Shown: piece by piece, positions 1 to 64,000 of the stretch
How the letters are laid out: every line of letters starts with the position of its first letter
Position numbering within the stretch: the stretch's first letter is position 1
Assembly: GCF_964204865.1 (NCBI RefSeq)
Contig: NC_135250.1
Coordinates: forward strand, 11,036,001-11,100,000
Origin: Styela clava
Lineage: Eukaryota; Chordata; Ascidiacea; Stolidobranchia; Styelidae
Length of the DNA stretch: 64,000 nucleotides
Reading direction: 5' to 3'
The notes under the pieces: model-generated
Databases searched by the model: none
What the model saw: only the letters and a program-made list of their open reading frames with translations
What the model was told of the DNA's origin: nothing
Program-made: the position numbers and the translations under genes

Positions 1-66
1 ATGAAATTGAAATCTTACACTTAAAAGCATGGCTGCATATTTAAAATGTTTTTTTTTTCCTTTCAG

Positions 67-3000
67 GGCTTTCCTTTCACCCGAAACGTCCATGGGTTCT
101 TGCTTCTCTGCACAGTGGTGTAATTCAACTATGGGACTATCGTATGTGCACGTTGATCGATAAATTTGAAGAGCATGATGGTAAGCATTGAATTTTTTTA
201 TGCTATTAGGTTAATAATATCTCATTCAGATGGTTGAAAATATTTTTTTGGATATAATTTAATTATTGGTAATGATAAATGTCAAAATATTATTCTTGAC
301 CAATTTTGTTTTGTTACAATTGAATCAAGCTGAAGATGCTAGTTTTAAACATTTTTCGTACAACCTATCTATATACCTTTTGCTCTGAATAAGGCTTTGC
401 ACAAGCAGCCACTGTTTGGTAAGGAGTTACTATAGTTTGGAATGACCGAAATCTTTTCAGGACGACATTGCCTACCAAACTTATTCCCCCCTCGGGTGAG
501 GGAGTGGGAGCATGTTTACGATGCCAACTCAGTTAAGTCTAAGGCTTTAATCATTAGGCCATCACACTCTTACATAGTAAAAATTCTGTCTCATATTACA
601 AGCAAAAGGCTCGAATGTGCTCAAGGAAAAGATTTCTTTCTTTCATAAAATAGGCTATACTATTATGATTTTGTTTGCTTTACAGGCCCTGTTCGTGGTG
701 TATGTTTTCATAACCAACAGCCTTTGTTTGTATCTGGCGGAGATGACTATAAAATCAAGGTCATTTTGTTATTTTTTTAATAGTACATTCACAGCTAAAG
801 ATTATCTGAAAATAGAACTTTAGTTGGAAAACCAATTTTTATCAGTGGCCCAAGGATCCATTGATGATGATCAATCTACAAAATTTAAGTGTTGTAGTCA
901 AGTACCATATCGGACCTTATGAGGGGCTAAAACTTTTCAACGTTCCATGTTGTATAAAAACATGTTTTTAACATTCAATAGTTTCAGATCTCGAGTAGGC
1001 CTATTTCAAAGTGTCTGTTTTTTTTATTTTTGAAGTATAAAAAATACATAAGGTATGTTATACAATTTTTTTTTCATGTCCAATTCATATAACATGAAAT
1101 TCTTTCACACAACTCTTCTCCCACTCTTTTTTGTACCTATCACTCTGACCAAGGCTTCGTATAAGCAGCCACTGATATCTAATTGCTAAGGAATCAAATG
1201 TTCGTCAAGTGCATAAATGCTTTCTTCAGCTACCGAGATCAAAACATCCTTTATCTTCATACATTTTTCATGTTGTCATCATCTATTCATTGTTATTTAA
1301 TATTGAAATTGGCATTGACGTCACAGGTGCAGACGTGTCCTTTTTTCAATTACGTTCTGAAACTGTTAAATTATTAATATTTTATATTGTTATTATTCAC
1401 AAAATGGACAGAAATTTTTGTTCACTACTTAGACTGACCATTATACCAATTGAATATCCGCGTTCTTTGTATTGAAACATGGGAAGCTTGTAATTTCCAT
1501 GTCACAATACATTATTTATAAACGATAAAAAGTTGTTATAGGAACTGATGAACTTTGTACTACTCTAGTTCGTATTCATACGTAACCATCTTAATTATTC
1601 AAATGAAAAGATATCTCAAAATTATTATTTATTTTTGATTAAGTTCCAACATTCCACCATGTTGCAATACATTATTTATAAAATGTAAAAAGTTGTTATA
1701 GATGCTGATAAACTTCTGACTACCATATTTCTCATCCATACGCAATTATTTTAATTATTCATAAAAAACACATTACAAAATAAATATTAATTAATCTTCG
1801 ATTGAGATCCACCCACCCCTTTGTAATAATTATTGTTATTGCCTTTCTCCCTAACCATTAGTCCAGTGGTTTCCAAACTTATGGCATTATGAAGCCCGTG
1901 AACAATCTGACTATTATTTGCGGAGCCCCACAACCAATTTATAAAAATTAAAATTATCTATTGAAACTTATAGATTGTGTCATATTTAAATTACTGCCTT
2001 GTTACCACATCTCGACGCTACCATTGTCAATTTTTATTATTGTCGTTATTGCTTCTTTGGACAGTTACAGAATTAGACAAGTCAGTATTTCAATAAGTTA
2101 ACGAATAGCTCGCGGGGAGAGCCATCTCAAAGACCTCTGGGGCTCCGCACAGAGCACTTTGAGAACCTATGCATGGCCATCTTGCCCTCTTATAAGTAAA
2201 TGTTATGAATGGAAAGCATATGGATAACTTGTTTTTTGCTAAACCTAAACCTCTGCTTTTTAATTTTTTTGCTATTACTATTTATTTCTACCTCTATCCA
2301 GGTTTGGAATTACAAGCTCAAAAGATGCCTGTTCACTCTGCTTGGTCATCTTGATTACATTCGTACGACAATGTTTCATCATGATTATCCATGGATTCTG
2401 AGTGCTTCAGATGATCAGGTATTCTATTAGTTGATAATGAATGAACTATTTAGTTTTGCTATTTTTGAAGTAAAATTTAAAATTAGTGACATTAGAATGC
2501 AGGAATGTCTATGTATCAAATTCATTTTATTTCAAATTGGTTTTATTTGATATAGAGAATTTTCAATTTTAGTGATAAGACAAGGCAGCGGTTCTCAATG
2601 CCCTTTGGGGCCCCTGTGCCCCGTCTGCCTTTAATTACAAGTCTCCATCAGTTATTTTACGGGCAACGCCACATTTAAAAATAAAAAATCTAATAAACAA
2701 AAGAAAAAGAATAAATGCATTATAGTCGAAGAATTGAACAAATGACATTCAATTAACTTTCATTGAATGCCCCTAGAATATCGCTCCTCAGACCCCAGGT
2801 CGCCCTACTCTCAAAGCAGGGCTAATTCTCGTATTTTTTAAATTTCTTTTGAAGAAGTTCTAAACTACTTCCATTTGATAGACATTCTATGAATAGACTC
2901 AATTTCATTAAGCTTCATTTATTATGCATTGCATTTTATTTATTACGTTGCCTATAAAATTTATTGTTTATCGAACTTGGCATCATCAAGTGTGTTAATG

Positions 3001-6000
3001 GCAGTGTTTTATATTGTAAACAAATGTGAAATGCAAATTATTTGGGTTTTTTCTTTGAAATCTATTTTTGGCTAAATATTTTTGTTGTATTTATGTTTAA
3101 ATTTGAGGAGGTCAACCTGTGGGTTTCAAGACGAAAGTCGAAATTCGAAAGAAAAATTATTTGAAAAGATTACAAAAAATTATTTGCTTTATAGGCTCGT
3201 TTTTTCATCTAAATTTGAATCCATATTCCCCAAAAATTTCAGTAAAAAGTTAGAGAAGTCCCAAAAACTTTTTTTGTCAAATTTTGCCCTTTTGGGTTAA
3301 AGACTTCTAGTTAGTTTCCTATTTCCTATTTAATAACAATTTTTCATCAGTTATTTTATGGGCAACACCACATTTAAAAATGAAAATGCCAATGAATATT
3401 AATATTAATCAATTTAATATTAATCTAACATAGCTACCTTGAAAACTGACCCATATTAGTTTAATTATTACTTTCTTAAAATCGAAAATCTGTTCTCTTT
3501 GTCTGTAAAGATTTAACTTCTACATTTTTTACTTCTATTTTCTTCATATATTTTTCATTACAGACAATTCGTCTATGGAACTGGCAATCTCGTACATGCG
3601 TCGCTGTATTGACTGGACACAATCATTATGTCATGTCCGCTAATTTTCATCCGAAAGAAGATCTTGTGGTATCTGCGTCTTTGGATCAAACCATTCGTGT
3701 GTGGGATATTGCCGGTATGTATTGTATTATACTCATGTGAAAGTATCCATAGATAGTTATAACTTAAAGCGGGGCATAGTGTAGGCCTAATTAACAAAAC
3801 TTTACACAAATCTGGCCATATTTATCATTATTTTCCATTCAGGCTAAAGATTGAAAAATCTTTACCTTATACATGTCTTTCCTAGTTTCCCTAAAATTCA
3901 ACCCATCGATCTATATGCCATTCAAATATGCCCTCTATGGAGGTGGCCGTTTCAATAGCGCTTGGCAGACCGTATATTCATCTCTATTCCTAAATTTAAT
4001 ATGTGTAATGATGTAATAATAAAACGTCAATTTTGATAATAATCTGAAATGTAAATGATGTGTTTATATGCCTCAGGCAATAGAAGGTTTTACACAGCCT
4101 AATGTGCTTGTGTTACCGAATTAATCAAAACTGTCTATATGGCAGACATACAATAATATGGTAAACTTTAAGTAATTCTATTTTGCAATTTAGTAATACG
4201 AACAGATTCCAACACCAGAAAAATTTGACTTCTAAACCTGATTATATAATATGCAGTATTTACTTCCTTCCTATTTTTTATGCTTATTCTTAACCCTTTA
4301 TCTCACTATGTAAAGATTTAAAAGAATCGAAGCCAGCAGAACCTAAGACATTGTCCTTGCAAACTGGGAAAGATATTGCAAAGGGGTTAATCGAAGGCCC
4401 GAAAGCAGTTATCAAATATGTCTTTGAGGTTAAAAAGATACTGAATTGTCAGAAATTTTAATTTGGTGTTCAATTTTGGTCTGGGATTGTAATTTGATCG
4501 TTTTTATTCAGTTGCGGAATAATTATTGCAAATATGGCTTGATCGATTCATCCTTTTTTTCTTTATAGTATCAGCTTGGATTTGGGTTATGAAGCATCCC
4601 ATTTACATTCCATTTTCATTATAAAAATTCGTCAGCAATTTTGAAGATACAGAAGCGTTTTGCTTTTTATCATTTTATTATGCACTATTGTTTATACATG
4701 TGCTTGATGGCTCGGCGGCTGACGCATCGTGCTAAGCGTTAAGAATACTCTTACCAACGCACCTCTAATTAGCCTGCACAGAATTGTTAGTTCCTGTGGA
4801 GGATTGTTGGACCGACTCCTCTGTGGCATGTAGAGTTGGTCATTTAATCGCTTGTTGATTATGACTTTCTCCACCATCGAGTCCATGCATTTAGCAAACA
4901 AAATGATATATTGGGGGGAAATGGTCTCAGCAGTTTCCCAAATTCTCTCCCAAATTGAGACTTCAAAAGCTACCAACTGCTCTTGATTCGAACAAGAGCT
5001 GCTTTTAGAATTTCAATTGTTTTTCGATCTGATTTTTTTAATTTGATACTCAGTATTTTGGTTTAGGTTTGAGAAAAAAAAACCTGTCGCCAGGTTCTGA
5101 GGAGACCAGGAATTCTGGGACAGGTCCAACTTCGATCGAACTTTTTGGCACAACTGATGTTGTGGTCAAGCATGTTTTGGAGGTGATTTTTCTTGTTTTT
5201 AGAGTGATCATTTTGGTTTTGGTTGAAGTGCATGTTTGCTAATTCGGTTGCGTTATTTGCAAGTTCTTTTGTTTGATTTTTAATATGATTGATATTTCCT
5301 AGATTAGTTTTCTGATGCTTTTCAATAACCTTTATTTTAACTTTTATCAGATCTTGAAAATGACATAGAAACCTTGAAAGGAATAACAATACTTTAAATT
5401 AGTCATGTAACAATTTTTTTGGGCAAAGTAAACTTTATATCTCGTAAAATCATCATTTTCCTTGATCGTGAGATCAATATCAGCAAAAAAGAATAACATC
5501 GGGATGTCTCTAATAGCGACAAAATCTTTGAATCACATTGTAAGAATGCAATCTTTATGTAAGATTTCATAGCTTGATAAATTCTGGTTGAGAGGGGGGC
5601 AAAAAAATTTAAAAGATACATCAGTTTATTATTAATGCTATGTGTTTTCAATCAGGAAGTAGAGTTCATCTTCTTGAAATCATAAAAAATATTTAGTGGA
5701 GTAAGGAATGTGATGTCACATCACAAATATCATATTACCATTCACCACCTGTGTTAAATTTTCACCACACGACATCTATTGTCTCTGAAATGATACACAC
5801 ACGATGATACGCTTGTACATATATCAGGTTATTGTCTACATTACACATGTTTTCACACCTTGCTTCGAGTTTTTGAATGATATCATGCTCTGTACATCTG
5901 AATATGTATTTTTATATCAACAATCAGGCAAGGCTTTGCGATTGTAATCTAACCTTATTCAATTATCACAATCTGTAAGATTCTTCTTATTTACTCATAT

Positions 6001-9000
6001 CGGACATTGAAAGACATGGGGTATTAATATTTATCTGTTGTTAAATTTTTCATTCAATTTTGGTGTTTTTATTGTTTTAATAATTGTTATTTTACGTAAC
6101 TGAATTTTGGATGTTCGTTTTACAATGCTCTTTTATTCCTCTTGGTATAAATATAGGTACACTTGCTAGTTTCAACATGTAATAATTTGGCTATTCCAAA
6201 ACATAAAGATACCAACTTTCAGACATGAATATAGCACTAAGACAGAACTTGTTTTCTGACTTCTTTGTATATAAGTTGATACAGATGGTAATTGACACAT
6301 TGAAACAGTAACATATAAACCACATTTAACATTACATATTTAAAAAAAAAAATTTCACTCAATTAATCATAAACTATAACTATTACTTCATCTTATGATC
6401 GCTGGATATTCACAACAAATGGAGCATTCTTTCACATTTGAAATTGATTTCAGATGATATGATAAATTTTTGATTTTAGGAATGGGAACAGGGCTTGGTA
6501 AAAATTAAAAAATATATATGCTATAATTTGGGATTGGTTAATCAATTTATTAACTCTTTGTGTGTAATCTGGTTAGCATGTTAAATTATTTTCAAATTTC
6601 TCCTTTCCTAAAAATGATAATATTTTTTATTCAATCAATATGCTCTAAATATCAAACAGATTGTGTTACAAAACTGTACAAAATATTTGTTTTAGTGATT
6701 GCTGTATAAACACTTCCTAGAAATGGTCGTTGATAAATAAAATGTTGTCTACTGGTTTTTGTCAATAATTATCAAAACACACATTTCGGGTTCAAATCTC
6801 ATGCCCCCACCTCACCCAGGGCGTGATAAATTGGATTGACAATTCCGTTCCTTCCAAATGATTTCTAGGTATTCAGGGCCTTGTTCAGAGTAAAATAAGT
6901 ATTCGATTAATAATATATAATGAGCTGTTGTCACTAGTTTGTTTATGTTCTGTTCAAGCTTAATTCATAACACGTAAAAATATAAAGAGATTACTCATTT
7001 TTGTGTAAGGCTATCAAAATTTTTTTGCCCGACTAAAAATCGTGTTGTGGTCAGAAACACAGACTTAAATCTACATTTTTTCAGTCTGTATATAATAAGT
7101 CAATCACGTCCACAACCTACTCCCTATCTTCATATTACTATTTTGATAATTGAACTTTAAATAATATCTGAATCAGCTCATGCTATAAAATATACTTTTT
7201 TGTGTCATCATCATTTAGGGTCATGATAGAGGTGTGAATTGGGCGTGTTTCCACCCAACAATGCCATTGGTCGTCTCTGCTGCTGATGACAGACTGGTTA
7301 AATTATGGAGAATGAATGAATCGAAAGCCTGGGAGGTGAGTTTCCATGAATATTCGTTCAATTTTTTTAAAGTGTTTTTTCGTTAAATCAAAATGTTCAA
7401 ATTAATTATATTCTCTCGCAGGTTGACTCTTGTCGAGGTCATTACAACAATGTGTCATGCTGTTCGTTTCATCCTAAACTCGAACTCATCTTGAGTGCTT
7501 CGGAAGATAAGTCTATTCGAGTATGGGACATGAGCAAGAGAACTGGAGTGCAATCATTCAGACGTGACCATGACAGGTAAGTGATCACAGTGAAACTCTG
7601 TCTTTTGCATTCAAAATTTTATTTCTAAAATTGAAAACTAAGAAAGGGGAAATCAGGCAAGAAAATGGGTGTAACTGTTGGTTGGTTATGGGCATTACGA
7701 CTTCTTCCATCATATCAAGTCTATACTCTATACATCTGGAACAAATACTATTCCCATATGCAATTGAGGTCGTGATTGGGCCGTCTTATCATGCTTACCT
7801 CTCCATTGTGATAAACAGGAAATTTCTATTCCGATCAAAATTGTAGCTGTTTTCTTATCACTGGCTCGTGCATTTTAAATTTCATATGTTAATTGGAAAA
7901 CTGAAAAGATTCTGATTCCGAAAATATAGTAACCTCATTTTCTGCTTATACAGAGCCTTTCTCAGAGTAAATATATAGAAATGCCCTGTAAAAATTTTAC
8001 TATGATAAACTGTACAATTTCCATCTTTATAACATGATCGAATCTTTCTTTCTTTCAGATTTTGGATTCTGACTTGTCATCCCACACTCAATCTGTTTGC
8101 AGCTGGCCACGATGGAGGCATGGTCATTTTCAAACTGGATCGTGAGAGACCAGCGTTCGCCACAAACCAAAACATTCTATATTACGTGAAGGACAAATAC
8201 CTTCGCGGATTGGATTTCACGACTAGCAAGGACACAGCGGTCATGCAATTGAGAGGGTGGGTTTTAGACGAAAGAAAAAAAATACACACATAATTAAAAT
8301 TTAGTGAAGTTGCCAAAACTTCAAACGAGGCTTAATGTGCCCGGTGGTGCGCCTAGTGGTTGAAGCGTTGGACTTAACTATGAGGGGGTCGAAGGTTAAA
8401 ATCTCTAGTTCAAATCCCATCGCCCACCACCTCATCTAGGAGTGAAGTATATTGGGTTAGGCAATGCATATTCCAGTTTCTATGAACTCACAATGATTTA
8501 TGTAAATTTCTCCGGTTTATATGACACGATTTAATTGATGTCTGAATTTCCTATTTGAAAATCTTATTTCAGAATATATATTCAGAGTAGCAAGTTTTTC
8601 AATTTTGCCCATTCTCACCTACAATGAAACTGCCAGATGATTAACAGAACCTCAGAAATTGTGAATCAAGATGTAGCAAGTGATCACTATTTTTTTCTTC
8701 TAGGGGAAGCAAGGTGAACCCGTATTCCCTGTCATACAACCCTGCCGAAAATGCAGTTCTTGTAACATCACGACCATCTAATGTTGAGAACTCTACTTAT
8801 GATCTTTATCAGATCCCTAAGAATAGCGACTCTTCTAGCCCTGATGGTAAGTGGGTGATTATTGAAAAGATTTTGTGTAATATTCTATGCTCAAAGATTC
8901 TATGCTCAATTTTATTTGAAAATTAATAATATTTGAACATTTAGGAATAGTTTCATTCGAAAAATTATCATATTGAGCACTTAATATTTGGGAAAAAAGA

Positions 9001-12000
9001 TGGGAAAATAAAACTAATCGAAGTATTGTTTACCTTTCGCAATTTCCACTTCAAACTCATTGAATATGTATTAACGTCTATGTGTCTTTGTTTAACATGA
9101 CCCAATTTTGAATATTCAATATTCTGTATAAACAAAAATGTCATTCTGAAATGTATTCTGAATAGTAGATTATTCAATTTCAAAAATCTATCTTTGGCTT
9201 TATTAAATGCTTATGATTTACGCCACGAGAATCTTTATATATTTTTGTGAAAAGTGTCACATTTTTGGAAGTTTTAACACTTTTTTTCAATTAAATTCTC
9301 TTTTATTGAATAGATTTTAGTTTCAGTAGCTTCTGTCGTTTCAGTGGCTCTTGTAACATCATGGCTCAGTGATGAGTCTCCTCACACTTGAGTGAGTGTC
9401 GCGACCTTGCATTGAGCAAATTTTGTTGATCATATGACATTCCCTCTTCTGGAATCGATTTTGGTTTCGGTAGCCCTTGGCATTTCAGCGGCCACTTTCA
9501 ATTTGGCTCATTGATGATCCCCCCTTGCATCTGAGTGAGTGCATGTGACCTTACTTATCATTTAATTTTAGCACCTGAAGGAAAACGTTCATCTGGTCTC
9601 ACTGCTGTATGGGTGGCAAGAAATCGATTTGCTGTGTTAGATAGGACCCATACAATTGTCATCAAGAATTTGAAGAACGAAATAACCAAGAAAATCCAAG
9701 TTCCAGGAGTTGACGAGATTTTTTACGCTGGTACAGGATCTCTTTTGCTAAGAACAGCAGATGGGATCACTCTTTATGATGTACAACAGAAAAGGTTGGT
9801 ATTTTTTTTATTTTAAACCCTGTGTATCTGGTGATTATTGTTTTAAACTATAAATGGGTAGCAGCTCAATTAATATAGAGCATACATTTCTTAGTAGGTT
9901 TTTTTTTCAAATTTTTGACATATATTTTTTATTTTCAAACTCCTGTATCTGGTGTATATTGTTTAAAACTATGAATAGATACCAGCATAATTAAAGAGCC
10001 CACGTTTTTTAGTATCATCTTTTTCAAATTTTTAATGTTTGCCCTTTTTTCTCGAAACCCCTCGATTTGCATATTTGTGTAGAATAAATTTTGTAATAAT
10101 GTCTGCCCCGTAAATGCCTACGCAAGTTGTCTACCGAAATATCTCGTCAAATGAATTTTTTATGCCATTATTAATTTCATTGCCTAATTGTTTTTATGTT
10201 TCATGGCTGTAAGTGCACTATTTTTGTTAGTGTTCGATAGTTGAATGTAATTGAATTTTGTCCCTCATAAAAAATTTATCGTTTGGAAATAGATTACATT
10301 AAATTGTTTATCGTATCGAATACTCGCTGATAAAATTTTTTTTGTATATTTGAAGGGTTGATTGTTGTGCCACATTAAAACTTCATTATTCAGGCATGCA
10401 GTGCGTGATACATTACTTTCTTCATGAAAAATTTATCTTTTTTTTTTCTATGGAAATTAGCTGTCAATTGGAGTATTAAGGGTGAAATATAATTTACATG
10501 CTGTATTTTTTTTAATTCAGCTGTAAATAGGAATTACAATTTTTAACGAAGTTGTTGCGAAGTTTTTGAATATTTATTTGATCAAAAATATTGTTTTTTG
10601 TGAAGTTTATCATTTTTTTAGTCAAGTCAAAATTTTACTCAGAAATATTACTTAGATAAAATTCTAGAATTGCGTATTGGAAATCGCATATGGATATTGC
10701 TGCAATATTGTGTTATGTTGTATTTATACATTTTATCCCGGATGCCAAACTGGCCTAGCGGTTAAAGTGTTAGACTTAACTGTATTGGCATCACAGAATA
10801 TATCCTACATCCCCGGTTCAAATCCCATACCCTCCATCTCACCCAGAGTATGATAAATTAGGTAGGCGATTAGGAACTGGGAAGCTTGCGTTCCTTCCAA
10901 ATAATATCCTCACATATCATTAGATATCAGTGGCTGATTACATAGTGTCTTGGTCGGAGCAAAATTTGTGAATGAGCGGATCGTGTACTCATACTTGAAA
11001 TTTTAGATTACCATACTGTTTAATTTGAATTTTTTTTTTCTTTTTTCAGGGCCCTAGCGTCAGTGAAGATTCAAAAAGTGAAGTTGGTGGTTTGGTCTGG
11101 TGACATGTCCCATGTAGCACTCCTCGCAAAACATAACATCGCTATTTGTAATCGCAAGCTCGAATCATCAGCAACTGTACATGAGAATGTGAGAGTCAAA
11201 TCTGGAGCATGGGACGAAAGTGGGGTCTTCATCTACACGACTTCAAATCATATTAAATATGCTCTTCTTAATGGGTAGGGTTTGTTATAAATAATATGAT
11301 GACATACACTAATAGAGATGTTCGAAACCGATCAATCTACCTAATATTCAGAATTCAGAAATAATATTATTAAAAATGGAATTTTGAATATATTCTGAAT
11401 TGGGTGACGTTCAACAAATATGACAAAGAAATCGTGCATATTCAACGAGTTTGAATTCGCAAATTCAGGAAAATTCAAATGAAAAATGATTGAAGTTATC
11501 AAAAACGAAATGAAGTTATGCACATACCATGACAATTTAATCGCTCGAATCACATAATTCTTTGAATGAAACTAATTTGATAAATTCTCAAAATGAAGAA
11601 TTTTAAATTTGGAATACCATTACTTTAAAAACCATTTGAATATGCGATTTGGTTTGTACATCTTTCTAACTTGTATTTAGTAGTTGAATAGTGTTTGAAT
11701 AGTAACAGTTGACTGCATAGTTAATAAACATTAGAAAATAATTTTTGTAATCAAAACGAGAATGTTTTTAGTGATAATGGAATCATTCGTACTCTCGACT
11801 TACCGATTTACATCACTCGTGTTCGTGGAACAAGTGTGTTTTGCTTGGACAGAGAGACAAGACCAAGAGTACTTGGTATCGATCCCACAGAATATCGCTT
11901 CAAACAGGCATTGGTAAGTACACATATACATAAAACTTTAAACTAACGAAAACTAATGCAAGTTGTGCATAAAACTAGCTAGCGATACAATAAATATTGA

Positions 12001-15000
12001 ACTTTGAATGGAAATATTTGTGATGCATAGAAAGGAGGGAATATAGAATTTCGAAATATATGCAAATATAAAAATATATTGAAAAAAGCATGGGAATCAG
12101 TTATCCGTTCTTATATGGTTTAGAACAGTGGTTCTTAAAGTATGGGTCGCGGAAGGTTTAAAAATGGGTCGCGACAAGGTCGTCAATCTAAGAGGAGAAG
12201 GACGAATTTTCAGCTTTCCCAATGTTTCAATTTAGCTTCTAAACTCTGGTATTTAAAAATAATGAAATATAAAATTTCATTCACGGGAAGAACTGTCTTG
12301 AGCTCATTGTTACATCACAATTCTGATATGCCAGTCACGTGTATTATTTTTATGGTATCAGTAACCATGCACGTCGCTTGTCGTTGTGTTTACCGCGTGG
12401 AATGTCGTCTTAGTGGATTAAAATAACCAAAAATGGGTGTCTTTTTGGTAATGTAAATTGTAATAGACGACGCAATGTAAAAGCTCGCTTCTCGACATTG
12501 GATTATTCAATATCTAGCGAAAATGTGACTTCATCTCGAGGCACCATTTACTGCGAACGAAGCAGTGTGTGCACATTTGATGAGTAAAAAGTTGTATATT
12601 GCGAGAGATACCGAAGGCCAGCTAGGATGTCGTGTTTGCGACGGACAGCGGACGCCTTTTCTGCTACAATTCGCGACAAGGCACTTATATATAGGATATT
12701 TGGCACTGACGGTTATCAAAACTAAGCTCGCAATTGCCTCGATACCCGTGACAACTTGCGTATTGCGTTAAGTAAAATAGAGCTGTGTATTGAAGATATA
12801 ATGAAAAGGAAATTTCAGTTTCATCAATCTCACTGAGTCAATGGACTGTTCCTAATAAATAGTTGTCTGTATTTGAGTCAAACTGTACTAACATTAAAAA
12901 CACATTTTGCGTCATTTAGGATTGGGTCGCGAGTATTCATAAAACTCAGATTTGGGTCGCGCTCGAAAAAGTTTAAGAACCACTGGTTTAGAACTACAAT
13001 TAACTATCATCTTAGGTAGTGCTTTCGATTCTAATGTACGTGGTCAGTTTGGAGCAACGCCAAGCTTATGTGAAAATTGCTCAGGAATCGTAAGATTCGT
13101 AACAATCTTAATAGTAACATACAGAAATTGAGGCAACATTACATGCTTTACTGTTTGTTTGAACACTCAATTTTGTATCGTTAATAGTCAAACTTTTTTG
13201 CGCTCAAATTTTTGCTCCAATACTGACAAATCCTAAATTTTTAATAAATAATAATTTGATTTTGTGTTTTGTCCAGGTTAACAGAAAATATGACGAAGTG
13301 TTGAACATGGTTAGAAACGCAAAATTGGTCGGTCAATCGATCATCGCGTACTTGCAACAAAAAGGATATCCTGAAGTTGCATTACATTTCGTTAAAGATG
13401 AGAAAACCAGATTTACTTTGGCGCTGGAGTGTGGTGATATCGAGGTATGGGGTATGATCTTATATTACTTTTTATTTGAGGTGTATGAGAATTCTCAGTT
13501 ATGGAAATACATCAACAGACTGTTCGAAAGTTATTTTCGATATTACTTGTAAAAGAAAAGTGGGGCGCTGCCCTACTTGATGAAACTTTAGAATTAAATA
13601 TACCAGCATTTCAAGGTAAAATCTCATCCCCACTCCTTATCCAGGCTATGATAATGGACAATGCAGAACCACCTTAAAGATTCTGCTTTTTTCAAACTAT
13701 GGTAGCCCCTTGAAGTTGAAGTACCTTGAAGTGACTGCTTGTACCGAGCCTTATTCAGTGCAAGTGCTTATCAGTGTATGGAATAAACAATTTTTACTAT
13801 TTCATATAAATATTTTCTTTCGGGTTTCAGGTTGCTCTTGCTGCTGCAAAAGCTCTCGATGACAAGCAATGTTGGGAAGCTCTTGGTGAAGTCGCTCTTG
13901 CTCAAGGGAACCATCAGGTCGTGGAAATGGCTTATCAGAGAACCAAGAATTTTGACAAGCTTTCTTTTCTTTATCTGCTAACTGGAAACTTGGAGAAATT
14001 GAGAAAAATGATGAAAATTGGTAAGATTAATTAATAAGTTAAAGGTCTTGCTGTCATAGATCATAGATGGGGAACCAACCTGATTTGTAAATATGGCCAT
14101 GCTGAGTGCAAGTACCCCGAACTCGAGTGATCCAAGTCTGGAGATGAGTTTGAAATCAAGACAGTCACTGATCTATGTCTCACTGACGATGAGTCCATGA
14201 TAAGTCTGAGTAATTTCATTGAGTTGACTCGAGTTACTTCGAATCTTCGATAAATGGTGAGTCTAGTCGATGACTCAAGCCCCCCTAACCTCCCACCCAA
14301 CACTGATATGTGGCACAAACGTTTTCGGGTAATTTTAAAGAAGGCCCCACGAAAGTTTGATTTGTGAATGATGTTTGTAGAAACTAAAATATTCCTTCTG
14401 AACACACAAATTGTACCTATATTTTACTTAAGTCTAAACAAGTCTGCTGATGGCATATTTGAAAACCTTCTAACTGAAAACAAATAATATAATTCTGTGA
14501 TGAATCAGATTTTCATATCGTTTTCTGGTTGTCACCTCTCACCTAAATTAGAATATGGACAGCACGATCCCCTGTACAATCACAGAATAAATATAAAAAT
14601 TTCTTTTACTTCAACTTCAGCTGAAATTCGCAAAGATACATCTGGGCATTACCAGGCTGCATTGTATCTTGGAGATGTGTCCGAGCGTGTGAAAATCCTA
14701 CGCTCGTGTGGACAAATTCCGCTCGCATATCTGACCGCTGCCACTCATGGAATGGAGCAGGAAGCTGAACAACTCAAAGAACAATTTGAGGAAGATCAGA
14801 GAGTGCCTGAGATTCCAACCAATGCTGAGTTACTTCAACCACCTCCACCTATCTCTCAATTTGAGGAGAATTGGCCATTGCTAACTGTCAGCAAAGGTGT
14901 GTTTGGTATTGTACTTATTTTATTCAAAAAAGTGGAGAATTATAGTTGTTCACAGCTAAATTTCATGTTTCTATAAAGCAAATGTTGCTCCATGTGCTCC

Positions 15001-18000
15001 AAATTACATGCTCAAATTTCCGAAACACGTTATCTCTAAAATCACATTTAATTTGGGTTGGTAATAACGGATGGGACAGGTTCCTTTCCAAAAAATAGTA
15101 GCTCACTATATATCAGTGACCAGAGCTAGTCTGGAGTGATTTGTCTCCTTCACTTACCTTTTGCCTTACTATTGTTTTCTTTTGTCCATTTCTCCATCAG
15201 GATTCTTTGAGGGATCAATGGCTGGTCACGGTAAGACAGGAGCATTGGCTGCTGATATGGATGCTGATATTGATACTGGTGGATGGGGTGATGATGCTGA
15301 TATTATTCTGGATGAGGTAATCAATTGTGAATTTTTCATCAGTTTGTTAGTTCCTTCATTTTTCTTTCAGGAACTTTGCTAATCTAAGCTAATATTGACC
15401 AGAAATCTGGTATATGGTCCTATTAATTAACAGACAAGTGTTTGTAACTAGTGCAGAAATTCATCTACTGATATTGTAAATTTTCCCATCAACACTGGGA
15501 TCTGATTTATTTGCATGCTTTGTCTGGTTTTCTGTTCTGAAATGGCTTTCTGACATAGGCTGGGAATCGCTAGTGTTCAATCTTATCTAAACTAGTGAGA
15601 AAACAAACCCATTGTTTGTCGAGGTTTTCGAAGTTCTGAAAAAAATTGTTCTTACTTCGTATTTACCGACCAACAGACTAATCAATTTCAAATTTTCAGT
15701 AGTTACTTGGGAGAATAATGCTTCTAAAATATTTAAAAAAATTTGGAAGTCTTATGGGCTAATATTTCACTCCAAGTTTTACTTTGTTTAGAATTCATTT
15801 CGGTCAAATTCCTATAACTAGAATAGAATATTAGGCTTTGCCACAGATTTGGTGTCCACATACTAGAGCATTCCTCTTCTATTTTAACCAATTCGAATCT
15901 TAAATCGACTTTATTAATAATATTATTTTCAGGATGGTGCAATTGTAGAAGATTATGGTGATGCTTTAGATGGAGATGAAGATGGTGGTGGAGAGGGTGG
16001 AGGAGGAGGTTGGGATGTTGATGATGATGACCTGGAGCTTCCTGCTGATCTAGAGTTGCCAGATATTCCTGCTTCTGAAGGAGGAGAAGGATATTTTGTT
16101 CCTCCAACTAAAGGTAAGGAAGGTAGAGTTGAATTGGAAGACTCGCAAAGTAATTTGAATGTTTGTGTTCACAGTAAATATGTGCCGATGTTAGAAAGAG
16201 TTGTATTGAATACAGTTTCTCACAAAGAATGTGATATTGAGGAACAGCGTTTTTGGCATCATTGCTTTAAATTGTTTTTCTCTGAAATGAGTATGCCAGT
16301 TATAAGATATAAACTATCACAGTGAATTGTGATTCCTGAATGCACTTCAGATATATTCATTGATTCCCAAACTTTTGAAACTTACGACTCATTTACCTTT
16401 GTAATTTGACATTCTGATAGATTTCAATTCATTTTTGTTCAGGAACTTCTCAAGCCCAAGTTTGGTGTAATAATTCTCAACTTCCCGTTGACCATATCTT
16501 GGCTGGTTCTTTCGATACTGCTTTCAGGGTATGTCTCGTTTATGATATATTCGTCATTTTGCTAAAGTTTTGATTGGGTTTCTCTGCTCACAATTCAAGT
16601 GTTTTGACCACTTAGGTTAAAACAATCTTAGTTTTAGCTAAGTCTCAAACAAGTAACTCAGGTTGCCTAAAATCATCAACTTTGTCAGGGTGAGACTTTC
16701 TTTGTGAGGAGGACTTGCGATTAACATGCACCTCTGTGCTATGTCTCTTTGGTTTTGTTGAAGAATTCTCAGCATCATGATTAATTTGAAATGAAATTGA
16801 CACAGTAATGTAATCCTAATTCTGATCGATTATGAGTATTACTATCCAGAATTATTACTGCATATTCGTTTTACTGAATTTCTAGTAGATCTTGAATTTA
16901 AACCTATGTTTTGTTTAATTCAGCTTTTGCATGACCAAGTTGGAGTTGTAAATTTTGAACCATACAAGACACTCTTTATGCGAACCTATGCTCGTTCTCG
17001 TTCCACATACATCGGCATTCCTTCCATCCCATCTGTGTTTAGTTATCCTCACAGAAATTGGCGAGAAGCAGGGGGAAAGGCTGGACTGCCTCTCAATGGA
17101 ACGAAACTTGCGGATTTAGCCAGTTGGTTACAAGATGCCTATAAATTGACAACCGCGGGGAAATTTGAAGAAGCCATCAAGAAGTTCAGATATATTTTGC
17201 TTTCTGTTCCATTGTTAGTTGTTGACAACAAACAGGAGATAAGTGAGGTGAGCATTTGTTTGTGAAGATTTCCTTGAAGCTAAATTAAATGTATTTATTC
17301 TCTTAAAATGGTCATTATGTATTAATCAAATTTATACAAAATGCAACCCAGATTGTTTGGAACATATTCTAAAAAGAACATAATTGAAAAATTTGGGTAC
17401 ATTCCAAAAACGCACATGTTCATTACATTTTATTAATTTTCATAGAAGTAATTAAGAAATTTATAAATTCTGTTTTTGGGATTACTCTGTTTGGGCAAAT
17501 TGATCATCATCTGAAAATTTCTATCTAAGACCAAGAATGTATAATTGAAGTTTAGCATGCAGAAAGGATTGTTTGTATTATGGATTTCGTTAAATTGAAA
17601 ATACACATGTAAGCATGATTTATGTCAATTTCTGTCATGGTTTGTTCGTTTATAGGCTCAACAACTGATCACCATTTGTCGAGAATATATTGTTGGTTTA
17701 ACCATGGAACAACGAAGAAAAGAGCTTCCAAAAGAAAGCTTAGATGAGCAGAAAAGAAATTGTGAAATGGCTGCGTATCTCACACATTGTCAATGGCAAC
17801 CAGTACATCTAATGTTAGCTCTGAGAACAGCTCAGAATCTGTTCTTCAAATTAAAGAATTATAAGGTCAGTAGATAGACTCGCTTATTACTTATCGATCT
17901 TTAGATCGGTAAGTATGTTGATAGGTATTTGTCTGTCTCTCTGTTAGATGCACGCGATATCTCAAGAAGGCGTGATTGAATCTGCATGTGCATTCATCAT

Positions 18001-18890
18001 ATCTCGGACCAGAAGCCTATTGATTTTGGATGAATTATGTCGTATAATTAGCGAGTTATTAATTAATTAGTGATGGGACACGCGGTGTCACTATAGAGTC
18101 ATGAATCGAAACCGCATTTTCGATCGATAAGTCTTCGGTCTCCGACCGATATTCTCGTTTTAATATTTGTTCATGCTCAATTTATATGAACAGACTATTT
18201 GGAAATATAAAGTTGGGGATTTTAAAGACTTGCAGCCTGCTAATTTAAATGCTTGTATTTAGACTGCTGCTGGATTTGCAAGAAGACTGCTCGAGCTGGG
18301 CCCCAAGCCTCAGATTGCTGCGCAGACTAGGAAAATCATTGCTGCTTGCGATAAAAATCCACGGGATACTCATGAGTTGAGATACGATGCTCATAATCCT
18401 TTCGATATTTGCGGTGCTTCATACCTTCCAATTTACAGGTTTGGTCATGTTATTTGTACCTTTTGATTTTTTAGATATCTTTATTATTATTTGTGATAAA
18501 TGAGAAACTGTTTTGCATATTTCCTTTATCCATGTTATACAAGAAAGGTCTTTCTTCTGAAATAATAGCTTCGATCCTGTCAGTGGCCGCTAGTCAAGAC
18601 CCTTGTCCATAGTGAAAGTCTAGATACGCCTTTTGAAAAATAATTAATTTTGTTATTCATTTTCAGTAGGGAAGTTGAAAATACCACTTCAATTATCAAT
18701 TATGACAATTATTTTCAATTATTCCTAATGATCGACTTGATTTTGCAGGGGGAAACCAGTCGAAAAGTGTCCTCTCAGTGGAACTTGCTACCAATCACAA
18801 TTCAAAGGAGAAGTTTGTCGTGTTACTTTATGTACAGAAATCGGAAAAGACTGTGTCGGACTGCGAGTTAGCGCTATACAGTTCCGCTGA
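67..18890 (+). CDS. COPA: Coatomer subunit alpha (COPA), 5'-partial, 22 exons in window
   Basis: Alpha-COP is the large WD40 subunit of the COPI coat, acting in Golgi-to-ER and intra-Golgi transport and binding dilysine cargo signals. Exons: 67-180, 686-759, 2302-2418, 3564-3714, 5067-5182, 7219-7335, 7422-7576, 8059-8256, 8704-8846, 9572-9794, 11050-11274, 11772-11913, 13277-13444, 13831-14020, 14621-14896, 15201-15316, 15933-16113, 16443-16528, 16924-17247, 17656-17865, 18263-18438, 18749-18890 (TGA). All junctions are GT-AG and every phase matches. The sum is 3644 nt: two bases completing a codon plus 1214 codons including the stop. The translation follows vertebrate COPA nearly end to end, from [10 protein letters not shown] to a C-terminus ending in IQFR. 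Only about the first 14 codons (the xenin-related N-terminus) are missing, on an exon before base 1. Total length would be about 1228 aa, close to the human 1224. The ortholog call is secure; exact splice bases are hand-read. Confidence 0.97.
378..562 (-). repeat. SINE-B copy (tRNA-derived repeat), minus orientation
   Basis: Read on the minus strand it runs from a tRNA-like head (TTAGACTTAACTGAGTTGGC) through CCTCACCCGAGGG to the tail with GCCTTATTCAGAGC. The same layout is seen in the more complete copy at 10741-10975. It lies in a COPA intron and is diverged. A shorter tail fragment of the same family lies at 1135-1190. Confidence 0.6.
1864..2171. mobile_element. Possible hAT-like MITE in a COPA intron
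   Basis: It begins CAGTGGTTTCCAAACTT and ends with the approximate reverse complement (cactttgagaacctatg), about 308 bp. The ends resemble the well-bounded elements at 12126 and 48536. The flanking 8-bp target duplication is not convincing, so the boundaries are approximate. An internal GGAGCCCC / GGGGCTCC pair supports a fold-back structure. Confidence 0.5.
4316..4428 (+). CDS. COPA: Candidate mutually exclusive alternative exon of COPA
   Basis: This 113-nt block lies inside the intron between 3714 and 5067. It follows a pyrimidine-rich tract and an AG, and ends GAG before a GT (gttaaa, a weak donor). Read in the phase left by exon 3564-3714 it is open. It encodes [12 protein letters not shown], then a middle segment, then [10 protein letters not shown], and would splice in frame to GHDRGVNW at 7219. 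The standard exon 5067-5182 (116 nt) ends [10 protein letters not shown] and has the same entry phase (1) and exit phase (0). Using both exons or neither would break the frame, so exactly one can be used. The ending is clearly related to the standard exon while the rest has diverged. Either it is a real alternative exon encoding a different linker between WD blades, or a decayed exon duplicate. The intact frame favours the former. Confidence 0.65.
4707..4930 (+). repeat. SINE-A copy (tRNA-derived repeat)
   Basis: The head GGCTCGGCGGCTGACGCATCG resembles a tRNA 5' half with an A-box-like segment. It continues with GCTAAGCGTTAAGAATACTC and a GAGGATTG(C/T)TGGAC block. At least six relatives occur in introns of the Deltex-type gene. 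This one lies between the two alternative COPA exons. Confidence 0.7.
6786..6895 (+). repeat. SINE-B fragment
   Basis: It contains the B-box-like GGTTCAAATCTCATGCCCCC, then CCTCACCCAGGGCGTGATAA and a tail with GGGCCTTGTTCAGAG. It is a partial copy in a COPA intron. Confidence 0.6.
8340..8485 (+). repeat. SINE-B copy, head-containing
   Basis: The tRNA-like head reads GCCTAGTGGTTGAAGCGTTGG (A-box region) and AGTTCAAATCCCATCG (B-box region), followed by the family core CACCTCATCTAGGAGTGA. It lies in a COPA intron. It is not a functional tRNA: there is a long insertion between the boxes and no acceptor pairing. Confidence 0.65.
9308..9555 (+). repeat. Two tandem copies of a ~120-bp repeat
   Basis: Two diverged direct copies, each running from GATTTT(A/G)GTTTC(A/G)GTAGC through GGCTCA(G/T)TGATGA to GAGTGAGTG followed by a GACCTT block. 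They sit just before the COPA exon at 9572. A third copy lies at about 39352-39468, just before exon 5 of the Deltex-type gene. Confidence 0.7.
10741..10975 (+). repeat. SINE-B, most complete copy
   Basis: A tRNA-derived head (GGCCTAGCGGTTAAAGTG as A box, CGGTTCAAATCCCATACCC as B box) is followed by a CATCTCACCCAGAGTATGAT core. The tail includes ATATCAGTGGCTGATTACA and ends near GGAGCAAAATTTGTGAATGA. It defines the family used to recognise the fragments elsewhere. Further pieces are at about 13600-13790, 15050-15120 and 23895-23945. Confidence 0.75.
12126..12985 (+). mobile_element. hAT-family DNA transposon, decayed, in a COPA intron
   Basis: The element has terminal inverted repeats CAGTGGTTCTTAAA and the matching TTTAAGAACCACTG. 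It is flanked by a perfect 8-bp target duplication GTTTAGAA (12118-12125 and 12986-12993), the hAT hallmark. Subterminal GGGTCGCG repeats occur at both ends. Near the right end, about 12748-12838, the plus strand encodes a recognisable hAT transposase C-terminus ([11 protein letters not shown], ending QSH and stop). The body holds only short broken frames, so the 860-bp element is a non-autonomous remnant. Confidence 0.88.
15933..18890 (+). other. COPA: COPA C-terminal (COPI_C) domain exons
   Basis: The last six exons encode the acidic, Gly-rich linker (15933-16113: [15 protein letters not shown], then YFVPPTKG) and the conserved COPI_C domain. Recognisable blocks are [78 protein letters not shown] and [20 protein letters not shown]. 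The end matches the vertebrate terminal LRISPLQFR except for a small change (LRVSAIQFR). In the family this domain binds epsilon-COP. Nothing is truncated. Confidence 0.93.
17886..18062 (+). repeat. Dispersed repeat with a hairpin head
   Basis: It starts with CTTATCGATCT-TT-AGATCGGTAAG, a near-perfect inverted repeat, followed by TGTTGATAGGTATTTGTCTG, a GATGCACGCGATATCTCA block and AGCCTATTGATTTTGGATGA. A second copy lies at 29931-30062. This one starts about 20 bp after a COPA donor site. Confidence 0.7.
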
Positions 18891-21800
18891 CCAACTCTTT
18901 ACCACTAAATGCTTTATAGTGCCCATATTTAACAATAATCGATTCATGCTCAACGGGGTGTGAGCCAAAGAAGACAGTTGGGTCTTATATTGTTTGTTTT
19001 ATTTGCTGTTCAAACATGCTGAAGTAACAATGCTTCCTTCCAATCTGAATGCAAGATAGAAAATTTCTGATGTGTTAACTATTAATGCTTCTTATAGTTC
19101 ATTATGTGATAAAGTGCAAAATATACTGGTATATAAAATAATATAATCTTGTGTCATTGACAGTTGTGTGACTTATTTACTTTAACAAGGCATGCACCTT
19201 CGACTAAACCTTGGACTGGTTAAGACTGTACACTGAAGGCACTGAACGCAATTTTTTTATGGTAACCAGACGTGCCGACATTTTTGTTGGGTTGGAATTT
19301 GGTTATAGTTATTTTTTTCTTGCTTGACTCGAAGTCATAATGCAATTATATTGCAGGCTCTTGCCTGATATTCGAATCTAATGATTTTTGCTTATCGCAT
19401 TTTGAATCTCATTTTTCCCAAAACAGCGACCAGGCGCTTTATATGCCGATGCGCATCGTATTTTATGGACTTTAATTAACTTCAAATCCCTTACCGGTAT
19501 TGCTTTTAAAATCGCTGCGTCTTACAGCCCGATGCTTTCTGTAAGAATCGAGACCCAAAACGGTAATTTTTCATGCAGCGTTGCTGATCCGTTAAAATAA
19601 CGATTTTCAATACAGATGTAACGTCTTCAAATCATGGATTTGTTAAGATGATATGTAATTCATAATCTACAAAAAAAGGACGAGCTGTATCATCGAAATA
19701 TGGCAGTAACAATTAAATCTGTGACGTCTATGCATTATCATCCTTCAAGATAGCAGATATTCATGTTCATGGTAGTCGTCGTTTTCTTCCTTTCTAGGAT
19801 ACATTACTGGATCTGTGGAAACGTATAAGGAGTAATATACAGTAGTATCAAAATGTTAAAAACTGGTTCTCTTTTTTATCGAAAACACTAACAACAGGTT
19901 CCCTCATTTCAGAAAATATACGTATGTCATCTCGTAAGCTGCATTAAGATGATACGCTCTGCATACATCTAATACCATAACTTTCAAAATGCCCAACTCT
20001 CGTCTTCAGCATCCCGTCTTGCTGCGGTCGTCTAAATCGAACACATTTAAAACAAGAACAGGTTCGCTGACTATTACAATAGATATTCCAAGAACGGGTT
20101 CGAGCGGACCTGTGAATCCCACTACTGCTGATATGTATGGAAATGAGAACAAGAAAATTTTTCCAATCAAAGTCTAATTATCCAATTTTCTAAAACTGGC
20201 CTGGGCCCAGTGGCCGCCTTGACAAACAATATTGTATCTTCTTCTTCAAATGCGGAAATTTTAGTTCACTAGATTTGGACTCCAATAGTATATTTTATTT
20301 ACTCATTCCTCGTACCCACCTTGATCATGTTCAATAGTAGCTTCTTTTTCATCATGTTCTGTATATATGTCGAATGCTGGCGGCTTTTGCTGCTTCTGTG
20401 ACACATTTTATTTTTAGTGGGCAATAATCAACAATTTCTCCCTGTGTTTTGTTGTTACTCGGTTAATTGGACTAAAAAAGGTAACATGAATTAAACAAAA
20501 ACAGCAAATAATTGAATAAAATGTCGTATCTTAAAGGACGCGACAGAAAATGAAAAAATAAAGTTAATTGCGTTATAGCGTTTGTTTTCTTCCTCGTGTA
20601 CTGACTATTTGAAATTTATTGGTTCATTAGTTGCCTAGTTTTTTTTCGTTTTTTTTTTTCAACAATATCAATTTAGCAAAACGCTTCACATATTACTCAG
20701 AAATTTTCCAAGGTCGGATAGGTCTCTCTCAGTCGTTCGATTTGGAAAAAATATGATGAACGCATATCTTGAGTATTTCATTCTCGATATTACCGATGGT
20801 TTGATACCTGGATGGGGTATGAAAATTTCAATTTAAAATTTAAGTCTCTGATTACGAGGTCTTTGGCTTACGTTGGGGGGTATTCGTTGGCCATTTCGAC
20901 CGTGTACTTTCTTCGCGGTTGTTTTGATATTTCCAGATTCCTTCACCTATATATATTTTGATATTTTTCCAGTAGGAAACGAAGCATAATTTTTTTTGTT
21001 TGCGTGACAATGCGGATTTATTACTAATGCAATGCTTGATGACATCACTTTAGAATCCATTTAGAGAAGTTGCAAAAAAGTACAATGATTCTCGTATTGC
21101 AACAAGTTCTAATATTTCGTTGATAAAAATTTCGTAGGAAGGCCTGCCTTCAATCTGAAATTTTGTTAAATGTATTAGTTCAGGTATGGTAACAATACTG
21201 ATACAAAATTTATCATATACCAATAAGACTGAGCTGCTTGTTTCTAGCAACTCCAACAGGTTAGCATCGAGCTTCGCCGCCCCGTTTATGACATGGATTC
21301 TTTCTCGAAGATAAATAAAGCAGAAGAGTCCCGAGGAAATTTTTTATGGTATATTTCTTTTTTATTCATTGTAGGCTACTCCTCAAAATTATGCATAAAT
21401 ACAATTTACGAATTAAGCCTGAAAGACAGATACGACACTTTATAATTATGAACCAAATAAATGTAGGCTAAAACATTGTAACGCTTCAATTAAACACACG
21501 ATTAAGTTTAATAATTTTCTCTAGAGCGTTTGACGAAATATACAATTTTCTCGGAGTGGATTTTCCCTGCAAAATTCTTTGAAACCATCTTTTGCCGTTT
21601 TACCGTTCTTCTGTTTTCGTATCCGTGCGAATCCAAGTTTTCACATTTGAAAGCTCAAAAGTAAACATCGGACCAGAAATACACGCAAATGCGTTTTGAA
21701 AAATTAAAAAATATTGATCTCCGCACAGTAAAATATCAGAATCCAACATTACTTACAATTGAACAAATAACAAGAGAGCAACGCTCAAATATATGGACAC

Positions 21801-22200
21801 GTGGACTAGAGCGAAGCAGGGTTTACCTTTGACGTTACCGGTACCGTACCCTGAAAAAGTTCCGGGTTTTCAGTCGCAAGAATTTTCACAGTCAGCCGTC
21901 ACGCTTGGCGGATTAAAAACCGTGTTCCCATAATTAAAAATTAATACAGCGCAATTTTGGATGAACTTTTAGATCTCATAAGATTCATAGAAAATTCAGG
22001 AATAAATGAAAATAATAGCCTTCTGGCAAAAAAATCAATCTTGAACCACTGAAAATTCCACCAAAGCAATTGGTCCAGTATTCGAAGAGAAAAGCGATTT
22101 TTTAATGATAATGACGAAAGAAAATAACAATAACAACAAAATTGTGAAACGATCGTTATGGCCACTAAACGTGTCCAATAATTAATCGAAATAGCTGAAT
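18891..22200. other. COPA 3' flank and intergenic DNA
   Basis: After the COPA stop there is a presumed 3' UTR of about 250-300 nt, then AT-rich sequence. I see no domain-bearing open frame or RNA gene. The plus-strand frame at 19989-20177 has no recognisable similarity and no splice context. A minus-strand segment at 21050-21155, preceded by a TTTCAG acceptor, could be a downstream exon of the small peptide gene whose first exon is 22224-22382; this is unproven. Confidence 0.5.
19132..19137 (+). terminator. Possible COPA poly(A) signal (TATAAA variant)
   Basis: No canonical AATAAA occurs in the first 250 nt after the COPA stop. The nearest candidate is TATAAA, about 240 nt downstream, followed within 20-35 nt by a GU-rich stretch (cttgtgtc, gttgtgtg). 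This is a weak inference. Confidence 0.35.
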
Positions 22201-22223
22201 AAATGATAGATTCAATTACATAC

Positions 22224-22382
22224 CGGTAACTTTGGTGGTGGTAACGCATAGTAAGGATGATTGCGGAAGATTCTTGGTCCAATGTAACGCCCTCGATTCG
22301 ATCTATGAACAAACCAAGCGTCACTCACAAGAATGTTGGCAATCGTGATTAATGAGAGTATATAAACCTTTTGGAATCTCAT
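22224..22382 (-). CDS. Small secreted cationic peptide precursor, first exon (gene alpha)
   Basis: The minus-strand ATG at 22382 opens a 53-codon exon ending at a good donor (CCG|GTATGT). Residues 1-22 form a typical signal peptide (Met-Arg-Phe-Gln-Lys, a long Ile/Leu/Val core, then a SDA-type cleavage site). The remainder is Arg-, Tyr- and Pro-rich (RSNRGRYIGPRIF, then HPYYALPPPKLP), giving a basic 31-residue mature segment. A TATTTAAA box lies about 110 nt upstream (22491-22498, minus strand). Later exons are uncertain; an in-phase candidate with acceptor TTTCAG begins at about 21155. I do not recognise a family. The layout (signal peptide plus short basic peptide) fits an antimicrobial or signalling peptide, and it lies near two similarly organised genes. 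Confidence 0.55.
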
Positions 22383-22902
22383 TTTTCTTCGATTTTGTTC
22401 AAGTAGTATTGTTCAGTTTAGCCCCAACCAACAGCAATAACGTTCCTTTACAAAGAAAAAGGCAAAACAATTATGAATTCTTTTTGTAGGTTTAAATAGA
22501 TTCACAAGAGGATGATAACTAAATTTCCCAATTCCAAAATTTGATTTCATTATTCATCTTGCTCAATGTCATTTTGTGAAATTCAGAAATATTATCAAAA
22601 CAATTGCGACTAATACGACTTTTGTTTTGTGCATAGGTATAAAAAATTATTGTCAATGTAGTGCGACTACTCCTTGAATACATTCAAAAATGAAAATGTT
22701 TGCCTCTAGTTTACAAAATATTCGATTGAACAAAATGCGGTTGCGATTGGATTATGGTATAAATATTTAACCGCGCCCTGTTTACTGAACTCGAACTGTT
22801 TACTGAACCAAAAAAAAACAATTTACAAAGCACAAAATAAGCGATTCAATCTCATCTCTTTTTTTGTAATAGATTTTACTCGATTTTATCATAACCCTCG
22901 TG

Positions 22903-23141
22903 GGGGCTCCCGAAGTATGCGAACCAAGATGGCGGACATCGGAATGTAATATGTGTACTAGGTTAGGGTTAGACCATAATTTTAGGTATAAATACTACGG
23001 GAGGATCTTGGCTAGTCTTCGAACTGATAATAGGACTAAAATAAGGAAAATTGGAAAAAAAATTATTGCCTAACCCTAACCTGTTATCCATGTTACGTTC
23101 CGATGTCCGCCATCTTGGTTCGCATACTTCGGGAGCACCCC
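22903..23141. mobile_element. Fold-back MITE, family M1
   Basis: The ends are long inverted repeats: GGGGCTCCCGAAGTATGCG and AACCAAGATGGCGGACATCG at the left, mirrored by CGATGTCCGCCATCTTGGTT and CGCATACTTCGGGAGC at the right. A direct duplication CTCGTG flanks both sides (22897-22902 and 23142-23147). Inner segments (GGTTAGGGTTAG and its complement) also pair. A relative lies at 61702-61889. No coding content. Confidence 0.88.
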
Positions 23142-25017
23142 CTCGTGTCTAAATTTCTTCTCAACAACCGCTTTTTATGAAATACTTTTTCATATCCTCG
23201 AACTGTATCCCTTGTTCAAAGTAAGAAGCAAACTTCTGAAAACAACACTGCTAAAATTGTCTTGCAATTTTACTCACATTCCGTGTTAAGCTTCAAATTA
23301 AAAACAGCAGTAGCATTACATCGTTAATTACTAATAACGGATGTTATGTACATCCAAATCATCTCGTTACTTTGAATACTACGTCACAATTATTTTACAT
23401 AGAAATAAAATTTCATATTGTAGCAACACAGGATGTTTATACAGGATAAAGGATGTTGATGATTACATTTCCTCATTTCATTCGTACGGTAACTACTACT
23501 AGCTTTGACTGAAATGAATATCACGAATCACGAATATCATCCTAAAATTGTCACTGATAAGCCAATGAAACGTGGTTTGACGAATTTTAGATATTTCACG
23601 TGACTCTCCGGGTCCAGGGAAGGGTTTCACATCAATGACATTTTTAATAATTTCGTACCGTTAGCAAACGTTGCAGATAATGCTTGGGGAACGCAAAGAG
23701 TCACGCCATTTCAAAGTATTCTTCTGAAAAAAGTGATTTTACAAACTCAGCCATTTTAAAACACTATTTTTCTATATTCGTTAGCAATTCACTGATATCC
23801 TGGCGTTTTAGGGGTTATTACCAATCACCAATTACCGTCTTCTTTAGTTTGAATATCTTCGACAGTCAAGTGAGTCTGAAAAGAGCTTCTTTAGGTATCA
23901 ATGGCTGTTTGTACACGGGCTTGTTCGGAGCGAAATATGTAAGGAAACGTCGTAATAGGAGAAACATTTAATATTTTGGCTGGCTACGATCTTGTTGGTA
24001 ATCGGTATATTATTCCGACAATAGCCTTTATATAGTGCTTTACATGAATCCTAAAATAGTTGAGATCATTTCTAACCTTTGTGAGACACGATAATAAGAT
24101 TCAAGAAAAAAAAACTGCCATGTCACAGCAGGCGCAGTCTAACATCTGCTGTACTGTGATTGCATTGGCCAATAATCATGTAACGATCTCTGGTGATACT
24201 TTAACCCTAGGGTTTCGGCCCTGCCATAAATTGCTGATCTGTGTCATAATTTGGGTTTATGGCTAAATTAAATGTATTTTGGGGGGTCAATAGTATTTCA
24301 TAGTGGTCTGCATGTGAACAAAACCAATTTCAAAACTCAAAATGTTTGAGTTTAAATTACCCATGCTTGATCCGAGTGTTCTTAATTACGGTGATGTCAT
24401 CATATTTTTTTTATGTATAATTTTTATTTTGCAACAAGGTCAATTTTATTTGTATGAGTATTTCAAAGCTTAAAAATAACCAAATAATCTATTGTTAGTT
24501 GAAAACGAAGTATTTTGAACGCGCGAGCAACGTTCTTCGGCTCATAATAAACAAACAAAGATACCAGACAGCACGCGATCAAATGCTCTTCGATAAAACG
24601 AATATCACTTCACTTACAAATCCCAGTCTTGTTTTATCTTGAAGGTGACGTATAGCTCTTCTAAAAGAGAACTCTTTCTCTCGCATATCAATCACGTGTC
24701 GACCACAGCGTTAAAAGTGAGAAACTTTTTCTCGAAATTTTTTGAATTTTCTCTCTTCTTACTGGCATATGGTCGGACGCATTTACGCTACGTAATGTGG
24801 GCGCGTTTTAGTGGGAAGCGACGAAAATAAGCTTTTCAGGGACACATTAATGGTGTCTTTGGCATTTTTGGTTGGTGAAATATTAAAAAAATTATAGAAG
24901 GGTGTCAAAATGACCCAGGAACACCAGGGGTCATTAGGTTAATGGAAGTGATATCAAATCAATTGTACAACTTTACATTCAATATTAACAATATAGTATT
25001 ATGTTATAGGGACAAGC

Positions 25018-25475
25018 GATGCGGGTCTTAGGAATAAAGACTGTTCACCCTAGTATTCAAAGTTCGATTCCCACGTTATTAAATTAACACGTGTTATGGG
25101 ATGTGACTGAAATCTGGATTCCCTAAGACGATAATAAGCACACGATGTTGAATGTCGAATTGCTGTATATTATTGAAAAGATGCACGATCCAAATTCCAA
25201 ATACAGATAAAATTGTACACACTTAATTCTTAATGCAGTAAGATTACGGCCAGATCACAAGTCAAACAAAAAGCACAATATTATAGAGTTATCTTGGCAA
25301 ACCGGAAACGATACGTCATCAAATTGGTCGAAACGAGAAAGGCAATACATGGAGCGAATGCACTATCGCTGGTGCTAAAACATAACGTGGCCTATTTTGT
25401 GAAATATTACATGCTATTAATATGAAAGGGTTAAATACATAATAATCCATAGTTACACAATACACATTCGCTACA
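25018..25475 (+). repeat. SINE-C copy 1 (tRNA-like head), inverted relative to 27774-28227
   Basis: A 458-bp element starting GATGCGGGTCTTAGGAATAA and containing a B-box-like AAGTTCGATTCCCACG close to its start. It ends at CACATTCGCTACA. It is nearly identical, in opposite orientation, to 27774-28227. The two form large inverted repeats on either side of peptide gene beta. The tRNA-like head suggests RNA polymerase III origin, but the body is long for a SINE. Confidence 0.75.
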
Positions 25476-25792
25476 ATATGAATATTTTAAGTCAAAGATC
25501 TCGATATCATAATTTAAAATCACCCTGATTATCTTGCAAAAGCGATTTGCCCGTTTTCGTCAACAGAATGAGATCACAAAGGAATGTTATTTTACACGTA
25601 TGAGCTTTATCCTTCATTATCTCCCAAAGCATTCACCTCAACTTAAACTGTCTGCAATAAAATTAGTAATTATCATTTCATGTATTTCAAGTATTTATAT
25701 TTCTTGTCTGAATAAAAATGCGAAAAACAGAAATCGAGGTCTAATCAGAAAGCACAATCGGTTGGATCTACAATCAGGCAGGCACTAATCAT

Positions 25793-25898
25793 TTAATCTT
25801 CTTGAAGATTATCGAAAAAATCTTCCGCTTCGTCGTTGTCATCGACATCATCTTCTCGAAGTCGAAGGATTCTCAATTCATCTGACAATAGATTTTTA
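25793..25898 (-). pseudogene. Out-of-frame acidic tail of gene beta exon 3
   Basis: This segment still reads as the acidic C-terminus seen in gene gamma (LSDELRILRLREDD, then DNDEAEDFFDNLQED and TAA). It is reachable only in a frame the upstream exons do not supply, because of the 8-nt loss just after the exon 3 acceptor. Read alone it would start at an internal ATG (25915). An alternative splice or start could rescue it; none is evident. Confidence 0.55.
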
Positions 25899-26915
25899 TT
25901 AAGATGAAAAGTTGCCATTGTGCAAAATTGGAAAACTATCAAAGCCTGAAATTGATCGTATAATTTTCATGTCAGTTTTTTAAAACGACTGACCACCAGT
26001 TCACAAAAGCAAATGAGGAACCTTCACTGGGTACGCAATTTTTATTTTTGTTGACGCAATCGCACACATAAAACGAGTCCCCTAAAGCCGACAAAAATCT
26101 TTGATTTGTATGTCCACTTCGTATTTAACGAGCACGCCTAAAAGCCATCTCACCTGGGTCGAGATGCTCCATTCGCTCCTTAGTTTCTTGATCATCATTG
26201 TCAGCCATCTCTTCGTTCATCTGTTTTATTTTAAATTCAATAAAAGTAGAATATCATAAGGGGTGTATCAAAGCTCAAAAATTTAAAAACTATAAGAGTC
26301 AAACTGCGGGAAATATTTACATATTACAATATGAGCGACTGTATCAATATGCCCTTTCATCATAAATGCTTAGACGAAAAGCATCCATCTATGGCTATGC
26401 CATTAGAGGCTATGCCATTTGTGACGTCCTTTTTAACAATCACGTCACGAGACCCCACGGAGTCCATTATAAATAAAAGTTGGACACGGCTCATTAACCT
26501 GATTGAAAAATTGAACAAATACTAGTTTTATAACTATAAAATGTCAAGTCGGTAAGATTCTGCAATAGGCTTTTAAAATTAAAAATAGACTTAAACATGA
26601 ACAGTAGTTCAAAATTGAATGTTGAGGCATCTGAGCTTCATCTTGCCTGGTGGAAAAGCCAGCCTTGACTTGAATATACAACAACAAATTTCATATTTAT
26701 TATTGCAACGGATTCAGTGGAAATTGCAATCTTACCATGCTTTTCATTTTATTTGCGTTTTCATTTTCAGCATCAACAGGGATAGTAGGTCTACGGGGCC
26801 AAGTCCTTCTGCGTGACCATAGACATCTGCAAAATCGTCTTCGACGCAGGGACTCCCCGAACTCGAAATTGATCACGGCAATTATTAGGATAAATGAGGT
26901 GAGTTTAAAATTCAT
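25899..26915 (-). CDS. Secreted Arg-rich peptide precursor, diverged paralogue (gene beta)
   Basis: Minus-strand exons 26736-26915, 26154-26220 and 25899-25945 (stop in the spliced frame). Exon 1 encodes a 22-residue signal peptide (MNFKLTSFILI..., ending FGES) and a short basic segment with LRRRRFCRCLW and SRRRTWPRRP. It ends at a strong donor (ATG|GTAAGA). Exon 2 (67 nt) encodes an acidic segment starting MNEEMADNDDQETKE. Exon 3 has acceptor TTTCAG. Compared with its paralogue at 31158-32763, exon 3 lacks 8 nt. The spliced frame therefore stops after 47 nt, and the conserved acidic C-terminal frame (open to 25793) is out of register. About 99 nt just upstream of the ATG are also missing. 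It keeps two cysteines (FCRC) that the paralogue lacks, but only one RRRTW unit. It may be a decaying copy, or one making a shorter 97-aa precursor. Confidence 0.6.
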
Positions 26916-26966
26916 ATTCTTAATAAATTAAGAATTAAATGTGTTTCATAGTAACATATTCTTGAC

Positions 26967-26974
26967 TATATATA
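26967..26974 (-). promoter_or_regulatory. Possible TATA box of gene beta
   Basis: TATATATA on the minus strand, about 52 nt upstream of the beta ATG. The same box lies at 32914-32921 for gene gamma, about 150 nt upstream of its ATG; the difference is the ~99-nt deletion in unit 1. Confidence 0.4.
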
Positions 26975-27295
26975 CCTTTTCAAAAGGATGTTGGTATTAG
27001 CATTTCAAGCATAAATTATTATTATTTTACAGATGAAAATATATTGTACAGACTCCAATTTGGAATACCTAGCTTGAATTGTATATAATGTGCATTTTAA
27101 TTATCGCCTTGTTGTTTTTTGTAGGTTTGGTTTCGGTATGCCCTTTTATGCAACGGAAAATAACCTGGGTGGGTGCCAAAAACTTGTATATATATATACA
27201 AGATCGATAAACAAAAAGGGTCCTGTTTTGACAAGGACAAATAACAATCAGCGAACCTCTTGGATGTATCTGCTGCGAAAACCATCAATCCAAAA

Positions 27296-28646
27296 CAGGG
27301 GTCGGCAACTTACGGCTCGCGGGCCAGATCAGGAGCTCGGGGTAAAAAAATCCCACTCGCGACGCTGAATTATAGCGACGAAATAGCAGTTTTGACGATG
27401 AATTATTTTTTATAATCCACGCTCGAGGAGTTAATTATATTCTCAATTAATTTATTGTGAGACAAGTGCAGATTAAATTATATCATAACCTAACAATTTA
27501 GTGAACATCTATCTACTCGTTTAACCATACAATTTAATATTATTAGACAAATGGCAACACGCAGAAAAGTTGATGCTAAGTGCAGAGGGTTCAAGGGGCA
27601 GAAATATTCGAATAGAGCTTCTTGACATAAAATGCAATTAAATGAAATCCGTATATATTCTAGTCGAGAGATTTATCACTGCTCGATTTTTATAAAAAAT
27701 ATCTTCTTGGAGGAAATCTCAATCCAAATTTGACAAACCATGCGAAAAAATACACAAAGATGTTTGGAAGTACTGTAGCGAATGTGCATTGTGTAACTAT
27801 GGATTATAATGTATTTAACCCTTTCATATTAATAGCATGTAATATTTCACAAAATAGGCCACATTATGTTTCGCAACAGCGATAATGCATTCCCTCCATG
27901 TATTGCCTTTCTCGTTTCGACCAATTTGATGACGTATCGTTTCCGGTTTGCCGAGATTGCTCTATAATATTGTGCTTTTTGTTTCACTTGTGATCTGACC
28001 GTAATCTTACTGCATTAAGAATTGAGTGTGTACAATTTTATCTGTATTTGGAATTTGGATCGTGCATCTTTTCAATAATATACAACAATTCGACATTCAA
28101 CATCGTGTGCTTATTATCGTCTGTGGGAATCCAGATTGGAGTCACATTCCATAACACGTGTAATTAATGACGTGGGAATCGAACTTTGAATATCAGGGTG
28201 AACAGTCTTTATCCCTAAGACCGCATCTTTTCTCCCTATAGTACATATGCGTGAGAACAGTTATTTTCAAAAATGAACACTACAGAGAACAATCTGAGAA
28301 CTCGGATTAGTGATGCACATTTAGAGAATGTTCCAATTTTGGCTTCATCCAGTGTGCAGCCTGATTTCGGAATGCTATTATGCGTGATGCAACAAAAAGT
28401 GTCACATTAATGTCATTTGTATTTTTTTTTCGTTTAGTAAGACGACTGAGTTGGGTTCACGAGTTATCGCAGTCTTCGCGCTATGTTTGAAATCTAAAAT
28501 TTCAACTTCTGATCTGAGTAAAAAAAAATTTGAGCCATCGCCCATCCGTTCGCTTTTACAATTCTCAAAATATATGCTGCCCACATATACAGAAATTTGT
28601 AATCCTAAATTTTGGCCCTCGTGCAACAAAAGGTTGCCGACCCCTG
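27296..28646 (+). mobile_element. hAT-family DNA transposon, decayed, inserted in duplication unit 1
   Basis: The 1351-bp element has inverted ends CAGGGGTCGGCAACTTA and the matching GGTTGCCGACCCCTG. It is flanked by 8-bp duplications ATCCAAAA / ATCTAAAA (27288-27295 and 28647-28654). Unit 2 carries the unoccupied site at 33226-33233 (ATCTAAAT). Inside, the plus strand keeps a transposase start (ATG at 27551: MATRRKVDAKCRGF) that soon hits a stop. It also keeps a C-terminal remnant (28273-28410: NLRTRISDAHLENVP, ending QQKVSH and stop). The SINE-C copy at 27774-28227 is nested inside. The element is inactive as read. Confidence 0.9.
27774..28227 (-). repeat. SINE-C copy 2, nested in the hAT element
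   Basis: 454 bp, the inverted partner of 25018-25475, starting TGTAGCGAATGTGCATTG on the plus strand and ending CCCTAAGACCGCATC. Read on the minus strand the tRNA-like head comes first. It interrupts the transposase remnants of the surrounding hAT element, so it inserted after that element. Confidence 0.75.
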
Positions 28647-29930
28647 ATCTAAAAGGAAGGTTGTAAGAAGCTTTCTAATAGAGACAGCGGTTTTGAGGTC
28701 ATACCTGTGACTGCTCTTGGTAACCCTCTAGGTCCGTTTCAAATTGGACTGCCCTAAAATTCCGTATCATACCTTTCGTATTATATATGAATGAAAGCGC
28801 TCGGTAATAAAATATTATTGAACACAATGTCTACCTGTGGATCGTTTAGTTATTATTTTGTTGTTTTTGTTTTTGTTAATGTTCTTCTTCCTGTTGTTAT
28901 CTCGTGAAAAAAATCGCTTTTTTCATTATCTATTGCTTTGAAATTTTCAGTTGTTGTATTGTATTTTTTGCTGAAAGGCTATTGTTTATTTCAAAACTTT
29001 CTGTGCGCTCTATGAAGTGCGTTTTCATTCCAAAATTTTTTGTGATGACCTTGTCTCCGTGCCCATATTTTTGAGCAACGCTGTATTGTTTTTTGTCCTA
29101 ATTCGTTTGGGACTAATAGATTTAAAATAGAAATAGACGAAGTGTATACAAATATGGCATTATGTTTATGTCGTTTGTTTCGATTAATTCAATTTTAAAG
29201 TTTGTAGGTGGTATTGAGTGATTGCAACGGATGTGGGCAAACTGGGAATATACACGATACCATACACACAAGCAAATGACATGCTAATACCACAATACAA
29301 TAATATAATACAATAGGCGGAAGAGGTGCTGCTGCACAGACGCGGTTCGTTCTCAAGAATAAGAATTACAGGCAATATCAATTATGAAAATCCCCATTGC
29401 AATAGCAAAGAACTATAGAGCACTGACCACAGGGAAATAAACAAAAAATTTACACGGATTCTAGCAGTAGGCTAAAACAAATATTTCATTACCAGCGCAT
29501 CATTTCTTAAATCCTCAGTTGAATAGGCTTCAAACGATTATGAATCGAATTACTGTCATTTCATTTGGTCATTACTCCAGATCGAAAGGTTAATATGAAA
29601 AAAAGAAAACACAAATATGCAGGCATAGTAAAAACAGCGTAAGTTGCTGCCAAAAGTAGTAGTTTTATATATTTTATCGACACGTATTCATTTATGCTGA
29701 ACGTCTGAATCGAATAATTTCTAAACGTTTCTTTGACCGTATCAATGTTTTAGGTTTCAATATAGAAGGGTTATTAATGGTAACTCCACCACAATCAGGA
29801 CTTGTTTTCCAGTATCTCTTGACATTTTGACGTCACTCTGAATTTATAGCTCTTCTTACTTCTGAGTAATTGAGTGAGGCCTCGCTCGTAACAGACGTTG
29901 TTTTTTACATCTTTCTTTCTTTGGTTACTA

Positions 29931-30062
29931 CTTATCGATCTTTAGATCGGTAAGTATGTTGATAGGTATTTGTCTGCATGTGTGTTTGTCTGTCTGTTAG
30001 ATGCACGCGATATCTCACGAAGCCTATTGATTTTGGATGAATTATGTCGTATAATTAGCGAG
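29931..30062 (+). repeat. Hairpin-headed dispersed repeat, copy 2
   Basis: It matches 17886-18062, beginning CTTATCGATCTTTAGATCGG and ending GTCGTATAATTAGCGAG. It has a shorter middle than the COPA-intron copy. It marks the end of duplication unit 1. Confidence 0.7.
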
Positions 30063-30225
30063 CACACAAAAACGAATCCCATAGAGGCATAGCGCTCACA
30101 GAAATATTTTATATAAATTAAAGTCATAGTAAAAAATACTATCTTTAACCACTAAATATTTCAAATTGATCCAATAATTAAAGAGAATCCATATGATCCA
30201 TGGATCCATAGGTCCACTCTGTGCC

Positions 30226-30690
30226 CAATAAACTAATTATGAAAACTCTTTACATTGTCATAAAAATAACATGGTAATTTCATAATGTTGGTCCTATATG
30301 CCTAGCATGTTGAAATGTTAACCTGTACCAATTATAAGTAAATTTCACTAGCATGTGAAGAGCAGAAGGAATAAGATGACTTAACTATATATTGTCTTCA
30401 TTTATTAGATATAAGACGTACACATGAAAAAGTGTTATTTACTGTGTTTGGGATTTTAAATGTTTGTTCATCATTGCAATATATTCTTATCGTATTAAAA
30501 GAATTATTTGCATTGTAAAAATGTAAAATATTTGTTTTCTTTAATAAAGTTTCATCTTTACTGCATCTTTATATTCAAATTTTAATAAAACGTGAAATGA
30601 ATCTTGTAATATAAAACTTATCAAAATGTCAATTTTTTTTTCAGCTTTTTTCCAAAATTGAAGCTATATTGAGAAAGCTATATTGAGAAG
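30226..30690 (+). pseudogene. Truncated duplicate of the Deltex-type gene (intron 2 to start of exon 3)
   Basis: This stretch follows 37134-37996 of the Deltex-type gene in the same order: CTCTTTACATTGT, ACCAATTATAAGTAAAT, CATGAAAAAGTGTTATTT, TTTGTTCATCATTGCAATAT, then the acceptor and TTGAAGCTATATTGAG of exon 3. After that the similarity stops, with AAGCTATATTGAGA repeated. It lacks the MITE present in the gene's intron (37184-37603). It sits just before duplication unit 2. It encodes nothing by itself. Confidence 0.75.
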
Positions 30691-31157
30691 AAAACCTCGT
30701 ATTAACAAAAAACATTTAACATTTTGAGCTGGCTACGCCTTTGCTGGGAATAGGTATATACCTGCGACACGAGTGCCTTTATATAGCGCTTTGCACGAAT
30801 GTGATTTTACGAGAGACAACAACAACAAGATTCGAGAAAAAACACTGTCATGTCACGTAAATTATATTTCGCATCAGTCTATCATAAGCTGGACTGTGGA
30901 AGGAATGTTCTTTTGAACATGTTAGGTGGAGTATGCTATTACAAATTCATCCATAGGCATGGAAGCCTCATTGCCTCCTATAGTATTCACCTCGAACCAA
31001 ACTATGCCCTATGATAAAATTATTAATCATCATTTCATCAAGTATTTATATTTCTTGTCTGAATAAAAATGCGAAAAACATAAATCGAGGTCTAATCAGA
31101 AAGCAAATTCGGTTGGATTTACGAACAAGCATACAATGAAGGAAGTTTTTCAATCAT

Positions 31158-32763
31158 TTAATCTTCTTGGAGATTAGCAAACAGATCTTCCGCTTCGTCG
31201 TTGTCATCATTGGCATCATCTTCTCGAAGTTGAAGGATTCTCAATTCATCTGACAATGGATTTTTATTAAGATTAAAAGTTGTCATTGTGCAAAATTTTT
31301 GAGATGGAAAACTATTAAAGCCTGAAACTAATCGTATAATTTTCATGTCAGTTCTTCAAAACGACTGACCAGTTCACGAAAGCAAATGAGGAACCGCCAC
31401 TAAATGCGCAATTTTCAACTTTGATGACGTAATCGCACCCACGAAAACGAGTCCCTTATAGCCGACAGAAATCTTTGATTTGTATGTCCACTTTATATCT
31501 AACAAGCACGCTCAAAATCCATCTTACCTGGGTCGAGATGCTCCATTTGCTCCTTAGTTTCTTGATCATCGTTGTCAGCCATCTCTTCATTCATCTGTTT
31601 TATTTTAAATTCAATAAAAGTAGAATATCATATGGAGTTTATCAAAGCTCAATAATTAATAAAGGAATATGAGTCAGACTGCGGTAAATATTTATATATT
31701 ACAATATGCTCTTATCCTAAATGCTCAGACAAAAAGCAGACTATCTCTATATGCCATCATAGGCAATGCCGTTGAGGGGCCTTTTAACAATGACGACACG
31801 AGATCCTACGGAGCGTTACTTATAATAAGCATAATAAATTTATCCGAATGCATCATGCCGTCATAAATAACTTTTTTTAATTGCTTGGAATACGAAATTT
31901 TAGTCACAGGCTTAATACGCACGCCGAACGCTCAAGTCGATTGGATAGTAATTTAAATTTACAAACACTTTTAGAAAAAATCAGAAAATTCAAAAGCTAA
32001 TACCCGTTAACATTCGTGATGACATCGTCCGATTACAGATAATAAAATATTACTGATAAATAAAAGTATATTACCATTTCTTGAAATAAACAGGTATGAT
32101 GAGATAAAGATCCGAAAATAGTTAACAGTATATATATTAATAATTTTTAGCTTCGTTGTTGCTTAGATAAACTAGTATATCTGTATATCATATTTTCTTA
32201 TGTTTTTTTAAAAATGGGGATTATTTGAGTAAAAACTGTTCTTTTAGTTTGAATTAGTATATTTATTTTGTTTTTTAAGGTAAAGAGATAGATAGTTTTT
32301 CAAACTGAGATAAATTCAATTATTTGACCGTATTTAATTTTTTAAACGGTAAATATTTTGGACAAGACTTAACCTGGTTGTAAAATTAAACAAATACCAG
32401 GTTTGCAAAATTTTAAGCTGGTTTCACCTGAACCACGACTTCAAAATTAAAAAGAGACTTAATAATAGAGATTAAGAGATTAAATAATAGTTCGAAATTG
32501 CACGTTGAGGTCCCTAGCTTTAGTGAAAATTGCATTCCTACCAGGCTTTTCATTTTGTTTGCGTTTTCACTTTCAGCATCACCAAACCAAATATGTCTTC
32601 TGCGGGACCAAGTCCTTCTACGTGACCAAGTCCTTCTGCGTGTCCAAGTCCTTCTTCGCCAAGTTCGTCGTCGCCAGGTTCGTCTGCGACGCCAGGACTC
32701 TCCCAACTCGAAATTGATCACGGCAATTAACAGGATGAATGCGAAGGTAAGTTTAAACTTCAT
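31158..32763 (-). CDS. Secreted Arg/Trp-repeat peptide precursor (gene gamma)
   Basis: Minus-strand exons 32542-32763, 31528-31594 and 31158-31321 give a complete 150-aa precursor (453 nt with stop). Residues 1-23 are a signal peptide (MKFKLTFAFILLIAVINF, ending GES). Residues 24 to about 56 hold five RRRTW units, some separated by Thr or Ser, with 19 Arg and 7 Trp up to HIWFG. Next comes an acidic stretch (DAESENANK). Exon 2 adds MNEEMADNDDQETKE. Exon 3 ends in a strongly acidic tail (REDDANDDNDEAEDLF). Junction phases fit (0, then 1); the exon 1 donor is GTAGGA and the exon 2 donor GTAAGA. Signal, cationic peptide, Gly before an acidic residue, then an anionic tail resembles known tunicate antimicrobial-peptide precursors such as clavanins and styelins, but the sequence is not one I recognise. 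Gly after IWF could serve C-terminal amidation. Function is inferred. Confidence 0.7.
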
Positions 32764-32853
32764 TTTCCCTAGTTAATGTGAATAAGCCAATGAAATTAGA
32801 CCGTGAATCGATGGTGCAAAATGAGTAAAAGTCAAATGTTAAAAGGACACTCG

Positions 32854-32862
32854 CCTTTTATG
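32854..32862 (-). promoter_or_regulatory. Candidate core promoter of gene gamma (CATAAAAGG)
   Basis: A TATA-like CATAAAAGG on the minus strand, about 95 nt upstream of the ATG, within the ~99 nt absent from gene beta. A second candidate, TATATATA at 32914-32921, is shared by both paralogues. Sequence alone does not decide between them. Confidence 0.4.
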
Positions 32863-34845
32863 CAATGTTCTTTAGGCTGGAACAAATGTGTTTTATGGTA
32901 ATATATTCTTGACTATATATACCTTTTTAAAAAGGAAGTTGGTATTAGCATTCCAAACATAAATCATGATTATTTTGTATATGAAAATATATTGTTAAGG
33001 TTTCGATTTCGAATAACTGACTCAAATTGTATATAATGTACATTTTAGATATCGTCATATTGTTTTTTGAAGGTTTTATTATGCTTTTTTATGCTAAGAA
33101 AAATAATCTGGGTGGGTGCCAAAAATTGTGCAAGATCAATAAACAAAGTGGGTCCTGTTTTGAAAAGGAAAAATAACAATCAACAATCAACGAACCTTTG
33201 GGCGTATCTACTACGGGAACCATCAATCTAAATAGAAGGTTGTAAAAAAACGGCTAATGTGGTCAGCGGTTTTGAGTCCATACTTGTGACTGCGCTCGAT
33301 AACTAACCCTCTAGGTCCGTTTCATATTTGACTGCCCTAGGATTCCGTATCATACCTTTTGCATTATATATATATGAATAAGAGCGCTTGGTAATAAAAT
33401 ATTTATTGGACATAAAGTGAACCTATGAATCGTTTCGTAATTATGTTGTTGTAGTTATTCTTGTTGTTGTTATTTTTCTTCTTCGCTTTTGTCATTAACA
33501 ACTGGATCGATTGCTTTGTAAATATTGTAGTTTTCGCTAGAAGTCTATTACTTTTTTTATATTTAAAACTTTTTGTGGGTTTTTTGTGATTCGTTTTCAA
33601 CTTCAAAATTTTGTGTGATGACCTTGTCTTCGTGTCCATATATTTGAGCATCGCTCTCTTGTTTAATTTCAATTCATGTGTGATTGACATATTTAAAAAC
33701 TGTTGAGAAATAGAGAAAGTTTAAACAATATGGCATTAAGTCGTTTGTTTTGTTTGTTCAAATTTCATAGCTTGTGGCAATTAGTGGTTGCTACGGATGT
33801 GGGCAAACTTGAGAGTATATACGATACCATACACATAAGCAAAAGACATGTAAATCATAAGACGATAGGCGGAAGAGGTGCTGCTGCACAGACGCAGTTT
33901 GTTTTCATGAATAAGAATAACACATAATTTTACACGGCTTATTGTAATAGGCTCAAACAGATATTTTATTACTAGCACACCGTTCCTTAATCACCTGTTA
34001 AATAGGCTTCAAACGATTATGAATCGAAATAATATCATTCCATTTGGTCATTACTCCAGATGACCGTATAACACGATCAGTTTTAGGTTTTAACGTAGAA
34101 GGGTTACTACTGGTAATACCACTGTAACGCACGAATTGGAGTCTCGGAAACTGCGCTACGTTTATACCCAACCACTGTTAAGTACCACGTCCCGTTTCTC
34201 CTACAATTTGCAATGCAAACTCGTAACAATCAGCCCCCACTCCCAATCTTGAACAACTGAACTTTTGAACCCCAACACCTCAGAAGATCACACCAACTGA
34301 AAGAACTTTGTTGTAATATTCCACTTGAAACTCGACAGAATAGTACGGCAATAACACTCAAAAATGCACACAGAGTTTGATTCAACTAACGTTGAATATG
34401 ACTGATGAGTTTGTAGACAAAATTTGACTAAATATTATTTTGAGTTTGATTTCAAATATTGATAGATTCCGGGATTAAATAACTAGATAAAATACAGAAT
34501 AGTTGCGTCCATTACAACCATCATAATCCCGGCTTTTTTCATTATCTTCTGGCATTTTGGCTTTACTCTGAATTGGGCACTTCTTACTTCGGAGTAATAA
34601 CAGAATACCCAAAGAAGAATATTAATAGTTAATGCTTTTGTTTCTTACGTCTTTCTTTCTTCGGTTATTTTTCTCTTTGTCTATTATATTATCTGTTTTT
34701 CACCCAAGCTTTTTAAAAATTTTCATATCAAATTATTGCTCAAGAAAACCTGTATGCCAAATTCCAATCAATCCTAATACGATTATGACTCGAATGCATT
34801 TAATTATGTAGTGTTTATATATAATATAACGAAAAATAATTTAGG

Positions 34846-35060
34846 GTTCCATTACATTTGTACCCGTGTACATTTGAACCCACGTACATTTGAACCACGT
34901 AGGCCTACATCTGAACCCACGACAATTGCACCTGCATACTATTGCACCTATGGAAAAATTTTTTGTTTTACGGATATTTGAACCCATACTAACCCTAACC
35001 CATGGGTTTTAGCACCCGCATATAGATTGAACCCGCGGATATACACATGGGTTCAAATGT
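34846..35060. repeat. Repeat rich in CATTTGAACCC-type units
   Basis: Irregular short units such as TACATTTGAACCCACG, GGATATTTGAACCCATAC and CTATTGCACCTATGG occur in one orientation. The right end carries GGGTTCAAATGTACGGTCA, the reverse of the left-end units, so it may be a fold-back element. A related block is at 35574-35690. Confidence 0.6.
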
Positions 35061-35573
35061 ACGGTCACCATAATTTAGTACATAATAATTTAGATTCCCC
35101 CTCCAAAGGTTCGTGCTAAAGTTAATCCAATTAGCATCAGCATCATGAATATACAATATAAATTGTGTTTATTATTATGATAATCAAATAATAAATCTAA
35201 TAATCATTACGATATCGTCATTAGTATAATATTTTTATAGCATTGTTTGAATGTACATACGTCCTGGTACTGTAATTTTAGACATTCAAATAATAAAAAA
35301 TTTGAATATATTCATTCGAATTCAAAACATCACGCCAAAGTCTCAATTCTATACCAAAATTGTGAACGGATGGGATACTTCATCTGCCCAACATAAAATG
35401 CGAACTTCCTCATAAGAGTTGAACTTGAATTACATAAATCATTTCTTAATTTGTAGCGGATATGACCAGTGGGTTTGCAATCAATCCTTTTCTACGAAAT
35501 TTTGCGCGTTGTTTTGTGGACGCCCATACTGCTGCCAATCCTAGCACGTAGCATACATTTTCTATAAAAGAAG

Positions 35574-35690
35574 TTATCCCCACGTATATTTGCACCCGTG
35601 GATATTTACACCCACGAAATAAGCAATCGCATACATTTGCATCCGTGCAATTTGCAGCTACTGTAGGCACATTTGTACTCGCAATCAGCT
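35574..35690. repeat. Second block of CATTTGCACCC-type units
   Basis: Repeated short units (GTATATTTGCACCCGTGG, GATATTTACACCCACG, ACATTTGCATCCGTGC) are related to 34846-35060. The minus-strand open frame here is produced by the repeats. Confidence 0.5.
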
Positions 35691-35774
35691 CCACCTACGA
35701 ATATTTGTGTTTCTGCCAAAATTTAATTTATATCTCCAGTAAAAAAATTAACATGCAATATTAAGACGAATACT

Positions 35775-35780
<6 letters not shown>

Positions 35781-35808
<28 letters not shown>
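35781..35808. repeat. (TA)n microsatellite
   Basis: An uninterrupted TA dinucleotide run of about 28 bp in the intergenic DNA before the Deltex-type gene. I see nothing else in 35700-36430 apart from AT-rich sequence. Confidence 0.9.
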
Positions 35809-35810
<2 letters not shown>

Positions 35811-36472
35811 TATACGTAAAGAAAGAAAGGGTAAATAATGTAATTAGTAATATTTAACGTTTTATAGCCATAACAAGGAAGAATTCATTCCACCTTAGCC
35901 TTCCACGTCAGACCAATGACGTTGTTTAATGTCATTGGTCAGACTTAAACGTGGATTGTAGAGTCAACGTCACAAATAGATTAGTGACTAAAAATTAGCT
36001 AAAAGCACACAAAAGCGAGCACTTGGAAATCTGTCTGTGCAAAACTAGGGCTTGGGCGGCTACCAATACTTTAAGATAGTCATCACCGTACAAAAATAGG
36101 CGAGGAATTTAATGCTCGGAAAAACATCCTGGGAAATTTTATTTTGCGTAGATGACGCTAGTGAGCTTTTGTTTATTTTCCCCAAGCGAAATTTTAGTAT
36201 CCCTGTCGGGAAATCCCCAACTTGGGTACCAATGATTGTGTGGGCGGATTTTCGTTTTATTATTCTGTTATTACCAAATAAGCAGGAAGAAACCTAACGA
36301 AACTTTTTTATCCGGTGATTACAGGACTAATACCGTACTATATTCGTTTTAATCTACCGGTCAAAAGTGTCGTAAGGAAATGCGTGTTTCCAGTTCCGCA
36401 TTTCAATATTTTGATTAGAAGATAATTGCTGATTTGATTAGACATTTAGAAGACGACTTTGACTTTTTGATT

Positions 36473-38828
36473 ATGTCTTCCATTCTTGTGAAGAATTTGC
36501 CGCCCAATATCAATGGAGACAAGCTAGAAATTTATTTCCAGAAACAAAAAAATGGAGGTGGAGATGTAAACGAAGTTCGAATGATTGAAAATGGATCACA
36601 AGCCATTGTAGTTTTTGAGGAGAAACAAAGTGAGCATAAATATATACATTTGTATTTTTTCATCTTTCTTGATAAAATACCAATATTGCATATGGTATTC
36701 TTATCCCCTGTTTGACTAGTTCATCCGAAATTACGTCACTCACTTCGATGCTTTCACTTCACATTTACACAAAAAAGTGTAACAAAAAAGCAGAAATGCG
36801 GTCATCAACTCTATACTATTCACAGTGGAGCGCTTTTGGGCAGCAGTTTGTATATATTTGGCGAGACTTTTTATGCCAGTGTGAGTTCTTAGTGATATGA
36901 TTTTGGATGATGAAATCTGATGCTCTTGGGAAAACTGAATTTTTGGTCCCATTCCCATTTCCTGTGTATAGATTTTTATTTCATTCATTTTTTTCCCTAG
37001 TTGCTTCAAAAATTGTGCAAAGAGAACATACATTGCTTGGAAAAAGAATTGAAGTGGAACAATTTGAACAACCGAAAAAGGTTCACAAGAGTATAACTCT
37101 TTCTGTTTATTTATGGCAACATGTTTCCAATGATTAATAAACCAATTGTGCAAACTCTTTACATTGTTATGTAACTGACAAGGGGTCTAGTGTAGTTCAG
37201 TACCACGAGTACTTCCAGTTGGCATAGCATAACGAATTTTGCATATGTTATACCTAACCCCCACATGACTATGCCATCCAAAAATTACTCTGCTACGATG
37301 TCTACAATCACCCGAGATGGCATCTGCGCCACCGATGAACGAACTCGCGAATGGCGATGATCTCTCTCATATCGTGATCGTTGCGACCAGAAAACGAAAG
37401 AAAAAGCTTTCTTGATTTCGGGTGATCATCTGTGCGTTTTGGACGACCATCCGTATACTTTGGGGGGCTTTATTACGATAGTGTGTCATAGTAATGACGT
37501 AATATTTTGGTAGCGTAGTCAGGTGGGGGTTATATTGACATATGCGAAAATAGTTGAGCCAGGCCAACTAGAAGTGGTGTGGTACTAAACTATACCAGAC
37601 CCTAAAATGTTCATTTTATAATTCTGGTACTGTATCCATTCTAGAATAGTTGAAATGTTGGCTTGTACCAATTATAAGTAAATATTACTAGCATGTGGAG
37701 AGGAACGTTAATGAGATAGCTTAATTTTATGTTGTCTGCATATTTTAGATATAAGCCAAGGTGCACTCATGAAAAAGTGTTATTTCTTTTGTTTTAGGAT
37801 TTAGAAAATGTTTGTTCATCATTGCAATATATTCTCATTATTTATATTGCAAAATATCTGTTTTCTGTAATAAAATATTTAATTATATTCAAAATTTTAA
37901 TAAAACGTGAAGAGAATCTTGTAATATAACACTGATCGGAAGTTTTTTGTTTTCTTCTCAGCTTTTTCTCAAAGTTGAAGCTATATTGAGTTCGACTACC
38001 GTAGAATTCCTTGGAGAATATAAAATCGAGTTGTTGACTCAACATCATAAGAATACTGATTGTCAAAAATTGCAGAACGGACAAATGTTAATCAAAACAG
38101 GTAAATTGAGTTTTTCAATGATGATGAACATACTTCGTACTTAGATCTTGAATAAATGGAAATACCATACATCATATATTCAGCTATTTATTTTTTTATA
38201 TTATGACATAGTTTTAGATGTAACATTGCAACTCATGCTGCTCTAATGTGGAACTACTGGAAAATAATAGTTCTGATACCAATGCTAACTACAAGCTAGT
38301 TGACCAGTATGAGCAGCCAACCAGTAGGAGACTCAATTGTAGTTTCATCATGCTTGATGTGCCTATAATCCTAATTTCATATCAGCATTGTTATGTGACA
38401 CAAAAAAATTTATGTTGAGATGACCACGATAATAATTTATGTTAGATACCTAATTTCTGAATATCTTTCAAATCCATTTTCTGCATTTCCTTAGAATAAA
38501 ATAATCCACAATTTTGTTTGGAATAATTTTCGAGCTGACGTTTAGCCATCCTTTCAAGTTTTAAAAACAGTCATGGTTAGGTAATGTTTTACCAATTTAC
38601 TGGTAGTTCTTTCGCATTAAGATTCTCTGGAAGAGTTACTACAGTTTAAAAAATTATTGGAGAATTTGTTAAAAAAATCCAAGACACTACATTTGAGTCG
38701 ATCGTCATCATCACCTGTTAAAATGCAGCAAACAAATTATGGTTTTGAGGAACAACCTGTATTTCATCCACCAAATATAGAAAGGAGAACATCAGTGAAC
38801 TCATGGGATCCTGTATCACAATTTTCTG
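36473..38828 (+). other. Deltex-type gene: RRM-like domain and adjoining region (exons 1-4)
   Basis: Residues 1-79 form an RRM-like fold: SILVKNLPPNI (RNP2-like), GSQAIVVFEE (RNP1-like), HTLLGKRIEVEQF (last strand). Exon 3 and early exon 4 (about residues 80-145: KVEAILSSTTVEFL, YKIELLTQ, TELLQFKKLLENLLKK) may form another small alpha/beta or KH-like module, as in DTX3L and PARP14. This second assignment is tentative. Exon 4 ends in a Ser-rich, probably disordered linker. Confidence 0.7.
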
Positions 38829-41800
38829 GTGATTATTCATATTTTTTTGTTTAATGTTATTTTTTAATAAAAGAAGATTTGCAAACAGGATTTATATATC
38901 AGAAAAGCAGTCGTGTATTCATAACTCGAATATAGATTTTTTATAGGTTTTAGATCACCTTTTTCTAATTATTCAGGGCATTCTAGTCAGTGTTGATATT
39001 AAAATTCCAAAAAATATTAAACGTTTCCTTTTATACACTCAAATTTTTGACATTTTTGCATTGCATATTGTTGATGTTTACATGCTTCCTAAATGTAAAA
39101 TGAAAGTGTCATTAATGCATGATGTTTAGTTTAAATAATATTTCGGATATCAAGTTGAAAATTTTGTAAGGTATCTAGTCAACTGCAGTTTATAAGTCAT
39201 TATTTCATTAGAAATAAAAGAATCGAATAAGTAGTATTCTAATAAATAATTTGTTCAATACATTTCTCTACATCCAATTTTTAGTTATATAAATTCTACA
39301 TTGCGAAGTTGCGTAAATTTACACAAATTTTTACAAATTAGATAATGATGATTTAGTCTCTGTAGCTCTTGGCATTTTAATGGCTTGTCGTAGCTTCACT
39401 CAGAAATCAATCTCCTTATTTTCTGACTGAGTGAGTGCCTGTGACATTGCTTTGAGTGAATTTTCTTGAAAAATATGCTCTCAAAATTAAAAAATTTTGT
39501 GTCCGAAGGTTCTACACGAGATCCACTTCTTCCTGAACTACGGGATCCACTTCTTCCTGAATGGTCAGATAGTCCTTTACCGCAGCCACAAGATGGAAAC
39601 ATGTTTTGGCAGAATGTGGATGTCGATGGCCAGGCAGTGATCAAAGGAAAATTTTGTTTTCCAGAAGGAGAGATTTTTGTAAGAGACAATACTTTCTCAA
39701 AATAATACTTTCTCAAAATAATCTAGTATATGATATGAATAACAATGAAATTTATATTGATCCAAGTAAATTGTACAAATAAAATAGCATACGAATAATA
39801 AATGAATACAAAAAATTTACTTTTCTGAATATGAAGAAAAGCCAAAAAGATGGCTTAATCATATGACAAACTACGGTGTCTTGTCCAATCACCGTTCCAT
39901 GTTAGGCATGATAGGATAGGATAGGATTTACATATTTATCCCGGGGGAGAGGAAAGCCGATAAGACGGCTTATCCATATGGCGAACCACGGCCTCTCGTC
40001 CGGTTACCATTCCAAGTCGGGTATGGGATTAGTTTTTACTGTATTGTTTGTTTTCGGAAGCATGGACTTGGTGGTGGAGGAAGCCGTAACCGACCAGCGG
40101 TCACGTGAACCACCCAATGACGGCGAGGAGTCCAGCAATCCTCTCGCACATAACCATCCCTGCATGGGATTCGAACCTGCGAACCCACGCAGAGTAATTA
40201 GAGGTGCAGTGACGAGCGTATTCCTAACGCTTAGCCCGTTGAGCCACACCGCCGCGCCCGGTGGCTCAGTATTTTCATATTCCAGTAATTTCGTGAACCA
40301 TCCTACAGCGGCGAGAAGTGTAGCAATTCTCTCTCACATAATTATTCCCTACAGGATCCGGATTTGAGACCTCATGTAGGGTAATTAGAGGTGCGATGGT
40401 GAGTGTCCTAGCGCTTATCATGATGCACCAATCAGGTATTTGGCAAATCCTTGAAATATTTTGATAATTTTTTCTTCCTCTTTTTACAGATATTCTCAGA
40501 TGTTATTAGATATCCATCATATGACTGCATTGTCAGGCTTCCTGCTAGTTCTCGTGGAGAAATCATTAGAGAAATGTTGAAAATTGCATTTGAAGAAAGA
40601 AAACTGTTCTATGTAAGAAAGGATGTTACAGGGTCTGGATTTGTTGTACAGTCTGCTTATGACATTTTTGGAAGGTTGGTGTTATTGACATTGACATGCT
40701 TCTTTGGCTCGGCAGTGTGGTGCATCGTTCTAATCGTTAGGTATATGCTTGCCACATCACCTCTGGATACCCTGCGTGGGTTCGCAGGTTCGAGACCTGC
40801 GGGGGATGATTATGTGGGAGAGGATTGCTGGACTCCTTCGTCGTCTTAATGTCTTTCTATTCCCCCGGGATAAATATGCAAATCCTATCTTATTTAAAGT
40901 TGACGAATTGAAAAAAAAATTTGTGAATTAGACCTGAATCAAATATTCTGCTTTATGAACATAATTGTAAATAATATTTTTGAATGAGGAATAGAACATT
41001 CTTAGGTGAGTCATGTTAAGCAAAAAGCCATAGAACTCAATGCAAAAAAATTAAAATAAAAGGATAATGTGTTGATACTTCAATTGTTCAAAATAGGTAA
41101 TAATTTTTCGAATTCAGCTATTCTAAATTGTCTTGAATTTGAAATAGTGAATCAAATTAATTTCTTATCGATTCGAATATTCTATTCATTTTGGATATCC
41201 CTGATTCTAATCTTTTCTAACAGTTTCAAAATATAGTATGTAGTTTGTGCTGAAATAATTTATTATAATCATTTTAATCACCATAATCTTTTGAACTATG
41301 TTATTAAACTTTGCATCTTTTGTCAAAATACCTTTTTTTGGATGTTGGTTTTGTACTAGTTTGTATAAAAAAAGATAAAATTACTATATGGAATCTGCTG
41401 TGACTAAGTATGCAATCTCGTCCTAAATTTAAAAAAAAGCACAGGTGCGCATGATTATGATATATTTTGAGTGATCAGCCCCAACCCTGTCATTCTTCTA
41501 TTTTGTACTGATATTAGTGAATTCTACAACATTTACCATATAAATTAGACTACACAAGACCGTAAATAATTGACTTTGGTATATTGTACTGAAAGCCACT
41601 TTTGTTTGCCTGGCGATATTCTCTTTATTTGTGTTTAGGTAAATATTAAAAAGTAGGCAAACAGAGTAATTGGAATAAACTATGTATCAACAGAAATTGC
41701 GTAATCATTTCATATAACGCTAATTGGAACTAGTGTTCTCCTAAATTTTTAAATATGTTATAAATAAGTTTAGGTTTGATATCTTGTTGCTATAGAGATT

Positions 41801-44800
41801 CAAATAAATCTCTCTTAATATAGCAAGCAGTTCAAGGGTTTAAAGACAAGTTTAGGGTTTAGGCTATAATCATAGTGTGAAGCAATATTTACCAAAGTTT
41901 TTCTATATAAAGTTTAAAAGTTGAAAATTAAAAATATACGTTTTCTTCAATTTCTCAAAACTGATTTTTCAAATTCGTCTCTTTTGGGTTAAAAGTCTCT
42001 CATACATACATAAATAAAATCACTCAAATATTTCAAAATTGCTTTTGTTGATAATGTCCAGCAATAACAAATTAATAATAAATACATTACTATTATAGAA
42101 AAATTTTCGGATTATGGAATTTTGTTCTTATTGCTTCAGAATATTGATTCCTCATTCACAAAATTTTTATGCCTGTTTGTATCATAGTATATATAGCGTA
42201 GAAATATTTTTTCACTGCGTTTTCTACACTAACTATTTTTGTTATATTTTTCAGTCGAAATACAGGAGATGAAGTTGATTTGTCACATAAACTCGATGAA
42301 ATTAAATCACGTTTAGTTGATTTGAAGATCGCTCTTCCAAGCCCCCCAATAACAAGACCACGAGAAAGTATGTCACTGATTTTATGCTCTATTATACTTG
42401 ACCTAACATGTACTACAACTTTTTACAGCAGAAATGTAAAGGTATTTAGGATAAGATTTTGATATTTATAAGGAGGATGCGACCGGTTGGACCGAAAGCT
42501 GATGCGACCAGTTGGTCATATGGTGAACCACACTCTCTAGTTGAGTTAACAGTCCATGTCGGGTATAGAAATAGTTATCCAGATTTTGTTTCAGATGCAT
42601 GGACTTGATGGTGGAGGAAGCCGTCACCATGTTACGGCGGCGGGCAATCCAGTTTTTTGTTCTCACAGATAAACTCCAGGAATCTTAGATATAAGATTAG
42701 CTCTGCAACCTGAATTTTATAATAGTTTTTACTTCCAAATAATTATCGCTTTCATATTTCACTACTTCAGCTGCCCCCGCCGTTTTCTCCACATATCCAG
42801 CCGAAACCGGACATGAAATGATGGATACTTCTCCACCAATACATCAAGTTAAGGTAAACATACTATTGTTGGTCAAAATTCTATTTTGTGAAGGAATTAA
42901 TGTCTCATGGCAATGGACTCTTGTGAAATTGTTTTTTCAGAGGAAGTTCAAAATTTAGTTGAACTCAAAACCTTTTGACTTTTTTAGTCTTTCAACTGAC
43001 AAAGTATGATAATGCCAATGTGGTAGGGTACATGAATAGCTTTACCGATTAGGAATGAGAGACATGATAATTGTAATATATTGAATGTTGAAATTAACAA
43101 AATAATGCTTCCATGGTTCTCCTCCTGCCCATGGTTTGAAGCAACATCCACTAAAGTACAAAACAATATTATCTCAATATGCAATCCTATTTTCTCTTTT
43201 CTATTATTTTCTGTTTAGTTTGCAAGAATTACTAGCAATTCCATTATAGTTATTGAGCAGTCTCACTTTTGTTCTACAGAAGGTTACTCCAAAGCCGAAA
43301 GGACCATTTCCTCAGCCAGATGGCTTAAAAATCAATTCTGAACTTCATGAGAAAAGTTTATCTGGATTTCCACTTTGCGAGGCTCTGCATATGTACTTCA
43401 GATTTCCTGGTGGCATAATCAATACAAATGTGAGTGCAGTTATATTAAGGCAATACTGTAATGATATCAGCAAATTTTTGTAAATTTTATCATCAACCAG
43501 GCTAAATATTGTATTGCGATATTATTTTAGCCTTTTAATTTAGCCTAGACTTGATACTTGGTTGATTTTGCTGGGTGTTACGTAATAAGTATATACCACT
43601 TATGCGATATTTTAGATTTCATGGCTGTATTGTTGGGTATATGTCAGATGTCAAATGAAAAAAACACGTCACATAATAATTCTGACTTTTTGTGAATAGC
43701 TTTTCATCCTCTATTATATCTCATTCGAACCCTGGGGCGGTTTCAAGTCCAAATCATCTGATAATAATGTTTTCTATTTTGTCAGGGTGGGCAAATCATA
43801 CAATATGTTTCCTACAATCGAACTGCATGTTTACCAGCAAACGCTGAAGGTAGAAAATTATCTGCAATGATATTAGAAGCTGCAAATCAAAGAAAATTAT
43901 TTGTTGTGGCATTGAAAGCTGGAATATACATGATTAGAACAAAAGTTCCTCTACTTACTAGGTAAGATTAAATTCTTCATATCACCGTATATGATTTATT
44001 GTTATCTAATGATTTTTGCATCTCGCTAAGCGGTTTCTATTTCTCTCATGCTATTTTGAGGTTTTTATTAGAATCAGCTGTCTTCAAAGTAAACTTTTAG
44101 TTTTCTATTCAATTTTGCTTTGCATGGCAAGATTGCAAAGCAAAGATAGACTTATATTTCGCTGTGGTATATATGGTATAACTGGATAATTATTACACTT
44201 CCCTTGACAATTTAAGTCAATGTATCCTTCAATTAATTTAACCATTGTGCTAATTGAGCTTAAAATATTTTCAAGAGCAAACTATTCACATTGATTTTAA
44301 TGCAACTTTTTGTTCTAATGTTCGATCAGTTTATAGTTGGGTCCGTGCGCCATTTATTAACCCATTGCTACTGGGGCTCATGGATAAACGTCTCTTTCTT
44401 GTTATGCTATAGTTCTATAGTTAATTATGCAGTAAGTAGTACTATGATACATTCCAAAGCTAATACCATCATTGCCTCTTTCAGTTCTCATTTGATTATT
44501 TAGTCTAACAACTCTGTTAAGCATATGTGGGTTCGCAAGTTCAAATTCTGTGAAAGATAAGTACCTATATGTGTAAGAGGGTTGCTGGACTCTTCACCGA
44601 CATAGGGTAGTTCACTCTGATAGCAGCTGCTCGGTCACAACTTTCTCCAAGAAAATTTCATGCATTTGAAACAAATAATGCTAGCTATTCCCATACAGGA
44701 TGTGACATGGTTGTCATATGATTAAGTCCTCCTACCGACTTTTCTCTCCCCTAGGATAAATATGAAAATCCTACTCTTAACTCCTTATTTTTAATCTATT

Positions 44801-47800
44801 TTTTTTATATTACAGTGATGACTACCCAAATGAAGACTACTTAGAGCAGTTGTATCGAGCTCTATTAAAACTTGGCATCTCCGAACCATCAGTTCCACCT
44901 CCTCTTCCCGCTACATCCGAAGCCCATTATGAAGAAAACTCAAGCGATGAGTCTGATCAAGAGAGTAAAGAAACTTTACGTAAAGGAGGACCCTTTCCTC
45001 AACCTCAAAATGGAGTAATACGAATGGAAAGAGAAAATAGAAATCTCAAAAATTTTGGAAACTGTGGAACGATTAATATTTATTTTCGTTTTGCTGGAGG
45101 AAAAATGAAAATTGAGGTAGCCTATTGTGTTATTATCTTGTTTTGTTTTAGAAAGTAGTGTTGCACGTACCCTTGGTAGAGCAAAGATCTGAAGCCCGGG
45201 CCCGACCCGAACCGAAATTCGGGCCAGGTCGGGCCTGAAATGTCAATCATTACGTTCGGGTTGGGTCGGGTCAGGCTTCTCTATCGCTGACTTTTTTCGA
45301 AAATGAGGCGCTTCGGCCGTGTTTTGGCCATGAGAGAATGTGGTCTGCAAAAAAAACAGAAGTTGACTCATCAACACCACACATACTGTACTAAACTCTT
45401 GCAATGACAATTTAATGAACTCCTGAATAAAATATGAAATTTCGAGTTTGCTCCGGGTTCGGGCCTGCAAATCCAGTTAATTAGTCGCGCTCGGGTCAGG
45501 TTTAATACCCACGGGCCTGGGTCGGGCCGGGCTGGAATTTTAGAGCCCGATCTTACCTCTAACCCTTGGGTCTTGGGTGGCCTTTTTTTTTATTCTTGTA
45601 CTTGTTTTTTGCTCCGAGCAAGGCCCTGTACACACAGCCATGGTTATCTAGCGATATATAAGGAGCCGGTTTTATCTGAGAGGACCGCAATCTTTTAGGT
45701 TCATCATTGCCTACCCAATTTATTACACTCTGTATGAGGTGGGGGGCAGCTTTCCCTAGAATGAATGATATAAATATTTTATCCTATCAATTACTCTTGT
45801 GTACTGTGTTATGTACGTTGATGTTATGTAGTGTCATTCATGGTATGTAATATTGATCATTTTTTATTGCAACATATACAAATGAATTATACTTTTTCTT
45901 GGAATATATGATAAAACATGATAAAGCATTTCGATTGTAGAACTGATATAAATCTAGCCTAGTTGCAAGTCATTATTTTAACTGACTAAATTATGTTCTC
46001 GACTTCATATATTCTAGGGGTCGAAACCTTCAAAATCATTTGAAGTTCAATACAGTCAAATGTATATTGTTGCTGCATTGCCTGATAGCGAGAATGGTCT
46101 TCGTATGGCAATCATGTTGCGCACTGCGTTTAATGACAGGAAATTATTTCGTATTGAAAGAAGAGAAGGTGAACCATCTTTCCGAGCGCGACCATGCGTA
46201 ACACTTTTGAGAGCGTAAGTTGATTATGGAAATTTTCAGTTAACCATATAACTACGGTAGTTATGATTTAGTTTAGATATAGCATAGATCTATGCCATCA
46301 TGTACCGATATTTGCTATATTGGATCTCTGTCTAGGAGACCCTCGTTCTCAGTCGTTCTGTCTGTATGTCTGTGTATCTGTCTGTCTGTGTGTCAACTGT
46401 AGAGTCTTAACGGCCGGACCAATCTGTATGGAATTTCTAACGTGGGTTATGCTGTCACACTAGTAATGTGCGTTTCACCAAAAGTTCTAATTGATGTTTC
46501 GTTTCCTTGGCAACAGCGAAAAACACAGATCATTGAAAATACTCCCATTTTCTCATAAATTTTTGCCATTCCCTCGTCAACCAAGTCGAATATTAAAATT
46601 CCTAGACTGCTACCCGTCGCGAAAGAAAATACTCTTTCGAATAGCCGTCTTTCATCTTGGAGTCCATAAACTGTGGCAGCAGTATAAATTTTAGTGAACA
46701 TGTTTTAATTATTAGACACAGCATAACTTTCGCCCATGGATACCGATGAGGCACACAGCGGTCAAAATGAACTGCCAGTTTTGGTACAATTTTTTTGTTA
46801 CAGTGGCGTCTATATATTACCCGTTAGTAATCCTGAAATGATGCGGGCCACAAGCAATGGCGGAGATCCATACTGGGTGCCTAGCGGCTTGTGTATATGT
46901 GTATATATAAGCACACAAAGAAGATTGTGTTGATTGTTGGAGTGTATGACATGTACTCTGAAAAAGTATGAAGACAGACAGGCGAAAGTTTAAATAAATA
47001 AAGTAGACAACCGATACAATAATTGCTATTTGACTAATTTGTGTAATCTTCAATATATAGAGATGAATATTCGAGAACAGATTATTTGGCACAACTCAAA
47101 AAGGAGTTGAAAAGTTTGGGAATCAGAGAACCAAGTTCAGAAGCTGTTGCTTCCCTTTCAATACCAAAATCAACGATTCCACAAGGTGGTGCTCTTCCAC
47201 CTGATTGGGCTGCATCGTCATCTGCACAAGCTTTACCTGATACAAGTAAGTACGAGATTTGGGATTTTGAATAGCAATATCAATGTTCTAACGGTTGAAA
47301 CGTTAGACATACCTGTGTTTTGCGCCAAGTCACAGTGACCTCACCGAAGGTGTGATAATTTGAATAGACCAGGGGTGTACAACAGGCGGCTCGGTGGCTG
47401 CATGCAACCAAACAAGCCATTTAGGGGGCCCTTGACAACACTCAGCATTTTCCCCATTGATAATAAAAATCATAATGCGACAGTTTATTTTTAAAAGGCG
47501 CTGCTCATATGGGCAAATATGAATAATATTTTTTTGCTCTTGTCGATGCCTTAAATCTTTCACCGTTTTGCTCGCTGCCTTTATTACTGTAATTTGTTGT
47601 GTCTATGAAAATACAAAATTTTTTAAGTTGCCTAGTGATGTCTGAGGTTGGTTATATGTACCGCCGACAAAAAATGTTTCACACTACTGGGATAAATCAT
47701 GCCGAACTGGAAATGTTCCAGTTTTTAAAACAGTAGCTCATCATGTATCTTTAGATATCAGTATTTGCTTATACAGGGCTTTGTACAGAGCGAAACATGT

Positions 47801-50800
47801 GAATAAATCTCATAAAAAAACGTAGCAAGTGATTTATTAACCATTCGATGATATTTTATTGCTCAGAACAAGCCGCTACACAAGAGCCACTTGCATCCAA
47901 AGTTGGGTTCATGTCCCTAAACTCGAGTTGCAAGTCAAGTGAATGCACAGGTCATATCTCTTGAATCGAGTCTGAGTCTCAGTAAATATAACACATCGAA
48001 TTTCACGTCGAGTTTAATCAAATAAGAGTTGAAATAGTTTTTAGTATTTTAAAAAACAAAGTAGGATTTAGTTATACATTGATAACATTTTTCTCGCATC
48101 AACTCTGTCTATTTTGAGTTATCAGTGCAATATGCTAGTGAATTAATATTTTTTCAATAATTAACATTCAATTTCCTCGTTGCATACAATGTATTTATAA
48201 AGTAGACGGCAGGTGTATTGTATACATGATGGTAGGTAGATATTAAGCAAACTTTCAACAGAGCATTTTGCAGGGTTGATAAGCTTAAATTATATAATAA
48301 CTGGTCAGTTATGATATCCACTACCAATACCTAACATTCGCCTGACTGATCCGGTCATACTCGACATGGACTTAGTAAAAGACATAGCTTCTGTTATGAC
48401 AATGATGCTCTAAATCTATCCTCTATCCTAGGCTAGGATGAATATAAAAAAAATTTACTCCTCGTTTGTTTTCTCACATTCTGCATTTGGATAAGATCTC
48501 ATAAGACCAATACTGGAAATACAGGTTGTCTAATTCAGTGGTTCTCAAACTTCTTAAGCCTTTTTGTAATTTGTAAGGTGTCTCGCGCCCCACCTTAAGA
48601 ATAACTAGCTAACAATAAGCTACGCCTACAAATAACAGATAGTAAGGCGAAAGTATGTTTTAACCAAAAAAAAAACATGTTAAAAATAATGAAATAAATG
48701 AAAAGTGTTGAAATGTAAATATCCAAAATGAGGCGAGTAAGATCAATTGAATTAGCTTCACAAGTCCTCGAAAAATTGTCTACGTCACCCTCCCTTTCCT
48801 TGTGAGCGTCCCCCACCTTTTGAGAACCACTGGTTTACTTCTATGTTTTATTTCAGTGACTGCACAACCGCAGCTCGCGCCAGCATTTAGACCTCCTGGT
48901 GCAAGACCAAAAACTCAAAAATTGATCCCAAATTATGTTGATCCAATGAATTCACAACTTCGTCTGGCCCGGAGACCTCAAACCTTTGAGCAATATTCAC
49001 GAAGTATGCCTAGGCAAAAACAAATGAAAGGTATGTAATGTTAAGGTCAGATGTGAAAAATTATAAATATGCTATTAGTATAAGCCAAGACGATAACTGA
49101 TGTATTATTGTGTTATTGAATTATAGTTAGTTAGTTGTAATGCTTCCGATTTTAAGTGTGTGTAAAATTTAAACTAACTTTTCAATGTAATCGATGAAAC
49201 ATCATCTTGTTAGATTATTCAAACATGGGAATTAATTGTGAAACAAATCTGAAATTTCCTATTTAAATATTGAATGGTTTATTGCCAGGGGAGTCTATTT
49301 GAATGCAAGCAATCAAGATAGCAGATAACTGCTTAGTCATATGGAAAACCTTGTCCTCTCATCCAGTTTGGTGTAGGAATAGTTACCCAGATATATGTTT
49401 CACAAATATGGACTTGGTGTTGCTGGTATCTGTAACCGACCAGTAGTCTTGTGAGCCACTCTACAATGACGAGGAATGAAACCAGCAACCCTCTCATACC
49501 CTTATCCCACAATGCTCCAGCCGTTGAGCCATAAAAAATCTCCAGTTTTTGCATGCTTTTCATGTCTTAAATTGCTATACTGTCCTGTACTGAGCGAAAC
49601 AAACATTTTTTGGACCAATACCAAATAAAATGAGTGAACATAACATAGCAATATATATTTAATATTTCTGCAATTATAGGACCTCGTGTACTACAGCATA
49701 ATGATTTACAAGCAGATGATAAGAAAGAGGATGAAGAGGAAGATAAGTGTGCTATATGTTTGGCTCCAATAAGTGCACTACCAACCAAAAAACTTTCATG
49801 CAAACACATATTTCATGCAAACTGTGTTGATACGGCCATAAAAGTAAGATCGTTGCACAGTTTGCCTACTTGTTTTCATTCTATTTTTCGCCTTCTTTTA
49901 ACAATCTCAAGATACGCTTGTATACCCAACCTGACAGAGGGACATGTCTCGCCATGTGATTGAGTAATCCTATCACCCTTTGAAGAGTTCATTTTTCTGA
50001 TCCTCTTACACATGAATATCTGCCATAGATCTGAACCTGTCTTCATTCGAACTTTTCGTTCATTCCATTTTTTTTTGTTTGTTTATTCTGTGAGAATTTT
50101 TCACTATTCTGTATTTGTAATGATACCTTGTTGTTGAAAAACCATGTAGGCCAATATTATATACTGTAATTCCAGTGGTACAAAAATTCAAACCAAACTT
50201 CAATTCCTGAATTACCGTATTTAAATATCTGTTTGTAAAAGCAACAGTTAAGGTGATACGATTTTAGTCCAGCTAATTTGTACGAGTCAAATCAAATAGT
50301 TGATAAAAACTGATTTGAAATTCATTCAGAAAATAATTATTTCAAACCATATTCTTTTTCAGACAAATCCCAAATGCCCAATGTGCAACCAACCGCTAGG
50401 TAATTCTCCTCAGCGTCCTCGGCATCAAACACCACAGTTTTCTCCATTGCCTACTCAATATGCTGGAAGAGGTTCTAGATTGCTATTTGGTTCACTTAAC
50501 AGCCAACCACGTCAGTATTCGCCAAATTCCCAGCCAAGAAATGCTTTTGGAAATCAACCTACCAATGGTAAAATGACAGATCACACTGATCCAAGGTCAC
50601 TACCTGGATATACTGGAAGTGGTACAATTGTGATTAGATATTCATTTCCATCTGGAATTCAACAGGTTAATATACTTTTGTTATCTAATGAGTTTGTGCA
50701 TGACCAAATACTTATTCCTCTTCTATGTTTTTTCATTGGTGGACCCGTATACATATAATAGAAGAATGTTGAAGTGTTTCAAGAGTCTTATATGCGCACT

Positions 50801-51967
50801 AACACAAATATAGAGTTGAATTATGCAGGTCTTAAGAAGTCTGACTTTAGTCAGATGAAATATTATTGGTATTATTGTGCAGCAAGTCTCCTGAATCATT
50901 CAGTTTTATTAATATACTTTATTTGTTTTATCGGCAGATATAGTGTAATGAGTTATACAGAGTGTTCATACAGCGTTCGAATGTCTTAAAACAAACCTGG
51001 TTAAGACGTTTTGAGAACTGGCTTTATAGCGAAATTGTAACAGGACTTCATGAAGATCCTGCATATTTGTACCATGTAAAGCTATGTTTCTCAACCTCTT
51101 TTATGGAAAAACAAACAACTTTTGTGGAGCTTCATCTCCCTTTCTATATACCTAGAATTTCCGTCCAATGGTTATAATAAATCGTAGTGGCTAGATATAC
51201 ACAAGCAGCAATATTTAATGCGAAACTTGGGACATAAAAGCATGTTCTTTTTTCTTTTGTTGGTTATTCCATGAAATTTTACTTTTATAATTTCAGAACT
51301 GTCATCCTTCACCTGGATCTCAATATGGATCTACAAATCGTGAAGCGTATTTGCCTGATAATCGAGAAGGTCGCGATCTTTTAAAATTACTCAGAAGAGC
51401 ATTTGATGCTGGACTTACTTTTACTATTGGTCAATCGCAATCTTCGGGCGAAGACAATCGAATTGTTTGGAATGGAATTCCGCATAAAACCAATATAAAT
51501 GGAGGAAAGCATAGGTATGTCTGTCTATTTTATCAGGTGTCTGATCTCCTAATTTTGGAGACTTTTTCTTCATTTTTGACTAAAATATGTATTTTCGATT
51601 TTTTCCTTATAATTTAAATCATATTTTGTAGATTAAATCACAAAAATTAATGTTTACAGCTTAGTATACAAATTTGTAGTAATATATTAAAATCTAATCA
51701 TAAACAAATGGTACAATAAAGGCCGCAACGTAATGGAAATCAGGATGTAACCTAAGTATTTTAGTTTCTATGTATAACAATAGGGGTAGTTAAGTTTATT
51801 TTTCCTTAGCCAGTAAATCATGACTGTATAAAAAAAAATATGTAATTATGTTATGCAATTATTCATGTTGAATAAGTTCCTCACTGTTTTTATTTAGCTA
51901 CGGATATCCAGATCCAAACTACTTAATTGAACTCAGACAGACTTTACAATTCATGGGAATCCAGTAA
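36473..51967 (+). CDS. Deltex-family E3 ubiquitin ligase with four DTC repeats (RRM - DTC x3 - RING - DTC)
   Basis: 18 exons: 36473-36629, 37001-37080, 37962-38100, 38634-38828, 39509-39678, 40490-40674, 42255-42367, 42771-42853, 43280-43429, 43786-43961, 44816-45116, 46018-46214, 47061-47245, 48857-49030, 49680-49843, 50363-50665, 51297-51514, 51898-51967 (TAA). Phases match throughout; 3060 nt give 1019 aa. Deltex proteins transfer ubiquitin through RING plus DTC; the DTC binds ADP-ribose/NAD+. An N-terminal RRM-like domain and no WWE resembles vertebrate DTX3L. The three extra DTC-like units before the RING are not in any Deltex I know. The start was set at the ATG opening the RRM; an in-frame ATG 39 nt upstream (36434) is possible. 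The exon 4 acceptor (GGAAG|AG) is the least certain junction, chosen to keep frame (TELLQFKKLLEN). A TTG-AAG-type duplicate pairing with DTX3L function is inference. Confidence 0.88.
37184..37603. mobile_element. MITE in intron 2 of the Deltex-type gene
   Basis: Ends are inverted: GGGTCTAGTGTAGTTCAGTA then CTTCCAGTTGGC on the left, and GGCCAACTAGAAGT then TACTAAACTATACCAGACCC on the right. The duplicated intron at 30226-30690 lacks it. The family is not identified. Confidence 0.75.
39352..39468 (+). repeat. Third copy of the ~120-bp repeat seen in the COPA intron
   Basis: It matches 9308-9555: GTAGCTCTTGGCATTT, then GACTGAGTGAGTGCCTGTGA. It lies about 40 bp before exon 5 of the Deltex-type gene. 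Confidence 0.65.
39917..40268 (-). repeat. SINE-A, near full-length copy
   Basis: Read on the minus strand it starts GGGCGCGGCGGTGTGGCTCA, has GCTAAGCGTTAGGAATACGC, and the B-box GGTTCGCAGGTTCGAATCCC. It continues with GGATTGCTGGACTCC and ends at ATAAATATGTAAATCC. It is tRNA-derived by its boxes. A further minus-strand partial copy follows at 40290-40435, and a tail fragment precedes it at 39840-39900. All lie in intron 5. Confidence 0.85.
40697..40895 (+). repeat. SINE-A, plus-strand copy in intron 6
   Basis: GGCTCGGCAGTGTGGTGCAT head, TGGGTTCGCAGGTTCGAGAC B-box, GAGGATTGCTGGACTCC, and tail CCCGGGATAAATATGCAAAT. It is inverted relative to the copy at 39917-40268. Confidence 0.8.
42480..42665 (-). 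repeat. SINE-A fragment in intron 7
   Basis: It contains the family core on the minus strand (GACGGCTTCCTCCACCATCA, AGTCCATGCATCTGAAACAA, tail region). It lacks the tRNA-like head. Confidence 0.65.
43280..44881 (+). other. Degenerate DTC repeat 2 (exons 9-11a)
   Basis: Residues about 383-504: GPFPQPDG opening, LHMYFRFPGGIIN strand, NRTACLPANAEGRKLSAM, an ANQRKLFVV strand, then YPNEDYLEQLYRALLKLGI, matching canonical GYPDxxYLxxLxxxLxxxGI. The His-containing pocket motif is missing. Exon 11 continues with an acidic Ser/Glu linker (EENSSDESDQESKE) into repeat 3. Confidence 0.85.
44523..44785 (+). repeat. SINE-A copy in intron 10, diverged
   Basis: GTGGGTTCGCAAGTTCAAAT, GAGGGTTGCTGGACTCTTC, CATGCATTTGAAACAAATAA and tail CCTAGGATAAATATGAAAAT identify the family. 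Confidence 0.7.
45177..45561. mobile_element. GC-rich hAT-like MITE in intron 11
   Basis: 385 bp with inverted ends TAGAGCAAAGATC and GATCTTACCTCTA. It is flanked by a perfect 8-bp duplication ACCCTTGG (45169-45176 and 45562-45569). Subterminal GCCCGGGCCCGACCC-type repeats occur at both ends, making it far richer in GC than its surroundings. No coding remnant seen. Confidence 0.88.
45611..45760 (-). repeat. SINE-B copy in intron 11
   Basis: Minus-strand copy: tail GCTCGGAGCAAAAAACAA, core CCCCACCTCATACAGAGTG and TGATGAACC. Compare 10741-10975. Confidence 0.65.
47370..47689. mobile_element. hAT-like MITE nested in a SINE-B (intron 13)
   Basis: Ends CAGGGGTGTACAACAGGCGG and TGTTTCACACTACTG are imperfect inverted repeats. 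The flanking 8-mers GAATAGAC and GGATAAAT are a diverged duplication; SINE-B has GGATAGGC at this point. SINE-B sequence continues on both sides (47336-47369 and 47690-47805). Confidence 0.65.
48536..48832. mobile_element. hAT-like MITE in intron 13, abutting exon 14
   Basis: 297 bp; ends CAGTGGTTCTCAAACTTC and CCTTTTGAGAACCACTG. Flanking 8-mers GTCTAATT and GTTTACTT are related. The ends resemble the COPA-intron element at 12126-12985. It lies only 24 bp from the exon 14 acceptor and therefore supplies sequence close to that splice site. Confidence 0.82.
49310..49545 (-). repeat. SINE-A copy in intron 14
   Basis: Minus-strand family core (TGGCTCAACGGCTGGAGCAT, GGGTTGCTGGTTTC, TACAGATACCAGCAACACCA) with tail toward 49310. 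Strongly diverged. Confidence 0.6.
49680..51967 (+). other. RING finger and canonical DTC domain (exons 15-18)
   Basis: The RING (residues about 792-831) has CAIC, LSCKHIFHANC and CPMC in C3H2C3 order, with an acidic run (KKEDEEED) just before it. A Gln/Ser/Pro-rich linker of about 50 residues follows. The DTC (about 887-1019) reads NQPTNGKM, TIVIRYSFPSGIQ, HPSPGSQYGSTNREAYLPDN, EGRDLLKLLRRAFDAGLTF, IVWNGIPHKT, GYPDPNYL and ends FMGIQ. Most Deltex proteins, as I recall, have His-His where this one has Pro-His. Confidence 0.92.
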
Positions 51968-52011
51968 ATATTTGGACTTGAATTGAAATCTACTATGATG
52001 ATAATTCTAGA

Positions 52012-52017
52012 AATAAA
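52012..52017 (+). terminator. Poly(A) signal of the Deltex-type gene
   Basis: Canonical AATAAA 45 nt after the stop codon, followed by a T-rich stretch and TGTT-type sequence. Confidence 0.7.
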
Positions 52018-54821
52018 ATTTTTTATGCTATTTTTTTCACTAAAATGTTCTTCAATGTATATATGCATTTAATAATTTATAAAATGAATTTGATTTAGTT
52101 TGGCTAGATATGTAACAATTGGATGAAATGGCCTAGCCCACATCTTCAAGTATCCAACTTGTGACAAATTTGGTTGAGCAATTTGGCCTTAATTGACTAA
52201 AACAATAATCTGACTCGAGATAGATTTTAATAAATATACTTCTTTACTGCTCTCTTCTGTTTATTAAATTGGTAATTCTTACAAAATTTATTAATATGAT
52301 GTAGCAAATACTATTTATTTAATTTTTGGGTTTTCCTTTTGTGTATAATGTAGTTTATCCTAACATTTCTCATGTTTTTCAATTATATCTCTGTGGTTGT
52401 ATTCTGTGCGTGAGTGTGTGAGAATTAATTAACATGTACCACTTTTTAGCAAACTCGTTTTTAATTGAAATTATATACGTTTTAAAACCTTACCTATTAA
52501 GGTTTTTTCTGCACTTCTGCTTCTGTAATCAATTTTTTTTTCTTCATTTTATTATGAATAACACTTATATATTTGCTAAATAATTGCATTTTACCTGATG
52601 TTGATCTAATTTCTGAACCAACGTTATCGCTTACCTGTGGTTTTATAATATTGCTCAACTGTTGATTCCTTTACTAGATTGCATTAATTTGAAAGAAATG
52701 TAATGTTTCAGAAAATGTAACATTATCATGAGGAATAAACAAAAAGCAATTACTGGAAACTTTGTGACAAAAAACACCTTGTTGAACTTATATTGCACCT
52801 TGCAACCACTTAAACACAGGCCTGCTAGTTGATCATATATACCGGTATATATATATTACAGACTTTCAATATCACGTTAAGTTAACATTTCAAGTTAAAT
52901 TTTTATCTCATTGAAATTTTCAGACCAGTTGAGCCAATAATAAATTGTTTAAAGTGTTCCATTGTCATTAGTTATCAAGTTTGATAATTGTTAATAAGGC
53001 AGTTTCATAACTCTATGGTTTTTTCGTTTAATGCCATTTCCATAACATTTTTACCTTAGAACTTTACTTAATATGTACATATTGTGGTGCTTAATTATGC
53101 AAAAAATAGTAGTGATATGATTCAGTTTTTATTCGGTGCCTAATTTTTGTAAACCTTCAACATGTACTGCTGAAAACTTCACTCAGTTAATTAACTTTTT
53201 TATATTTTCTGAACCACTGAATTGAATAAATAAAAATTATGTGATCGATATGTACCATATAACTTAATTTTGCTCAATAAATGCAAGACATATGTTAAAA
53301 TAAGGTTATATATTGAAAACTTAATGAGGCAGTCTAATATGGATAATAGATGGAAAGATGCTCACCCCTTCTACGCCTGAGCAATTTGTGGATGTATTAC
53401 GATTTCGTATTGTGAGATTGCCTTTTAAACATGCAGTAGATTGATTGATTATTTGGGCGACCTAGCTATTTTCAGAATCCCAGTCATATTAATAATCAGA
53501 TATGAGACCATGATTGAGTACTCCCTCGAAATAAGCATAAAATTTTACTGGGAAATGCCCCGAAACAACACAGCTCATTAGATGTAAGTTCCAACTATAT
53601 TAGATGGTAATTTATGTGCAGTGAACCATGTCAACCTTATTTCATTCATAGACTAAACTGCACAGTGAATGAATCTAATTAGAATCTATCATGTGTACCT
53701 ACCATCTTATCATATTGAAAGCAGTGTATATTTTTCATACTCACCATAAATGTTAGCATAGCTCTAAAGTATATCAGATATACACGCCCGCAAGTGTTTC
53801 GTTTCTTATGATGATAGCAGAGGCTCCCTCTTCCGACGCGCTGAGCGTTTGGGGAAAAGCCTTCGAACCCAATGTCTGATGAAGAAACCCCTCTTGTCAT
53901 TTCTTGTCTAGTTTTAGCCGCGGCGAAGCGGTCTTCAAACGCTCGTTATAACGAGCTGTTTTAACTTAAGCGTGGATCGACACTATTAATGGCAGTGCTC
54001 TACGCATTTGAGTCAGGTACGTATATCTGTGATTACTGTTGAATAACATTGAAAAATTCTCGAGTAAAGCTAGGCATTTTCGAATAATTTTGCAGAAGCG
54101 AGTTTTATAATACTTGGAAGTCAATGTTACTTTATTTGTATGGTGTTATTTGATATTCTTTCAGCGTATATTGAACAGACTGAATATCAAAATAATTTCT
54201 ATGAATTAGCGAACTATTGGTTAATAAAAGTAATTAATAATTAGTGAATTACAGATCATACAGGCCATATCAACGTAATGCGTGGTTATTTAATTAGCAC
54301 CTAATTACGATCATTTGTGTAGTAATGACGTTTGTCTTATCTTCTTGAATTATGAGATACTAAACCCGTGGAACTTTGGTCAGCAAATTTCTGCACTTCC
54401 GTATTTTTATTAACTTCGGCCGTACTAATTTCACGAATATAAATTTCTCCGAAGTTTCAACACGGTGTAATAAGTTTTTCTCTCCCGAAGAAAGTTCAGC
54501 CAAGCGATGCGCGTGCATAATAAAAATGACCAAACAATGCCGGTACTCGCACATACAGCACTAGCATACTTGGCCATGCGTACAAATCTTCATTGAAACA
54601 TTTGAAAATAAATAGGCAGGTATGGGATCCTTGGCTGTGTTACAAATGATGTACATTTCATACTTTTAATAGGCGATACAGTTTGAACATTTCAGGTGTT
54701 AGGTAAACAATATGTATACGGTAGTCTTCTATCGACGGCGACCGATATGTTGTTTAATAGTGGGTTATATATGAGACAGTGTATCACATTTAAAAAGTTA
54801 TGAAATTCGAAAATGTTGATA
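52018..54821. other. Intergenic DNA between convergent genes
   Basis: AT-rich, with several other AATAAA motifs that could be alternative 3' ends. There is a perfect 16-bp palindrome at 53941-53956 and no recognisable coding frame. A possible poly(A) signal for the minus-strand gene (ATTAAA) lies at 54753-54758. Confidence 0.5.
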
Positions 54822-55006
54822 TTATATTTCGGAAAAATTTTGTGAATTGGATGCATGATTTGATAGGTAACTGGTTGTTTTAGAAAATATTTTGATGTAG
54901 CTTATATAAGCAACAAATGAAATCAAAGTTATGAATAAGACTCCAGCGATACACGATGCAATGATAACGTACATCTGTGGATTCGTCGACTCTCCGTTTT
55001 CATCTT
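54822..55006 (-). other. Transmembrane and cytoplasmic-tail exon (exon 15)
   Basis: After an acidic stretch (EDENGEST) comes a hydrophobic helix (about residues 632-656: YVIIASCIAGVLFITLISF). A short Ser/Asn-rich tail ends SEI and TAA. The protein is type I, with the ZP filament region outside the cell. Confidence 0.85.
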
Positions 55007-57768
55007 CTGGAAAAAAAGAATATGTTTAGAATAAATTATTCTGAAATTTCGAAGTTATCTAAAACTTGTTTGTAGCAGAATATTAATATAGAATGTTGAA
55101 TCTAAAATTCAAAAATAAAAATGTTGCATGGCTCTATATAATTTTTGATTATGACAAACAAGTTTTGATCAATCACACCCGTGCATGGTCATTGTAATAA
55201 CCAGCGCATATTATTAATCGTTTTTCCCAGGTTACTCCTCCGCACATTTTCTTAAATGTGCATATCTACCTGCATTTCCCAAAACAAATGGCCCGATACT
55301 TCCATAAGCTTTCTCGTCTTCTTCGACACTATTGATTGATAGTTTTTCAATACCATTATTTAGTCTCTGTCTGGTGTTCACCATTTCTGATATACCAGAT
55401 GTGCTACGTTTTTGCCTTTGACATCCCTGCTAAAACAAAATACAATAACTCGTTGAAGACGTCTAATAGACATTTTGGTTCGACGCGAAGTTGCTTTGGA
55501 ACCATCGGGACGTTACAAGCTTAAATTACAACAACGTCACACATAACGCTGCAGTTAACGGTTAAAGCATTTTGCGTGAAATTCCCAGCCCTACAAAATA
55601 CACTTATGTGAACATAATTTCACCTCAAAAATGAGGGAAGTTCCAGTTCACACAGTGCGATTCGTTCATGTGTTTATAATGTTATTGAGTATTCGTTTAT
55701 TTCCTTGCATATGTTTAAAACACTGTAAACTTCAAACCTGTTTACAAATTGAGTTGGCATCTGTTGAATTACACAATAATGCTTGGCAATGAATGAAAAC
55801 TGAAGTCATGTTAGATGAGGAAAAATCAAAAACTTTGAAGAAAAATCTTCGCGTGACTTCATTAGGTGAAGGCAAGTACTGAAGAGTAGAGTCTATGATG
55901 CACCTGCAAGAACACGAGAAGAATACTTAAAGTACTAACAGCTTAGCGGAGTGGCTAGTAGGCCTATACTTCAGGGAGTGTCTGGGAATACTTTTTTCAC
56001 AAAAAGACCTGATTTACAACTAATTTTAGCAGCTCTGATGCCTTCATACCTCACCACTTGAAGATGCCAAGTAAAGTTTTGAGTAAACTCGCAATTCTTT
56101 TTACAGCGATCACTAGAGGTTGCGCGAGACTAACTCCCAATCCTTTCTCTATGCCTTTGCACTAGTGGATCCGTAGCAGGAATAAAATACCATAATATGC
56201 AATTCAAGAGTCCTGCTGCACACTAACACAAATATATTTCTGTAACGCTTCGTCTGACCAAAATCAGACTTCCTCAGACAAGCAGTTTACAACAATTACA
56301 GTAACGTCAAATTAATAAAAAATACATATTAAGTGCTTGATCAATAACTGGGCACCATTAAATGAGACGGTACTCCGAATATTAGTTGGCGGGTCTGATT
56401 ACTATCTAGTCTTGATATGACTCGGTCACTTTTGCATCTGTACGTTACTTACAGAATATAAATTAGTTTTACCCATTTTCGATCATTTGATATTTGCTTG
56501 AAGTTCTTTCTGATACATTTGAAGAAGAGGAAGCAAAGCAGTTGTTGAGCATCAGCTCCAGATCTAAGCATAAACTTCGACAATGAGTTACTTACTGTTT
56601 CAACCAATGTTATTTTTTTTAATTTGGAAGAATTCTATATATTATATTTCAAACTTTGGATATGGAATAAAATTGTCAATAAGTGATAATCAGTTAGCTG
56701 TAACTGCTTACGACTGAATTATTGCTCGAAATACTGTGAATATAGCCCAAAGACACTTGGTGAAAACTGTGATTTGGACCGAACAGTGGCACCGCATGAA
56801 AAAAGGTCGGGAAACATTATGCCAGATTTTCAAACATTTTAGCTATCTTAGTCGAAGAGGATCGACTATCTAGAAGCGACAATCTCAGGTATTGTAAACT
56901 GCACTAAACTCGTATTTGTAATTCAAAAAATCATAGAATTCAGAAATCATATAATATTGTGGCGTGTTACTTCATTTATGACATGCCAACGCAAGGGTAA
57001 ATCCAAACAATAATCAAATATTAGAAAATGAAATAGATTATTATATCAAACCTTTAAAATTCTCGGTAAATGCTAAGCTCACTTCTAGGAATATATTTTG
57101 ACCCGTTGAAATAGTCAAAGGAAAATCTTCCTTTTTATACCTGTAGCTGTATTCTGTTGAATTGTACGCGTGTAGGGACACTCTGGAATAGTAAAATCAT
57201 ATTATACTAAAAGAGTGTCTAATTGTTTGGGATGAAGATGGATATATATCACTAAACCTCGTCCAATTATATTTTACAGGTTATAACGTTTATTTATTTA
57301 TGATGTCTATGAATTTACTGATAGTTCTTATCAGCTGAATAGAAGGTTTTAGCGAATTTGCACTAATTTCGGTGACGTTTCATTATTTATGAAATTTAAT
57401 TCATATAATAAGATTATCTTTTTCTTTAGTTTTTCATGTTCAACTGATTTCTTTAATGGGCTACAACATTTTGACTATTAAGAAAAGAAGATTTTTCACC
57501 AATTGACATTTTTAATTGCGGGCATCTTGAAATCTGTTTTAAATGAAATGGTTCGCATACGCTCGTGCACTATAGATCGAATACGTACAAAAGCGTGCAT
57601 TTCTTCTGTACAATCAAAAAAGTATAATATATTTAGATACTAATAGTAATATTCTCACAAAAATTCTCCCTCTTTTAATTCTGGCTGAAACTGTAGAACG
57701 GCAAGATCCGGAAAAATATCAAGAGAAGCTGCATCTTTTACCGAGTAGGAACAAGTTATGGGAATCTG

Positions 57769-57809
<41 letters not shown>

Positions 57810-60800
57810 TATTTTATAATCATTATAGCTGGTAGAACGAACAGTTCACTATGTATTTCACTTACGTCGTTAAATTTGTGTCTTTGGATTATTTCATTTG
57901 ATTCAATGTCAGAGCTTCTTATTATATTCGTGAAATTCACAGTTTCGTTGTTCAGAGATACTGTTGTACCGCATTCGTCTAGTCGAGACGATATAATGAC
58001 GTGAGTGTTGTTGCTCCTAGATTTACACCTGAATGAAACAACATCTCTTGTGATTGCCATACTACTCATTTAGTTATCCTACCTTCAAAGCACTCACGTT
58101 GAATTATTAAGAGTAAATTCAGTCTCCCCATATACCAATTCCCTGTAAAACGATGTTGTGAAACTATGTGACGAGCATAGCGTTTCGATTCCCTTGCCTG
58201 AAAAAGTTTAGACACTCGGTGAGAATCCAAATCAAACAATTAAAATACAATATTTTTTCAGTATTTTAGAAAGCCATCCTCTTGGTCACTATGCTTACCA
58301 ATATACTGAAAAGTCACTTTTCCTTGCCCTAAGTGTGATACCGAATTTTCCTGGTTCATTCCTGAAAAAAAGCAAACATAAATTTAACATGAAAATCTAA
58401 AAACGAAATATGATAAGTAAATGAACTGCTTTTTATCCCAATTTTCTTTTGATAATTTAATTTTTGCGCATAATCATAATATAATAATTTCATTATGTCT
58501 TTGAAATAATAATGGCCTAATTTCACGAATTAAATTGAAATCAATAAAACGTTACATCATCGTGGAATACTTTCGGTTGCATTCAATCATACTCAAAAAC
58601 AGATAAATCATCTATTCGTTTAGTTAATAAATTAAGTTTGCTGTCGTTTGTAAGTGTAAAATACATTTTCTCTGTTTCATATATTTAATTGGTCATGTTT
58701 GGCTCGCTTCTCATTTGATCTGACAAAAATTTATTTATTCCACTAAAAAAGTCAAACCCGAGTTGTATGATCCACCGCCGCCAGGCGTCGCACCATAACT
58801 TGCACCTCCACCCCCTGAATATCCGCCGCCTCCTCCGGATGCGTTCTCCACTAAAATAGGTAAATAGTTAACAAAAATTCAAACGACTCAAATCTGAAAA
58901 CGGTAATGTTTATACTTGATTCGATTACTTTATATTTGTTTGTAGGATGTATAGCAACTGTTTACTGTCCAGCTCAACTGTTTATCACAAATTAACCAGA
59001 ACTTTGTGACTCATAGTAGATATTTTAAATCCAAAACTTTTTTTATTTATTATCTGAAATACTCACGTGCATAACCACCTCCACCAAAACCACCAGCATA
59101 CGATACAATTTCTCCATTTACTGCCATCCCACCATACCCAGCAGAAATTACTTTTGAAAAAGTTGAAGGAAGTTGAAACGGCTGTGCTTGAATCAAATCA
59201 TCTCGTTGTCCATCACCCAATTGTCCCGCAGTTCTGAATCCCGCTCCACCACCGCCAGCATTATTATAACCGGACAATCCTGTGTAGTTTGGGGTAGAGA
59301 ACGTTTATAATAGTTTACATTTTTTTGGCTTACATAACAAGTTGTTTTTATAGGTCGTCGCTGATATTTTATTTCGCTCTATATCCTATATATGCGTGGA
59401 TAAACACCAAAATACCAAAAAAAATCACAGCATTCTATTATGCTCTGCCCTGAGTTTTAAGACAGACCATCCTTTTTATGCCGGGCGTCGATTCGGGCAT
59501 GCATTTGACAAAAGAATAAGGCACTTAGATCTCATGCAAAGATGGCAACGAATGTAAAAATGACTTTGTTTTCAACTAACTCTGCTGTTAGTAAGAAGTA
59601 ATTACAGTCATATTTTTTAACCAATTGAAACCGAAATGTCATACCTCCGTTGCCACGTATCCCGCCACTTCCGAAAGTTAGGGTTGAATTTGAAGCATCG
59701 TTACCGTCACTTAGTATAGTTGCATCATTCAATATTGGAGTCGAAGTTAAAAAAGATTGGGTTGATGCTCCGCCACCCGCAACTAACATCGGCTCACTTG
59801 ATTCTGGATTGTTTTGATATATATGTTATAACACATCAATATATTATATAAACAGATTGATCTTTTAAATGTGAATTGTTTTAGTACGCATTTTATATAT
59901 ATTATGTATGATTTATATATTGTTTTATATTAACAACATGTGAGATGAAAAAAAACGTGGATACATCTATTTATCTGTACTTTTGAATAACAAAACAACT
60001 TCTCAACGCGTTACCAGATCTGACAACAAAACTTCCTCCGGATCCACCGAATGAGTGGGTAGCTTCATTCATTTCACCTTGTTGTGCGACCAGAATTTTG
60101 ATTAGCGCACCCTAAAATTGAAGCATGTATATTGTGAATAATAAATATATACCTTGTGCCAGCGGTTCCCAATAGATGCAAAAGTTGCGCCGCGAAAATT
60201 AGCATAATTGTGCTAACCATAACTAAAATAGGATTGAATATTTTACCTATTATATTTATTATAAATGTGTTATCGTTTCTTATTTTAAATACTGAAAATA
60301 TGAATCAATAAATGCATTTCCCTTTCTATGTCGTTTACTTTCTGTTACGTAGGTCTGCCTCCATTGTTACGTAACAATACAAATAGACACTAGTTGCTGC
60401 AATTTCGTGAGCTACAGTTTATTTATCTGTGAATTGAGTTGGGCGAACATTTACATGTGTGATTTTTTTAGTATTTCAAAGAAAAGCCAGGCAGAGATGA
60501 GGAAGAAGAGTTAACCCTTTGCCTTTATTTCTTAGGACTACATGTTTTTAAACTTCAAAAAGGCATAAAGTACACATTAATGATCACAAAATTGAGTTTT
60601 ATTCAAAAGCTGCATTTTTTGTGTAGGTGCGCCGTGAGTTTTTTCCCTGATAATTTGGCCCCGCACGAACAAAAAAAAGTTTGGGAAACACTACCCTATG
60701 TCCATTTTTGTGAACTTATTTTATGTTGATTCTTAGGGCCTATCATGTGACATCCATAGTTTAGCTCTTTTTTTGTTGAATGTTACAGATATCGATAAAT

Positions 60801-61430
60801 CTCTAAAGCATTAGTGTGCGACAGGTATAGAAGGCATTTAGGGTTTAATCCAATACTGATACTACTAATTTATGAACTTTATTTTTGAGTATTTCATTTG
60901 AATTCATGAGATTAATCGTTTCCAGTTAGTCTTCATACTCTTACCTGCGGTAGAGCAAAATCCCCACTTACAGCAGCGCCTTTGCCTCCTTGGGGGCCAC
61001 TTCCACTCGCTCCGAAAGCTTGAAATCTGCAGGAAAAATTAAAAATCTACCTTATCGAAAAATAAATCTGTTTGTATATCATAGAACTTACATCAGTCTA
61101 TTATTAACTAATGAAGAACCCAACTTCACATCTTGAAAATATTGTACAAAGCATTTGCAGACAAGTGAACTAAAATTGGGCATTGGTATCACCATACCTG
61201 TAAACGCCTGGAAATGGTATCGTTGCATGCTGAATTCCATTTACAGCCACAATAGAAAACAGACCGGTGACGAAAGGCCCATATTCAGTATTACATTGCT
61301 CTTGTGTAGGCCCCGTGCGCCCTGTTGCTCCGCAATTTGTAATCTTCATTACAGGAGACGTTTGGCAGAGCGAGAAGTCAATGAAATAAGACGATACCAC
61401 CAGAAAAATAATTATGATGGGACATTCCAT
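54822..61430 (-). CDS. Membrane-anchored glycine-rich / ZP-domain protein
   Basis: 15 minus-strand exons: 61198-61430, 60945-61026, 60015-60111, 59645-59803, 59067-59279, 58758-58850, 58299-58361, 58098-58197, 57866-58028, 57659-57765, 57052-57182, 56473-56563, 55738-55903, 55270-55429, 54822-55006. They sum to 2043 nt (680 aa plus stop), all in phase. The start at 61430 gives a clean signal peptide (MECPIIIIFLVV, cleavage near LCQ). Order: ALK/LTK-type glycine-rich region, ZP-N, ZP-C, furin site (RQKR), transmembrane helix and a short cytoplasmic tail. ZP domains polymerise into extracellular filaments, for example egg coats. The combination suggests a cell-surface or egg-coat component. The biological role is inferred; there is no kinase domain, so it is not an ALK receptor. 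The exon 6 donor (G|GTTTGA) is weak but supported by the protein pattern GGGSYNSG/NQ. Confidence 0.85.
55270..58197 (-). other. ZP domain and furin-site exon (exons 8-14)
   Basis: ZP-N (exons 8-10) has four cysteines: TLCSSHSF, STCKSRSN, DECGTTVSL, PITCSYSV. ZP-C (exons 11-14) has six: NNCFASSS, NGCIIDST, FIHCQALLCN, SICKQ, GCQRQ. The characteristic RRFFFKVFDFSSSN then VFIHCQALLCN is present. The furin consensus RQKR follows the last ZP cysteine, where ZP proteins are normally cleaved. The exon 14 acceptor is a NAGNAG (TAGCAG), so the codon before GCQRQKR may be included or skipped. Confidence 0.87.
57769..57807. repeat. (AT)n microsatellite at a splice acceptor
   Basis: About 39 bp of AT dinucleotides. 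On the gene's strand it runs almost directly into the TTTCAG acceptor of exon 10 (exon start 57765), taking the place of a normal polypyrimidine tract. Confidence 0.9.
58299..61430 (-). other. Signal peptide and ALK/LTK-like glycine-rich region (exons 1-7)
   Basis: Residues 24 to about 313. Recognisable matches to the glycine-rich region of ALK-family receptors: ITNCGATGRTGPTQEQCN (ALK: TCGASGPHGPTQAQCN), FQAFGASGSGPQGGKG, IKILVAQQGE (ALK: ILVGQQGE), MLVAGGG, AGGGGAGF, FGGGGYA, GGGGYSGGGG and GGGGSYNSG. In ALK/LTK this region forms the glycine-helix fold that binds cytokine-like ligands. ALK homology at this level concerns the fold only. Confidence 0.8.
60160..60693. mobile_element. hAT-like MITE in intron 2 of the ZP gene
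   Basis: Ends CAGCGGTTCCCAATAG and AGTTTGGGAAACACTA are imperfect inverted repeats. Flanking 8-mers CCTTGTGC and CCCTATGT match at five positions. Subterminal GCGCCG motifs occur at both ends (AGTTGCGCCGCGAAAA and GGTGCGCCGTGAGTT). Confidence 0.6.
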
Positions 61431-61701
61431 ACTATAATTGTTACGTGATTTTCTGTTCAAAACCAACTACTAGAGCACGTGCAATTTTGTCTGCAGGAAG
61501 GTTTCGGCGTTATAAAATTTTCTTTTTGTTTAGATATATATACCTACGATTGAATACATGGAATAGAATATGGCTATTATAACTATCATCTGTCATTACT
61601 CGCAATTGAGGCAAGACAAGCTCGTTTATTGAATTAATTTAAAATATCATTTAAGTTGATTATTGCTCATAAATATGCAAGTATAACCCTGATGCTACAG
61701 G

Positions 61702-61889
61702 GGTACTCCCGTAGTATGTGAACCAAAATGGCGGACACCGGAACGTAGTATGTGAACCAGGTTAGGCTTAGGCCATAATTTTTTAGACTAGCCAGGGGAC
61801 TCCTTTAGTATTTGTATCTTAAATCCTAACCTGGTACACATACTACGTTGCGGTGGCCGACATATTGGTTCACATACTACGGGAATACC
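61702..61889. mobile_element. Fold-back MITE, family M1 (second copy)
   Basis: Inverted ends GGTACTCCCGTAGTATGTG and CACATACTACGGGAATACC, with AACCAAAATGGCGGACACCG inside. The inner GTAGTATGTGAACCAGGTTA is mirrored by AACCTGGTACACATACTAC. It is a relative of 22903-23141, upstream of the ZP-gene start. Confidence 0.85.
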
Positions 61890-64000
61890 GGCATGACCTT
61901 AACGAAACCAAAACTCCTCTCTTCTGCTAAAAAAACTTATTCGAACGATTTAGCTCAAAACGAAGTTCAAGGTGAACAGTCAATTATGTTCTTGCAGCTA
62001 CTATTTAAAGCAGTCAGATTTTACGAGAATCATATATTGTACGAAAAATACTTTCAGATACTATTAATCTTTATTGTACTCTATTTCAAAACTGTTTGTT
62101 CAGGCAACGCTGAAGAGCCTAATGATTTCTTATCCATCTGTAGATATACACATACCTTGATATATTTGTAGGATTCCAAAACATAACTTTCTCCATATAA
62201 GAGTCCGGTTATCGATAGAGAACAAAACATTTTTGTGGGTTTGTTGGTTTTGCACTACCCGGATACGGTACATAAGCTCTTGAAAGGGGGTTATAAATTA
62301 CTTGGGATTTATACGTAAATCATTTATTTTCTATTGAATATAGTTTGCCCACTGTATGAAAATGACCGACCGAGTACTCGATCAATCTGTGGCCCTTACT
62401 CTACAAAGGATATTTCATATCATAAGAAAAGAAGAAATCATTATGATTATTTTGTGATAACCTAGCGAACTTTATTTCATGCTAGCTGCACAATTTTGTT
62501 CATAGTCAATTTCGATTGTCTTCTCATCGATAAGATTTTCAATTTTTATTTTCTGAAGTGTCATTCATTTTAGAAGTGCTTTTTCGGATCATTTTCTGTG
62601 TTGCCCGAATAGTGAAAATAAATAAGTGATATAACAAAATATTCATATTTTAAAATGTTCAATAAATTATATCATACACTTTCTTGCAGGGAAAACATTG
62701 TGCTCCTGAGAGCGAAAATATTATTAACCATTTCAGATTCTCTCAATTTATCGAAATGACTCAGTGACCCTTCAACTTCAGACGGCTTGTCTGCTCATGG
62801 TTTCAGCCGCGAATTATTTGTAATTTGCTTTGAGGAAGAGAAAAACAACTAAACGTTGTGAAGCACTGCTCAAGAGTGCAAGACATCCAGTGTCTGTTTG
62901 ATATTTGAAATGTGTTGATGTGTAGAAACAAAGTAATTTATATACTTCCCAAATTTTCTTTTATTAGTTTTAGAGATGCACTTCACACACACGTTTCGTG
63001 AAAAAGGATTTATGGAATCCACGTTGATTTAAACTTACTGATGTATTTTTAAAGCATTTGCTTTGGATTGCGTTATGGAAATTTTATCCAAACTTCTAAC
63101 TCGACCCCTTTTAACATCCAATGCATCCGCTGGACAAGCATATGCAATTAAACTACTACAGAGTCATAATTTGGATGACCGAGGTCAATTTCATTCGGTC
63201 ATGCACTTTTCAATTACTTAACTTCGTGGTAGGTTTCTGGCTGTACTAGCAGTGTATGTGGCCGTGAAGTGATAACGATGTGAAATCTGTAGGGGATTCA
63301 ATTCTACTTGTATGTTATAGTTAAACTTTGAACTGTTGATACGCTAAAGAAGGTTGACTTATCAGCCCACACAAAATATATACATGATTGTTGAGACTTC
63401 TATGATCAATTGGTGGCTATATTTATCAAATTCAAATGATAATTTATTATTTTGCAAAAAAAAAAACATTTTTTATTAATTACTGAGAGACTGCTTGACT
63501 GCTAATACCAACTTTTATCTCTCAGGAATTTACAAAATTTATAAATTCACGTTCTTTATTACTTTTCATGTTGTTGTCTTTTAGATAGCACAAAAGAATA
63601 CTAATTATACTGGGACAGAGTATGCATCCTTGGCAATTAATTAACGTACACAAACATTCAGTGTGTAAATTGTTCATTTTGTGGAGTTAATTGTGTGGTT
63701 GATGCGCAATAATTTTTGTTTTTTCAATGTACATTCAATTGAAAAAACAATGATGCAGTGCGTTCACTTACAAACATCTTTTTCGAGCTTCCGATTGTGT
63801 TTCGAACTTGATAAACAATCCAATACGTGCATCGTTTTTATGAATCACTATTTTGATTCAATTTCTCTCAATTTGTATAATCTCGTAGCGCAGTTAAAAT
63901 TTGACTTGACCATGAATGTTATTAGTCACAATTGGTTGACATTCAAGCTAGTCCAATCCACAGATTACAACATTCGATGAAAAGTAGCAGCAAATTACAT
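61890..64000. other. Intergenic DNA at the right end
   Basis: AT-rich sequence with short unrelated open frames. I see no homology-bearing exon, RNA gene or strong promoter signal. It probably includes upstream regulatory DNA of the minus-strand ZP gene. Confidence 0.5.

Follow-up and report, generated by a model that had tools for sequence, protein, structure and literature searches.

Does a Deltex-type gene that carries four DTC-related units still encode Deltex chemistry? To our knowledge, no domain other than the DTC enables a RING E3 to place ubiquitin directly from the E2 on ADP-ribose or on nucleic acid 3' ends. The locus analysed here lies in a 64-kb stretch of Styela clava DNA (the window) and had been described in a first-pass annotation as an 18-exon gene at 36473-51967, a span and an exon count that were reproduced exactly when the window was spliced. 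The resulting model on the plus strand contains 17 introns between the 18 exons, all with GT..AG borders and the longest of ~1.6 kb, and a 1023-codon open frame with the stop at 51965-51967. The domain order of the 1023-aa product is a PARP14/DTX3L-type RRM, three DTC-like units, a RING-H2 and a C-terminal DTC, and the features are arranged as follows:

36473-36629 and 37001-37080, plus strand: exons 1-2, RRM (residues 2-74; Pfam RRM_PARP14_3, 2.7e-18)
37962-38100 and 38622-38828, plus strand: exons 3-4, by position the putative place of the first KH-like domain of DTX3L (D2/KHL1), then a linker
39509-39678, 40490-40674 and 42255-42367, plus strand: exons 5-7, which contain DTC-like unit 1
39574-42342, plus strand: DTC-like unit 1 (residues ~217-342; Pfam DTC and profile comparison)
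42771-42853, plus strand: exon 8, linker joining units 1 and 2 (splice model)
43280-44894, plus strand: DTC-like unit 2 (residues ~384-513), in exons 9-10 (43280-43429, 43786-43961) and the start of exon 11
44985-47136, plus strand: DTC-like unit 3 (residues ~544-678), in exons 11-13 (44816-45116, 46018-46214, 47061-47245)
48857-49030, plus strand: exon 14, linker (splice model)
49742-50389, plus strand: RING-H2 (C3H2C3; residues 794-836), in exons 15-16 (49680-49843, 50363-50665)
50543-51967, plus strand: unit 4, the C-terminal DTC (residues 888-1023 and stop), in exons 16-18 (50363-50665, 51297-51514, 51898-51967)
51480-51482, plus strand: Pro990 codon, at the place of the catalytic His (DTX2 H582, DTX3L H707; alignments)
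51899-51901, plus strand: Tyr1002 codon, the kept equivalent of ligand-binding DTX3L Y719/DTX2 H594 (alignments)
51941-51943, plus strand: Thr1016 codon, at the place of the catalytic Glu (DTX2 E608, DTX3L E733; alignments)

An additional exon at 47867 was considered and dropped, as the reading frame continues from exon 13 to 48857 in its absence and the homologue P0001 concurs. P0001 (Styela clava LOC120348513) is an unnamed public database protein of 1023 aa that is 98% identical to the window product; aligned over their full length, the two differ at 25 positions without a gap, so the exon model has independent backing. A second homologue, P0012, is 45% identical and consists of a 941-aa frame on a cDNA-like contig of 3072 nt. 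The homologue evidence comes from these two sources: the protein search for P0001 scored the 8000 candidates sharing most words, that for P0012 scored 5113, and a wider search with a two-sequence profile, again with 8000 such candidates scored, returned the same two proteins alone. The introns of up to ~1.6 kb and the long linkers near exons 4-5 and 13-15, where the first-pass annotation had itself allowed for a break, could be taken to mean that two adjacent genes were joined both by that annotation and by the automatic one. However, P0001, itself a database model, has the full joined frame, and a single frame of P0012 spans units 1-4 and the RING, with four Pfam DTC stretches at a limit of E 10. 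The junction of exons 13-15 is well covered by P0012; that of exons 4-5 is covered weakly because the first ~115 residues of P0012 align poorly, and with no RRM recognisable in it this homologue says little on exons 1-4. Two separate genes are the least probable of the explanations weighed here, and the earlier description as one gene holds. An assembly artefact is unlikely as well, with the whole joined frame in P0001 and the part from unit 1 onward in P0012. Rfam and tRNA scans of the 64-kb window gave no matches, nor did NCBIfam match P0001.

Scanned as a whole, the protein matched Pfam DTC at 5.3e-72 in four stretches (counting stretches up to E 10), and P0001 gave three at the stricter limit of 0.1. 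When the units were excised, unit 4 (within the protein, DTC residues 890-1022) matched at 6.4e-52, unit 3 at 7.3e-10 and unit 2 at 3.9e-9, in agreement with the earlier proposal that the upstream units are DTC-like; unit 1 reached only E=0.11 and 13.1 bits, below the 25-bit cut-off. The units were also compared with Pfam DTC profile against profile, with 100 column shuffles per unit as the control. Scores were 27.2 for unit 1 (best shuffle 17.2), 65.0 for unit 2 (15.3), 73.1 for unit 3 (13.9) and 295.9 for unit 4 (13.8), which rules out a chance motif and places even unit 1 above its shuffles. The profile probability was 97.8% for unit 2 and 98.3% for unit 3, and for unit 1 it was 43% against the DTC itself, rising to 96.7% with unit 2 and 97.8% with unit 3 as the target; despite its weak Pfam match, unit 1 has a sequence profile clearly akin to those of units 2 and 3. 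All four units have two intron positions in common: a phase 0 intron follows the FPxG strand, and a phase 2 intron precedes the last helix. Pfam, the profile controls and these intron positions and phases agree on three extra DTC-like repeats between RRM and RING, and the homology of the four units is thereby demonstrated at the level of sequence. A single clade of units 1-4 was not rejected in a tree test (p-AU 0.206), so an origin of units 1-3 from unit 4 of the same gene and one from an earlier branch are both compatible with the data. Searches with units 1 and 3, in which few candidates were scored, gave matches up to E 10 inside this gene (4/4 and 3/3, respectively) and none elsewhere. 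An AlphaFold2 model of P0001 with P0012 had a mean pLDDT of 32 and a pTM of 0.23, too low to read the fold.

Between P0001 and P0012, identity is 44% in unit 1, 55% in unit 2, 61% in unit 3, 55% in the RING and 62% in unit 4, and 12-26% in four of the five linkers (47% in the fifth). Units 2 and 3 are conserved to the level of the RING and unit 4, and these comparisons show that constraint acts on their sequences; the less conserved unit 1 may be degenerate. The extra units might alternatively be decaying, functionless duplicates beside a RING-DTC core, as the low Pfam score of unit 1 and the HKT-less sequences of units 1-3 would allow. The differences between the window and P0001 in unit 1 (4/126) are also, per residue, not below those in several linkers. 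This reading is very unlikely: frames and splice sites are intact, the window and P0001 are identical in unit 3 (0/135 differences) and differ at 9/46 residues of one linker, and most linkers do not reach the RING-like conservation of units 2 and 3.

The assignment to a Deltex-type tunicate gene with an N-terminal RRM was borne out by Pfam matches to RRM_PARP14_3, zf-RING_2 and DTC, with the DTC following the RING at the C-terminus as in Deltex proteins. Six other scanned proteins have the single DTC of the Deltex family, and the window protein departs from it. The closest likeness is to human DTX3L (RRM, five KH-like domains, RING and DTC): both have an N-terminal RRM of the PARP14 kind and a RING ahead of the C-terminal DTC, the AR motif (in the sense given for the Deltex DTC in PMC11460948) is not inserted before YLP in alignment with the DTX1/DTX2 rows, no WWE is detected, a Tyr occupies the Y719 position, and among solved structures the DTX3L DTC is closest to unit 4 (3pg6, 1.1e-36). 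In contrast to DTX3L, three DTC-like units stand where its KH-like array is, and Pro and Thr replace its His707 and Glu733. The RING is also of the H2 type, as it is in a canonical Deltex of the same genome (L017), whereas DTX3/DTX3L are described with RING-HC (PMC8424196). DTX1/DTX2/DTX4 (WWE-WWE, RING-H2, DTC) share RING-H2 and the C-terminal DTC with the window protein, which differs in having extra DTC units, no AR motif, no dyad and no WWE among Pfam matches to E 10. No multi-DTC Deltex or BTB-DTC protein was found among the titles and abstracts listed, a scope with subscription papers mostly outside it, and the Deltex passages of PMC2770060 and PMC10970066 mention none; within that literature, the earlier statement that such an architecture had not been described stands.

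The RING (residues 794-836) matched Pfam zf-RING_2 over the full length of the model (7.9e-9), has the CxH..FH..C pattern of a RING-H2 and finds its closest solved structures in the Arkadia/RNF165 RINGs. Directly after its last Cys, Styela has Asn and P0012 has Lys in place of the 'linchpin' Arg (place and role as given in the RING passages of PMC7615817), so RING activity is uncertain. Pfam KH had no match in the protein, and exons 3-4 gave no relevant Pfam domain; a single KH-like domain may cover residues 80-150, and the stretch 217-678 is DTC-like.

The first-pass annotation had credited only the last DTC with keeping the His-containing WN-x-x-x-HKT pocket, and as far as catalysis is concerned this did not hold: in the window, P0001 and P0012 alike, the catalytic His (DTX2 His582/DTX3L His707) is replaced by Pro990 and the catalytic Glu (DTX2 Glu608/DTX3L Glu733) by Thr1016. 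Both residues are present in 10/10 other proteins of the alignment, and the dyad is described as strictly conserved across DTX proteins (PMC7615817). The letters HKT do persist in unit 4 alone, as had been noted, but their His is the second of 'HHKT' (H991), directly after Pro990, and not the catalytic one. H991, so placed, could in principle take over catalysis. HKT is absent from units 1-3, which relative to unit 4 have a deletion after its place (7 residues in units 2 and 3, 3 in unit 1). With Pro990 and Thr1016 in unit 4 and no HKT in units 1-3, the known dyad is absent from every DTC of the protein, and its absence from the window, P0001 and P0012 is why we name the gene Deltex-derived rather than an ADP-ribose-ubiquitylating Deltex. 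The effects of dyad mutations in relatives are strong: DTX3L H707A abolishes DNA ubiquitylation and E733A considerably impairs it (PMC11460948), and in DTX2 mutating either residue impairs NAD+ ubiquitylation (PMC7615817). It is improbable that unit 4 remains catalytic, with H991 or another group activating the hydroxyl and the accessory domains attached to a working ADP-ribose/nucleic-acid ubiquitin ligase. Conservation is highest in unit 4, which also retains Tyr1002, HKT and GYPDPN, but the window, P0001 and P0012 all have replacements at both dyad positions, and canonical DTX proteins also have the neighbouring His (IHHKT), yet DNA ubiquitylation is abolished when only the first His is mutated (PMC11460948). 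DTX2 E608R reaches DNA damage sites and fails to restore the ADPr-Ub-dependent step (PMC13061329), so a dyad-less DTC can stay a reader. A non-catalytic nature of the extra copies, as suggested earlier, is supported; recognition of ADP-ribose-like ligands, suggested with it, is unlikely for units 1-3, which lack HKT and the residues after it, and possible for unit 4.

The explanation that we prefer, to which we attach about an even chance, is that this styelid ascidian gene encodes a RING ubiquitin ligase of DTX3L-like type whose DTC multiplied by duplication and lost its catalytic use, with unit 4 as a non-catalytic reader and units 1-3 as a scaffold. Duplication would have proceeded inside the gene as three-exon cassettes. 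The RING would still recruit E2~ubiquitin, unit 4 would bind a ligand or partner through Tyr1002, HKT and GYPDPN with the hydroxyl not activated, and units 1-3, in the slot of the DTX3L KH-like array, would form a protein-binding or assembly scaffold. A RING combined with a non-catalytic unit 4 and such a scaffold would place ubiquitin on ordinary protein lysines of bound substrates and form no ADP-ribose-ubiquitin or nucleic-acid-ubiquitin esters. Units 1-3 could instead be mainly an oligomerisation and partner-docking array like the KH-like D2 and D3 of DTX3L (self-assembly and PARP9 binding), with unit 4 a ligand-free structural remnant holding the RING. The extra units do fill the KH-like slot from the first KH-like domain to the RING, and human DTX3L oligomerises through D1-D2 and binds PARP9 through D3 (PMC10955461). 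However, the argument is one of position, and a ligand-free unit 4 sits poorly with its retained pocket residues; we regard this alternative as unlikely, though as the strongest of those weighed against the preferred explanation.

The reading of unit 4 as a non-catalytic module has a parallel elsewhere in the host genome, where its loss of the catalytic His is common to a large DTC family. Two canonical Deltex genes have the dyad; one of them, the DTX3L-like L017 (G000:C19:4654001-4664000), resembles the window gene in its RRM, RING-H2 and three-piece DTC and differs in having one DTC in the 10 kb read, with IHHKT, Glu and an intact dyad. All 47 further DTC copies lack the catalytic His (44 have Pro, 3 have Ser). 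A BACK match lies upstream within 12 kb of the DTC in 31/47 copies, a raw count that may include chance neighbours, and there is apparently a BTB-BACK-DTC family of up to 47 copies. The DTC of the BTB-BACK-DTC genes carries (I/F)PHKT, and in 6/6 copies whose last exon was read there is no Glu at the E608 place. An assembled example (from C5:3232622) has one DTC with both intron phases of the window units, and BTB and BACK where the window gene has RRM and RING. Judged by these gene structures, a dyad-less DTC also stands as a module beside ligase-adaptor domains. The fourfold DTC of the window gene, without the two residues by which such domains attach ubiquitin to ADP-ribose or nucleic acids, suggests that in this lineage a catalytic domain was converted to use in recognition or as a scaffold. 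A broader and more tentative picture, which we consider possible, is that the ADP-ribose/nucleic-acid ubiquitylation chemistry of the DTC was lost once in this ascidian lineage and the recognition module then diversified into the four-DTC RING ligase and a largely tandem, up to 47-copy, CUL3 adaptor-like BTB-BACK-DTC repertoire, with positively selected residues adjacent to the ligand groove, resembling host-defence or self-recognition systems. A lineage that keeps and multiplies the DTC while dropping the dyad sets recognition apart from catalysis and is a natural source of separation-of-function variants. Should the BTB-BACK-DTC copies be expressed as one protein class, they would constitute a ligase-adaptor family with a DTC in Kelch's place, and such a class may have a role in ascidian immunity or allorecognition.

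The window contains the following features:

36473–51967, + strand: single gene of 18 exons encoding a Deltex-type protein with an RRM, three DTC-like units (U1–U3), a RING-H2 domain and a C-terminal DTC (U4)
39915–40367: interspersed repeat, intronic, translated bits of which (like 'LSRGRGKP..RLIHMANHGL') recur at other genome loci
13163–16322, + strand: exon-like ORFs of a putative coatomer subunit alpha

Splicing of the window yielded the 18-exon gene with GT..AG borders in 17/17 introns and a frame of 1023 open codons. This bears out the gene proposed in the first-pass annotation, as P0001, a database protein model of Styela clava (LOC120348513, annotated as 'uncharacterized protein'), is equal in length (1023 aa) and differs from the window protein at 25/1023 residues. 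The differences amount to 4/126 in U1, 2/130 in U2, 0/135 in U3, 0/136 in U4 and 1/51 in the RING. The linker before U4 (residues 842–887, window 50405–50542) differs at 9/46 positions, perhaps through quick divergence there or through mixed populations sharing one species name. From the near-identity of the two proteins, the host of the window is Styela clava or a tunicate of the Styelidae very close to it.

A second homologue, P0012 (941 aa, 45% overall identity), contains a RING and four DTC stretches (counted up to E 10). Its contig is probably a cDNA, because the 941-codon frame fills most of the 3072 nt without introns. The N-terminus of P0012 is poorly alignable (17 identities in 75 aligned columns within the first 150 residues of P0001) and no RRM was found in this protein, as would be expected if its 5′ end were truncated or had diverged. 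P0012 therefore supports the joining of units 1–4 and the RING but says little on exons 1–4, which makes an erroneous joining of two neighboring genes somewhat likelier, although we consider such an error very improbable. Within the single gene, identity between P0001 and P0012 is 44% in U1, 55% in U2, 61% in U3, 55% in the RING and 62% in U4, and 25, 12, 47, 26 and 24% in the five linkers. Judged by these two homologue sources, U2 and U3 are constrained like the RING, and U1 less so. In a tree, U1, U2 and U3 each group with their own P0012 counterpart (support 100/100, 97/94 and 91/95), so the DTC array is, on this sequence evidence, older than the split of the window/P0001 and P0012 lineages.

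The Pfam DTC model matched the whole window protein with an E-value of 5.3e-72 in 4 stretches (counted up to E 10) and P0001 in 3 stretches (counted up to E 0.1). For units cut out singly, the E-values were 0.11 (U1), 3.9e-9 (U2), 7.3e-10 (U3) and 6.4e-52 (U4). In a profile comparison against seven canonical DTCs, with 100 column shuffles per unit as the control, U1–U4 scored 27.2, 65.0, 73.1 and 295.9 (best shuffles 17.2, 15.3, 13.9 and 13.8). The earlier proposal that the upstream units are DTC-like thus holds, at the level of sequence, for 3/3 units, all above every shuffle, with U1 weak alone in Pfam; the profile probability of U1 was 43% against DTC, 27% against U4, 96.7% against U2 and 97.8% against U3. 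In the splice model, introns interrupt 4/4 units at two shared positions, in phase 0 and phase 2. The DTC of the canonical DTX3L-like gene of the host genome is apparently split at the same two places, whereas in the DTX1/2/4-like gene the aligned pieces run across both.

A His-Glu pair has been proposed to activate the acceptor hydroxyl in DTX2 (His582-Glu608; PMC7615817) and DTX3L (His707-Glu733; PMC11460948). When U4 is aligned to the solved chains of DTX2 and DTX3L, Pro990 and Thr1016 fall at these positions. Both substitutions recur in P0001 and P0012, whereas 10/10 other proteins aligned with them keep the pair. The His-containing pocket ascribed to U4 at first pass is thus correct as to the HKT motif but not as to the catalytic His: the His noticed is the next one along, DTX2 H583/DTX3L H708 (numbering derived from chain lengths). 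Tyr1002 occupies the position of DTX3L Y719/DTX2 H594. In the alignment of units, HKT is absent from U1–U3, and deletions relative to U4 follow its place (7 residues in U2 and U3, 3 in U1).

Searching the 376.6-Mb host genome for DTC returned 52 exon-level matches, comprising 2 from U4, 3 from two canonical genes and 47 other copies (L005–L016, L018–L020, L031–L067):

C1:1.357–1.359 Mb (G000:C1:1357118-1360318): DTX1/2/4-like canonical gene L003, His and Glu intact
C19:4.654–4.664 Mb (G000:C19:4654001-4664000): DTX3L-like canonical gene L017, RRM and RING-H2 (RING-HC in human DTX3L), His and Glu intact
C5:2.6–5.6 Mb: most of the 47 other copies
C19:1.45–1.66 Mb, C6:18.69–18.71 Mb, C8:11.70 Mb, C9:18.207 Mb and C5:16.224 Mb: further sites of the 47 copies

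The middle DTC exon was read for all 47 copies and both canonical genes (49 exons): where the catalytic His would stand, 44 exons encode Pro, 3 encode Ser and 2, the canonical ones, encode His. The Glu is replaced by Ala, Ser or Thr in 6/6 aligned copies with a readable last exon. With 150 of 499 BACK candidates scored, a match lies on the same strand and at most 12 kb upstream in at least 31/47 copies; the other 16 have none there, and the upstream ORF of at least one of these, on C8, contains both BTB and BACK. One copy splices to a 587-aa frame with BTB (2.1e-26), BACK (1.6e-24) and DTC (1.7e-23), the DTC introns being in phases 0 and 2. From this copy and the relative positions we infer that BTB-BACK and DTC form one protein, and the 47 copies, mostly in one array, appear to make up a family of BTB-BACK-DTC genes resembling KLHL adaptors. 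Genome searches with U1 and with U3, which scored few candidates, gave no match up to E 10 outside the four-DTC gene.

In a tree built with the His column masked, the Glu column kept and U1–U3 left out, one branch sets U4 together with the BTB-type DTCs apart with support of 93/87, under the tool's star, and a single loss of the catalytic His is favored. Within the middle DTC exon of 38 BTB-type C5 copies (L009, L011, L018–L020 and 33 of L031–L067), the ten columns after YLP are far more variable than the rest. By parsimony on a tree from about 190 bases, the counts of nonsynonymous to synonymous changes were 104:13 in this stretch and 140:75 elsewhere (per-site ratio 1.92 versus 0.48; Fisher p 9.3e-7, for a stretch chosen once the variation was seen). 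For 25 equal-length copies, with the stretch shifted by two columns, pairwise pN and pS were 0.278 and 0.076 in the stretch and 0.070 and 0.061 elsewhere. This excess of amino-acid change possibly reflects diversifying selection on recognition; gene conversion among the copies could also have produced the pattern. The segment just before YLP in DTX3L borders an extended groove beside the pocket (PMC11460948), and the post-YLP stretch may lie close to a groove of this type.

U1–U3 stand where DTX3L has a KH-like array (domain order from PMC13224862), the D3 part of which binds PARP9 (PMC10955461). DTX2 E608R still reaches DNA damage and does not restore RNF114 recruitment (PMC13061329), which serves as a precedent for a DTC reader without catalysis. 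The four-DTC protein is best read as a DTX3L-like RING ligase whose DTC has turned into a recognition and scaffold module.
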